A stretch of 64,000 nt of DNA from Tribonema minus (Eukaryota; Sar; Xanthophyceae; Tribonematales; Tribonemataceae), in NCBI GenBank assembly GCA_017506865.1, contig JAFCMP010000060.1, forward strand, positions 62,001 through 126,000, read 5' to 3'. A program made the position numbers and the translations under genes. Shown one piece after another: positions 1-64,000 of the stretch; the first letter of the stretch is position 1; the number at the start of each line of letters is the position of its first letter. The notes below the pieces were generated by a model, which worked only from the letters and a program-made list of their open reading frames with translations, had not been told where the DNA came from and did no database searches.

Positions 1-486
1 TGTATTGGTAACTTGCATATGAGAAATATTCTTGATGGCCTTCCGTGGTCTTGTAGCCTGGCAGTGCCGCAGGAGTGCCGCCCAGCATGCCTTCCACAAC
101 GATATTACCAAGAGTACCATGATGCACAGCTGCAACACATGATATTGTTCAGTCAGACAAATCTGTACACACTGTTACTTGTCAGAAGGATTTCAACGTA
201 CATGGGACAGCTGCAGCTTGCACCCGCGATTGGTGCAGGCGCTTGTATTGCATAAGATACATGCATACATCATACAATGGCACTAGCTGTGCACAAGGCA
301 TCATCATACTCCGCTTGCAGCTGCGAAACCGCCCAGTCTATCCGCAAGGACACCATCCATACAGAAAGCTCACATTGGCATCTACAATGAAGCGTGCCCC
401 CCCCCCCCCCCCCCCCTCCCCCTCCCCCCCACCTTCCCCCCCTCCGCCATACCCTCTATACCCCCGTCAATCAGTATACACCTCAC

Positions 487-3400
487 CTCCGGCAGTCGCT
501 CAGGCCATGCAGCAGCGCGCGCCTCCCAGTACTTCGCAATGTCGCTGAACTTGATGGGGCCCGCAGCGCCGCCGCGCAGCGCGCGCATCATGGCCTTCAC
601 GCTTGCCGCCGGGAGGTCGCGCAGTCCCTGCACGGCCGGCGATACACGGCGGAAGCAGTAGTTTGAGCTCAAATGATAGAATTTCAAGTACTTCAGCTTC
701 AGTCGGAGTTGTCGCGGCGCAGTTGCCCGCAGGTTTGGGGGTTGTGGTCAGCGGCTGCGGCGCCACTTGCCAGCAGCGCTTCTCCGCAGCACAACAATTT
801 CAGTATGCTGGCACTCACGACGCGTGTGCGCTTCGCCCGGCAGCTGTATGGCCCATACTTGCATACCCCCATACGTGCCGCACACACGCCTTCCTCCGCC
901 CGCACACGGCAGTAGCACAGCGACAAGCCAAGAATCACTTGCGCCGCGCGCGTCGCGCCGCCGCTGCGACGGCAGCGGCACCGGCAGCAGCAGCGGCAGG
1001 ACGCCCGCCTGAGCGTTGCCGCAGCTGTCCTCTTCTCTCACCTCCAGCTCAGAGACAAAGGCCTGGAAGCAGGCGGCATCCAGCCAGCCCTCGCCGTGCG
1101 AATCGCATTCGTCGAACAGCGCCCGCACGCTGCGCGCCGCCGGCCGCGCCAGCAGCACCTCCAGCGCGTCGCCGAATTTCCCCAATAACGATCCCTCCGC
1201 GCTGCCGCTGCCGCCGCCGTCGCTGCTGCTGCCGCCATCGCCCCCCTCAGCGCCCCCCTCCTCGCCGGCCGCCAGTGCCAAGATGCCGCTGCAGTCGGCC
1301 GCTGCGCTGCCGCCGGCGCCGCCGCTGCCGCCGCCAGGCGGCGTGAGGACGTGACGGACGCCCGCCACCGCCGCGGCGTCGATGCCCAGCTGCCGCAGCA
1401 CCGCGAGCAGCCGCGTTGCCGTCACCGGGCACACGTCGCCCGCAGCATGGCTGCCGCTGCCGCTGCCGCTGCGGCCTCGGCCACTGTCGCCAGCGCCGCG
1501 CCTGGCATCGCTGGCGCTGCCGCCGCCGCCGCCGCCGCGCAGGTGCGCGCGCACGTGGTCCACAGTGAGGCCGGCGGAGCGCAGCGCGATGCGCAGCCGC
1601 AGGGCGGCGCCGTGACGCCCCTCGTGTGTCCGTTGCTCATCGCCGCCGCGTGGCTGCGCGCGGCTGCCAGAGACGTCGCTGCGGCGGCGCGGCGGCGCGT
1701 ACGACTCCGTGCGGTGCCCCGCAAAGGGGGCTGCAGCAGCGACGGCGGCAGCGGCGGCGCGGGGGCTGGTGGAGCTCGCTTTCGTGCCGCGCCATGAAGG
1801 CGCGGCGTGAGGCGCTGTCCGCGCCGCACCGAACTCGTGCGCATCGTAACCTCGTGCAGTGCCGGCGGCGGAGCGGCGCCGCTGCGGCGGCGGCGGTGGC
1901 GCGCGCGGCAGCAGCGCCAGCGCATCCGCCGCAGGCACGTCGCGCGCTCCCAGCCGCGACAGGAGCGCCTTGGATGTGGCAGCATCCAGGTCGGCGCCGT
2001 GCTGCCGCAGCGTGCGCAGCAGCGCTCGCGGCGGCACCGCGCCGCCGGCGGCGTCGGCGGCGTCGCGCAGCGCGGCGCGCAGGGCGTCGAGCCACGCCGC
2101 GGCGGTGGCGGCGGGCTGGCGCCGGTGCGTGCGCGTCACGCGCTCCTGCAGGTCTGCCATGGGGTCTTGCCTGCAGCGCCGCAGGCAGGGATAGCGGAGG
2201 ACGTGTCAGGGGCAAGCGATGTTGGCTCTGGGGTCACTGCAGGCGTGCCATGTTGGGCCCTGGTGGTCCAGCCCGCTGTGCGCCGATTGCGGCAGCAGGA
2301 CAGGGGTGCACTATGCTTCGCTCTTTTCGTTGGCACGTGCCCCACGCTTCTCAGACCACATATCCACCTCCCAGAAAAAGTGCACCGGGGTAACTTTGAC
2401 ACGTGACCAATCAAACCGCCCTTGTGACCGCATTCATGCTGCTGGCAGCACTGATGACATGTCCATGTTGGAACGTCGCAGCACACCTACTGCTCCAAGG
2501 CACACTAAGAAAAACAGCTGCGCAAGTGCAGCAGCCTCGCACTCACCACGTGGGACTCCGAGGCGCGGTTCCGCCTCCCCAGTCAGCGCTCAGCACGCTC
2601 TCGCGGCTGTCCCGCACGGCCGCTATCAGCGCACGCGCGAGCCGTTCGCCGTCCACCAGCAGCACGTCTCTCCGCTCTCCCGTGCCATTTCTGCCGCCGC
2701 CGCCGCCGCTGCTGCTGCCGCCGCCGCCGCTGCTGCCGCCGATGCTGACGCGGTGGGCGCGCGCCAGCTGCATCAGCTGCGCCGGCCGCAGCGCGACTCC
2801 GAGCTCGTCCAGCGCCAGCGCTACCTCGCGCGGCGTGAGCACGCCGCCGCTGCCGCCGCCGCCGCTGCTGCCGCCGCTGCCGCTGCCGCCGTCGCCGCCG
2901 CGCCGGAAGGCTGTCACGATGCGCGCCGCGGTGTCGCTCGCGTCCGCACGCAGCAGGCGCGCCGCGGCGTCCCGTAGCACTTCGCGGCACGACGGCGGCG
3001 GCGGCGGCGGCGAGCGCGCCTCCGGCGACGGCGGCGGCCGCCGCTGCGGCGACAACGACGTGTCGAAGAAGGCCGTGCCTGACAGGTACGCAGAGCGCCG
3101 CAAGGGCGACGCAGCCTGCTGCTGCCGCGCCGCCGCCGCCGACAAGGTGCGCGACGGAGACGACTGCGCAGCCGCCGCCGCCGCCGCTGCTGACGGCTGC
3201 GTGGTGCCGAGCGATGCCAGCAGCGCGGCGGACGCGGCGGTGTCGGCGCGCCAGCCCTGCGCCGCGGCCATGTCATGTGCCATTTGCAGCAGCTCGCGCC
3301 CGTCCGTGCGGCCGGCGGCGTCCATGCCCAGCCCTGCGCGCAGTGCCTGCGGATTCGGGGACGCATTCGGGGTCATGCATGTTGAGGCTTATGTTCATGT

Positions 3401-6400
3401 TGAAGGTGTTTGTGAGTGCCTGCTACGCGTTGGACAGCGCAGGGCGCGGCAGCGACGCGGATGCTCCCGGAGATCTTGTAAAGGGCCGCGCAGGCATCTG
3501 TGCCCAGGCGTGCGTGCGCAAAGTCTGCAAAGCAAAACATCAAATTGAAGCGTGTTCACTGCGTGGTGCGGTGGCTGCAGAGGGCAGACACACTTGCGAC
3601 GCGCGGCAGTGCTGCGGTGCGCCGCTGGAGCTAGGCCACCATCAAGCCAGCGCTGCGCTCGACACCTTCAACACTCGTTCACCTGTGAGAACAAGTACTC
3701 GCCCCTACTCTCCTCATAATCTCAGCAATGCCAATGCGCCACTGGCATGCTCACCTCGATCTCATCATCATCGAGCTGGTACCCCGCGCCCGTTAGCGCC
3801 ATCCGCAGCTGCGCGCCAGTCAGGAATCCGCTCGGCGCTGCTGCTGCTGCGCCGCCGCTGCCGCCGCCGCCGCCACCGCCAGGCTCCTCTTCTTCAAAGT
3901 ACTCTATCCACTCTTTCAGCGCGTCCAGCGCCTCAGCGCCGCCATTAGCGACTTCCCAGGCGAGCCTGCGCTCGTGCTGCGCTGCCGCTGCTGCTGCGCC
4001 GCCGCTGGCACTGCCGCCGCGCAGCGCGCTGGGCGGCGTTGCATCGGCGGTGCCGGCGTCGCCGACGGCGGAGAAGGCAGCAGCGGCGCGCAGCCGCGCG
4101 TACTCGAATTTGAGGTCCTCGACCTGAGGGCGCGCACAGCCGGCAGCACGGCCACGCCAGTGCATTAAGATGGGCAAGAAACATCAAGTTCGACACTGTG
4201 GAAATGACACTAATGATGGCTGTGCTCCGAAGGCAACTGTGTGGTTGGTGGCAACGGACCGCACCCTCCAGAGATGCTTTCTGAGCCAATGGAAACAGAC
4301 CGAGCCGCCGCCGCAGAACAGATGATAGGCTGGCGAGCTCTGCAGCCGAGACGCGCAGCGCAAACTGCTCATGCGTGGTGCCCGTGCGCCACTGCACACA
4401 GCACACCGCAATGCAGAGCGATTGCGTGCCCAAATGCCCCATCTCGCGCTCCATCGCATGACAAGACTGACGCCGCGTCACGCAAAATTGCTGCGGCTCA
4501 CCTCTTCAAAGAAGCCCAGATTGAACTGCGCGAGCTCTGCGCGCAGCCGCGCATTCTCCTCCAGCAGCGGCGCGACGTCCTCCTCGCCGTGACTGCCGCC
4601 GTCGCCGCCGCCGCTCCCGCCGCCGCCACCGCCTCCGCTGTTTCTGCCGCTGCCGCCAGTCGCAGCACCGCCTGCGCTGCCCCTGTCATCACCGTCGACA
4701 CTGCCGCTACGGCCATCGTGACGCGGCGATGCTGCGCGTGTCTGCAGCTGCTGAGCCGTTCTGCAGTCGACATCGGCAGCGGGCGCGGTGCTGCCGCGCA
4801 GCGCTCGCGCCCGTGCGCGTGAGCGGCGTCCGCGCTCGGCGGCCTGGATGCGCCGCGCCGCAGCTTGCCGAGCGCTGCTGCTGCTGCCACAGGCGCCCGT
4901 CACATGAAACGGCGCCGCGCGTCGCACGTGCGGTGACTGCCTCGGAGACTGCGACGCTGCGCTGCTACGACGGTCCCAGCTGCAGTGTTCAGGTGATGCG
5001 GCAGAGCGCTGCCGTGCAGCGCTGCCGGGCGACCGCTGCGCAGCGCCACCGCCGCCGCCACCGCGCTCAGCAGCGTACACGCCGGGGGAGGCTGCGGCGC
5101 GGCGGCGCGGCGAAGCAGACCTCCAGGTCGGGGACTGCGGCGCTCGTGCAGCTGCTGCGGCGCCGCCCAAGGCCGGGCGCGGCGAGCGCAGGCCCCACGC
5201 GCTGCGCGCCTCCAGTCCGCCGCTGCCGCCGCTGGCGGCGCGCCGCTGGCGCAGGCCGCAGCCCTGCAGCAGCGCGTCGACATCGATGTCTTCATGCGGA
5301 GCATCATCATCGTCCCCGCCGTCGCTGATGAGCACGCCGTACGCGTCGATGAGCGCGGCGCGCTCGTCAGCGCTCAGGCGCAGGCGCAGATCGCGCGCGA
5401 GCGCGTTGAAGACGTGCGCCGCCGGCCGCACGTACACTCGCTCCCCCTCCGCCGCAGAAGCATCGCTGCCGTCGTCGCCGATCGCGTCAGCGGCGTCGCC
5501 TGCGCCGCCGCCGCGCCGCGCGGCGCGCTTCGGCGGCAGCAGTGCGCGCCGCAGCGCCGCCGAGTCCATGGCGCGCAGCTCCGCCGCCGCCAGGATCTTG
5601 GCGCACACGCCCTCCGCCGCGCCGCCGCCGCCGCCGCCGTAGCGGCTGCGCGCGAGCGCCGCGACGGCGCCGTCGTGCGCCTCCGCATCGACACACTCTT
5701 CGGGGGGGCGCAGCAGCGTCGAGTGCGCGCTGAGCGCCGCGCGCAGGCTCACGCGGCCGTCGCGCTGCGCGGCGGGCTCGTCGAGCGCGGAGCCGCGGAC
5801 GCGCAGGTCGCTGGGGCGCGGCACGCCGTGCAGCGCGCGCGCGCGCGGCGGGCTGACGGCGCCGCGGATGGTGTAGCGGCGCGCGAGGGCGTCGAGGCCG
5901 TGGTCGTCGGTCCTGCGGTCACGCGCACGCGGGGGGACGAGTCGCGGTGTGGGTGATTGCTCATGCTCGGGCGACACGAGGCCAGTGGTGGGGCAGGCTG
6001 TTAGGGGGGAGGGGCTAGGAGGGGTAGGGTGGTCTGGGATGAGGCTACAGCGACAGTGGCGGTGGCGCTGAAAACCGTGTTGAGACGCGTGAGGTCATGT
6101 CAAATTCCTGGTTTTCTGGCTCTACTTAGTGCACATGTTGTGACAGGATGCGCTGCGACTGTGGTAGTCAAGTGCGTGAGCTGGTGCAGTGCAGGTCAAC
6201 GCCTACACAGTCTGTAGGCCTTGGAGCCGTGTGCATTTGACAAGGCCACGATGGGTGTGGCTGAGCGCCGCGCTACAGCGCCTTGGGGTTGTAATCAGTA
6301 ATCCACCATGACTGAAACAGCGGGACGTCTGCAGCTGATGCATGTTGGCAGCAACAGGGGCTGACAACACACAGGGAGAGCGATGTCCAGACTGCACAAG

Positions 6401-7023
6401 GTACGCGTGCGTGGATCAATGCAGCTGGGCGCCAGGCTCCGCATGCATGCAGATGGAGGTCGCCACCCTTGCCGAGCGGCAAAACTTCTGAGTCGGCTGC
6501 AAAATGTGTGCTGTGCGTCGCAAGCAGCAGCAGCACTTGGACCTGGCTGCATGCAGGCAGTGCAGTGGTGCTGCAGGCCTGGTGCAGCATTGTGCCCTGA
6601 GAGTGAGGTCGGTTAGCCGTCGAAGGTGTTTGCCAAACTGCAGCATTTTTGCTGTCTGCGATGCAGCACACCGTGACCTAGAACGTGACTTCTGCAAGCG
6701 CTTTGACGCGCATGCTGCCGTGAGAGGCTACGAAGGCAGTGCCTGTGCTAAGTCAGCTGCGCCTTGCGGCAGGTGCCTGCAACGCGAAGCCATGATGGCA
6801 CCAGTATTCAAGCATGTCTTGAATGGTCTCACCACTGCTGCTCCTTGAGCCAGTTCTTGAGCTGTTCTGCCTCCAAGTCCAGCAGTGTAGGCCTTTTTGT
6901 ACCCGCTGCGGTGGGTGGCATCCCTCTGCTGGTAGCGGCCTTCCTTATGTGGCTCCTGGTACTGGCATTAGTCGCCGCAGTTGGTGACCGCAACGCGGCA
7001 GAGGTGCCTTTGGCTGCTGCCAT
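487..7023 (-). CDS. Large EF-hand-like / IQ-motif protein, 6 exons seen, 3' end not seen
   Basis: Exons in transcript order: 7023-6833, 6014-4502, 4123-3755, 3346-2547, 2170-1042, 627-487. All borders are GT-AG and all phases close, giving about 1381 residues. The first exon (ATG at 7023) is the least certain; it was joined because its phase fits the acceptor at 6015. The last exon ends at a donor (GTGAGG), so the gene continues, but I see no further exon down to position 1. The protein has several divergent EF-hand-like helix-loop-helix units (for example LFDECDSHGEGWLD in exon 5, LSADERAALIDAYGVL in exon 2), an IQ-like calmodulin-binding segment (ARRIQAAERGRRSRARAR, about residue 445), a short coiled coil ending exon 2 (LLEENARLRAELAQF), and long Gly/Ser/Ala linkers. 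The EF loops lack most canonical acidic ligands, so calcium binding is doubtful. A cytoskeletal or flagellar calcium-related role is only a guess. Confidence 0.72.
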
Positions 7024-7432
7024 TTGTGAGCCCTGCTCGCATGTACCGTCCTCTTGCTTTCACAAGTGAGCTGCCAGACAGACAGCAGCAGCTGTCGGCG
7101 TGCTTGAGAAGGTCACTGTAGCATAACCAGCAGGACTATGCGACTTCTAGTCAGAAGCACACACACACACCCGGCACCGTTTTTGCGTTACAAAGTTCAC
7201 GTTTGAAGTTTGGAAGGGAAAAATACCCGAGGATTGTACACCCATCTAGCAGGTTCAACTTTCTAGCTTGAGCGGCTGAGGCGCAAGAAGACCTGCTGTT
7301 GAAAAGCCCGCAGGCCTTCCAGACCGCCTGTACACACACACAGGGCGCACCAGCGAGCCTGCAGCGAGGTCTGATTCTAGCTCGAAGTCAGTGCCGGTAC
7401 AGCAACAACTGGCGGTCTGTTGACGGAGCCTT
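7024..7432. promoter_or_regulatory. Divergent intergenic region, EF-hand/IQ gene and MED22
   Basis: About 400 bp lie between the proposed ATG of the minus-strand EF-hand/IQ gene and the MED22 ATG. It must hold both promoters if both starts are right. It contains a short CA run near 7160-7170; I recognise no TATA box or named element. Confidence 0.3.
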
Positions 7433-7909
7433 ATGATCAACCCGGCAGCTGCAGCGTTAGGCGGCAACCTGCAGGCGCAGCAGCGACTGCAGCAAACACA
7501 GCAACACCAACATCAACAACTACAACCTCAAGCAACAGCACCTGCACCTCCAGTGAGCGGCAGGGCGCACGACTTCAGGCGCGCCTGCGACCGCAACGCG
7601 CGCAGCCTGGTGGAGAACTTCGGCGCCCTGATCCGCCTCAGCAAGATCAGCGACGCTCAGCACATGACGCACGAGGGGCTGCAGATCGACACCGCCTCCA
7701 CAGCGCTGGTCACGGCGGGGGAGACGATGCTGCGGCTCATACAGGAGCTGAAGCTGTCGATACTGCTGCAGGACTTCGAGGCCATGGACGACGAGGTGGA
7801 CGCCGTTGAGGCCGAGTGCAGGCGCGCGGGGCGGCGGCTGGTGGGGGATATTGTCGAGCTGACGGAGAGCGTCCAGCTGGCATATGACCAGCACACCCGC
7901 GCGCAATAG
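7433..7909 (+). CDS. MED22: Mediator complex subunit 22 (MED22/Surf5 family)
   Basis: Single-exon gene of 158 residues, ATG at 7433, TAG at 7907-7909. MED22 belongs to the Mediator head module, which links transcription factors to RNA polymerase II in the nucleus. The N-terminal 35 residues are Gln-rich and low complexity. The rest is the compact helical MED22 domain: a first helix with the pattern 'RSLVENFGALIRLSKISD', a second with 'ALVTAGETMLRLIQELK', then 'LLQDFEAMDDEVDAVEAE' and a C-terminal amphipathic helix. This order and the length fit the family (usually 120-200 residues). An ATG in good context opens the frame and no intron is needed, unlike most genes here. Identification rests on pattern recognition of the family. 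Confidence 0.83.
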   Translation: MINPAAAALGGNLQAQQRLQQTQQHQHQQLQPQATAPAPPVSGRAHDFRRACDRNARSLVENFGALIRLSKISDAQHMTHEGLQIDTASTALVTAGETMLRLIQELKLSILLQDFEAMDDEVDAVEAECRRAGRRLVGDIVELTESVQLAYDQHTRAQ

Positions 7910-8252
7910 CGTCATGTAAATAACACGCATACTTCGAGCTATGATTGTGTCTAATGCCTTCACCAGGGCTCTGCACCTGGCTTTTGTGCCTCCTTGCCAG
8001 TTGCGATGTGCACTCGCACGCTGTCGAAGCAGACGGATTGAAGCTCACTGCGGTGATGTGCATGTGCTGGTGTACACAATGCTCTGTCACTTGCTTTCTG
8101 CAGCTTTCCACCAGCTGTGCATGCTGCATTGCAATGACCAGGTGACGCGATTCTGCAACTCAAACCATGTGTGGCGTGGTTATCCGAGTTCCAAGCATTT
8201 ACAGCGTTGCAAGCACGCCATCACCAAGCTGATTTCATCATGCTGCCAGACG

Positions 8253-9060
8253 CCAACGGCGGTTTAGCGCCGCTGACGACGCTCGACCTGAGCAACTGCA
8301 CGCGGCTCACAGGCCTCAGGCCCTGAAGCAGCTCGACTTGAGTGAATGCACGACACTTGCCTGCCTGCCAGACAGCATCCGTGCGCTGGCAGCGCTAAAG
8401 GTGCGCGACTTGAGCTCCTGCGCGCAGCTGACAGGTCTGCCAAGTGTGAATGACAAACTGGCAGCAGCACATGACCAGCTACATTCATGCCTCTGCAAAC
8501 GGTCCTCGCACCTTCCGGACACTGCCAACTGTCTCAGGCACCACAGGTGGCTCGGGATGTGCAGCTGCGCACAGCTCATTTGCCTGCCAAAACACTTGCA
8601 GTGCCTAGCAGCGCTGATGCGACTGGCCTTTAGGCAGCTGTTCAAACCTCATGCGCGTACCGGAAGGCATGGGTGCGCTGGCGGCGCTAACGACGCTAGA
8701 TATGCGCCAGTGCCAGCAGCTGCAGCGGCTGCCCGATGCCGCTGGCCAGCTGGCGGCACTGACGTCTGCTGACATAAGCTACGGGTGCGAGCGGCTCCTG
8801 ACAAAGCTAGACATGAATGACAAGCTGCAGCCGCTGCTGCTGAGGAGGTGTGCGGCGGGTCCACAACGTGTGGCTGCGAGCGGGCCGGGGTACAGGCTCA
8901 CACTTGTACAGGGAGAGGACCAGAAGGCAGTGGCCGTTCACCTCACATCCACAGTGACCACTTGCACAGTGGCCATTCACTTCAAATCCATGAACGGCCA
9001 GGGACCACGACAGGCAGCCCTTGGCGAAATTGATGTCTGGCTGCTTGCACTCCTGTGATT
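8253..9060 (+). pseudogene. Remnant of an LRR gene (3' half)
   Basis: Pieces in different frames match the C-terminal half of the LRR genes at 10.2-12.7 and 14.3-16.8 kb: 'PLTTLDLSNCTRLTGL', 'LACLPDSIRALAALKV', 'CAQLICLPKHLQCLAAL', 'LTTLDMRQCQQLQRLPDA' and 'GQLAALTSADIS', in the same order as in the intact copy. The end resembles the intact copy's last codons and 3' flank (a 'GGCCAGGGACC' block near 8997), but the stop is changed and the frame reads on to 9058. Frameshifts, internal losses and the missing 5' half make this a decayed third member of the tandem family. Confidence 0.8.
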
Positions 9061-10182
9061 GATGACCGTGCAATGGTGATCATTGGCACATGACTAATCA
9101 TGGTGGTGTGCCTGCTTGACTTATAATTAGTTCTGATATCTGCTGCAGCCAGTGCGCAGTGCTGCATATCGACGCCAACTTGATGTTGTGCTCATGAATG
9201 CTGTACATGCGCCGCAGGGACCTCCAAGTCTGCACTGCGGGGACCTCCAAGTCACTGACAGCACCTGCAGCATGGACCGTCGCGTGTATGTTCAGCTGAT
9301 GTATGGCGTTTTGCGGCCTGTGCCCAGCGACACGGTGAGTGGCGTCCTGCGTCGTGCTTGCTCACGCATGCGCGCCCGCGGGCTTGCACGCCTTCCATGT
9401 TCCACTTGTGATGACTTCCGAAGCGTGTAGCGGCACAAAGAAGCAGCCATGTGATTGTCAAAGTCTAAATGTTTCACACGGACTGGGAACTGTGATCGGA
9501 AGGGCGCATATATGTTGAACGTGGAAGGCCACTGGATCCACCGGTGGCAAGGGCTCATCGCTGATGCCACCACAGTGTCTGAGTACCTATCGAGTGACTC
9601 GCAACAGGTGCTGGGCATAATGAACAAGCTTCACGGGCATCGTCTCTATTGCAAGCCCATCACGTCTGACAGTCGCCGTCAGTGTTCACAAATGTGCATC
9701 TGCGTATTGCGGCAGCACGTGAGGGAACTCACTTCAGCAAAGGTCGAAGTGCACATTTCAATAACAGTTGTGTAAGCTGCTATTGGCAGCGCATAGCGCT
9801 TCAGCAGCAGCATGCCACGGCAGACGACGCAGCGGCCGGAAGCACCAATGCCTAACAGTCTCCTAATTTTTCCTGGTCACGTCACCGTCCACGCGCCTAC
9901 GAGTCTCGGGATCCGTGGGTGGCGATGCGGCGGGCGAGACCACCGCACCTCGTGTCGGCGGCCCACAATGAAGCATGACCGTCGCCGTTCGCAAAGGTGT
10001 CTGTTGCCAGACACAAGCGGATTTGCAGACGTCTCTGGAGTAGAACCTCAAGTATGACTTGAAGTGCCTGGTGTCATCCTGTCTCTGGCCAGCTCTGGCG
10101 CGAACTGATCTCGTTGCCATCCCAGCAGCAGCGCACTGCGGCAACCTTAGACCAGGACGCTGCCAAGGCTCCCACAGAAGAT
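9061..10182. other. Intergenic spacer upstream of LRR copy 1
   Basis: No gene is supported. The only sizeable frame is 9455-9775 (+), about 106 residues, which opens with TTG and has no recognisable domain. A short direct repeat (GGGACCTCCAAGT) occurs near 9218 and 9240. From about 10082 the sequence is homologous to 14221 onward, so the LRR duplication reaches into this spacer. Confidence 0.4.
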
Positions 10183-12726
10183 ATGCAAGCAATGAAAGCC
10201 GAGGTCACACAGCAAGTCACACAGCACAACCGAGGCGACCGGGTAGCCATTGACAACAACTTGCCGCACGAGCACCAGAATCTAGAGGAAAGCATCAGCG
10301 CCGGCGAGGGCACTCAGGGCGCATCGGGGACGCTGGAGCCCGTGGCTGGCCCGGGTGCAGGCGAAGGCAAGGCGAATGAGCTGCTGGCTGGCGGCGGGAG
10401 CGCTGTCGCAGGTTGCGCTTCCGCAGCTGCGGGTGGGAGCGAGGGCGGTGCTGCTGACTCAGCAATGCGGCTGGTGCCAGAGGTGCAGAAGCGCGCCAGG
10501 ACAGCAGAGCAGAGCTTGGACACACTCATCCAGGTGTTCACCGTGCTGGCGCAGGGTCGCACACTTTCTAAACGTGCCTGGGGGGCCTGTGCAAATCCCT
10601 GCATCTCAAGGTGCGTCCGTTTGCACGCCTCAAACTGCGGGGACCCTGGCCGCCGGCAGCAGCTGCTTGTGTGTTCTTCAGGAAACATATTGTGCGGCTG
10701 GAGCTCAGCGGGACCGTTGACATCGACCCCCTTCTAGCGCTGAGTCTCAGCCCTGCAGCACCACAGAGAGGCGCCACCGATGCCTTCGAAGACATGTACA
10801 CAGACGGTGGTGTCATCACCTTGTACTGTTACCGTGGGCCGCTAAACCGCATTCCACGCAACTGCAAGGAAGTGCGCCTGGAGGCCAGCGATCCCAGTCA
10901 TGACCTGCCGCTGCTGCGGTCAGTGCTCCGCCGCGCAGGTGCGGGCATCCAAGCGGACGCGCTCATGCTGGTCCAGTCGCTCTCAGTAGACGGTGACATG
11001 ACGGCGCTGCCGGACAGCATCGGCGCCTTGCCAGCACTCACCCACCTGAACGTGAACAGCCTCTCAGAGCTGACAAGTCTGCCGAGCACCATCGGCAGCC
11101 TGTCCGCACTCACTGTGCTCAACTTGAGCGAGTGCAGGCAGCTCAAGAGCCTGCCGGATTCGATCGGCGATCTGGCTGTGCTCACGGTTCTCAACCTCTG
11201 GAACTGTGCTGATCTCACCAGCCTGCCGGACCGCATCTGTGACCTGGCGGCGCTGACGAGGCTCGACTTGGGCGGCACGTACTTCAGGGCTTTACCGGAT
11301 CGCTTTGGTGATCTGGCAGCACTAACAGAGCTCGACATACGTGATTCATTCCTGAGGGCCCTGCCTGAGAGCATTGGCAGCCTGGCACGACTGAAGACGC
11401 TCGTCGCATTTGGAATATGGTGCGACCGACTGCCGGAGCGGTTTGGCGAGTTGGCAGCGCTCACGACGCTAGATTTGAGCCGCTCCAACCTCAGCAGCGT
11501 GCCAGACTGCATCGGTGGCTTGGTAGCACTGCAGACGCTTACGTTGCGCCAACTATCCTGTGCCAGCCTGCCAGACACCATCGGCGACCTGGCGGCGCTG
11601 ACAACGCTGGACCTCAGCGAGAGCGAGGCACTCACAAGTCTCCCGGTCACATTTGGTCAACTGCACGCCTTGGAGCAGCTCAACTTGAGCGGCTGCACGA
11701 CTCTGGCTCTGCTGCCAGACGACATCAGCGCTCTGGCGGCATTGTCAGTGCTCAACTTGAGCTCCTGCGCAGCTAGCGCGGCTGCCGGACGTCTGCGGCA
11801 AGCTGGCAGCAGCGCTCACGGAGCTGAACCTGCACGGGTGCGGGCGGCTCTCTCGCTTGCCGGACAGCCTCAACAGCCTCACAAAGCTACCGTCGCTCAT
11901 GCTGCGCGATTGCGGACGGCTCATCTGCCTGCCGGAACATTTGCAGGGCCTTGCAGCGGTGACTAGGGTGGACTTGCACGACTGCAGATCGCTGACGTGC
12001 CTGCCGGACAGCATCGGCGCGCTGGCGGCTCTGACGGCGCTCGACATGGAGGGGTGCGAGCAGCTGCAGCGGCTGCCCAATACCATCGGGCAGCTGGCGG
12101 CGCTGACGTCTCTCAATGTGAGCGGGTGCGCGCTGCTCACGCACCTGCCGGATGCAATCGGCACCCTGCAGGCGCTTACATGCCTCCAAGCGCGCAACTG
12201 CGGAGCACTGACGCAGCTGCCGGACAGCATTGCCGGCCTGACGGCGCTGACCAACCTCAACCTCAGCCACTGCGAGCAGCTGACCAGCCTGCCTGACGCC
12301 GTGGGGAGTCTGGCGTCGTTGACGGAGCTCGACGTCAGCGCTTGCCAACGCCTCACAAGCCTGCCGGACACGATCGGCACCATGTCAGCGCTGCTGCGGC
12401 TCCACATCAGCCGGTGCAAGGGGCTCATCAGCCTGCCGGACGCCATCGGCGGGCTCACGACACTGGAACAGCTCCATGCCAATGGCTGCAGCCAGCTCGC
12501 GCGCCTGCCGGACTCGTTCTGCGACCTGGGCGCGCTGATGTTCCTCGACCTGCACGGCTGCGAGCGGCTCACGACGCTGCCGGAAACGCACGGCAAGCTG
12601 GAGCTGCTCCTCAGGAGGTTTGCGGCGGCGCCGCGGCGCATGCCGCCGAGGCCTGGCTGGGGGCGCGGGAAGAGAGGGGAGGCGGTGTCCATTCACTCCA
12701 CATACAGGTGCGGCCAGGGACCGTGA
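10183..12726 (+). pseudogene. Leucine-rich-repeat protein, tandem copy 1, two frameshifts
   Basis: Homologous over its whole length to the intact LRR gene at 14327-16789. The ATG at 10183 matches that gene's start. Against copy 2 there is a net +2 nt near 10580-10605, after 'LAQGRTLSKRAW', and a 2-nt loss near 11775, after 'LNLSSC'. The protein is therefore split over three frames: N-terminal module (10183-10590), first LRR block (10611-11770) and second LRR block (11857-12726). The LRRs are of the 'LPDSIGDLAALTVLNLS' type, about 24 residues each. No splice sites bridge the shifts convincingly. It is probably a pseudogene, but two assembly errors would give the same picture. The sequence is otherwise well conserved, so inactivation would be recent. 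Confidence 0.7.
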
Positions 12727-13013
12727 TGCGCGCCAAGAGGTTGCGCAAGAGCCCTTATTAGTGATGGTTGTAGGCGACAGTGACGCATATGACAGGCTGC
12801 GTACAACAAGAGGTTGCGTGATGGCACTGCATATGCAATGGTGACTATTCGTACTACTTATGCATGCATCATGATGATTTGCCCGCTCTTGTCTTCCTGT
12901 CTGCTTGTCATTGAAGCGCAGTGTATTGCAGATGATTGCTGTGCATACGGCTGCACATAGAGTCATCACAGCAGACCATTGGGCCACTTCCATCAAAGTC
13001 CGCACACCAGTGA
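12283..13013 (+). repeat. Copy 1 of the patchwork-identical LRR 3' segment
   Basis: Two blocks, 12283-12497 and 12615-13013, read base for base the same as 16346-16560 and 16678-17076 (offset 4063). The 117 bases between them differ at many positions. The second block runs about 285 bp beyond the stop codon into non-coding DNA. Confidence 0.9.
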
Positions 13014-14326
13014 ATCGCATGCACATTGCGCACTCATGTGATGCATCAACCCCCGGCATGCCTGTGCTCAGCAGCGTGATTGTGTGAATGCTGTTGTGCC
13101 TTTGAATAGGCTTGTATGCTCTTCTTGCCAGCCTTGCGTGCACACCCTTGAAGTGGCGCATCTGTAGGGGCATTCTACGGTCTGTTGTTGACAAGCTTCA
13201 ACATTGCAAACCATTGCACCAGTTATGCTGTAACTGCTCAAAGTTACAGCTGCTATTATGATGCCACACTGGTGCATCGCCCTGCGGCACCGCTTCCGAT
13301 ATCGAGCACTGCGCGTTGTGCTGTGCTGCAATATGCATGCAGGTGTAAGCAGACTTCACATTGGCATGTAGCTGCGGCTTCTTGTTGCTGAGGTGTCCCG
13401 TGACTGGCAAACATGAGCAGCTGCTGTGAATTGAATATTGTATCTGTAGGCCTGATGACAGGCGTTTATGTTGTGGAATAATTGCTTGATCAACAATTGC
13501 AGTAATTCAGGTGAGAATTTGTGAGCTAACAGTACCATGCACAATATCTAGATGTGGTTGTGGTTCAAAATGATCACACATGTTTATTAATGAGCACATG
13601 CATGTTTCTGAGCCCATGCAAATGCTTTGAACCCAGTACAATGTCAGCGGTGTACACGTGTACTCCAGTCAGTGGTTGTGTTGCATTTCCGGCTTGTGTG
13701 TCAGCACAGCGAGGGTGTGCAGTCGCTTGGTACTCAAACGCCGACTTCAGCGCCTCTCCACTGATTGAATGTCATTGGTCATGTCAACATGAATGTCTGC
13801 ATGCATGAAGGTGCCGCAGTAAGTATCAATGCTCTCTGAGCCAATGCACAACTTACGCAAGCGTGCATACAATGTGCAAGTTCACGCTTCGACCATTGCG
13901 CACTGTTCCGCAAGGTACCTGGGAGTTTCTCAACTGCCAGTGATGTGGGACATATACATCGTTGCTATGGTCTAATACTACGCCACAGGTCGCTTATTGC
14001 ATCGCAGCCCCTCAAGAGTACAGCACACTTCTGCACGCTGCTGACAGCGCCACATTCTCGAGTGAAAGACACTTCAAGGTTCACCTTCACCAGTTCACGA
14101 GCTTGATGCTGCCAGCCAGGAGTGACATGAGGAGTTCTCACTTCGAACAACTTCAATATGACGACTTGAAGTATGGGCAGACGCGGAAAAAGTAGCCTTG
14201 GTGCAGTCGGATCCAACCTCCTCTGGCCAGCGCGGCTAGCGCGAACCGATTAAATCACTGCCATCCCAGCAGCAGCGCACTGCGGCAGCCTCAGACCAGG
14301 ACGCTGCCAAGGTTCTCACGGAAGAT
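13014..14326. other. Spacer between LRR copies 1 and 2
   Basis: No coding region is supported. Much of it (about 13020-13960) is the diverged counterpart of 17086-18000; for example, 'TGTGTCAGCACAG' occurs near 13697 and 17950. The last 110 bp match the upstream flank of copy 1 (from 10082), so the duplicated unit is about 4.1 kb including flanks. Confidence 0.6.
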
Positions 14327-16789
14327 ATGCAAGCAATGGAAGCCGAGGTCACACAGCAGAACCAAGGCGACGGAGTAGCCATTGACACCAGCTTGCTGCG
14401 CGAGCACCCTTATCTAGATAAAAGCATCGGCGCCGGCGAGGACCCTCAGGGTGCATCGGAGCACGTGGGTGGCCCGGCTGCATCTGAGGGCAAGGCCGAC
14501 GAGCTGCGGGATGGCGGCGGGAGCGCTGCAGCAGATTGCGTTTCCGCGGCTGTGGGTGGGAGCAAGAGCGGTGCTGTTGACTCAGCGATGCGGCTGGACT
14601 CCGAGGTGCATAAGCGCGTCATGGCAGCAGAGCAGAGCATGGACACACTCATCCAGGTGTTCACCGTGCTGGCGCAGGGTCGCAACCTTCCTAAGCGTGC
14701 CTGGGACCTGTGCACTGCACTGCATCACAAGGTGCGTCCCTCTGCGCACATAAAACTGCGTGGTCCGCGGCCGCCAGAAGCAGCTGCTCATGCGTTCTTC
14801 AGCAAGCATGTCGTCCGGCTGCGGCTCAGCGGGTCCTTCGACATCGACCCCCTTCTAGCGCTGAGTCTCAGCCCTGCAGCAAGACAGCGAGGTGCCACCG
14901 ACGCGTTTGAGGACATGTACGCAGACGTGGGTGTCATCACCTTGCGGCACTACCGCGGGCCGCTCAAGCGCATACCGCGCAACTGCAAGGAAGTGCGCCT
15001 GGCGTCGAGCAATCCCACTTATCACCTGCGGCTGCTGCGGTCAGTGGACCGACACACAGATGCAGGCCTTCGAGCGAATGCGCTGATGCTGGTCCAGTCG
15101 CTCTCAGCACATAAATACATGGCGGTGCTGCCGGACAGCGTCGGCGCGTTTGTAGCACTCACTGACCTCGACTTGAGCAGGGCTTCAGAGCTAACAAGTC
15201 TGCCAAGCACCATCGGCAACCTGTCTGCGCTCACGGTGCTCAATTTGTGCGCCTGCCGTGCGCTCAAGAGCCTGCCGGATTCAATCGGCGATCTGGCAGC
15301 GCTCACGGTGCTCGACATCAGCGGTTGCTTCAGGCTCACCAGCTTGCCGGACAGCATGTGCGACCTCGCGGCGCTAACGAGCCTCAACCTGGGCTACACG
15401 GCCTTTGAGGCGCTGCCGGACCGCTTCGGTCATCTGGCAGCGCTGACAGAGCTCGACATAAGCAATTCATCCCTGAGGTCCCTGCCGGAGAGCATTGGCA
15501 GCCTGGCGCGACTGAAGACGCTCGTCACATCTGGCATCAAGTGCGACCTACTGCTGGAACATCACGGTCTTGGCCTGTTGGCAGCACTCACAACGCTAGA
15601 CCTGAGCCTGTCCAGCCTCATCTTCAGCCTGTCAGATACCATCGGCAACCTGGCGGCGCTGACCACGCTTGACCTCAGCGAGTGCGAGGTACTCACAAGT
15701 CTCCCGCTCACATTCGGTCAATTGCACGCCTTGGAGCAGCTCAACTTGAGCGACTGCACATCGCTGACTCTGCTGCCAGACGGCATCAGCGCTCTCGCAG
15801 CGCTGACTGTGCTCAACTTGAGCTCCTGCACGCAGCTTACGGAGCTGCCGGACTTGTGCGGCAAGCTGGCAGCAGCGCTCACGGAGCTGAACCTGCGCGG
15901 GTGCGGGCAGCTCTCTCACTTGCCGGACAGCCTCAACAGCCTCACAAAGCTACAGACGCTCACGCTGCGCGACTGCGGACAGCTCATCTGCCTGCCGGAA
16001 CATTTACAGGGCCTTGCAGCGCTGACCAGCGTAGACTTGCACGACTGCCGATCGCTGACGTGCCTGCCGGACAGCATCGGTGCGCTGGCGGCTTTGACGG
16101 CGCTCGACATGGAGGGGTGCGACCAACTGCAGCGGCTGCCCGATACCATTGGCCAGCTGACGGCACTGACATCTCTCAATCTGGGCAGCTGCGCGCGACT
16201 GGCGCACCTGCCGGATGCGTTCGACACCTTGCAGGCGCTCGAGTGCCTTCAAGCGCGCAACTGCGGAGCACTGACGCGTCTGCCGGACAGCATCGCCGGC
16301 CTCACAGCGCTGACCTCCCTCGACATCAGCCACTGCGAGCAGCTAACCAGCCTGCCTGACGCCGTGGGGAGTCTGGCGTCGTTGACGGAGCTCGACGTCA
16401 GCGCTTGCCAACGCCTCACAAGCCTGCCGGACACGATCGGCACCATGTCAGCGCTGCTGCGGCTCCACATCAGCCGGTGCAAGGGGCTCATCAGCCTGCC
16501 GGACGCCATCGGCGGGCTCACGACACTGGAACAGCTCCATGCCAATGGCTGCAGCCAGCTGGCCAGCCTGCCCGACGCGATCTGCGAGCTGGGCGCGCTG
16601 ACGTTCCTTGACGTGAACGGTTGCGAGCGGCTCATGGCGCTGCCGGAAACGCACGGCAAGCTGGAGCTGCTGCTCGCGAGGTTTGCGGCGGCGCCGCGGC
16701 GCATGCCGCCGAGGCCTGGCTGGGGGCGCGGGAAGAGAGGGGAGGCGGTGTCCATTCACTCCACATACAGGTGCGGCCAGGGACCGTGA
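14327..16789 (+). CDS. Leucine-rich-repeat protein, tandem copy 2, intact
   Basis: Intronless frame of 820 residues from an ATG that also exists in copy 1. Residues 1-90 are low complexity (Ala/Gly/Ser/Glu). Residues 90-265 form a module shared with the paralogues at 10.2 and 51.3 kb ('TLIQVFTVLAQGR', 'LRGPRPPEAAAHAFF', 'FDIDPLLALSLSPAA'), which I cannot name. From about residue 265 to 790 come some 20 LRRs of 23-24 residues ('LPDSIGDLAALTVLDIS'), resembling the non-kinase, non-NBS repeats of plant-type LRR proteins. The tail is basic ('RRMPPRPGWGRGKRGE'). There is no signal peptide, membrane segment, NB-ARC or kinase domain, so a cytosolic protein-binding scaffold is the plainest reading. 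Function is unknown. Confidence 0.87.
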   Translation: MQAMEAEVTQQNQGDGVAIDTSLLREHPYLDKSIGAGEDPQGASEHVGGPAASEGKADELRDGGGSAAADCVSAAVGGSKSGAVDSAMRLDSEVHKRVMAAEQSMDTLIQVFTVLAQGRNLPKRAWDLCTALHHKVRPSAHIKLRGPRPPEAAAHAFFSKHVVRLRLSGSFDIDPLLALSLSPAARQRGATDAFEDMYADVGVITLRHYRGPLKRIPRNCKEVRLASSNPTYHLRLLRSVDRHTDAGLRANALMLVQSLSAHKYMAVLPDSVGAFVALTDLDLSRASELTSLPSTIGNLSALTVLNLCACRALKSLPDSIGDLAALTVLDISGCFRLTSLPDSMCDLAALTSLNLGYTAFEALPDRFGHLAALTELDISNSSLRSLPESIGSLARLKTLVTSGIKCDLLLEHHGLGLLAALTTLDLSLSSLIFSLSDTIGNLAALTTLDLSECEVLTSLPLTFGQLHALEQLNLSDCTSLTLLPDGISALAALTVLNLSSCTQLTELPDLCGKLAAALTELNLRGCGQLSHLPDSLNSLTKLQTLTLRDCGQLICLPEHLQGLAALTSVDLHDCRSLTCLPDSIGALAALTALDMEGCDQLQRLPDTIGQLTALTSLNLGSCARLAHLPDAFDTLQALECLQARNCGALTRLPDSIAGLTALTSLDISHCEQLTSLPDAVGSLASLTELDVSACQRLTSLPDTIGTMSALLRLHISRCKGLISLPDAIGGLTTLEQLHANGCSQLASLPDAICELGALTFLDVNGCERLMALPETHGKLELLLARFAAAPRRMPPRPGWGRGKRGEAVSIHSTYRCGQGP

Positions 16790-17076
16790 TGCGCGCCAAG
16801 AGGTTGCGCAAGAGCCCTTATTAGTGATGGTTGTAGGCGACAGTGACGCATATGACAGGCTGCGTACAACAAGAGGTTGCGTGATGGCACTGCATATGCA
16901 ATGGTGACTATTCGTACTACTTATGCATGCATCATGATGATTTGCCCGCTCTTGTCTTCCTGTCTGCTTGTCATTGAAGCGCAGTGTATTGCAGATGATT
17001 GCTGTGCATACGGCTGCACATAGAGTCATCACAGCAGACCATTGGGCCACTTCCATCAAAGTCCGCACACCAGTGA
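16346..17076 (+). repeat. Copy 2 of the patchwork-identical LRR 3' segment
   Basis: Counterpart of 12283-13013. Identity stops at the same base downstream in both copies, after 'CACACCAGTGA', where the flanks diverge. Confidence 0.9.
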
Positions 17077-17085
17077 GTCGCATTC

Positions 17086-18000
17086 GCTCTACATACAGGT
17101 ACGCCCAGGGACCTTGATGACTGCCGAGAGGCTGGTCAGTTGCCCTGCGCACTCATAGGCGACCTTGACGCATCTGACCGGCTGCATGCAACAAGAAGCC
17201 CGTATATGACATACAATGGTGATATTTTGTCTGTACCTCCAGGGGTTCACCATGTACATACGTGTGGTTTGCCTGCTCTTCTCTACCTGTCTGCTTGTGA
17301 ATGAAAAGCGCAGAGTGTTGCAGATGATTGCTGTGTATACGATGCATACTTCGAAGTACATATTCAGAGTCATCAGTGTCACAGTAAGTCGCATACATTG
17401 TGGGCTCATGTGAGGCATCAAGTGAGCGCCAATTCACGTTGTCCAGATTCAAATGCCCCTCTTGCTATGCTGCATGCACACCCTTGCTGTGGCACTTCTG
17501 CGGTCTGTGGCGGTAAGAAAAGACGGGCTTTGACATTGCAAAATGATTGCACAGTGCACTAGTATGTATGTATGCTGTATCTGATTCACAGCCGCTTTGC
17601 CACACTGGTAAAATCGTCGCACAACACCACTGCTGGGCTTTGCAAGCTGTGCCACGCCTTGCGAGCAGGTGTACAGCATACATTGTGTCGGCATGTGGAA
17701 ACGGCGAGCACATGCTAGAAATTCAGGGCTAGATGTTCCTTGACGCTGATGATGACAACAATGGCCTGTGACTCATGGTATTGATTGATCAGCAATCACA
17801 GCATGTCAGGTGAAATTTGCAATGCTTGCAGGACTTCAGCATCATGACACACATTGATGATCACATGCTTTGGACTACGTTACATAGTAGCTACAAGCAT
17901 CAGCATTCGTAAAAAGAGATGCCAAGTTGCGCTACAATTGCCCATCGTTGTGTCAGCACAGCTGAGGATGTGCGGTCGCTTGTGCTTTAATTACATCGCT
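17086..18000 (+). repeat. Diverged third copy of the LRR 3' flank
   Basis: Starting with 'CTACATACAGGTACGCCCAGGGACC' cut short to its key words (CATACAGG, CCAGGGACC), the sequence again follows the LRR 3' flank seen at 12700 and 16763, including 'CTGTCTGCTTGT' and 'GCAGATGATTGCTGTG'. It is degenerate, with no LRR coding part in front. It then aligns with 13020-13960. An extra duplication followed by deletion of the LRR body would explain it. Confidence 0.7.
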
Positions 18001-18025
18001 TGAGGGGCGGAAACCATTGTACGTA

Positions 18026-21000
18026 TGGACTTGTATTTATAAAGGCCCAAGGGAGGCCGGGTTGCCTATGCAATCGAAAAGCTTGCGTCAACGCAGCAGC
18101 CTAGTCTGCGCTGTGCCCTAGGAGCTTGGATACCGGCGCCGCAACACAGCCCAGCATTCGCGCTCCACGTGTGTACGCCATGACGCGCTCCGCCAACTCC
18201 CGCGCCAGCGATATGCTCAGCTCAATGAGGATCTGACGCTTAGCTAACCCGGCCTTGCGTAACACATCTGCCTTCCCCCCCCCTGAGCACAGTGCTGAGT
18301 GCATTGCCAACTCCTTAACAAAAAGGCTTGTCTGCTTGCCCAGCCGTCCGTACGACTCCTGCACGAATGGCACAAAAGCCCAAGATGACGTCAAGGTGCC
18401 GGTGTGGTGCTTGACCTTCGCGTCCTCCCCCACCCCAGCAGCATAGCCGTCCGTGTTCGAGGCATTTGTTTTGCCTGTCAGGTACGAGCTCGCTGTGGGC
18501 GCGCGCACACTTGTGTCTAGCACTATTCCCTTGTTACGGTATGCACTGCTAAAGTGCAGACACCCTGCGTCAATGACTGTGTCCGCCCGATACCCCGGTA
18601 CCTTGAAGACGCTAGCGTCCTCATTGCGGACAATAGAGACATGGTGCTGTCTCAAGATGCGCTGCAGGCACCGCTTTTGGGCAGTGTGTGTCGCGTTGTG
18701 CCCCCGTATGTGCTGGCTGGGGCAGCTGATCGCATGCGTGGAGGTGGGGCTCACATCACTGCACCGCCATGGGCACACCTCGCCCTGTATGCCCCACCCG
18801 TCTATGAAGATCGCAATCAAAATCATCGTGGCTGCTGCCATACTGGACATGGGCGCCGCACCCGGGCGGTCATTGGCAGTGGGTGGCACGCTCATCCACG
18901 CCATTGCCCCGGACGCACGCTGGCTGCGCAGCTGCGCCAGGACCCGTGCGCTAGCCTGTTGGCGGCGGCGGCTGGTGTCGCGCGAGTCACCAATAGGTGC
19001 AGCCTGCGTCGGCTTGCCCACGGCACCAGCCGAGGCAGCCTCTAGGTCCTCCACCAGGCAATCCTCGTATTGACGTCGAAGAACATTTGAAAGGCCGGCT
19101 TGTAGTCCGTGCGTGAAGTGACCGCGCCGGCGGCGGGGCACTACCTTCCTGCAGATCTCATCAGCATAGGCCTCCCAGTCGTCGTCGTCGTCCTCCTGCC
19201 CGCCGCTGCAGCTGCTTTCTTCCGCGCTAGTTTGTGTTTTAGCGGGCGTGGAAGGGGCAGCCGCGGCAGCGGCTTGAGGGCCAGGTACGGTCGCCGCCGC
19301 AGCGGCCGCCTCGGCGCCAGGCACAATGCCGTGGGTGTGTGGGGCTGGCTCAGTGGTCACTGTCTCCGTGACGGCTGTTGCGGCGTAGATCGCTTGCACC
19401 GCAGTGGGGAGCGTCGACGCTGCGGCCGTCGTATCTGCCCACCGTAGCAACGATGCTGGGAGCTGCTCGGCCACAGCTGTGCGTGATTTTTCGCCGCCAT
19501 CAGCTGTCAGCGCTCGCGTAGAGCGTCGCACGGCCTCGATGATTGGCGGCAGTCCCTGGTCCTCGCGTATTGCGCATGAGTGCTGCGCGAACCAGGTGAC
19601 TGCGCCGTGTTCGTCAGTGCCGAGCCTCAGGGCCCCTGCTGCCACAGTGGCATGAATTATTGCCGGCCTCAGTGTTGTGCATGCCTGGGCCGTGTATGCG
19701 GCTGGTGCCAGTAGCCCCAAAAGCGGCATGCCCAGACCGCCTCGTCGCTCCGGCAACCGTGACGCCCGCAGTGGCACTGCGATGTCCGTGAGTTCTGGCG
19801 GGCCCAAGCGCGGCAATACCAGCACGCTGCCACTGCTGGCTTCCTCATTGTCACCAGCAGTGCAGGCGGCCAGCAGGTGTGACTTCATGGCTGCCGCGGT
19901 AGAGCAGCCGTGCAGATGCAGCATGCGTTCGAGCGTCCATGCACAGAACCCGTCAAACGCGTGCAACCATGTCTCACTCAAAGCCGTGTCAACGACCCGA
20001 GCTAAGAAGCCCATGCGCTTCGTCAGTGACCTGCGTAGAATGAACTGTGCTGCCTGTAGGTGATGCCGCGCCATTCCAGCTAGCTGCCACGACAATCGCC
20101 ATGTCCCTGCGTCGACAAGATGCTTGCTCATGGCAGCGTGCACATAGGCTGGGTGCCCTACCGGTACCCCGACCGACGTAAAGCCCTGACTGGATTCTGG
20201 CATGGTGGTGTCCACAAACGGTATGTCAAGGGCGCGCAGGCGTGCTCTGGCCGCTTCATCAAACACTGTGCCGCGCATGGCGATGGCCAGCGACTTGTCT
20301 GGTCGAACGCGTAGGCCCCCTGCCGCCAGCCGGCGGATTACCTCTGCCACCCCAGCGGCCGCTGCATCGTCGAAGTAGGCAGCTTGCAGCACGTTGAGGT
20401 CATCCAGGAAAGCGCAGTGCGGGGCTGGCGGTTCCGCTGTGCTGTGGCCGTAGGCCGGCATACTGCCGGGCGTCGCATTCACTCCATCAGGGTAGAAGAG
20501 TAGGAAGGCCGCTGCCACTGCAAAGTACAGCGGCCCTAGAGGGTCCCCTTGCTGGCACCCTAGGTGGGAGCAGATAATGCGAGCTTCACCGTTCACCTCC
20601 ACCCGCATCTCTGGGGCAGTGTCACCACAGTATACGGACTCAAAGTGCGGGAGCAGCTCCGGACAGAAGAGCATAAGCCCCCGCACAATGGCGGCGCGAT
20701 CCACACTGTTAAATGCGTTCTCACAGTCCAGTTGGATAGTGGTGCCATACAGCTCGTGCCACACGCGCGCGCGCGCTGCCACATGCTCGACGCCAGACCG
20801 GTATCCTACGCCAAACTGCGACATGGAGGCCAGCAGCCCCGATATCTTGCCCTTGACACTCCGTGCCGCTGTGGACCCGAGGAGTCTGCGCCAGACACTG
20901 GAGCAGGCGATCGGACGCCGCTTCTGTCCTATGCCTGAGAGGGCCGCGGCGCGGAGAAGCCGTTGCGATTGCTCCGGCAGCAGTTCGGGCTCAACAAGCA

Positions 21001-21247
21001 GCGTCGTGAACACCTTGGCCAGGTGATGAGCGAATGCCGGTTCCATCACATCTGATTCTGAATCACCAGCTAGTCCTGGCGAGGCACTGCTCACGGGGCG
21101 GGTGGCTGCTTTCACTGGTGCACCAGGCCCAGCGGCCATCAAGAGGTGTTCATAGCGTAGGCCGTCCAGCCCTCCTGCCTTCCCCGCCCCTTTGTACTCA
21201 AAAGCTGACATCAGAGACTCCCCACTCGTCATATGCGGTCAGTCCCA
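18026..21247 (-). mobile_element. Non-LTR retrotransposon, probably 5'-truncated (family 1)
   Basis: The element carries one long RT reading frame (18101-21232) and a short 3' UTR ending near 18026. Its last 340 bp recur as a truncated copy at 26361-26712, which fixes the 3' end at '...CAAGTCCATAC|GTAC'. There is no poly(A) tail. Both outer ends abut a GTAC (18020-18023 and 21248-21251). An in-frame stop lies 6 nt before the first ATG, and the usual N-terminal zinc-finger region is missing, so 5' truncation is likely. Confidence 0.8.
18101..21232 (-). CDS. Retrotransposon polyprotein: reverse transcriptase plus C-terminal nuclease-like domain
   Basis: 1043 residues in one frame. RT motifs appear in order: 'GGLDGLRYEHL' (about residue 20), 'QLDCENAFNSVDR' (about 170), 'GCQQGDPLGPLYFA' (about 230), the catalytic 'FLDDLN' (about 273, in place of YxDD) and a primer-grip-like region after it. 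A low-complexity linker (about 630-690) follows. Near residue 825-930 there is a Cys/His cluster (CPWRC...HAISC...H) and a segment 'VPGYRADTVIDAG' followed by 'GIVLDTSV', which resembles the restriction-enzyme-like endonuclease of early-branching LINEs (R2/CRE/Utopia-like types). That domain normally gives sequence-specific nicking. The frame is open throughout, so the copy may be recent; activity is not shown. Confidence 0.85.
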   Translation of the reverse strand: MTSGESLMSAFEYKGAGKAGGLDGLRYEHLLMAAGPGAPVKAATRPVSSASPGLAGDSESDVMEPAFAHHLAKVFTTLLVEPELLPEQSQRLLRAAALSGIGQKRRPIACSSVWRRLLGSTAARSVKGKISGLLASMSQFGVGYRSGVEHVAARARVWHELYGTTIQLDCENAFNSVDRAAIVRGLMLFCPELLPHFESVYCGDTAPEMRVEVNGEARIICSHLGCQQGDPLGPLYFAVAAAFLLFYPDGVNATPGSMPAYGHSTAEPPAPHCAFLDDLNVLQAAYFDDAAAAGVAEVIRRLAAGGLRVRPDKSLAIAMRGTVFDEAARARLRALDIPFVDTTMPESSQGFTSVGVPVGHPAYVHAAMSKHLVDAGTWRLSWQLAGMARHHLQAAQFILRRSLTKRMGFLARVVDTALSETWLHAFDGFCAWTLERMLHLHGCSTAAAMKSHLLAACTAGDNEEASSGSVLVLPRLGPPELTDIAVPLRASRLPERRGGLGMPLLGLLAPAAYTAQACTTLRPAIIHATVAAGALRLGTDEHGAVTWFAQHSCAIREDQGLPPIIEAVRRSTRALTADGGEKSRTAVAEQLPASLLRWADTTAAASTLPTAVQAIYAATAVTETVTTEPAPHTHGIVPGAEAAAAAATVPGPQAAAAAAPSTPAKTQTSAEESSCSGGQEDDDDDWEAYADEICRKVVPRRRRGHFTHGLQAGLSNVLRRQYEDCLVEDLEAASAGAVGKPTQAAPIGDSRDTSRRRQQASARVLAQLRSQRASGAMAWMSVPPTANDRPGAAPMSSMAAATMILIAIFIDGWGIQGEVCPWRCSDVSPTSTHAISCPSQHIRGHNATHTAQKRCLQRILRQHHVSIVRNEDASVFKVPGYRADTVIDAGCLHFSSAYRNKGIVLDTSVRAPTASSYLTGKTNASNTDGYAAGVGEDAKVKHHTGTLTSSWAFVPFVQESYGRLGKQTSLFVKELAMHSALCSGGGKADVLRKAGLAKRQILIELSISLARELAERVMAYTRGARMLGCVAAPVSKLLGHSAD

Positions 21248-21251
21248 CGTA

Positions 21252-22247
21252 CATGAACGTTTGCATGTCTTGTGGTGCAGCAGTGTATGCCATCGACCAT
21301 TGGTCCCCGAGCGCTGTATGCTCCTATGAATGAGCCCTGCGCTAGGCGACTAGTGCATCAAAACGCTACTAGTACTGAGTGCTGCAGTGTTGCCACCGCA
21401 CTAATGGAAAGCTGACCACTTGCCCTCAACAGACTGATGAATCCATGGTTGTTGATCACAAAGATTTATAAGGCAGTGTTACCAGTTGAAGTTGCGCGGA
21501 GAAACTGCGCCTGAGCACTGTTGACGGCAGCATGAATAGTCCCTCCATGCAGTGTCGGATAGCCCGATCAATCAAATGACAACCTCAAGTCTGCTTTTTT
21601 TCAACACCACCACTGCCACACTAAAGCAGGTTTAGCGGAGGTGAAGTGAAAGCACCAGGTCCTGTTGGATGATTTGTGGCATGCCTGCTTTGAAGAGACA
21701 GCGGCTGAGACACGGCAACTTCTTGTAAAACTGCATGTCACATATCCAATACAATGCTGGAGGTCAAGATGGCTTCGCCACGTGTTGCCTACACAGCAAT
21801 GTGAAAAATACTGCTGTTTCAGCAGTTAGTACCCAGACCCTGAGCGGACAGTTGGGCAGGCAGAATAGCATGACAGGCAGCGGTGAACACTGGCTGGCAC
21901 ATGGTGGATGGCACGCGCACCTTATCTGAAGAAGTGTTTTTGACAATTACTTCAAGTACGCAGTGGAAACCTTGCGGCTGAACCAGCCCCCCCCCCCCCC
22001 CCCTGCAATCAGCACTGCCCCCCCCCCCCCACCCACCCCCTCCACACCCGCTTCAGAGCAGCCAAAACGGCCCCCCTTCAGGGCGCCCAGCGAGAAGCCT
22101 AGACATCCACACATAAGCGGCGGCGCCGCCCGCACGCTCCCGCAGGGGGCCGCCCCCCCAACTCCCTTCCTTTGTACACCCCCCCCCCCCCCCCCCCCTG
22201 CAGCTCCTGCCGCTCGGCGCGCCTGCGCCGCCGCCGCCGCAGCACTC
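21252..22247. other. Spacer between the retrotransposon and Rab1
   Basis: No gene is supported. From about 21986 there are three long C runs on the plus strand (21987-22004, 22018-22030, 22181-22198); reading frames through them are low-complexity Pro/Gly and not credible. The Rab1 3' UTR must lie at the right end. Confidence 0.5.
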
Positions 22248-25200
22248 TCAGCAGCAGCCGCCGCTGGTGGCGCCACCTGAGACTTGTGCGGAGGGCGTGA
22301 GCTTGGTGCCGCCCTTGGCACCTGCGGTGGGCTGCGTCTTCATACGCCCCTGCTTGCGGCGCATGCAGAGGCAGCGTGCAGAGGCGCGTCAGGTGCAATG
22401 CGCAAACATAACCATGCGGTTGCAATGAGCTGCGCAGCGCCCGCGTCGCTGTATCGCGTTTAACGAGAGAAAGCGACACCGCGCGCATGGGACCCGTGGC
22501 GTGCCACTGCGGGCGGTGATGGCGAGCTTCCCCCTGCTCCAGGTACCGCAGACGAGTCTTGCGCAATTTCTGCAAGCACGCACTGTTGTGTGCCAGGCTG
22601 TACCACGCCCCCATCGCAGCCCAGTTTCAGCGAATGATATGCGGATAAGCGAGCGCGCAAATGACCATACCAACTGCGCATTGTGCACGTGTACACAATA
22701 CGCGCACAACCAGCGACGCCGCGTGTCACCCAGCGCTCCGCTACGGGCGGCCAACCTGCATGCGCGTCTCCAGAGCGCGTTGCAGTTGCGCGTTGCGCCC
22801 GTAGTCGTTTCCATCGTGGTACAGCAGCATTGCGAGGCTGTGCGCTGCAGGCGCGCCGCAGCCCGACACGCGCGCACACGTCAAAGCTTCACGCCATGCA
22901 AAAGACGGCACGATGGCGGCGCCCCCCGCACGATCTCCCGAGGCAATCCACATGTACTCCACAGAGCGTATGCATGCACGCACCTTGATGGCGGCGGACA
23001 TTGTCATGAACGCGGAGTCGACGTTCGTCGCGTTCTTGGCGGACGTCTCCAGGAACTCAATGCCCAGCGAGTCCGCAAACTCCTTCGCCTCCTCCGTGGT
23101 CACCGCGCGCTTGGCCTGCAAAGTGGCAAGCAGCGGAGAGTCACCGCAAGGCGAATTGAGCGCTGCCGGCCAATGGCGCGAGCGGGATGGTCCCGTAGCG
23201 CATGTGATCGAGACGTTGAAGTTTGAGGGTTGAAGCTAGGGTCAGGCGTTATCTTAACCCCGACCTGAGCGCAGCATGACAGCGCTGCGATTGTAGGACG
23301 TGCGCTGCGCAGTGCAGACCCAGTCTTGGATTTGCGCTGCAGAGTCCCAAAGCGGGCGGCTGCTACGCAGCCAGGGTTGGTATGTATGCATGCAGCGCGC
23401 TACGGCACATGAATCAGGAATGACTCGTGGTGGCATGTAGCACTTCAACAAAACTCCGCAATGCAGAGGCGTGCTTCAAAGAGTGATGGGGGGGGGGAGG
23501 GAAGGGGGGGGGCAGACGTGTCTACTCGAGGCACGCACATGCACACAAGCCTGCGCCTGAATATGCGCAAACTGTAAACCCCTGCTGAAGTGTGCACACA
23601 AGACTCGCACGAAGCACGCACAACGTTCGCCTGCCTCTAAGAACACAGACTGCCCTGCCATGCTGACCAGCAAGACACCGGCAAGTACGCGGCGGCGCGG
23701 GCAACTGCAACTTCAACTCGCGCGCCGCGCCCCCGCACCTCCAGGTCGCTCTTGTTCCCGACCAGCAGCTTGTTGACGTTCTCGCACGCGTAGCGGTCGA
23801 TCTCGTGCAGCCACTGCTTGACGTTCTGGAACGAATCGCGGTCCGTGACGTCGTACACGACAATGATGCCGTGCGCGCCGCGGTAGTAGCTCGACGTGAT
23901 GGTGCGGAACCGCTCCTGGCCCGCCGTGTCCCAGATCTACGGGGGGCGGGCGGGGGGAGGGGGGGGGGGAAGTGGGGGGGGGGCTTGCGCGCACGGCGTG
24001 TGAAGTCGAGCAGGAATAAACAGGTTGAGCCCACTGCCGCTGTTCATCAGCGCTGCCGCAGTCTGTTGCTGAGCGCTGCCGCTCTTTTCTGCGCGCTGAG
24101 CGCTGGTGCACTGCTTGTTGAGCGCTGCTGCTCTCCTTCCTGAGCGCTGCTGCCCTCTTCTGCTGAGCGCTGCTGCCCTCTTCTGCTGCGAGCTGCCTCT
24201 CACGACGTCGTAACTGCTGCTCCAGCGCACGCGACCCCCCCAGATCCCCCCAAGCGGTCCGTCAGCAGAGTGTGAAACGCCCCCGATGGCGCACCGCCCA
24301 AGTCCAAATCCGAAATGCTGTGATGCAGTGAGACGGGGGCTGCGTGTGCGCGGGTCATGCAGTGGCAGCGCTCAACAGTGCGACGCGCAGCCGTTTGGCG
24401 CACCGCCAATACCGTACACAATGTAGCAGAGCGTGGCTGCGCATAGGCGGCCACGGACGCTGGGACGGCGGTCGTTGCGGCTGTCGCTGGTTGTGCAATG
24501 CCGCGATGCTTGCGAGGGGCTCGTTGCGCTAACCCTACGCCTAACCCTATCTCAACCCATCCCTGCTCCTGACCCTCCTGAAGGTTTCATGTCCGCATGC
24601 CAATAGACACCTCAGGCTGCCAACAAGGCAGAGTCCTTCAGCAGGTATGCGCACAGGGAGCTTGACAACAGTGCAAAGACCGTAGCTGTGCAAGGCAGCT
24701 ACCACTGAAGATCGCGCACCGAAACGTTGTACTGATGAGTGCACGGCATCACATGGTGTGGTGCACTCATGCGGCCGACAGGAACATGGCGTGTGGAAGC
24801 ACAAAACACCTCCGAACTACATGGAATGTGCAGGCGAATGATGAAGGCCAAGCCAGTACATGCCTTGTGATGGCAGCACAGTTCACCAGCTCATCAGCCG
24901 CCACCAGCGCCCGTGCGAGCACGTCGAGTCAACAACGCACCCAAGCCTTCCACCTCACCTGTAATTTTATCGTCTTCGAGTCCAGCTCGATGGTGCGGAT
25001 TTTCTGGTGGCGCAAGCAGCGTAGGTTGCACAGGCCACTTTCGGTCAGCACGAAACACCACACTGATTTCGCTTCAAGCTTTGTGACATGTCGATGGCAG
25101 CTGTAAAGCGCTTTTGTCATCGCAATGGATACGAGCCTTCAACGGCCGGCAAACTTGTAAAGACCTTTTTGACAGCACGGCGGACCAGAACTGATGTGAC

Positions 25201-26064
25201 CAAGATGTATGTCCCTCGCAGGCAGCAGCTGTTTTACTGACGTGACAAACACATCTGATGCGGGCTTGCAGTGGTCAGAGAAGGCAGAGCAGTGTGTCTG
25301 CAGCGACTTAAAGCAAACCGACAGCAAAGAGCGCCTTTAGCGGTAGCCATCATCAGTGCATTGTGAGCAAAGCGAGCAGCGCCGCGTTACACCAACACCC
25401 CAGGAAAAGCGGCATGTAATAGCAATAGACCAAGAGTGGTCCACTGCTCTTGCTCGCTTGGCCTTCTTGGCTTGCTCCCAAGCAGTGATGCGCTAGGTGT
25501 CATGGAGCACACGTTGCAGAACCTCTGAAGCGCGCTTAAAAAGCGTGCTATGAGGAGACATGCATACAGAGAGGACTCACGAAGTCGACGCCAATTGTGG
25601 AGATGTAGCTCTCCGTGTAGGTGTCATCCGCGAAGCGCAGCAGCAGGCAGGACTTTCCAACACCGCTGTCCCCGATGAGGAGCAGCTTAAATAGGTAGTC
25701 GCTGCGGAGGTGCACATTGGCGAGTAAAACGATCCACACGTGTCAAGATCGAGCTTGCCAATGCAAAACGGCAGATGCAAAGCACGCACCGACAGACACA
25801 TTGTTCAAACACCGATTCAAGCGTGCTGTTGGCGAAGACACTTTGTGAATAGCGTCTCAATAGTCGTCGCCCATGCATGCACATCGGCGGCAGAGCTGAA
25901 GGTCCGCGCCGACCTACTCCGGCCCCCTTCCAGCACCCAGGATTCTTAATGTCGCCAACTCAAGCACTCTAGATATAACGTCGATGTAAGACCAGCAGTG
26001 ATACATGCACCAGATAGCGATAATTCTCCTTGAGCTCCGAGTCCACTCACTATTCCGGGTTCAT
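22248..26064 (-). CDS. RAB1: Rab1/RabD-type small GTPase, 6 exons, complete
   Basis: Exons in transcript order: 26064-26051, 25701-25581, 25003-24959, 23936-23739, 23115-22984, 22349-22248 (612 nt, 203 residues, the usual Rab1 length). The 14-nt first exon encodes MNPE plus two bases of Tyr, giving the classic N-terminus [15 protein letters not shown]. Seen in order: P-loop GDSGVGKS, switch I with [24 protein letters not shown], the DTAGQE motif, NKSDL base recognition, ETSAKNATN, and a C-terminal GGCC double-cysteine prenylation site. The family drives ER-to-Golgi vesicle traffic. All introns are GT-AG and all phases close. A G-run on the plus strand at 23941-23990 is a C-tract on the coding strand just before exon 4. 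I see no defects. Confidence 0.97.
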
Positions 26065-26360
26065 CGCCTCCTAGCGCTGCTCTTTCGCCTGCTGCGACTG
26101 CAGTTGGGCGGGCTCACGTCTCTTGGGCCAGCTGCCTTCTCCGAAGCTGCTGTGTGAAGACGGCACAAAGACCTTCTCTGCTCTCTGGGAGTTCCGGCCA
26201 CGCTGTCCTGCTCTAGCTCCCTGAGTCCGTGCCCGTCTCTCCCTGTGTCACGTCGTCGTTAGAGGTGGTCGGCTGTGAACTGCATTAATAAGCAGCAACT
26301 AGAAAGCAAACCGATATCCGAGCTCGTCATAGTATCATACAATGTGCACTTTTTATTAAA
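26065..26360 (-). promoter_or_regulatory. Upstream region of Rab1
   Basis: About 300 bp between the Rab1 ATG and the first retroelement fragment. It should contain the Rab1 promoter and 5' UTR. I recognise no core element. The pyrimidine-rich stretch at 26070-26260 is not coding in any frame. Confidence 0.3.
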
Positions 26361-26712
26361 TGTGCCATTCGTGCAGGAGTCGTACGGATGGTTGGGCAAG
26401 CAGACAAGCCTTTTTGTTTAGGAGTTGGCAATGCACTCAGCACTGTGCTCAGGGGGGGGGAAGGCAGATGTGTTACGCAAGGCCGGGTTAGCTAAGCGTC
26501 AGATCCACATTGAGCTGAGCATATCGCCGGCGCGGGAGTTGGCGGAGCGCGTCATGGCATACACACGTGGAGCGCGAATGCTGGGCTGTGTTGCGGCGCC
26601 GGTATCCAAACTCCTAGGGCACAGCGCAGACTAGGCTGCTGCGTTGACGCAAGCTTTTCGATTGCATAGGCAACCCGGCCTCCCTTGGGCCTTTATAAAT
26701 ACAAGTCCATAC
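26361..26712 (+). mobile_element. Truncated 3' end of retrotransposon family 1
   Basis: Nearly identical to the 3' end of the element at 18026-21247, in the opposite orientation. It retains the last about 69 codons (26425-26634, ending '...KLLGHSAD'), with one change turning a Lys codon into TAG just upstream. It ends '...CAAGTCCATAC' followed by GTAC. The flanks are near-identical runs: 'CACTTTTTATTAA' on the left (26347-26359) and 'TACTTTTTATTAA' on the right, as if it had inserted into the tail of another element. Confidence 0.88.
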
Positions 26713-27287
26713 GTACTTTTTATTAATTCTCGCTCAGGGCGCGAAAAAGCCCAGATGATTGGCATCTAGCTGTAAGGAATCTACATGTCGTATGACAGTC
26801 TGAAAGTGTCGCAACGACAACCACTCAAACGCCGCCGCCGCCAAATGGCATCTCGGGGTCCTCCCCTACGTCCTCCTCCATGTGCCCGCCCCCCCTGGAT
26901 TCTGCCATGTGTGTCATGACACGGCCAGAGTACGCCATGTGGAGCGCTGCCATGTGTACTTTTATTATATTCCACAATGTGTACTTTTATTAATTTCGCT
27001 TCGCAAGGGGCGCGAAAAGCCCTCTCTTTGGATGTGCACTCAATGCAACATTCCTTCTCCGAACAGAGACTCAAACGCAGACAGGCTTCCCCCTCTTCAC
27101 ACTACCAACAATGTGTACTTTTTATTAATTCTCGCTCAGGGCGCGGAAAAGCCCAGATAATTGGCATCTAGCTGTTAGGAATCTACATGCCGTATGACAG
27201 TCTGAAAGTGTCCCAACGACAACCACTCAAACGCCACCGCCGCCAAATGGCAATGTGTACTTTTATTAATTTCGCTTCAATGTGTAC
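26713..27287 (-). mobile_element. Stack of truncated retroelement 3' ends joined at GTAC
   Basis: Five minus-oriented fragments lie head to tail. 26717-26950 is the 3' UTR plus C-terminal codons of family 2. 26960-26975 is the last bases of a family with tail '...GGAATATAATAAAA'. 26985-27109 is a variant tail. 27119-27251 is family 2 again. 27261-27278 is a mere 18-nt tail. On the element strand each ends in AATAAAA/AATAAAAA directly followed by GTAC. AATGTGTAC occurs at 26976-26984, 27110-27118, 27252-27260 and 27279-27287, and CATGTGTAC at 26951-26959, so every junction repeats the same target. Confidence 0.82.
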
Positions 27288-27449
27288 ACCTTCAGACCGG
27301 GGAAACAGTTTGCGTACACTGACCATGTTGCCAGCATCTTTGAGCGCGTAGTACCACAACAGCTGTTGTGATAGCCCGACAACGAGAAGTCGCATGTGCT
27401 GAGGGATCTGCAACCTAATGCCACCAGTACAGCTGTAGCGTCTTGCATC
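27288..27449. other. Unassigned 160-bp segment inside the retroelement cluster
   Basis: Non-repetitive within this window. It may be original host DNA, or the body of a fourth element whose relatives are not here. No coding potential recognised. Confidence 0.3.
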
Positions 27450-27453
27450 GTAC

Positions 27454-28106
27454 TTTTTATTAATTCTCGCTCAGGGCGCGAAAAAGCCCAGATGATTGGC
27501 ATCTAGCTGTAAGGAATCTACATGTCGTATGACAGTCTGAAAGTGTCGCAACGACAACCACTCAAACGCCGCCGCCGCCAAATGGCATCTCGGGGTCCTC
27601 CCCTACGTCCTCCTCCATGTGCCCCCCCCCCCTGGATTCTGCCATGTGTGTCATGACACGGCCAGAGTACGCCATGTGGAGCGCTGCCGACAGTGCCGAG
27701 CGTAAGCGCGCCAGGGCGATGCCCTTGAGAGCTTTAGGGCGCGCTCCTCCGGGCACTGACATCCTGCTGGCATACTCCGTCGCCACAGCCTCCAGCAGCT
27801 TCCGCCCCTGCTCCCCGATGCTGCCAAATGACCCTATTGCCAAAGTGGCAAGTTTGTAGCAATTCTCATCATAATGACCAGAATAGTGGGTAGTCTTGGC
27901 GGCCTCTTGGTCGCGGCAGCATCGCTCGGGGTCTGCTGCAGTCTTCGCCGCCCGCGACGCCACCTGTGCCTCGAAGCAGGTAACGTCCACCATGAGCGGT
28001 TGGTGGCGTGTCGGGTCGTCGTAGCCGGTCACCGGGAAGGCGTCGGCAGGCAGCACGATGTCCATCCTGCCTCTGTGATGAAACTTACCCCCAGCATTTA
28101 CAACAT
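27454..28106 (-). mobile_element. Truncated retrotransposon family 2, C-terminal nuclease-like part
   Basis: Minus-strand copy with the C-terminal about 180 residues of a pol protein (27562-28106) and a 3' UTR ending AATTAATAAAAA|GTAC (27450-27453). The protein part has 'RMDIVLPADAF' and 'LMVDVTCFEAQVASRAA', then 'THYSGHYDENCYKLATLA', like the nuclease end of LINE-type polyproteins. The RT part is missing, so the copy is strongly 5'-truncated. It abuts a plus-oriented copy at 28107. Confidence 0.82.
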
Positions 28107-28259
28107 GTAGGGGAGGGCCCCGAGATGCCATTTGGCGGCGGCGGCGTTTGAGTGGTTGTCGTTGCGACACTTTCAGACTGTCATACGACATGTAGATTCC
28201 TTACAGCTAGATGCCAATCATCTGGGCTTTTTCGCGCCCTGAGCGAGAATTAATAAAAA
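28107..28259 (+). mobile_element. Truncated family 2 copy, inverted against its neighbour
   Basis: The last codons ('EMPFGGGGV', stop) plus 3' UTR of family 2 in plus orientation, ending AATAAAAA then GTAC (28260-28263). With the copy at 27454-28106 it forms an inverted repeat of about 150 bp arms whose two 3' ends point outward, each against a GTAC. Confidence 0.85.
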
Positions 28260-28368
28260 GTACTGGGGGTGACTTTTATGACATGATCCAGAAGTGTTGC
28301 AATAGCAGCAGGTGAAGTGTTCAGCGTAAGCAGCAGCAGCGGAAATCCAGCCACGCCTGCAGGGACAA

Positions 28369-28519
28369 CGAACCCCATATTTGGGCCAGCCTGGCCCAAA
28401 TATCTCGTGGGCCAGGTAGGCCACGTTACTGAGAACTGCGCTGCTGCCGCACCCCGAAGAGACACTCATTGTGCCCCAGCAAAGCGCCCCTGGTGGCGTA
28501 CGACAGCTACTACACCAGC
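28369..28519 (+). repeat. Left terminal inverted repeat with internal hairpin
   Basis: Matches the reverse complement of 30303-30450 with few differences. Near its outer end is a palindrome at 28376-28402: arms ATATTTGGGCCA and TGGCCCAAATAT around GCC. Confidence 0.82.
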
Positions 28520-28827
28520 AGAGCGTTGGCGGATGGGGCGAGGCTTGCAGAGCTTGATACACTGACAACTTTTGAGGCCTTGGCGATCGCCACAGCTCTC
28601 CAGGTGCGGCGTCACGCGAAATGCACCTCTCACTGCGCCAACCGCACTACTGCTTGTCTGTGTGTTCACGTTGGACAAGTTGCTTGTGCACCATTGAGTG
28701 AAGCACACAGCGCCAAGCAACGCATCAAGTTACGTACATTTATAAGATGCGCTTTGATCCTGCGTGAGCACAAAACGTATTCGCTTTTGCTGAATTCAGT
28801 TCCTGTTGTGGCGCCACAGATCCTGAG

Positions 28828-30301
28828 ATGGAACAGCTCCAGGAACTGTCAGCGCCTTCGTTACAGACTGCTGCGGTCCACAACGTGACAGACGCTGAGG
28901 TACGTGTCTGGTTCCTCTGTTAAGGAGTGTATATACCTATCTGTATTGCAATACTTGCCTTGATCTGTACAGCATCCCTGCCTGATAGCTTTGCTGTTTT
29001 CTGCCTCGCCATTTTCAGGTCTGTGCTGGCCTCAACAGCAGGCTGTTTGCAACCCGGCAGCATGCCATCGATGCGGTGCAGACGTATGCTGCCAGTGCTG
29101 GCTTCAAGGTATACTGCAAGAGCAAACAACGCAGCCCTCCTCTGTTCTGGATTATCTGCCATTGTGCTCGCAAACCACCTCGCAAGCGCTCAGAGACGCA
29201 CCCAGAAGCGCAGCGTCGTGCAGTCGCAAGCACATGCATCAAGTGCGAGTGCAAGTGGCTTGTAAAGCTCAGACAACAGTCAGTGCCAAAGGAGCAGCAC
29301 ACAGCACCAGATGAGAACTCATGCCAGAATGCCAGCCACGAGCCACCATGGGTAATTTCCGAACTCACATCATTCCACGAGGGCCACAATCACGCGCTGA
29401 GTGCCATGACTGAACCGGTGGCGCCACCTGGTAATACAGGTCGCATCATCACCAGGGAAGACCTCACAGATGACATCATCCAGAACGTCAGGAACTGGAG
29501 TGCCGCACCAACTATGAGTGTCAAGGTGCTTCAGCAGACTGTCGTGACTCATCATTTCGGTGGTGACTTCACAGCGGTTTTTGATAAATCAGCTCTCGCC
29601 CTGCTGAACAACACAAAAGCTGACGTCAGAGCACGCATTGCATCCACCAAGGGTGATAGCAAAGAGTTCATCGCAGCGCTCTGCGAGGTGAAGGCCAACG
29701 GAGGATACGCATCATACGACCTTCAGGAGGACTGCACGTTCAGGCGCGCTTTTTGGGCTACTCAGGAGCAGGTCGAGCGCGCTATGGAATTTGGCCTAGA
29801 TGTAATCCAACAGGTATGCTGCTGCTACTGCACCGGTGATGCTTCCATGGCTGCTGCACTCAACTCGTGCAGCATCATGACGTACCTAGTCTCAAGGCAG
29901 TATACTTTGTCCCTCTTGCCACCCCATGGTCTGAATGTTTTGACGATGTACTGTATGTAATTGCCAGTGCGCTGCAATTGACTGGTGTCACCGTTTCATT
30001 GTCATCGCTTACTACTTGATCAGCAGCTGCCTCTGGAAAACCCAGCACCAATGCGGTCACAGTGTGCACACTGAAACTCATATTTGCCCAAATGATTTGG
30101 CTCAGCTACATTCGCACACCATGATGGAGGTGGTCATCAACGGCTCATTGGAAATTATCGCTGTATGACGAAATGACAACACATCATGTTCCGCTCAACT
30201 TCTATGCTTTTGTGCCGCCTGTGCAGGACTGCACTTTTGGCACCACCAAGTATGGCCTGCCACTGAGCGTGATCGTTGGCGTGAACGGCGAGAGCAAGTG
30301 A
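28828..30301 (+). CDS. FAR1/MULE-like transposase, truncated after the first catalytic Asp region
   Basis: Exons 28828-28899, 29019-29813 and 30227 onward, with GT-AG borders and phase 0. The short first exon (ATG at 28828) is the least certain. Exon 2 opens with the FAR1-type DNA-binding pattern: 'RQHAIDAVQTYAASAGFKV', a CxC/H region and 'FHEGHNH'. It continues through a spacer to 'RAFWATQEQVERAMEFG'. Exon 3 has 'DCTFGTTKYGLPLSVIVGVN', the MULE motif that carries the first Asp of the DDE triad. It then meets TGA (30299-30301) or a donor (AA|GTGAGC), and the right inverted repeat begins. The second and third acidic residues and the zinc finger are absent. This is best read as a transposase remnant, not a domesticated FAR1-type regulator. 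Confidence 0.75.
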
Positions 30302-30302
30302 G

Positions 30303-30450
30303 CAGTAGCTGTCGTACGCCACCAGGGGCGCTTTGCTGGGGCACAATGAGTGTCTCTTCGGGGTGCGGCAGCAGCGCAGTTCTCAGCAGATGACGTGGCC
30401 TACCTGGCCCACGAGATATTTGGGCCAGGCTGGCCCAAATATGGGGTTCG
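30303..30450 (-). repeat. Right terminal inverted repeat with internal hairpin
   Basis: Reverse-complement partner of 28369-28519, including the same 12-bp-arm palindrome (about 30416-30443). It begins right at the truncation point of the transposase frame. Confidence 0.82.
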
Positions 30451-30470
30451 CCTGTTCGGCAGGGACAACG

Positions 30471-31039
30471 GTGCATCGCTGAAGTGTTGATCGCATGTCT
30501 TGCAGGCTTGCATACGCATGCGCATACATGCGTCCACATCTGCCGCCTTGCCTCGGCGTTCATCAGTCAAACGCTCAAATTATACATGCAACGTGCAGCA
30601 CAGCACATGGAGTGCCCATGTGGAAACGGCTGCAATGCCCATGTACTAGTAGAAACGTACTGCAACCTAGATGAGCAGCTGCGAAGCATACTTGGGGCAC
30701 AAACATGGATGGCCACCAGTCCCTCCATTAATGCAAAGCAAAAACATGGATGGCCACCAGTCCCTCCATCAATGCAAGGCAAGCTGGTCGCACCACGACC
30801 GGATAGCTGTAACAAGGTACGCACAACGTCTGATGACATGGCCCAGCAACGCGGAGCATAGTGCGGCTACCATGTGAGACAGACATATGCTGTGCCTCAG
30901 GGACAAAGCAAACCAACACAGAGCGTTGAAGGAAGTAAACATCGGATAATGCCTGCATATATCTTGCGCGGTAAATGCGCAGGGCAAGCAAACGGCGACG
31001 CTCCGCTGCGGCGATCACCAGCACCGGTGTGCCACAGCT
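30471..31039. other. Spacer with a 40-bp tandem duplication
   Basis: No gene is supported. A unit beginning AAACATGGATGGCCACCAGT is present twice in tandem at 30701-30740 and 30741-30781 with three differences. Confidence 0.6.
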
Positions 31040-32552
31040 TCAGTAATGCACAGCGCCGCGCGCCTGCGCAGTCGCCACGCTGCGCTGCAGCTGCTTGTAC
31101 TGCGACCTACACGCCTTGCTGCACGGGCAGCCATTTGCCAGCGCCCACTCCACCGCTCGCATCATCTTGATCGTCAGCTCCGAAACTGGCCCGCCGCTCC
31201 ACAGGAGAAACAGTAGGGTCGCCTCTCCGGTCCATGGGCAGCCTTCGGCGCGCGCCCACTGCAGCACCTCCAGGTGACCCCTTTCGGCCGCCGATCTGCA
31301 GACGGTGACGTGCCACGGGCACTTGCGCGCCCGCAGCCACCGCAGGGTGTCGAGTCGCCCCTCCGCGGCGGCGCCCGCGCACGCGCGCGGGCCGCAGGGG
31401 CTGCCGATCGCGTACAGCCACGCCAGCACGTCCGTATGGCCTCCTTCCGCGGCCACCGCGTCGCTCGTGCAAGGGGCAGCCGTTTGCGTGCGCCCACTGC
31501 AGGAGCTGGAGGTGGCCGTACTGCGCCGCGGAGAACGACGTGAAGGAGCTCCACGGGCAGCCGTGGCCCCGCGCGTATTGGAGCATGCGCAGATGGCCGC
31601 CCCGCGCGGCGCTGCCGCACGTCGCCGCATTCCACTCGCACCCAGCGTCGCGCGCCCACGTCAGCACCTCCAGGTGCCCCCCGGCAGCCGCCGCAGCGCA
31701 TGTGCTCTGACTCACGGGGCACCCGTCGGCACGCATGCGCTGGAGCACCTCCAGGTGCCCGCTGCGCGCCGCCGCTGCGCTCGTGCCCGAGTTCCACTGG
31801 AACCCTTGAGCGCGCAGCCACTGCAGCATCGCATAGTCTCCGCGCGCCGCAGCAGCGGCACACAAGTAAAAAAATCGGTAGCTGCCATCGCCCTGACTCG
31901 TGCACTGTGCGTGTGCGTACTGCACCGCTTCTAAAGTGCCGCAGTCAGCGGCGTGCTTCAGGAGCCTGGCGTGGTTGCACCCATGTGCGACTGACCACTG
32001 AGCCAGCGGCACGGATGCAACCATGGCTCGCGTGGCGGTCACCTTCCGGCAATGGGCCCGCCCCCTCTGCTGCATGCTCTCGGCATACAGCGCGCGCCAC
32101 CCGGCGCTCACGGATGAGAGCTGGAGGTAGTGGCCGTGCGGGAGGAACGCGAAGATCTGCATCCACGTGTCTAAGGGTATGAGAGCAGAGAGGGTGCTTG
32201 AGGTCAGCCAGCGCGCTGTCCTTGCCGGCCAGCAGTAGAAAAGAATGCACCGTACTGCATATAGCGCTGAGGGCCGAGCGCGTGTGAATTGTCGTTCAAT
32301 GCTGTCTGGGTGAAAATCCGAACCTCGCACAGACAGATTTCAAGCACCACATAGGCTTTAAGCATGTAATTTTCAAACCGCAGGGCGTCTGAGGGTGCGG
32401 TGCCTGTCGCGCGGATGAATCAAGACAACGAGCGTTTGCCGGATCTGAAAATCTCTCCCCTCCTTACCATGTTGCTGTTGGGTCGCTACGGCCTTGGCGT
32501 CGCAGGAGGATGAGAGGGCGAGCAAACGAGCTGTCTTTCGCGTTGCCACCAT
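31040..32552 (-). CDS. F-box / ankyrin-repeat protein, 2 exons, with a frameshift
   Basis: Exon 1 is 32552-32468 (ATG in good context, 28 codons plus one base); exon 2 is 32170-31040. The junction restores 'QQQHDTWMQIFAFLPHG', an F-box-like segment ('IFAFLPHGHYLQLSSVSAGW'). After it come about nine ankyrin-type repeats of the algal pattern 'GHLEVLQRMRADGCPVS' and 'STCAAAAAGGHLEVLTWA'. At about 31470 the frame breaks after 'HANGCPLHE' and continues one base shifted as 'SDAVAAEGGHTDVLAWL' to the stop at 31040. F-box proteins usually recruit substrates to SCF ubiquitin ligases, with the ankyrins binding the target. The shift is one net base and nothing else has decayed, so it is either a fresh lesion or a base-call error. 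No intron fits there. Confidence 0.75.
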
Positions 32553-32693
32553 GCCTCTGTTCGCCGTCAACACTTTCGCCAAAAACTGCACTTGAAGTTG
32601 AACCCTTGTGAACTAACCGCCACTTTCGACTGCAGCCAGGCGAGGGAGGCAGCAATCTAATCAAAGGCTGCGCCTGGCAGCTCATCCTGTAAC
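32553..32693. promoter_or_regulatory. Divergent promoter region, ankyrin gene and coiled-coil gene
   Basis: Only 141 bp separate the two start codons, so the promoters and 5' UTRs must overlap or be very short. No named element recognised. Confidence 0.4.
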
Positions 32694-35600
32694 ATGGATG
32701 CAGATCCGGACGCGCCAGCAGCCGCGGCAGCAGGAGCACCTCCAGCCGAAGCAGCAGGCGAGGAGCTATCTGAGGAGGCAAGACTGGCACAGCTGGCAGC
32801 TGCCATAGACCTGGGCTCCATCGGCACAGAAGAGTTCATTAGAGCAGCGCAAGCAGATGAATTAGACCACAGCAGCAGTGACAGCGACGGCGATGACAGT
32901 GACACCCTGGGAGAGCTTGGGGAGTCCAGTGGGCACGTGTTGCCGCAGTATTCGGAGGGCGCGTCGGCCACGACGCCCTCTACGTCGAATGCCAGCTTTC
33001 TTCTTGCAACCGGCAGCTTGAGGAGCTGCAGCAGTGGGGAGACGGTCTCGTCGTCCGGCTTGGGAACCAGCACCAGCGGCAGCGGCAGCCTGCGCACAGG
33101 CAGCAGCAGCAGCGGCGGCGGCGGCAGCAGCGGCGAGAGCTGGCTCAACTCAGGCGCCAGGAGCGGCCACACGAGCGGCAGCTCGCACAGCGGCGGCGAC
33201 TCGCTGGGCGACTCGTCCAGCCTCAGCTTGTCCGTGCGACTGCTGACGGGCGATGAGCAGTGGGCGGGCGGAGCGGCAGGCAGCAGGGGGAGCGGATTGG
33301 GGCTGGGGGGTCCAGGGGGGCTAGCGGGCCTGGAGCGGCAGCTGCTGTTTGGGATGGCGGCTGGGGCGCCGGACGGGGCGCTGCGGCTGCGCGTCGCGGA
33401 GCTCACAGAGGAGGTGAGCGGGGGAGATGGTACAGTCGTCAGTCGTCAGTCCCACCTGTGCTGCAGACGTCGTAGTCTCGTGAATTGTGACTGCTGCTGA
33501 GCAAGACGCGCTGCGTTAAGAGCTCTCGATGACACATGGGGCAAATATGCTGGTGCTCTGCTTCTCCAGAGAAACCACAGTGCCCTGCACTCTGCACAGG
33601 GGGCATGTAGTGCCCCTAACGTGTAGGGCATCCCTCGCGCTGGTGGCGCAATGAAGCGCATGCGCTGTTGCTGCACCTCTTCAGTACCTTGTGGTAGTGC
33701 CCTCCCCCCCCGTGCAGCACTTGTCAGAACTGCAGCCTGAAGGGTCAGTGCATGCCCCCCCCTCGCGCTCCCTTCACCCCCCCACCCCAACCCCCCCCCC
33801 CCCCGCACCTCCGCGCCCGCAGCTGGCGGCGCACCGCAGGAGCCTCGCGGCGGCGCACGCGGAGATCGCCACGCAGCGGCGGCGCGCGGAGGACCAGGCG
33901 CGCGCCGCCGACGCGCGCTGGCTGCGGCAGGTGGCGGGGCTGCAGCGCGGCGCGGAAACGCTGCAGGCGGAGCGCGACCAGCTGGCGGCGCGCCTGGAGG
34001 CGAGTGCGGCGCGGCGTCCGTCGCGCAGCATTGAAAGTAAATACTATAGTGGATGAGGCATCTCGTCCAGCACGCGCAGCGCTCGCCTTCTCGAGCTGCG
34101 ATCGACGCCGCCGCGTGCCGCGTGCGCGCAGCGGTCATTGCTGCACTGCGAGAGCGGCGGGTGCTCAGAGTGGTGTCAGGTTGAACATTGCCCTACGTGG
34201 TAAACTGTTGTGCACGGACGATGCGTGTGGCGTGTTGGTCGCAAGATATGGTCCGTGCCTGCCGGCCGGCGGCTCGCCACGCACAGGGCGCTGCGGTTCA
34301 TGGCGAACGTGTCCACTGCAAGGCCACACAGCAGTATGCGCTGCGGTCGATGGAGCTTACGCACGCGCTGCGCCACCGCGCTGCCACTGCCACTGCCTGT
34401 GCTGGCTGATGTGCATTGCAAGGCAGGACTCCCCGTCTGCCTCTCGCAGTCCTGGGTATGTCGACACGGAGCGGTAGTAGGCTGAGGGGCTGTCGACGGC
34501 AGCGGCAGCCCTTGCGAGATAAGGACCACGTGGCAGCGCTCCACTGACTCAGCGCGATGCTGTCACGCTGCACAGACATATTCGGGGGCCATCGCCCTCC
34601 CCCACCCCCCTTGCTGACGCGCTGCACAGAACAGTATGAGAAGCTACAGCGCTGATCTACCCCCCCCCGCCCCCCCCGTTCCACCCCGCCGCAGGACCGC
34701 AAGGACCTGTACAGGACCCTCGAGATCAGCGACGCGCTGGCGGTGGAGCTAACGCGGCGCGCGCCCGAGGAGCTCACCGTGCGTGAGTTCGTCGCTCTCA
34801 AGGCGCACGATCTCATGGCTGCGTCCAAGGCGGAGCTCGAACGCGTGCGGCGCGAGCTGGAGCGCACGCAGGAGCAGGTACGCGTACCGTAGGCATGGCA
34901 GAATGCCGTACGCATACTGTAGGTATGGCAGCATAACGTAGGTATGGCAGCGGGCGGGCGGCGGCGGCCGTGGGACGCGCGAGCGCGCAGCCGCTCTCCT
35001 TCCCTTTGCTGGCTGTGCCGCGCAGCTGCCGTATGCGTCGCTGGCAGCAAGGGCGCTTGCCCGTCGTCACCACCTGCGGTACACAGTCGCTGAACGCGCT
35101 GCTGCGACGGCGGCGCCTGCCGGCGGTTGAGGCGGACATTGGCCGCACAGAGCCTTCGCCACCGTGCCGCTGCTCGCTTGGCCTCAAGTAGCATGCTGCA
35201 CCTACATACGACTGCATACTGCGTCCTTGCTCATGTCGCCCGTACCCCTTTCGCTCACGCTTCTTCGCACCAGCTTCTGGCCACCACGGAGACGGGGGAG
35301 CTCAGAGAGAGGGACGGTGCGCGCGCGCGGCGACTCGCGTCCGCGCGCGAGGAGGGCCTGCAGCTGGAGCTGGACGCCGCAAAGGGGACGATGGAGGCCG
35401 CCAAGCTGCGCGCCAAGGAGGCGGAGCAGCAGGTACTCTGCCCACCAGTGCTCGATTCTGCTGAAGATGGCTGAAGAATGCACAATCTTTTCGTGGAGCA
35501 GCAGGGATTTTGGCAGTAATTGTGCCCACCGCAGGCATTTTTTGAGCACTTCTTGAGGTCTGATCTTTCTGAAGATTGCACAACGTATTGATGCACATGA

Positions 35601-38600
35601 TGCGGGCGGCAGCGCGCGCCGACGTAGCGCAGTGCGGCAGCTGCCACCGGCGCTACGTGCAGGGACTTCCTGACATGCTGCAGCGCGCATGCCCCTTGCT
35701 GAGGCGCATGCGTGCCGCTAGCAGCCGCCACAGACGCTGGCCATCACAGGCTCATTTGAACCCTGCTGAACCAATGGCGATCACACCTCGCCCCCCCTCC
35801 CCTCCCACATGATCGTTACGTGCCCGCGCCTTCACCACACCGCTGTGGCGCAGGTCGCGGAGCTCACGGACAAGGGGCGCCGCTACGACGCCGCCGCCGC
35901 GCGCGCGGAGGCAGCGGAGCGCGCCGTCGCCGCCGCGCAGGCGCTCGCGGAAGCGCAGGCCGCGGCGGTGGCAGAGCTGACGGACGGCGCGGCGGCGGCG
36001 GCGCGCCGCGCGGACGAGTGTGAGCGGCGCGCGGCGCTGCTGGAGCTCGACAAGGCGCACCTGCGGCGCGAGCTCGGCGCCGCGGAGGCGCGCGCGGAGG
36101 CGGCGGCGCGCGAGAGCGAGGCGCGGCGGGAGAAGGTGCGCCTTGCGGCGGCAGCGTTGTGACTCGTGATTAGATCAACGCGCAGGGAAGGTGCTGCGCG
36201 GCGGCGCGCCCTGACATGTACTTCCATTAGCGGTGCGATGCCTTGCAGAGAGCACTGCATGCGGCGGATGCACGCGCGTAGAGGTGGCAGCGCACGAGAA
36301 CAAGGCGCGGCAGTGGCGACGTACTGTGCCACTTGTGGAAGCATTTTGCACGCGAGGCTCTCTGTGGTCCAGGGTTTAGGAGCAGGGATGCGCGGAAAAG
36401 CAACCGTTGGCAACGTATGCACAGAGTGCGCTGTGCATGCGCCATACTTTGTTAATCTCCCTTGCAGACGGACATGTGCGATGCCGTCGCGCGCCGTGCA
36501 ACTACCACCCCTCAGGTCAATCAAGCGTAGACCTCGAACAACCCTCGGAAGCCGACACAGCAGCGCGCTCCAATTGCGGCCGCCGCACGAACAACGCCCC
36601 CGGTGCCATGTCGCTTCTCACGCGCATGCGTATAAGGTGGACTTTGCTTGCCTCCTGCGGCTCACCCGAGCTGTCATTATTGCTTCTCACACGCATGCTA
36701 TATATAGATAGAGGTATGGCTGGGTACTGTACACTTTCTCACATCCTTGCTGAGCGCTGGCGCTCTCTTTGGTCCAAAAAGGAGGGGCCTCTCTCTCCAT
36801 AATGCCAACCTGTTGCTTCTCATGCGTGTGCGCATGCGCATGGACTGCGCTTGCCTCCTGCGGCTCGCCCCAGGTGTCGTTTCGCTCTTTTACACGTGTT
36901 TATAAATGACCTGGACTTGTTCGGCGCCTGCGACTCGCGCAGATCGCGTCACTCAAGCACGCGCGCGAGGCGCTGCAGGCGGAGCTGGCGACCGCGCGCG
37001 AGCGGCCGCGCGCCGACTTTGAGGAGCGCCTCGCGGCGGAGGTGGCGCGGCTGCGCGAGGGCGCGGCGCGCGAGGCCGCGGCGGCGCGCGCGGAGGGACG
37101 CGAGGCGCTCGAGCGCGAGAACCGTGCGCTGCGCGAGGCGCGCGCCGAGGTGCGCCCCCCTGCGGCATGTGCCTGCGTACTCTTGGGCCCTGACCCCAAT
37201 CCCAAGAGTACTTCATGTCGTTCCGCCTGGAAGGCAGAAACCCTATACTGCACCATAGTACTCTGAATTAATGGGGTAGGTACTTCGACATACGTACGGC
37301 GCATGTAGGGTTAGGGTTAGGGCTGCGCGAGGCAGGCGCTCAGGTGCGCTCCTCCCCGTGCTGCACCTCTACATACCTCTGACCACAAGCAGGTTGAGTG
37401 GGTTTGAGAATGGCGGACAGGGCCGGCGGCGCAGTGCGGAGGATGCGACTCCGCACGGCTGCAGGCGGCAAGGTCTGCGGCATGGTCCACGGTGGCTGCG
37501 GCAGCGGTGGTGCACGCGCGCAGAGGATTGCGGGGTGCCCAGCAATGCCTCATGCTGCGTGATGCGTGCGGCAAGGCGAGCGAGCATAACACATCACCAG
37601 CAGCAGGGTCGCAGCTGGCGTAGCAGCGGGGGCGCGCGCGCGCCGGTGTGGGTGCGATGGGCCCATGGTGCAGAGTTCTACCTGGGCAACGACTGCCGCA
37701 GCAGCGGGCGTGAATCCCGCAGCGCGGCGCTGCCGCCGCCGCCTCATGGCAACGACCGCAACAGAAGCAGCTGCCTGACGCGCACTCCTTCGCCACTGCT
37801 GCCGCCGCTGCTGCTGCGCGTCGACATGACCGCCGTGCAGGCGCTGGCGGCCGCTGAGGCAGCGCACAATGCGCTGCTGCTGCCACCGCCTCACTGCAAC
37901 GACTGCAACAGAAGCAGCAGGCGCGCCGCCTGACACTCTCTGCCTCGCTGCCGCCGCTGCTGCTGCGCGTCGACACGTCCGCCACGCAGGCGCTGGCGGC
38001 AGCGGAGGCGGCGCGCGCGGAGCTGCGCGACGTCTCCCGCGCCCACGAGGAGCTCGTGCTGGCGCGCGGCGCGGCGGAGGCGGCGGCGGCGCACGACGCC
38101 GCGGAGCTGCGTGCGGAGCTGCGGCTGCGCGCCTTCGAGCTGAGCCGGCTCGGCGTCGCGCACGAGGAGCGCTGCGGCGCGCTGCGGCAGGCGGAGCTGC
38201 GCGTGGAGATGCTCGAGACGCAGGTCAGGAGCGCTGTCACGGTGCACGCTGCTGCGCGTTGTGCTCCGCCACCGCTACAGGCGTTCGAGGAAGGGTACAC
38301 TTGCGTGCGCGCCGCTGCCGCCCCTCGCGTTGTTGTTCTAGCGCCCCGCCTCGTTGTAATTTTTGCATGAGCTGAGGCGCTGCGTGCATCCACAGGGACC
38401 ATTTCTTCTCTTTGGCGGCCACACGTCAAGACCAGCGGTAAGGCTTACCACCGCCTACACTCCTCGCCTCACCGCCTGCGCCTTCCGCCCCCGCGCCGCC
38501 GCCGCCGCCGCAGCTGGACGCGCACCGCACGCACTGCGCGGCGCTCGAGGCGTCGTCCGCCGCGGAGCACGCCGCGCTGCAGCGCGCGCTCGACGCCGAG

Positions 38601-40438
38601 CGCGACAAGACGAGCGCCTACGACGCGCTGGAGCTCGAGCTGGACGGCGCCTTCGTGCGCGCCGCTGCTGCTGCTGCGGACGATGGCGATGGCGCGCATG
38701 CGGGCGCCGCCGCGACAGCCGAATTTGCGGCGGCGGCGCTGCCGTGCGCGCCGCGGCGGCGCGTGCGCCAGGCGGTGGACCTCGCGCGCCGGTGAGTCGC
38801 GGCTGCGGCGGCGGCTGGCCGGGCCTGTCTAATTTCAATCCTAACCGCACGCCATATCATATGTGCTGCTTGTACGGCTTTTGGCTGGCACTGCACATGG
38901 AGGGGATGGTGCTCGTGGCGCCGTGGCGGCATGTGCGCCGGACAGCATTTGTGATGATTCCATATACTTCTTCTAAGTATATACAGGACTCAGAAGTCTA
39001 TTCTTCGTGATGCATTGCTGGACCAGACTATACGATGGAGCGCACGGGCCGGCGCATCGAGCGCTGCCGTGCGGATGCGGCCGAGGGTTGGTCGATACCT
39101 TGCTCCTGTCAGCAGGGCAGACGCGTGGAGTGATTTGCTGCAGCGCGCTGATGTGCAAGCAGCATTCGCAGCGGCGGCATTGCAGCGGGCGGGGCAGTGG
39201 AACCCGAGCGCTGGTCTGCTGGCCATTTGGAACGTTTTGAAATTGATGCCGCTGTTTACGGATTGCGGCAACAGCATTGCATGGCACCGCAGCCACACCC
39301 AGGGCAGGCAGCGCAGCTGCGTGGCGAGCACAATAAGTGTGTCAACGGTTGTCGCGGTGACAGCGTAGCATCACGACTGGCATGCTGGGATGGCCCCACG
39401 CACGCGTTGCAGCGCACTGCAGGCTCGAGGGCGCCAGGCGGCGACGCCTCTGCGCCGGCTTGTTGAGCAGTGCTGCACTCACTGCGACAGGCGGCGCACA
39501 TAGCCCACGCACCGGTGCCTTCCATGGCATCCCATGGCAGTGCGGGGCGGGCGTTCTTGCCGCCAGTACCATCAACTGCGGCACGCCTGCACCACGCAGA
39601 CCCTGCCCATCTGACGCATCGGAAGAGCTGACAAACCGCGGCAACCACCACTGCCGCCGTGCCGCCGCAGGCTGCTCGCCGCGGAGGGCGAGCTGCGCGA
39701 CGCGCGCGCCGCCGCCGCCGCCGCGCAGGCCGCGCGGGAGGACGCGGAGCAGCGCGCGGCGGCGGCGGAGCGCAGCGCCGCGGACGCGCGGCAGCCCGCC
39801 GGCTACCTGGTCGCAGCGCTGAGGGAGCGGGAGGCGGAGGCGGCGGAGCTGCGCACGCGCGTCGCGCAGCTGGACGCGGCGCTGCGGCAGCGCGATGTGA
39901 GTCGCGGCGCCGCCGCGCGCGTGCATCGCTGTCTTAGGGCGCGCCGCGCTGCCGCTGCAAGCACGGGCGTCGTCGCCCAGTGCCTTGCGCCGCTGTGCAC
40001 TGCTGTTGCCACCCACCGTGCGCCGTGTCATGTTCCCTATGCTGCCATCGTGTCTGCAAGCTCAGCGGCGCTAACATGTTCATTGCCGTTCCATCGCGCC
40101 AGGATGCGCTGGAGGCGGCGGCGGCGGAGCGCGACGAGCTGCGCCGCGAGCTCGCGCGCCTGCTGGAGGCGCGCGGCAACATTGCGTCGCTGCGCGCCGC
40201 GGTGGCGCAGCTGCAGGCGGAGGCGGCCGCGCCGCCGCCGCCGCAGGTGCGGCGCGAGGCGATGCCGCCGCGGCACGGGCAAGGAGACTCTGACTCAGAC
40301 TCTGAGTCATCGGCGCCCACGGACGGGTCGGATGAGTCCGTGTTGGAAGGAGAGGGGCTGGAGCGCTTTCTCATGTACAGGGGGGCGGGGGCGCAGGGGC
40401 CGCGGTGGTACCGGCACCAGCGCGTCGCCGCCACGTGA
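32694..40438 (+). CDS. Long coiled-coil protein, 10 exons; possibly PIBF1/CEP90-like
   Basis: Exons: 32694-33413, 33823-33999, 34695-34877, 35274-35432, 35854-36135, 36943-37149, 37990-38223, 38514-38791, 39671-39896, 40103-40438 (2802 nt, 933 residues). All phases close. Intron 2 has a GC donor (GAG|GCGAGT); the rest are GT-AG. The first 240 residues are disordered, with Asp/Ser-rich and Gly/Ser-rich stretches. From exon 2 to exon 10 the protein is almost unbroken coiled coil rich in Ala, Glu and Arg. Exon 3 holds the one distinctive segment: 'TLEISDALAVELTRRAPEEL' followed by 'TVREFVALKAHDLM', which resembles the conserved block of PIBF1/CEP90, a centrosomal satellite and basal-body protein. 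The C-terminus is acidic ('DSDSDSESS'). The gene model is strong; the family name is a suggestion, and any long Ala/Glu coiled coil could mislead. Confidence 0.8.
37306..37322 (+). repeat. Interstitial TTAGGG-type telomere-like run
   Basis: TAGGGTTAGGGTTAGGG inside intron 6 of the coiled-coil gene. Shorter related runs occur near 24533-24560 (CCTAA strand) and 56945-56961. Confidence 0.7.
37722..38020 (+). repeat. Tandem duplication of a 3' splice site and exon start (about 149 bp, 2 copies)
   Basis: Landmark words recur 149 bp apart: 'CTGCGCGTCGACA' (near 37814 and 37963) and 'GCAGGCGCTGGCGGC' (near 37837 and 37986). The second copy carries the acceptor I use for exon 7 (37990). The first has the same acceptor and the start of the same exon, but diverges after about 25 nt. 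Confidence 0.8.
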
Positions 40439-41142
40439 TTGGCAGATCGGCGTGATACACTTGCCGTGTCTCTTGGTGTACATAATACCTGGTACTTGTT
40501 GGTCTGACATGTGACAGCTTGCTCTTCTGTAGCTTCTTGTCTCTGCATGGTGTGTGTGTGTGGGGATTGGCGCTACATTGTGCAGGTCTAATAGTTCCCA
40601 GCAGCGAGCATCAGAGCGAAATGGCAGTTGCACAACTTGCACACATTTGCCCACAGTGCGGACGGAGTGACATCTCTGAACGCTGACGGGCGACTTGTCT
40701 TGATTTTTACCTCGTGTCACTCCAGTGTGAGCCGCGATCATGGGGAGTCCACACCGACCAAGCAGATTGAGCATGTGCACCTGAAACGTGTGTACGCTGC
40801 GAATTGCCGCGAATGATGCCGCTGCCACAATTTCGCGGCACTGCGCGATGTGTGACCAGCGTCTGCCGGTGTAGATGCCAAAGCTGCTTGGCAAGCGCTT
40901 GTACGGTAAGTTGTACCCTTTTATCGTCGCACGAACACGAGGGTGCGTGATTCACCTGTGTGTGTGTTTTGTCGCCGGTCGGAGAGGCGACAGATGTGCC
41001 CTACATACTTCTGTGCATGGCAGCACGCGCACAACCGAAAAGGCAGGATCTGCAAGCCAGACACGTGATGCGCCGCTCCTCATTCACAACAACACTTCCA
41101 TTCCAATACAACAGCCATGCCGGCAACGCGCGATCGCGCTCT
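40439..41142. other. Convergent intergenic region, coiled-coil and BTB-BACK genes
   Basis: Holds both 3' UTRs. No coding or RNA gene recognised. A TG run lies at about 40551-40562. Confidence 0.5.
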
Positions 41143-43838
41143 TTATACATAGGTCGCCGCGCCGCGGACGACAGCAGCGCTTCGGCAGCTCTCTCCGTAC
41201 ACTGGCGCTGCCATGCGTTCGCCGTCTTCCCACGCCGCCATGGCACTGCTCGGTCGCCGCTGCTCCTGCGCCCCACCGCCGCCGCCGCTATGTACAGTTG
41301 CCGGCGCCGGCGCCGCCTTGGTGGCTGACGGAGCGCGCTGCCGCGCCAGCGACGGGCGGCACAGCGCCGCCGGCTCCGCCGCCCGCTGCTGCGCCCCCCC
41401 GTCTCCCTCCGCCTCGGTACCAGACAGCGCTGCAACGTGCGCGTGCTCCGCGCTGTGCGCACGCGCCACCCGCGGCGGTGACGCCGGTGCCGCTGCCGCA
41501 GCAGCGACAGCTGCTGCTGCAGCTGTGCGCGTATCTGCGGCAGCGGCAGCGGCGGCGGCGGCAGGCGCGCCGCAGTCGTCGGAGCGCAGCGGGCAGCGCG
41601 GGCGCGCGCGGCGGCCCATGCGAGCCGCGCACTCCGCGCGCCTGTCCGGCGGCAGCGCCAGATACCGGTACGCCTCGTGGATGAGCTCCTGCGTGCAGCG
41701 CGACACGACAGCGGAGCGGAGGCGTGTGCGTGCGCCTGTGAGGCGTCCTGCTACTGGTGCAGCTTACAGTGGATGACGGTGGTGGAATGGGGGCAGTGTT
41801 ACGCGCGTGACGCGTGCTGATCTGGCGGCACCATCCGAGCAGTGGCGCTTCTTGCAGTGCTGGCGCATTGCGCAGCCGCAATGCGCGCTCACCTTGCCCT
41901 GTTGCGTCTGCATCATGGCATGCCCCTCCACCGCCTCCGCCAGCGCCGCCGCGCCGATGAGCGGGAAGCGCACGTGCGCCAGCAGCGCGTCCGCGGCGCC
42001 GCTGCCGCTGCCGCCGCTGCGCTCCGCGCGCGCCGCCGCCCACGCCGCGCACGCCTCGAATACGGCGCTTTCCGGGGCGCAGAGACCGTCGTGCGCGATG
42101 ACTTCCGTGACCAGCTCCGGCGGCAGCTGCGGAGGCGGCGGCGCGGGGGGCGCAGCGTGAGGGGCGGCAGGGTGTCAACGCCAGTGCCAGCAGTCATGTG
42201 CGCATGCGGCACCGATGTCTGCAGGAATGGAAGGCCGGCGCTGGTGTGTCTGCACACACGTGCGCAGCTGTACTCGCCACTTTTGAACAGTGCAAGCGCA
42301 GCAGCACTTTTGCGGGCCGCTGAAGGCAGGGTGCCGGCACAGTGGGTGGGCGCCACGGCGTTTGCACGTAACGCGCTGGGTGCCGCGGGCCTGTAGCGCA
42401 GCAGTTGCAGCAGCGCCGGGTTGACTGCCTAGCACGCAGTCATGTGCCAACACCTGAGTACGGCACTGCACAGGGGGTGTGACTCGCAGTGAGCCCCAAC
42501 TTCAAATGAGCAGGTGCAACATCCAAGCATGGTATAGGCATCGCCCAGATGTTTAGTAACACGCGAGCTGCCACGATTGCGCGGGCCCTGAACCCGAGTC
42601 CCAGTGCTGCTGCCACAACACACGCGAAGCACCGAGCACTCTACATTCTTCTTCTTTCCTCAAGCAATGATTCACGAGTCGCCGCCGTAGCGGCGACGCG
42701 CGCGCATGGCTCTCACATTCAGGAACCCCTCCGCGCCGGGCGCGCACGCAGCGGCAAAGTGCCGCAGCACGAGCCGCAGCAGCGCGCCGCGCAGCTCCGC
42801 GCAGCCGTAGCGGTCCGCGAGCGCGAGCGCCGCGGCGGCGTCGACGCCCGGCCGCTCCGCCGCCGCCGCGCGCAGGAATGCGCAGCAGTGCGCGCGCAGC
42901 CCTGGCACGCCGAGGCGCGCGGCGAGGTGCAGCAGCGGCTCCGCGGTGGCGCGCGTGACGGCGACGCCGCGGCCGTACGCGAACGCGAGGAAGGCCTCGA
43001 AGGAGGCGGCGTCGACGTCGCTGAGCTCTGCACGCGGCGGATGGTTGTGTGTCACGAGAAGCATCAGTGAAGGTGCCAGGCTGGTTGCTGTGTTGTGCCA
43101 TGCCAAAGGCGACCGCAAAAACAAGATAAAAAGTAAGCATGATACCATTATAATACTTGCTGTATTGGAGGCTGCAATGTGTGACAGTGCAAAACAGCGG
43201 AGCCAGAGTCACAGCTGGAGCAAAGCATTGCACTGATACTTTGTTTCCTTGGCACTTTTGACAACACTGCTGATGGTGTAGGTCTTGGAACATGTGTTGG
43301 CATTCATCAAACAGTCAGCAGCAGTCTGTCAACACGTTTCATTCTCACCGACCACGCTGCTGCTGCGGCCGCCGCTTCCCCCTTCCTCCGCTCCCGCCTC
43401 CAACATAGCCCTGAGCGGCGCTGACGCCGCCGCCAGCACGCACTTATGCGCATGGAACGTCGACCCTCCCACAACCAGAGTGGCATCGCAGCAGGCTCCC
43501 GCCTTGTACAAGTCATAAAACGTGTTAAAGGCAGCTATCATGCCCGACTCGCCCAGGGATGCCAGCCGATCTTCAGAAGCATGGTGCAGCGTGCCCGCAC
43601 GTCCACGTTTTCTGCTACGGTTCCCACTGGGGCTCCGAGTTATTGGGGACAGGCTGCGGAGCCTGGCTACTGTTAGCCAGCCGCCTCTGCAGAGCGCCAG
43701 CAGCAGCAGCAGTGAGGAAAGCGGACGCAGGGAGGGATAGCGCCGGAGCAGAGACCACCACCACGCCGCCGCCGCCTTATGAGGCTGAAGGAGCAGCCGG
43801 CCTACTGCTTTTAGGATCAGTGCATCGCTCGCTAGCAT
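41143..43838 (-). CDS. BTB/POZ-BACK domain protein, 4 exons
   Basis: Exons in transcript order: 43838-43349, 43027-42717, 42126-41893, 41688-41143 (1581 nt, 526 residues), GT-AG, phases 1, 0, 0. The BTB fold is split by the first intron: 'AGACCDATLVVGGSTFHAHK' and 'VLAAASAPLRAML' in exon 1, 'SFEAFLAFAYGRGV' and 'LLHLAARLGVPGLRAHCCAF' in exon 2. Exon 3 is BACK-like ('ELVTEVIAHDGLC', 'VFEACAAWAAAR', 'HVRFPLIGAAAL'), and exon 4 completes it ('ELIHEAYRYLALPPDRR'). BTB-BACK proteins usually act as CUL3 ubiquitin-ligase adaptors. No Kelch repeats follow; the last 150 residues are Ala-rich low complexity. The start could instead be the internal ATG of 'MIAAFNTFYDLYKAG', as the first 95 residues are not conserved-looking. 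Confidence 0.85.
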
Positions 43839-44434
43839 GCTGCTTGGTCACCAACTGCCTCTTGACCTTGGTGGCCCTGCTGCTTCGTGGTGCGCACTTA
43901 CAACCAGAGGACATGCGGGGGTGACTGAGACACTGATGCCGTCATCGCCCCAGCTCGAAGCTAGCCATGGCTCAACTATGCTTAGGCTAGGATCTCCTGG
44001 ATCCGGATCCTTACTCGGTGCGGCTGACTTGGTCTCAGCGAGTGCCAACTGCGAGTAACAGACACTACTTGTTCCACTTAAGTTTCCTTCGCGGACCAAC
44101 GGCAGGCCGTGAGCTCAGGAGCGTCGCTACTGGGCGGAGGTGCTCGCTTTCAACTGCGGAGTCCTGGCCGTCTTCGGTCCTCCAGTCCCTCCCGAATCCA
44201 CAGTTACCTCGAAACATCAAGCTGAACAGCCAAGAACAAACAAACCAACGACAGCCTCCCGCGACGGTATCTGGCGAGCGTGACAGCGAATTAGCGGTCT
44301 TTCTTTTACTCCTGCCGTAATCACCGTGGATCGAAGTAGGCTGGTGACGATATCCTCAACTACCCGCTCACTTCAAAGCCACATCCCAATCGGCCCCGCG
44401 GAGCAGGCGAGCTTTTCAGCACCAGCTCGCCACC
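43839..44434. promoter_or_regulatory. Divergent intergenic region, BTB-BACK and MYB genes
   Basis: About 600 bp with both 5' flanks. It includes a GGATCCGGATCC palindrome near 44000. No promoter element named with confidence. Confidence 0.35.
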
Positions 44435-45473
44435 ATGAGCGAGAAAGTCAACGGCGGCGGAAAAGCAATCAGCGCTGCACCGGGTAGCAAGAGGGCCCTC
44501 GAAGAAGACCTTGGTCCCACCAGCAGGCGAACCCTTGCAGCGTGGTCACCGCAAGAAGACCAGACGCTGCGTGAGGCAGCAGCGCTGCTCGGAACGGAGT
44601 GGAAAAAGATCGCGAAGTTGCTCCCTGGCCGCTCCGCCAAACAGGTACACAAATCACATGCCGAAGCACATGCATGCTGTCCAGACGCCCTCAATCACCT
44701 GGCCTGTCAGACCATTCATTGTGTGACAAATTCCCAGGCAACGTGGATCTCCCACCCCGCTGCCAAATCCTGCCACCCCCCTCCCCCCCGCACCCCTTTC
44801 TGGCCACTAATCAACGTGTGCCAAATCCCGCCCCCCTTCCCCCCCCGCACCCCTTTCTGGCCACTAACAACGTGTGCGCACTCGCCGCGCGCCGCAGGCC
44901 CGCACGCGCTACACCAACCACCTCGACCCGCGCCTGACCAAGGCGCCGTGGACGCCGGAGGAGGACCAGCTGCTCGTGGAGACGGTCGAGGGGACGGGTG
45001 CGGGCTGGGCGGTCATCGCGCGCTCCATGCCCGGCCGCAGCGACAACGACGTCAAGAACCGCTGGCACACGATCGAGCGCTACGCGCGCCGCAGGGCGGG
45101 GCTCACGGGGCCGCACGGCGGGCGGCGCGTGCGCAGCAAGCGCGCGCCGCACGACGACCCGGGGACAGACGAGGAGGAGGAGGAGGCGGAGGGGCAGCGC
45201 CGCGCCGCCGCCGCTGCCGCCGCGGTGCGCGGGCCTGCCATCGCTGCTGCCACGGCTCCAACGGCAGCAGCGGCGGCGGCGGCAGCGGCAACACCTGCGG
45301 TGGCGTTGGCGGGGGCAGCGAAGGCGTCGGCGGCAGCGGCGCCACCGACGCCAGCAGCAGGGAAATCAGGGGAGGGGGCGGTCAGCGGCGGCGGCGCAGC
45401 TGCCAAAGGCGGCGGGAGCGTCGGAAGTCCGTTGCAGGTCGCGACGGGAACTGTGCGGCGCTGGGAGATCTGA
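44435..45473 (+). CDS. R2R3-MYB transcription factor, 2 exons
   Basis: Exons 44435-44644 and 44898-45473 (261 residues). R2 spans the intron: 'AAWSPQEDQTLREAAALLG', 'EWKKIAKLLPGRSAKQ' then 'ARTRYTNHLDP', with Tyr in place of the third Trp. R3 is complete with three regular Trp residues: 'APWTPEEDQLLVETVEG', 'WAVIARSMPGRSDNDVKNRW'. The third helices carry the DNA-contacting pattern expected of animal/plant c-MYB-like R2R3 factors. After R3 come a basic patch, an acidic stretch (EEEEEAEG) and a long Ala/Gly-rich tail. There is no R1 repeat, and no repression or activation motif I recognise. The single intron sits near the end of R2. The target pathway cannot be told from the sequence. Confidence 0.9.
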
Positions 45474-47160
45474 GGCAGAGGCACAGGCTGCTGATGTTGA
45501 ATAGCCGAGATATGCACGCGCGCCTGACCACGACCCAGAGCCAGCAGCGCCATTGTCTGCCAGCCACGCTCAACTCCTCATCTGACACCGCGCGCAGCTG
45601 TTCCGTACTGCGTGCATCCATTTCGCATTTAGTTCGATCCCCTGCCGCAGATCGCTTCCACGATCTCAGCGGAACACCCCCCCCCCGACCGCCCGCCCAG
45701 GGGGCTGGTGTTGACGTGATCGTGCAACGGCCGTAAGCCCCATTCGCGCCACGTGCTGGAACTTTGGTGTCATGTACTCGCCGCGCGTGCGAGCCCCTCT
45801 TAACTGGGCGCGTAGCGCACGAGGTAGCGTTCTGCACAGCAAAGTGGCAGCTGCAAATGCTCCGAGAAATCGGCATGGACTGCAGCCCGCATGCCCCACT
45901 TTTTGATAGTTGTGCAGCGCTCCGTAGCTCAGAGCGCCACCGGCGCAGGTGTCACAGCAGGCAGTGATGCACGGCTGATGAGCAGAGTACCTGCCAGTAT
46001 TCGCGACAGAGGTGCTGTTGCTGCCAGCTTGGGCAGTGCCTGGTGCTGCTCTGATGACAGGCAGCAGCAACAGCGCCACACGCGCAGCACGAGCGCAGAG
46101 ACGGTAGCACAGCACGCCAACTTTCGCCCTTCGGCGCATGGCACACTGCACAATGCTCAGTGACGGCCATTGCATCAGACAACGCAACCTGAGCTGAGAA
46201 TGGCAGGCATGCCACTAATGCAAGCAACACCTTTGGACACCGACTTCGTGTGTCAATTGCTGCCGGTTGCCACCTGCTTGTCCCATGACCATGCACCAAG
46301 CATCATCACTGCTGCGCTTCAGTATTATCCATTACATGCGCAGCAAGGGCTTGCTTTACAGGCAATGAGGGCGTCGCGTAAGTTGCCGGGTGGCATTGAT
46401 CTGCATTCATTGCGTACATGACGGTTTTGCCATACCAAAACTTGAGCAAAGCCTGATCCTTGGGCCAGTATCAACATGACAGGTTGCACAATTGTGCGCT
46501 CTGCACTTCATTTGAGCAAAACAAAGGTTGTGTCTCATTCAAGGTGCATTGTCTCATGGCAAGCATTGCACATGCGCGCTTCTGTGATTCATGAAGAACA
46601 AACAATGCACAGCACGGTCACTTGCATCATGTGATGCAGCCCGAGTGGTAGACGGCAGGCGTATCACTACTACAGCAGAAGAGCAAACAGCGTCACCTGC
46701 TGTTTCAACAATTGCTAGCTTGGAAGCCTCAGGCTACTTCTTGCATTGCAAATGGGTGCGGTTGGACAAAGATGTTGCACTGTTGTAGGCACTGTGTGCG
46801 CAGCAAAATTTTACCTGGAAGGCATACATGCACCGCGCACTGGCAGTTGCTGTGCGGCCTGGTCTCATGTAGTCATTGCATGCCACCTTCTCTACCACAC
46901 AACGTGAGCAATGCATCATCCAATCTATATAACAGTCCACAGGCATGTACACTGCGCACGCCACCCGAGACCGTGCAGTGCACAATTGATCCACTGAATG
47001 TGTTGACATGTATTTGGCAAATCGTTGTGGTGTCCCCCCCTGTATTGCTCTAGAAAAGACAAATGGGTATGGTATCAAGCGCTGGCGCCGCGGTGGAGGT
47101 CAGCCTTGGCAAGCCACCGCTGCTGCAAGAGCCTGACTCAGATGCTAAACAGCACTGTAA
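45474..47160. other. Convergent intergenic region, MYB and chalcone-isomerase-like genes
   Basis: About 1.7 kb. No frame has recognisable protein features; those present are short and open with non-ATG codons or lack context. No repeat or RNA gene recognised. Confidence 0.5.
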
Positions 47161-50100
47161 TCACTGTTTGAACATGGATGACATGCCCTCCGCAAAGGAG
47201 GTCTTGGCGCCCGGCGAGACGGCGTCTTTCCCCAGGTACACGTCCAACATGGCGCTTCGCAGCTGCTCGCTGTGTATGAGCAAGAGGCGGAGAGGGGGGG
47301 GGGCGGGGGGGGGGGGGAGGGCAGGAGAGTTGAGCCTCAGCAGACATGCAGCGGAGCATGACTTGAATCCAATGAGGTGCTAGCTCAGAAGGACTTGGTG
47401 TGAAGTAGCAGAGGTGTCGACAATGATACAAACGGGAGTGGTGCAATTGGTAGAAATAGGTGCAGTGCTGCGAAGCGATTGGAGCGTCGCCTTGCGCGTC
47501 CGCGCTCAGGGCAGCGCTGCACAGAGCCAGGACAGCTGCAGGAGATTGCCCTGTTCCTGGTGCCTGCGCTGGACGCTGACATAGCGCAGGGGCCTCGCAT
47601 AGTGCCCATATCATCCATGGGTGGAGCACCATGGTGACGTTGTCTGCGGCTTGAAATAGCGGACACGCACTACTTGAGCTGCTCACCAGTTGAGCACTGC
47701 TGCTGCCATGCTTGACGCAGCATGCTGACCGGGCGTGAGGCGTCAGCATGACGGTGGACATCAACGGTTTTTTCCGCAGTCTGCACGCACGTCTGCCAGA
47801 TGACAAGGCACATCTTAAGCCAGCCAGCCGTGTTCGCATCGAGCGTCGCAAGTTGAAGGCGCTCTTGCACCGAAGGCATCAGAGTCAATGGCACAGGCAG
47901 GCGCCTTCACCACTGAGAACTGTACATAGCGTGCCCGATGGAATGAAACAACTTCTTAAAGTAGGCGTTCATGTGTGAAACTCATCGCCATCACTGGCTT
48001 TGCCGCTCACACACATGGCTCATCTGGAGCTTCTTGGCTGCGACGATGCAAGCCAGGATGATACTACTAAAATGGCTGGGTGCGCGCTCAGCGACAGGCC
48101 TGATCACGAAGTAGCGCTATGTGTGTATATTGTTGAGCCCGCAACGTGCACCATCAAGATCCACAAGTACAAATACGCTAGGCGTGTGCACTGTTGAGCC
48201 CGCCACGCGCACCATGAATAACTACAAGTTCACATGATGCATACCTACCGATGGCACATGTGATCTCACCTGTTGATGGTGCCCGCCGTCTTGCCGTCGA
48301 TGGAGACGCACAGGCTGCCCGGCTTGCACACGAATCCAAACTGCAGCGGCCGCGTGGCGGACAAGGTCGGTCACCTACTCTGTACAAAGGTGAAGCTGGC
48401 ATCATCGAAGCAAGCGCCTGATTCTCAGTGCCCCCAAAGTGGAGCGGCGTGACGTAGCATGCATTGAAGCTCCCGCTCTGTGCAAGTGACTCAATGCGCC
48501 GGTCGTGCAGCGGAGTGCCCTCCCTCGCTTATCAGAGCGCACATGATCATCAATGCAAGCGACACAGGGACGCCCAGATTACGGCATCTACACACATGGC
48601 TGCTGCACTGCTGGCGATCATGCGGCCTCGCGTTGACAACGCGCACGAAGTTTGCTGAGCACTGCCTGAAGAAAGCACCCAGAAGCACGTGCACCTGCAC
48701 CAAAAGAGGGGCGTCCACGACCACCAATGCGCAAGGGAGGAGAACGTTGCATACATACCTGCATGCCCTTGTTGGCGGCACCCTCCTTAGTGACGGCGTC
48801 GAGCAGCACAGTCTGGAACTCCTCCAGCGCCGCGTCGCCGCCGGGCGCGAGGCGCGGCTTCACGCTCTCCGCCAGCGCGTTCACCATCTTCTCTGCGCCG
48901 ACCTGTTGTTGAGGCAGCACGTTGGACCGTCAGTCAGCTCAATCAGTCGTGTGTAAGTTTCAAGTACTTCTTGGGTGCTTGTTGACATGTTCTCTTAAGC
49001 ACTTGTGTACGCTTCGAGAGCCTATAGTGCACATGTACATGCACGTGGCTTGACTACTCTGCCAGCGCATTCACCATCTTCTCCACGCCGACCTGTTGTT
49101 GAGGCAGCCCGTTGGACCGGCAGTCAGCTCATGAGTCCTAGGCAAGATTCAAAAACATGTGCACGCTTCAGAGTCTATAGTACGCGTGTACATGTATGCA
49201 CATGCGTGCAGGGCTTGACGCTCTCCGCCAGCGCATTCACCATCTTCTCCGCCCCGACGTGTTGAGCCAGCACGTCGGAACGGCAGTCAGCTCAGTCAGT
49301 CCTGAGCAAGCTTCAAGTAATTGTTGAAGTTTGCTCTAAAGCACATGTGTGTGTTTCAGAGTCTATAGTACACACACGTACGTGCTGCACATGCATGCAT
49401 GGCTTGACGCTCGCCGCCGGCGCGTTCACCACCTTCCTCGCGCCTTTGCTTCGCCGACCTTTTGAGCGAGCGCGTCGCGCCGACAAGTCAGGCCCAAGCG
49501 CCCTGCCGCTACTGTAGTGCGGACGTGGTCATGAGCACGCGTTCCTCTGAAGTACGGTGTGCACGTGTACATGGTGTTCGCTGCAAGCCGTTCGCTGTGG
49601 GCACTACCTAGTGGCGCGGTTGAAGCTTAGGGCGAATGGTTCCGGGCTCGACTTCGCGTGTTGCGCAGGTGTCTTCAGCCCACGTGACCGTGCCAACCTG
49701 GTCATGGGGCTCCGCAGGCTCTAGCGTTCCGCCGAACTTCACATCTAGGCACACCTATGCACAGCGTTTGATTTTCGAATGCAGGTATGTGTGGGTGCAG
49801 AGCATTGCACAAGGCGAGCATGGGCACCGCGCTCACAGTGCACGCGCTTGTCTAGACCTCCACTAGCCACCGCGCGCGGATGCGGGAAAATTACGGCAGC
49901 AGGCGCCGGCAGTGGTGCGGCTTGAGCTGCCAAGTCCAGGCGAATGCGGGGCCCGTCAACTTCAACAATGTTGGTGACACTCGCCTTGCGCGCCATCTTC
50001 AAGACCAGCGTCTTCTCGAAGGACGCCGATCTGGCGTCCTTGAAGAATGCATCCGACTTGCTGAGCGCGCGCGACTCTGTCGAGCTGCAGTCACGAGAGC

Positions 50101-51073
50101 GCAGCAGCGATGAGTGAAGCGCCGGCTTGAGCCGGAATCGAAACCCCGCCAGCTGCAATTATGTATGATTCGCACGTCCGTGCCGAAGAGGCACCGAGAT
50201 GCCCACACCAACACTGTGAGCAGATCATGACTGGCAGAACTGTCAGCCAGCACACTAGCTTGTTGTGCCATTCGAGGCAATCGCCAACATTTGCAGGCCC
50301 TGTGCGCACAGGTGCTGCGCGGCGTACAGGTACCGAGACGCATTGCATCTGCAGCACCTGGACGCACAACGCAAATTGGAGCGCCTGTGATAACTGTGAT
50401 AATTTGAAGTGCCAGAGCTGGCGATGACAATGGCGTGCATAGCAAGTGCACTATGCAATCACGTGTCTTGTTGAAGTTGTGCATTGGGCAGGCTTGAAGT
50501 TGCCCAGGGGGGAAGACGTTGGCGGGCACGCGCACCTGTGTTTTGACAGCTCCGACCTCGCCTTTGCGCTGTCAACATACATGCCAACTGCGTACACCTT
50601 GAACGCAGCGGGCCCGATCTTCTTGACACGCACTCCTGTACCGGCCAAGCTGGCAGCCAGAAAGACAAGGGGGCAAGTGTTCGCAGTCAAGTGTGTCAAG
50701 CATCAGTCACAGTTGCTCGTAGGGGGTTTGCAGTGGTGTGTGATCAGCCACAACGTGGTTGCGGGCAGGGCTCATGCAGCAGAGAGCCGCTGGCCATCAA
50801 CCACAGAACAAACACTTGTCATGCAAGATTCTAAGCGGTGCACCAGGCCTCAAGCCATCACCAAGTGGCAGGACGACTGCACTAGCCCATAGCGCAATGT
50901 CGGCACACAAAACAGCCAAATTGGTGAGGCTGCCGGGCAGTAGCGCACCTGCCCGCGGTGCTTGCACCAGGCAGCTTGAGGGTGTCCTTGAAGGAAATGC
51001 CCGTGGCGTGCTCCTTGACATCGGCCAGGGTGACGGCCGCAAAAGCGGAAAGCAGCAGCGCCAGGATCTTCAT
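47161..51073 (-). CDS. Chalcone-isomerase-like protein with signal peptide, 6 exons
   Basis: Exons in transcript order: 51073-50949, 50649-50536, 50084-49985, 48902-48759, 48340-48270, 47269-47161 (663 nt, 220 residues). All phases close. Intron 3 uses a GC donor (AAG|GCGAGT). The N-terminus MKILALLLSAFAAVTLADV is a typical signal peptide. The fold signature follows in order: 'GISFKDTLKLPG', 'GTGVRVKKIGPAAFKVYAVG' and 'MYVDSAKA', 'SFEKTLVLKMARK', 'VGAEKMVNALAESV', 'GSLCVSIDGKTAGTIN' and 'MLDVYLGKDAVSPGAK'. CHI-fold proteins include true chalcone isomerases and fatty-acid-binding FAP/CHIL types. The secretory or plastid-route signal and the non-plant setting favour a fatty-acid-binding or CHIL role over flavonoid synthesis, but the active-site residues cannot be judged from this alone. 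Confidence 0.9.
48850..49470 (-). repeat. Four tandem copies of the intron 3 / exon 4 junction of the CHI-like gene
   Basis: The word GCCAGCGC(A/G)TTCACCA (or GCCGGCGCGTTCACC in the last) occurs at 48871, 49061, 49227 and 49416, each with about 150 bp of matching flank (for example AGTCTATAGTAC, GGCAGTCAGCTCA). The first copy is the real start of exon 4. The others lie in the upstream intron and carry the same acceptor region plus 30-40 nt of exon, with a stop in the 49061 copy and a lost AG in the 49227 copy. Confidence 0.9.
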
Positions 51074-51262
51074 GGTTGCTTTGCTGTGAGGAACGATGTG
51101 CAGGTTTTCTTATGATATGGGGGTTCACAAAGTTGTTGAAGTTGCTGATGAAGTTGCTGATTTTGGATCTGTGAGCGGCACAGTGTACACCATGGAGGCT
51201 GCTGCTGCGCGCACGCTGACTCAGAGGCTTTGCGAGCTCGTAGGGAACATGATACAGGTGAC
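51074..51262. promoter_or_regulatory. Short divergent promoter region, CHI-like and LRR genes
   Basis: 189 bp between the two start codons, assuming the LRR gene starts at 51263. It is richer in A/T than its surroundings (51100-51170). No named element. Confidence 0.4.
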
Positions 51263-53191
51263 ATGGCTGCAATGCAGCTGCAGCTGGCCGCTCTGGACGT
51301 AGCCATCGTTGCGGCACAGGATCCCCACTCAGTTGGCTTGCGTGCCACTGGCATCATCTCACAGCCAGGAGCTGCAATGAGTAATGGCGATAGTGCCGGA
51401 GAAATCGCTGCGCAACCAGCTGGTGACAGCAATGGCGGGAGCAGGGCTGCCGGAGGGTGTGGGCACGTGCCAGGCGAGGGCTTCACAAGTGGATGCGCAG
51501 GCGCAGCAGCGCAGGACGGCGGGGCGGCGCCATTGCAGAAACGCCTCAGAGGCATTGAAATGAACATGACATCTTTGGACAGGCTCATTTGGGTGCTCAC
51601 AGTGGTGGCGCAGAACCGCATGCTGCCCAAGTCGGCCTGGAGCGCCTGCAGGACCATGCACCAAAGGGTGAGGCCAATCGTGCGCCTAATCCTCGGCGGT
51701 CCGTGGCCGCCATCAGCAGCAGCCCGGGTCTTCGACACCAAGACCGTCGTCCGCCTCGAACTGCAGGGCTCATTTGAAGTTGATCCGCTGCTCGTCCTAG
51801 CTTTGAGCCCTGCAGCAGCAGCGCCCAGCGCTTCCGCATCAGACGGGTTCGACAGCTTGTTCCGACACGTCAAGGTCCTGACCCTGAATAACTTCGGGGG
51901 AGCGTTCACGCGCATTCCGCAGTCACTGCGCGAGCTTCACGTGTGGTACAGCGACCCTGCTCAAATGCTGCCCCTGCTGCGCGGGCTGGTCCGCGCCACA
52001 CCCGAGGGGGCCCGGGCCGGCGCGCTCGCGCTGGTGACGGTGCTCGCCCCCCATCGCGCCATGGCGACGCTGCCTGACAGCATCGGAGGCTGGGCGGCGC
52101 TGAAAACGCTGGACCTCAGCTTTTGCGGCGAGCTCGCGAGCCTGCCAGACAGCATCTGCGACCTGGCCGCACTCACGAGGTTCGACCTTACCGGCTGTGT
52201 CACCCTGGCAGCGCTCCCCGACGGCATCGGGCGCCTGCGCGAGCTGACCATGCTGTACCTGACTGGCTGCTGGTCGCTCACCAGCTTGCCCGGCAGCATC
52301 GGCCATCTGACGTCGCTGATGGACTTCGAGCTGGACGCATGCACTGCGCTCACCGGACTACCCGACAGTGTCGTCAATCTGGCCGCGCTGACGCGACTGA
52401 ACCTAAACTTCAGCACCGCGCTCGCCACCCTGCCGCACCGCATCGGGGACCTGGCAGCGCTCAAAGCGCTCTTCCTTTGCGAGTGCGACAACCTGGAAAG
52501 GTTGCCGGACAGCACTGGCGACCTGGCGCTGCTGCAGGTGCTCAAGCTGGCGGATGCGGGCATCTCGTCGCTGCCGCACACCATCGGCAACCTATCGTCA
52601 CTGACCCAGCTGGACCTCCGCTACATGCGCTTCACCGGTCTGCCGGACGGCATCTGCGGTCTGACGGCGCTGGTCAGCCTCGACCTGACCGAAAGCGCGC
52701 TCACGGCGCTGCCGGAGGGCATCGGCGCGCTGGCGGCGCTGACGCATCTCATCCTCAAGTGCTGCCCGCAGCTTGCCGCCCTGCCGGACTCCATCGGCGA
52801 CCTCGCGGCACTGGTCTACCTCGACGCGCACGGCTGCGGAGCGCTGACGCGGTTGCCAGACGGCATGGGCCGCGCGCGGACCTTGAGAGCGCTTCTGCTG
52901 GGGTCATGCACGCGTCTCGCAGAACTGCCGGGCTCCCTCTGCGACCTGGTGGCGCTAGAGCGGCTCGACCTCAGCGCCTGCGAGCTCCTGACGCATCTTC
53001 CGGAGCGCATGGGCGAGCTGGTGCGGCTCACGTCGCTCGACCTGACCGGCTGCAGCGGACTGCTGAGCCTGCCGGGCGGGCTGCGGACGCTGCGCCGGCT
53101 CCCGCGCATCGACGTCGTGGGCTGCGCGGATGCCGTTCGGCTGCAGGCGAAGACGCCCTTGCAGGACGACGATTTTGATGCCTCGAAGTAA
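51263..53191 (+). CDS. Leucine-rich-repeat protein, dispersed third family member
   Basis: Intronless, 642 residues from the first in-frame ATG (51263); the frame is open a little upstream without ATG. Architecture is the same as the tandem copies at 10-17 kb: variable Ala/Gly N-terminus to about residue 85, then the shared unnamed module ('LIWVLTVVAQNRMLP', 'LGGPWPPSAAARVF', 'FEVDPLLVLALSPAA', 'GGAFTRIPQSLRELHV'), then about 15 LRRs ('LPDSIGDLAALVYLDAHGC'). It has fewer repeats than copy 2 and lacks its basic tail. The module order and spacing are kept although the sequence has clearly diverged, which argues that the N-terminal module is functional. No signal peptide, membrane segment, NB-ARC or kinase. 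Confidence 0.87.
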   Translation: MAAMQLQLAALDVAIVAAQDPHSVGLRATGIISQPGAAMSNGDSAGEIAAQPAGDSNGGSRAAGGCGHVPGEGFTSGCAGAAAQDGGAAPLQKRLRGIEMNMTSLDRLIWVLTVVAQNRMLPKSAWSACRTMHQRVRPIVRLILGGPWPPSAAARVFDTKTVVRLELQGSFEVDPLLVLALSPAAAAPSASASDGFDSLFRHVKVLTLNNFGGAFTRIPQSLRELHVWYSDPAQMLPLLRGLVRATPEGARAGALALVTVLAPHRAMATLPDSIGGWAALKTLDLSFCGELASLPDSICDLAALTRFDLTGCVTLAALPDGIGRLRELTMLYLTGCWSLTSLPGSIGHLTSLMDFELDACTALTGLPDSVVNLAALTRLNLNFSTALATLPHRIGDLAALKALFLCECDNLERLPDSTGDLALLQVLKLADAGISSLPHTIGNLSSLTQLDLRYMRFTGLPDGICGLTALVSLDLTESALTALPEGIGALAALTHLILKCCPQLAALPDSIGDLAALVYLDAHGCGALTRLPDGMGRARTLRALLLGSCTRLAELPGSLCDLVALERLDLSACELLTHLPERMGELVRLTSLDLTGCSGLLSLPGGLRTLRRLPRIDVVGCADAVRLQAKTPLQDDDFDASK

Positions 53192-54138
53192 GTGCACTGC
53201 TCGCGCGTCGCTGTTGGTTCGGCTGCTAGGTGTGTCATGGGTCAGCCTGAGAGCCAAGTAGTGGCCAGCGTGCATGCGCTGGCTGACGTCACCACATGCT
53301 GCATTTGAGCATCGCTCGAATTGTGTGCCTCAATCGCCTTGCCCGCTCCCTACCGCATTGCACGCACTAGAGATGCACGGCGTAGCTTGAAGCCAGCATG
53401 CTTTGTGCGAGCGGTGCCACATTAATTCCATGGACCACAGGCCTGCAAGCAGCAGCAAGCCGCGGCATCTGCCACTGACTGAACTACAGCGCGTCATGCA
53501 TCAGCTATGTACGTCGCGGTGGCTGTTGCGCTGATGCTCCTTGCGGAGGGGCCGGTGCTATATGCATGAGGATTGATTCCTTGTGTCAGCAACGAGGGCT
53601 GATGTGAGCAATGAGGTCCTATGCAGCAATTGCTGACTTGGTGACGGGCAGTTACCACATTGCGGCACACCTAGCCATTCATAGCTGCTGTGTTTGCCCC
53701 AGACTGAGCGCCAGAGCTGGCGGCATGCCCTGTGTTCATGCATAGGTTTGTGGCAATTGATGGACCGACTGCTATCATTATGCTGGCGGTGACGTGTTGT
53801 GCGTATGATTCAACAGAGCTGCACTCAACCCCGCAGCAACACATTTCAGTCGCCAGGCTGGATGTGCGTGGCAATCAATGCAGTGTGAACATTCTACCGA
53901 ACACGTGAGACCTTTCCAATACTGAACACCCATGCCTCGAACGCTAAAAGCTTGCACACAAAGTCTTTTGCCTGGTGGATACGGTGGTACTGTTTGACTC
54001 GTGGCCAGTTGCTGCAACAGCGGCGACCACGGTTATTGGTGGAAGGCACTTGCGGCTAACCATCCCTTGTCACCTAGAGCTCTACGATCTTTTGGTTCGT
54101 TTTCATTCACGTGCTTGTCGCTCTGACCGCACTCGCAG
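53192..54138. other. Region between the LRR gene and the first recognised recombinase exon
   Basis: Should contain 5' exons of the RAD51/DMC1-like gene (helix-hairpin-helix N-terminus) if that gene is complete, but I could not recognise any. No repeats or RNA genes seen. Confidence 0.4.
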
Positions 54139-55652
54139 GAAACCTGTGATCAGGATAACAACACGCTGCAAGCCCGTTGACAGGTTTCTTGGTGGTGGGG
54201 TAGCGACAGGGCTCATCACCGCGCTCCGTAGCGCATGTGGGACAGGCAAGCCACATCAGCTCATGTAAGTGCCGGGCAGGTGCCGATGGCCACAACATGG
54301 TGCGATGTTCACCCATGTAGCTACATGCCCAGGAGCAGAGGGTGTCCGTGGTCACCACTTCTTGTCTGTCAAACATGGCATACAGTTCATGTGCTTTGTG
54401 TCGGATGCATGTACCATATGTGCGACGCAACCATGGTGTGCATGGTATATGATACATGTGCAGACATGCGGCCCTGCCCGAGGTGATCATTATGGCAGAA
54501 GATGGCATCGCTGTGGCACTTAGTCACTCGGCATCCATACTTCAAAGTATGGGTTGCTGTACCGCTGAGGGGCAGCGCCTCTGAAAATGGCAATGCAGCA
54601 GCACAACGTGTCACTCAGGTAGCATGGGCACCCACCGCATTTCGACATGCGTCTCTTTCTTCCGGCCGCCATCGCGCAGGCACACGCTGGCAGTGACGGC
54701 GCAGCTGGACGTCGCCAGCGGCGGCGCCGGGCGCGACGCACGCGTCATCTTCATTGACACCGAGAAAACCTTCACCCCCGGAATGATCGTGGCCATCGCC
54801 GAGCGCCTTCGCCTCAATGGGGACGAGGTAAGGCTTGACAATGTGAGAAGGGAAGTGAGCTTGGTGGAGGTACTACAGACTGGGCTCCAACGGTTGGGTC
54901 AGGCCCATACACTGAGCCCAAGGCTTGCGTCTGTGCCTAGCACACGTGAGTATACACGTGTGCAACTTCACGATGCGCACAGTGTTGTTGCTGAGGCTGC
55001 TCCAAGTCCTTTCATTTGAGCAGGAATGCGTGTGTTGGTACTCACACTTGCACAAGACTAATTTGAATTCTGCACTGATCACACATTCTCCACGTATGCA
55101 GCCTCAGGCTGTTGTGAACATCCAGGTGTGTGGCGAAGCAATGCTGCCTCTCCTGGCTGAACCATGTGCATCAACGTGACCACTTCTATGTATGCATGAC
55201 GCGCGTGCAGAAGGGCAAACGGGCCGGCAAACAGTTTGAGCACAGTAGTGGCTTTTTCATAAATGTATTTGTCTTTTCGTATGTACACACCAACCAAGTG
55301 CTGCTCTTGCATGCAGACGCTGTCATTGACTGAGCAACGCCACAAAACAGGTTGCTGCGTGCACGTTGCGCATTTCAAGCTGGCACAATGCGGCAGTGTC
55401 GTGCAACTAGATAACACCAGCACCTTCAAGTTCTTGTGACAGTACACGTGCAGCGTCAAATGTTGCACGCACACACCATCTGTCTTGCACAGGGGCTGGA
55501 CCGAAGGTGACGATGAGCGCTGACTGCGCTGCTGCGTGCGATTTGACGTGCGTGCCAGGTGTTGGGGAACGTACATCATTGCGTATGCGACACTTACGAG
55601 CAGCAGGTACAAGTCTGAATCATCCCCATATGTTCTTGATGCGGCTCAGGGC

Positions 55653-55729
55653 CTCCAGGGTTCAAGCCCTAGAAGTGCTACTTCAGCTTCAAGCCCCTCT
55701 AGAGCACATCTAGGGCTTGAAGCCTGGAG
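55653..55729. repeat. Inverted repeat with 21-bp arms
   Basis: Arms 55653-55673 and 55709-55729 pair at 20 of 21 positions around a 35-nt loop. Key words: TTCAAGCCCTAGA and TCTAGGGCTTGAA. It lies between recombinase exons, so it would form a stem in the intron RNA. It contains a tRNA B-box-like GGTTCAAGCC, but no tRNA fold is seen. Confidence 0.85.
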
Positions 55730-57137
55730 CCCCTTGAACCCATTCTCTCGTCTGCATCTATTGACTTCAGGATTAGGGACAGGATCAGGGCAGGCAACTT
55801 CTCACAGGGGTCATGTGAGGCCCAGCCGGCGTGAAGGGGGTGGCATTGTGGTGACGTGGCACCCCACCAGCAGGAGAGGGGGGCTGCCCCGCTAAGTGCT
55901 CACACGCCTTCCGGCTCAGTGGTCAAAGCCAAATTCACAACAGCAGTTTTGCCAATAGCCTCAAGTTGCTTGCCGGCGCCCAACCAGCTCAGAGGTAATG
56001 CCAGAGTCACCACAGCAGTCTTGCCAATCGCATCACGTTGCTTGCCAGCGCCACGGAGGCCATGGCTCTAATCTGGCAGTCAGACCGTGATCCGCTAATG
56101 GATGGCATGACTCAAGCTAGCAAAAACCCAGTGAGCAACGACTTGGTGACCAGGTGTCCCTTGTGCTAAAAAAATTTCAGACACGATGAAAGATATACAC
56201 CATGAGAATCATACAGAATGACATGCGTAGACTACATGTACTTGTTGTCTCTAGCCACTGGCATCCTATCAGGAGTCTCAAGGTGCAGATGGGAGGGTGC
56301 TCTCAGTCTTGCTTCTCAGTTAGCCAGAAGTGAATCTGAACAGCCAAGAGCTCCTAGGGGTAGGGTTTAAAAGTATGTACCCAGAACACCCCAAGTTGTG
56401 ACATCATAAAGCACCCTGGTACTCAGAATTCCCTGGTGGTATACACACTTGCTAATTGAGGTGCATACCCAAAACATAAAACGTCTGACAGTCCACGCAT
56501 ACTGTGCACCTGTGATTCGCCCTCAGATGGACTATGCCACTGCTCCGGGCTTGCAGCTGGCCGACAGCAGTGGGTTCGTGAGGTACGCAGGCATACGCAC
56601 CCAGCCGCTCATGTGTCCGAACGCCCTTGAACCCGTGAAACACACAGCTTGCCGATGGCCAGCGCCACAATGCTTACGCGTGTAATGGCTATCGTTGTCT
56701 GCACCAAACAGGTTGGTCATCACGTCCACATCATCTACATGCACTGATGCCGCCAGAACACGCATGAGTGCATGCTGCCTCACTTGAAGCACGTGCAGTG
56801 GTACAGCTGACGCTGTGTGCCACATCAGCTGTTACAGTGGAAGGGCGCATACTCGCTGCATGCTCGCTGCGCCCTGCTCTACTCTATCCGCTCACAGTGA
56901 GCACAGTGACGCCAATTCCATCTCACTGACTCTTGAGTCACGTGAGGGTTAGGGCTAGGGTTATCGTATTTTGCGCTGGCACCCCCGCATTCACACGCCG
57001 CACAACGGCTCGCTTGGTGGCCGTGACCGCTCAGGCTCATCATCGTCGACTCCGTCACGCTCTTCCGCGCCGGCCTTTCCAAGGAGTCCGGGCGCGGCGA
57101 GATTGCGGAACGCCAGCAGCAGTGGAACAAGTACATG

Positions 57138-57589
57138 GAGGCCGCCAAGACTACCCACTATTCTGGTCATTATGATCAGAATTGCTACAAACTTGCCACT
57201 TTGGCAATAGGGTCATTTGGCAGCATCGGGGAGCAGGGGCGGAAGCTGCTGGAGGCTGTGGCGACGGAGTATGCCAGCAGGATGTCAATGCCCGGAGGAG
57301 CGCGCCCTAAAGCTCTCAAGGGCATCGCCCTGGCGCGCTTACGCTCGGCACTGTCGGCAGCGCTCCACATGGCGTACTCTGGCCGTATCATGACACACAT
57401 GGCAGAACCCAGGGGGGGGGGCACATGGTGGAGGACGTAGGGGAGGACCCCGAGATGCCATTTGGCGGCGGTGGCGTTTGAGTGGTTGTCGTTGCGACAC
57501 TTTCAGACTGTCATACGACATGTAGATTCCTTACAGCTAGGTGCCAATCATCTGGGCTTTTTCGCGCCCTGAGCGAGAATTAATAAAAA
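57138..57589 (+). mobile_element. Truncated family 2 retroelement inside a recombinase exon
   Basis: Carries the C-terminal about 100 codons of the family 2 pol ('AAKTTHYSGHYDQNCYK'...) and its 3' UTR, ending AATTAATAAAAA. It is preceded by GTACATG (57131-57137) and followed by GTACATG (57590-57596). It is very close to the copies at 27454-28106 and 28107-28259. Confidence 0.92.
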
Positions 57590-57596
57590 GTACATG

Positions 57597-57672
57597 CTAC
57601 ATCCAAGAGTGAGAACAAGGCGACACACCTACAACATGGCATTTCCACAGCCACAAGTGGAATATAATAAAA
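57597..57672 (+). mobile_element. Second stacked retroelement tail (family 3)
   Basis: A 76-bp fragment ending GTGGAATATAATAAAA, the same tail seen in reverse at 26960-26975. It is bounded by GTACATG at 57590-57596 and again at 57673-57679, so it inserted into the target duplication left by the first element, or the reverse order. Confidence 0.85.
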
Positions 57673-57736
57673 GTACATGACGAGCGTCAAGAAACTGGCG
57701 CGGGGGTTCAACCTAGCAGTGGTGATCGCCGGCTAA

Positions 57737-59420
57737 CTGCTTGTATAGCATCAGCATCGCACCTGGCCGGATCACACGCATAGAAAAAGCCCGTGAGCGA
57801 AGCTGCAGCACAGCGACGCAGGGCGTACGATCGATGCGCCATGCCGACTAGCGCTCTGCCTGCTCCATGGAGCCTGCACAGTTCAAAAATCTGCACTAGA
57901 GACATGGCCGCAAGACTTCGTTATGCTGACGTGCATGTGACAAGCACACAGCCGAGCGCAATGCGTGCAAGCTAGAAGCAACCACACCTGGTGTATGCGG
58001 TGGCACACTGTTTCAGTGGCATACTGCTTTAGTGGCACACTGTTTCAGTAGCACACAAACGCGTCGTGTTGAAGCTGGAGGCATGACAAAGGCGCAAAGA
58101 CACCACCACGACAACAAATGAAAGCCTGTTCAAGAGCATTCCTCTATGCTGTTGTCGCTGTAGGCATGAGTTGCAGCAAACTCTCAAATGTCCGATTTCT
58201 GAAAATCAAAGTGAGTGAGCATCTGTGTGTGACTGTTGTCAATACTCATTCAAGTGCAGTTTAAGGTTGGGGCAGGGGGGGAGGGTTTCTGCAAGGGGCA
58301 TGACATTGTGTACACTTGTGAAGCAGGCGACCGCAATGTTTTCCACTGATATTGTTGTTGTTGTTTATGCAACTAATGCATCTCGGTTTTGCAGGTGTCA
58401 CCTCTTAACCGCGTGAGTGCGCTCTGTGCATTAGACCTTAGACCTTAGACCTTCTTGTGACTTGGCTTTCAGCGTCCTTCAGCACGCCTGAAGCATCCTC
58501 GCATACCACGCACACGAGTCTCCGATGATGTGGATTTGCGCAAACGCCATTGATGATTGCAATGACAAGTACATGATTCTTAATTAAATCTTGAAGACTC
58601 AATGCCAAGAGCTCACATCTGCAGACGTCAGTGAGTCAACAACATGCACGAAGGTGCAGAACTTGATGAGTACTTGTAACTTTTGTTGTGAAGTGGATGC
58701 CCAGTCGATGTGTATTAGCGGGGAGCCGCATGCGTCAACTGCACATGCAAGCTGCCGGGGCAATCCCCGGGCTGTGATTATGGGGGAGAGACGCATGCAC
58801 GCTACGCGCCTCTCTCTGTCACGCGGCACATGCACTGCAGTGCCCCTCTGGTGCACATGAGACGGCCAGAACAACAAACATACTATACCCCTCCTTCTCT
58901 GTCCCGCTGTTGCGGACGTATTGGACCGACAGCAGTAGGCGCGCTTCCGAGACCAACCGGCCATCATGTGTGTCTCTAGCAAAGGAGTTGCACAGGGACG
59001 CGTGCACGCGCACAACAGGGGGGTAGGTCAGTATCCCGGCATGATTGGGGGGCCCGCCGTTGAGGTCGACAGCGCCCCCAGAAAGCTGGGTTGTGAGGGC
59101 GGCGGCGCGTGCGTCTGCAGTGAGACGCGACACGCAGAGTCCATGTTCGGCAGGCGGCGGTGCTGCGCGGCGCCGCTGCTGCTGCTGCCGCGGGCGCGCG
59201 CCCACGTAACCCCGTGCAAGGGGGGTGAGCTGCTGCGGAGCGCTGAGCGCCAAGGGCCAGACCCCCCCCGCAATACCCCCAAGCATCACGGCTCAACTGG
59301 CACGTCTCCACAGAGCGTGCTCGCGTGAGGCGCGGGCGCCGCGCGCGCGCAGCAGCGGCAGGGGCTCCTTGCTGGTAAATGCTGACTGTAGGGCAGGCGG
59401 GCAGGGGGGGGATTGGGGGG
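57737..59420. other. Intergenic region between the recombinase remnant and the SEC14 gene
   Basis: About 1.7 kb without a supported gene. It contains a short tandem TTAGACC run (58434-58453), a repeated 'TGGCACACTGTTTCAGT' theme near 58002-58050, and G-rich DNA near 59400-59420, just past the SEC14 stop. Confidence 0.5.
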
Positions 59421-62400
59421 CTAGAACAGGTACTGATCCACGTCGTACGTCCACGTGTCGGTGCCGCAGATGGTGTCCGGCAGCGCCTGCGGCGGCAGCT
59501 CGCTGAGCAGCGCGTCACACGTGGCGGGGCCGCCCAGGAAGGAGATTTTCTTGGTCGTGCGCTCCTGCAGCATGCTGGCGATGATCTGCGGCAGCGGCGT
59601 CGGCGGCAGCGGGGGGATGGGGAGGTCAGCGGCGTCTCTTGTCTGCGTATACATGCGTGCCACAAGGCTGTAGTTAGGCACCATAGTGCATGGCTCTGTG
59701 CTTCATGGTGTAGCAGCAGCGGCACTGGCAGCTGCAGCGGCGGCAGCAGCTTCAGCAGCTTCAGCAGCTTCCTCCCGCCGGCCCAAGCCTGTCCAAGAAG
59801 GACTCAAGTTCGTCTTTGACGCATTGATGCTGCGCCGGCCAGATGTTGCTGAGCGCTGCATCAAACGGACGAGCAGGACGGTCACGCTGCTGTGCCGGCA
59901 CTGCGCTTGAGCACCGTGCTGGCCACAGCCATGGAGTGGTATACCAGCGCTTGCAACGCCAAAGTGGCCACGCGCTCTCTGACGCTGCGATTGTGCATGG
60001 GAAGCCCGCGACCGCAGCAGGCATCGCCGATGGGGCGCTGTCGAGCGCACTGGCGATGGGGCAGCAGCTGAGATGGGAGGAATTGAAGTGGCGCTCGATG
60101 CGATGCTGCGCGGCTTGTGGCACGAGCCGTGCTACATGTAGCAGCAGAGCGGCTGCAACTGGGCGCACCATACCGAGACACTGCATACATGAACATGACG
60201 ATGAGTGGTCGCCATGCACACGAAACTGACGTTGAGGGCGCAGCTGCTGCGAAAGGGCTGCAGCAGATCCACCAAGCCCGAGAGCGCAAAGACAGGCGCT
60301 GCCAGAAGTGTGAAAACAAACCATACTCTTGGTGAATCTGAAGGTTTGCAGACTCTTCAGAGGCTTCGCAGGCATGTGCTGCATGTTCAACAGTGACGCA
60401 CCTTCCAGAAGAAGTTGAGCCCACGGCCCGCGTTGACGATGCGTACGTACCCCAGGCGCATGGGATAATGGTTCATCATAACCCCCAGGGACTGCGGAAC
60501 GCAAAAAGCGTGCGGCAGCAGCACTGCTGAATGAGTGGGGATATGCCGTCAAGTGCAAGGTGATGCATACTTTTTGATAATCTGCTGCGTGGTGCTGTGT
60601 CTGAGGCCTCGCCTACGGGGCTGTATGCACCGTGCACGCGTCGCACGCTAAAATCGCGCCGTGAGTTGCGCCACGATGACAGGGTGTGTATCAAAAGGAG
60701 CAGCGCATCAGGGCGCAGCAGCAGCAGCGGCAACGCTCAGCAGCAAGGCGGCTCCACGGCGGCGTCCTGCTGCGCTCGAGGATGGCAATGTTCAATCAGT
60801 CGAGGGTGCTGTAATTCTACGGCGCCTGCCGCTGAGACACGCGCATGCATCTCCAAGGCGCGCGCCGAATGAAAGCGCGACTGCAGCAGCACACGCACCC
60901 GCGCCGCCCCCAGCGCCGCACTCAATGAGCTACGCCGCTTCCAAACTAGGTTCGACCATTTTTGCAGGTGCAGGGCGGACTGCATCCAAGGCGCCCGTGA
61001 CGGCGAGACGCGCCTCCTTGATGTACGCAACCGGCGGGAAGCTGCCTTCCTGGTGCACGCAGCGTCAAGCGTGACCACAGCGCACGAGCGCCCGCAGCAG
61101 CGCGGCTGGTGCACCTGCGCACCGCTTTCTTGCAGCTGGGCCGACCGCATGACAAGGACACAACACACGTTCCAGCCACCGCCGCAGCACACGCGCCCGC
61201 GCCGCACCCAATGACCTAGGCCGCCTCCGCAGCGCACCACTCTTGCAGGTCGGCAGACTGCACCAAAGGCGCCCCTGATGGCGACACGCATGACAAAGGC
61301 ACGGACACGGTCCAGTCACCGCCGCGCCGCCGCGGCCAGACGCACCTCCTTCATGTACGCGACCGGCGGGAAGTTGCCTTCCTGGTGCACGCAGCGTCAA
61401 GCGTGACCACAGCGCACGAAGCAAACAGCGCACGAGAGCCCGCAGCGGCACGGCTGATGCACCGTGCTCCGCACTCCTGCAGCTCGACCGACCGCATGCA
61501 GGACACGCCGTTTGGCACACTCCAATCACCGCCGCGGCCAGACGCACCTCCTTGATGTACGCGACCGGCGGGAAGTTGCCGAGCGTGAACCCCGCGCAGT
61601 CCACGACGACGGCGAAGCGGCTCTGCCCCGGTGGCATGGCGCGCAGCGCGCGCTCCAGCGTGTACACCACAAGGCGCGTGTTGGCGGCGACGTCGAACGG
61701 CGCGTGCTCGCGCGCAGGGCGGAAGTGGATGACGGGCCGCCCCTGCCTGCGCGCGCGCGTCGACGAGGGGGAGGCGGGGCCGGGGGGGGGGGGGGGGTGA
61801 GTGTGGAGTATGGGGGGAGGTGTTGTGGGTGGGGAGTTGTGGGGAGGGGGGGGGGGGGGGGGAAGTGTCGCGAGTGTTGAGTTGTGACGCGGTGTGCTGC
61901 TTGGCGCGTGCTCGTGCTGCCGTACTGGAGCTCTGCTGAAATACCAGGTGCATCAATGGCGCTCTGCTGAAATACCGGGAGCAGCAACGGCGCGCGCTTG
62001 CGCTGGCGAGGGTCACCGGACAGCAGGTTTACACACGCCCGCCTGCCTATGGACGGCAGGGGGGGGCACTGCTGACTCCACGTCCATCGTTGAAGTGTTG
62101 TTGCTGAGCACTGGCACTGCTGCACTGCGTGTCGCCTGCTGTGAATATCACCATCTCGCATCCGTGATCTCGGGTGCGCAACTGCCCGCCAGCGTGCCTG
62201 CTACCGACTCCTCAGGGCAGAGTGTGCCCTGTCAAGCGCCGCGCTCTGTGCCTCCGGCGGCGCACCGCTGCGCGCGCGTCGTTAAGCGGCAGCATCGAGC
62301 AGCGGCGCGCGCGCGAGATGGCCCAAGCGGTTTAGGTTACGGTTCGCCTGACCCTAATCCGAGCCCTAACATCAGAAAGCGTAAGGCTTCATACAGCACG

Positions 62401-64000
62401 TACACGCCCACATGCCCTAGGCAGCACGACACGAGCACAGCAGCGCTCGGCCCGACGCCGCAGCGCCGCCGCCGCCGCCATGCCCTAGGCAGCAAAACAC
62501 AAGCACAGCAGAGTTCCGCCCAACGACACAGCGCCGCTGTCGCCGCCGCCGCTAGCGCACCTGTCCGCGCCGCGCACGTACAGCTTGCCCGCCGCAGCGG
62601 GCGCGCGCACGGCGGCCGGCGCCATGGCCACCGCGCCCATCTGATCGCGCCACTCGACCGTGCGCGCAATGACGTCGACGAGTCGCGGCCCCGCGTCCCC
62701 GTCCTTTTCGACACGCCAGTACGAGACCTCCAGGAAGCGCAGCAGCGTGAGCTCCGTGAGCTCGTGCTGCGTCGGGGGGGGGAGAGGGGGGCAGGGGGGA
62801 GGGGTTGTGTCATCGTCATTGGTGAGATACTGATTGCGTGCGTGCCTTGATCCGTCCTCATTGTCAACATCAACTTTAGTGGCGTCACCGCCACCAGAGT
62901 TCACTTCGGTTCCAGGAATGCTGGCGCTGCGCGCTGCGGAAGCTGCGGCTGTTGCTTTGCAAGGGTGCACTGCCAGGCGCGGTCGCCCGTGTCTCGAAGG
63001 AAACACCTGTGAACTGCAGTTCTCGCCACCGCGAGCACTTTCAAGCATACTGAACGGAGGACACCTTGAGTCAAGGCATGGCGCGCACGCGAAGGTAAAT
63101 CAGTGGTTCAACGCTGGGTACCTGGTGCGATAGCACGCGGCATGTCGGTTGAAGTTGCCTATGCAATGTTGAAGTGGCTGTAACGCGCGCACTTGGCAAC
63201 AGCCACACCGCAGGAGGACACTGTTGGATGCACTGGGGGAGGTCTGTTCCACTTGCCCCTCACTCGCCGCACATGAGAGCCCCCGCTTCAGTGCGGCTGG
63301 GCGCACACGCACACACCCGCTATCCCTTTCTACAGTTTCTATAACGATGTCCAACCACTCGCACACATGCTGCCTAACCCATCCCCGAGTATGCTGTACT
63401 CCGAAGACAGCAAGGCAGTGGACCGATGAGAGCGCGTGCTGCAGAACCTGGAGAACTGACCTGGACTTCTCGTGCGTGCCGTCTCAGCTCCGGCCGCGCA
63501 TCGACTTCCTCCTTCAGCTGCCTCAGCGCCGCCCATTTCTGATCATTCATCTGGTAGTACCCATACAAAAGGACGCCCCCATCAGCGCCGGGTGCTTTCG
63601 CGCTGCGCCCCAGCAGCTTCCGTTTCATGGCGCTGCGCGAAGACGGCAGCGGCGACAGCGGCAGTGCGCAGTGCGATGTCACGGGCTTGACTGTAGGTTG
63701 TTGGTGTGCGGCAAAGGGGACATCATCGAGGTGTGTGTGGCGTGCCTTTGTGGGCAAGTGCGGTGTGTCTCGCAGCAAGAGGCGCATGACATCAGCTCGC
63801 TGCGCTCGCTGTACGCCGCAGTCCGCGATGCAGCACAGCAGGGAGTGCAACAAGCAGCAAAGCAGGATGTGCAACTCGTGTCAAAACAGTGTCTGCGGCA
63901 CGGATTGGCTCTCACACATGCTCACCTGAAGTTGAGCTTCCACAGTTTCCTGTCGCGCTTCGAAGGCGGCTCAGCAGCTGTTCGTTCGGCAGGCGGCTCC
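59421..64000 (-). CDS. SEC14 / CRAL-TRIO lipid-transfer protein, 5' end outside window
   Basis: Exons in transcript order: beyond 64000-63926, 63632-63461, 62766-62561, 61746-61548, 60491-60402, 59585-59421. All phases close; about 300 residues are visible. N-terminal part: 'KLWKLNFSAMKRKLLG' and 'WAALRQLKEEVDARPEL', then the CRAL-TRIO-N pattern 'ELTLLRFLEVSYWRVEKDG' with 'ARTVEWRDQM'. Lipid-binding part: 'QGRPVIHFRPAREHAPFD', 'SRFAVVVDCAGFTLGNFPP', 'LGVMMNHYPMRLGYVRIVNA' and 'GLNFFWK', then 'IIASMLQERTTKKISFLGG', ending 'DTWTYDVDQYLF'. The order 'VDCAGF', 'YPMRLGYVRIVNA', 'FFWK', 'KKISFLG' is that of SEC14, which exchanges phosphatidylinositol and other lipids between membranes. No GOLD or other extra domain follows. 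C-tracts precede the acceptors of exons 3 and 4. Confidence 0.9.
61014..61049 (-). repeat. Mini-exon-like duplicate of the SEC14 exon 4 end, copy 1
   Basis: 36 nt encoding 'EGSFPPVAYIKE' in phase 0, bounded by ccag and a GC-type donor (GCGCGT). It duplicates the end of the exon at 61548 ('LGNFPPVAYIKE'). Confidence 0.7.
61346..61381 (-). repeat. Mini-exon-like duplicate of the SEC14 exon 4 end, copy 2
   Basis: 36 nt encoding 'EGNFPPVAYMKE' in phase 0, bounded by ccag and GTGCGT, the same donor sequence as the real exon. With copy 1 it lies in the following intron, inside repeats of about 330 and 200 bp. Confidence 0.75.

Follow-up and report, generated by a model that had tools for sequence, protein, structure and literature searches.

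The window analysed was a stretch of 64,000 nucleotides of the genome of Tribonema minus, a yellow-green alga (Xanthophyceae, Stramenopiles) (bases 62001-126000 of contig C60), while genome searches covered 554 contigs (158 Mb). Coordinates are those of the window. It contained a copy of a DMC1-like gene, one exon of which was interrupted by two retroelement tails that were separated and flanked by the word GTACATG:

54131..54262, + strand: DMC1-like exon of the Walker A region, decayed (SACGTGKPH against GEFRTGKTQ in the C468 DMC1; tblastn with the L095 translation, E = 1.7e-7)
54660..54836, + strand: DMC1-like exon (HTLAVTAQLDV...FIDTEKTF...), 61% amino acid identity to the C468 DMC1 exon (E = 8e-20)
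57035..57130, + strand: interrupted DMC1-like exon, left part (LIIVDSVTLFRAG...RQQQWN), identified by similarity to DMC1; start approximate
57131..57137, + strand: first GTACATG, the left target-site duplicate
57138..57589, + strand: 5'-truncated family-2 copy (RLE-type LINE), comprising the end of the reading frame and the 3' tail, ending AATTAATAAAAA; 98.7% identical to L003
57590..57596, + strand: second GTACATG, between the tails; its CATG also matches family 3
57597..57672, + strand: strongly 5'-truncated family-3 copy (whole element, about 1.07 kb) with the terminal sequence AATATAATAAAA, matching other copies in the genome exactly
57673..57679, + strand: third GTACATG, the target-site duplicate on the right, running on into the exon
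57680..57736, + strand: interrupted DMC1-like exon, right part (TSVKKLARGFNLAVVIAG), with a premature TAA at 57734-57736

The three GTACATG copies were situated exactly where the sequence-only reading had placed them, and its account of the intervening DNA, as a truncated family-2 element followed by a family-3 tail, was borne out by the recurrence of both in the window or genome. The family-2 tail was 452 nt in length and the family-3 tail 76 nt, or 80 nt when the CATG common to target and element was counted. Family 3 reads TTTGCATGCTACATCC elsewhere and, because CATG belongs to both, the junction at the second copy was ambiguous by 4 nt. A reversed-word control was void for GTACATG, which reads the same backwards. 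The word was present 26 times in the window, against 5.5 in shuffles, and 49,590 times in the genome; therefore, the argument rests on copies falling exactly at element junctions, and not on the word itself.

With one GTACATG retained, the flanks formed a single open frame, and the resulting ERQQQWNKYMTSVKKLARGFNLAVVI aligned to DMC1, RadA and RAD51 without a gap at the junction. The best PDB match of the joined exon was a DMC1 chain, with RadA close behind; amino acid identity was 66% to the DMC1 on C468, 62% to a DMC1-like copy on C1 (L093) and 45% to the RAD51 on C122. The description of the exon as RAD51/DMC1-like therefore held as to family, but needed refinement, in that the exon is closest to DMC1 and belongs to a decayed copy, with a TAA after AVVIAG. 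Judging from the exons fetched, the C122 sequence (L091) represents RAD51 and that of C468 (L092, L095) an intact DMC1, while L093 (G000:C1:1448050-1449320) is a second DMC1-like copy, likewise diverged. The repeats had also been said to give an exact empty site, and the intact paralogue is indeed uninterrupted here: the C468 DMC1 has AACAAGCACATGACG at the position of AACAAGTACATGACG in the joined window, and the window copy carries AAGTACATG where the intact gene has AAGCACATG. The C468 DMC1 is a natural empty relative, and the comparison suggests that a C-to-T change made the GTAC.

Upstream, a Pfam match to Rad51 was found at C60:116678-116848 (window 54678-54848), and the Walker A motif was GTGKP in place of RTGKT; downstream, the last DMC1 exon had no recognisable match between 57680 and 64000. 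The intron between the two upstream exons was also similar (54398-54481, E = 3e-7); therefore, the copy is a DNA-level duplicate and not a retrocopy. It was very likely decaying before the insertions occurred, and so these would not have broken a working gene. Since the elements were 98.7-100% like their relatives, against 66% for the exon, the insertions were probably late. For the gene, this means a pseudogene struck after decay, rather than a gene disrupted by transposition.

Family 2 was present at four further places in the window (96-98% identity) and its copies were spread over many contigs; 39 further full-length matches at 98-99% were found among the 40 that were scored out of 1726 candidates. 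Two copies in the window stood head to head:

27450..28106, - strand: longer family-2 copy, with the MD...DV nuclease-motif region
28107..28263, + strand: short tail of family 2 that faces the preceding copy head to head; GTACTGGGGG follows it

The flanks of this pair (27450-28263) showed a short inverted similarity (ACCCCCAG / CTGGGGGT). Elsewhere in the window, inverted arms at 28369-28511 and 30304-30450 (83 and 58 nt, 100% complementary) lay about 2 kb apart around open frames, and may represent a DNA transposon; leucine-rich-repeat-like coding repeats with 72-nt spacing occupied 10063-16800 and 52062-52800, and included duplicates in tandem at a distance of about 4.1 kb.

On C430, a longer copy of family 2 was covered by two contiguous pieces, L094 and L009. 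The open frame of L094 (1165 codons) included a reverse transcriptase domain (PF00078, E = 1.1e-10, 42 bits against a cut-off of 29.6) and was in phase with frame 0 of L009 when the pieces were read separately. L009 contained the motifs C-x2-C-x8-H-x3-C and RMD...DVT; by eye, in alignment A1, the former was present in all six close relatives having a C-terminus, while of the 11 rows covering the region all had D-[VI]-[ST] and 10 had R-M-D, P0001 carrying GMD instead. At the C-terminus, family-2 proteins had a Cys/His motif with a PD-(D/E)xK-like motif after it, a combination that we take to be of RLE type. The meaning given to the Cys/His and RLE-like nuclease motifs also derives in part from the available text of PMC4640811. 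A Pfam search of a 600-aa C-terminal piece of L009 found no family, and the N-terminus, which is C/H-rich by eye, had no Pfam zinc-finger match. No AP endonuclease was found in the 1165 residues scanned (L094:1-3495:-), where RVT_1 was the only match at E up to 1, although a very diverged domain could escape such a scan. With a profile of 14 proteins, the leading PDB matches were R2 chains (8gh6, E = 5.9e-6). The predicted model of a relative, P0009 (mean pLDDT 64.3), had an R2-like fold that included the nuclease end: Foldseek gave R2 proteins as ranks 1-7, with TM of only 0.30-0.41, while in VIA-align LINE-1 tied with R2 in Z and the nuclease end was covered by R2 rows only. These comparisons of sequence and predicted structure support family 2 as an RLE-type LINE, nearest to R2, and bear on its class and not its clade. 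Five Tribonema minus proteins matched the family-2 protein at 97-99% identity. Two annotated proteins, P0001 and P0006, appear to fuse family 2 with unrelated domains (sulfotransferase and Lon protease, from names or Pfam), perhaps through gene-model errors.

When 40 of 547 family-3 matches were scored, 30 other places proved 100% identical over 83 nt. The element is about 1.07 kb long and includes a repeated unit; 20 of 44 listed rows (some loci being listed twice) began in one 5' region. Fourteen of 17 long copies (L071 and 13 other loci) had an open frame of 328 codons with an internal repeat, against a longest open stretch of 206 codons in 300 shuffles, and the idea that family 3 is non-coding was rejected on account of this frame. 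The frame had no Pfam match; its relatives were one Tribonema protein and two metagenome proteins (49-55% identity) with no assigned function, and no reverse transcriptase was seen in family 3. All that the two families have in common is the AT-rich end TAATAAAA(A)GTAC. A 3' stem-loop common to three tails was discarded, being no better than shuffles in two of them. An Rfam scan of six loci with family-2 or family-3 ends, looking for a 5' ribozyme or a tRNA/5S head, returned four matches, none near the gathering score. Of the two stacked tails, one comes from an RLE-type LINE and the other from a shorter element of another kind, in which there is no reverse transcriptase.

Target preference was evaluated from 90 loci in three sets of 30: the top-ranking matches to family 2, the first of the 1759 hits to the pattern (which lie on C1 and C2 only), and the top-ranking matches to family 3. 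All 90 were found through queries or a pattern containing GTAC. Tails were left out where the 5' end was within 30 nt of the locus start, where the match ended more than 6 nt short, or where they were repeats, leaving 69 family-2 tails with a visible 5' end. GTAC occupied the 3' junction in 63 of these, a figure that is biased because queries and pattern ended in GTAC. The exact family-2 end GCGAGAATTAATAAAA occurred 1951 times in the genome, 1759 of these being followed by AGTAC, and ends with four A before GTAC also occurred (L056). In 34 of the 69 tails a 3'-flank word of at least 7 nt recurred at the 5' junction, 33 of them led by GTAC; exchanging the 3' flanks produced about 6. In the pattern-chosen set, 29 focal tails were reduced to 26 by the exclusion of three whose 5' end fell outside the locus (L038, too short to align, being uncounted); duplications of at least 7 nt were seen in 11 of the 26, against a mean of 2.5 and a maximum of 7 in 1000 shuffles. 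Fifteen of the 69 had no 5' match of at least 4 nt, and five of those also had no GTAC at the 3' junction. Family-3 duplications were like those of family 2, among them GTACATGAAG (L064) and GTACAACAAAG (L045). Variable 5' truncation, a fixed 3' end and target-site duplications were found together, which is the combination by which target-primed retrotransposition is recognised.

At 20 sites with a duplicated word of at least 7 nt and no strict tail before it, A led at positions -1 (13), -2 (12), -4 (14) and -5 (11), a preference slightly inflated, and stacking slightly undercounted, since three of the 20 (L007, L085 and L087) by eye follow variant tails. GTACATG was the word used at eight such sites. 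From both the A preference and this usage, AAGTACATG in the DMC1 copy is a typical target. A literature search with most subscription papers outside its reach returned no description of a GTAC-targeted non-LTR element or of Tribonema retrotransposons, and no match for RLE elements with green algae. Among RLE-type LINEs, a GTAC target appears to be new.

Stacking was frequent. The stacked 5' junction (TAAAA+GTAC) was present in 24 of the 69 family-2 tails, that is, in 6/17 from L001-L030, 9/36 from L031-L060, 7/12 at family-3 loci and 2/4 in the window, and in 7 of the 26 focal tails of the pattern-chosen set. Across the window the same junction occurred in 9 of 404 GTAC orientations, tails included. 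Genome-wide there were 877 + 2123 instances of TAATAAAA(A)GTAC, against 15 and 2 for the controls, or about 0.3% of GTAC orientations when scaled from the window GTAC count. Stacks ran head to tail, with a neighbour in opposite orientation in only one of the 69. The window included a second stack:

26713..27287, - strand: tails of 17, 132, 124 and 15 nt between four exact GTACACATTG and one GTACACAT, followed by a family-2 tail of 234 nt

Two of its five tails consist of just 15 and 17 nt of the element 3' end, and four exact copies of the 10-mer GTACACATTG were observed where 0.07 were expected. Its last 3' flank, GTACGTAT, departs from GTACACAT. A dispersed repeat (18019-18374 and 26361-26716, 98% identical, inverted) adjoins a family-2 tail at GTAC in its second copy. 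To judge from their sequences, stacks with rarer duplicated words reflect stepwise insertion.

The triple GTACATG is best explained by two retroelement insertions in succession at one target within the decayed DMC1 copy (probability about 0.8), as the sequence-only reading had proposed; GTAC-led duplications, the frequency of stacking elsewhere and the second stack with its rarer 10-mer all favour it. This draws on features seen directly, namely the anatomy of the sequence, the empty site, the duplications, the stacks and the protein class. A decayed, intron-bearing DMC1 duplicate would have carried AAGTACATG, and an RLE-type LINE favouring such sites would have cut it there; the 3' end of an RNA would then have been reverse-transcribed from the nick and, when synthesis broke off early, a 5'-truncated tail would have been left between two copies of GTACATG. 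One of these would subsequently have been reused by the same kind of machinery, whichever tail arrived first, and the family-2 enzyme most likely also moves family 3. The outcome would be GTACATG, family-2 tail, GTACATG, family-3 tail, GTACATG.

The same arrangement would arise from one insertion if a read-through transcript of an existing stack (family 2, GTACATG, family 3) had been inserted whole, with the middle GTACATG coming from the donor. As GTACATG is a common target, the middle copy could indeed have such an origin, and the 20-nt junction GTACATGCTACATCCAAGAG recurs behind a family-2 tail with unrelated flanks on C547 (L062, G000:C547:566310-566407). By exact matching, these are the only two places in the genome. 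Because no more than about 45 nt of family 2 are present at C547, that locus is a possible daughter of the window stack and is precluded as the donor. The CATG common to target and family 3 makes it likelier that the same breakpoint arose twice, and rarer duplicated words in other stacks point to stepwise insertion, such that a single composite insertion appears unlikely. A variant base was considered as a link between C547 and the window, but the C547 base was unique among 85 tails (overlapping loci counted twice) and therefore uninformative. Composite movement of a stack as one unit may sometimes occur.

A template jump between RNAs during one reverse-transcription event would also place both tails side by side in the same orientation, as observed. 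Such a jump fuses two RNAs end to end and does not account for a target word separating the tails, whereas the words found there match the local target, as with the four GTACACATTG of the second stack; it is very improbable. Even less credit was given to the block being a spliced, introner-like intron. GT-AG borders do exist at 57131 and 57673, where the first duplicate provides GT, and the last tail with the first base of the third duplicate provides AAAAG. Yet the removal of 57131-57673 yields AAC AAT ACA TGA, a stop; the frame is restored by removing 542 nt and not 543, the GT-AG pair being one base off; AAAAG is not preceded by a pyrimidine tract; and the copy has a premature TAA in any case.

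Beyond two successive insertions at this site, a general model can be offered tentatively, and on balance doubtfully: that an RLE-type LINE has narrowed to a GTAC word, and its insertions rebuild a landing site locked in orientation, such that stacks grow and may move as composites, a possibility hinted at by the recurrence of the family-2/family-3 junction on C547. The target word, rebuilt behind an A-rich tail, would form a favoured junction, and tails would therefore grow into stacks. R2 and other LINEs of the RLE type serve as models of target-primed reverse transcription and of site-directed DNA writing, and most known examples use repeated genes or microsatellites. If true, a LINE that restores its dispersed target word would provide thousands of natural insertions revealing target rules, tail recognition and 5' joining, with stacks as ordered records of successive insertions.

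Among known systems, the CRE and RTE-X LINEs of Ectocarpus offer a parallel from another stramenopile alga, one rich in LINEs that have short non-autonomous partners; the available text of PMC12477816 reports no GTAC target or tail stacks for these, and family 3 differs in having an open frame. SINE/LINE pairs with a common 3' tail provide a precedent in concept (PMC3747384, from the part available), in that family 3 may borrow LINE machinery through its 3' end; unlike such pairs, family 3 has a frame of 328 codons, and its overlap with family 2 is confined to TAATAAAA(A)GTAC. In green algae, according to the accessible portion of PMC8226300, nested insertion of Zepp and Zepp-like L1 LINEs builds tandem arrays, mostly of 5'-truncated 3' ends. 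Family 2 resembles Zepp in that LINE tails stack upon themselves through nested insertion, but Zepp belongs to the L1 clade and forms centromere clusters, whereas family 2 is R2-like, occurs on many contigs and reuses a GTAC target. With RLE-encoding LINEs it shares a central reverse transcriptase, an RLE-like domain and, at the C-terminus, a Cys/His motif. Most of these (R2, R4, NeSL/Utopia, CRE, HERO) are target-specific, although HERO also includes many non-specific families; in the sections of PMC4640811 available, their targets are multicopy genes, U2-like sites and microsatellites, while that of family 2 appears to be a dispersed AAGTACATG-like word.
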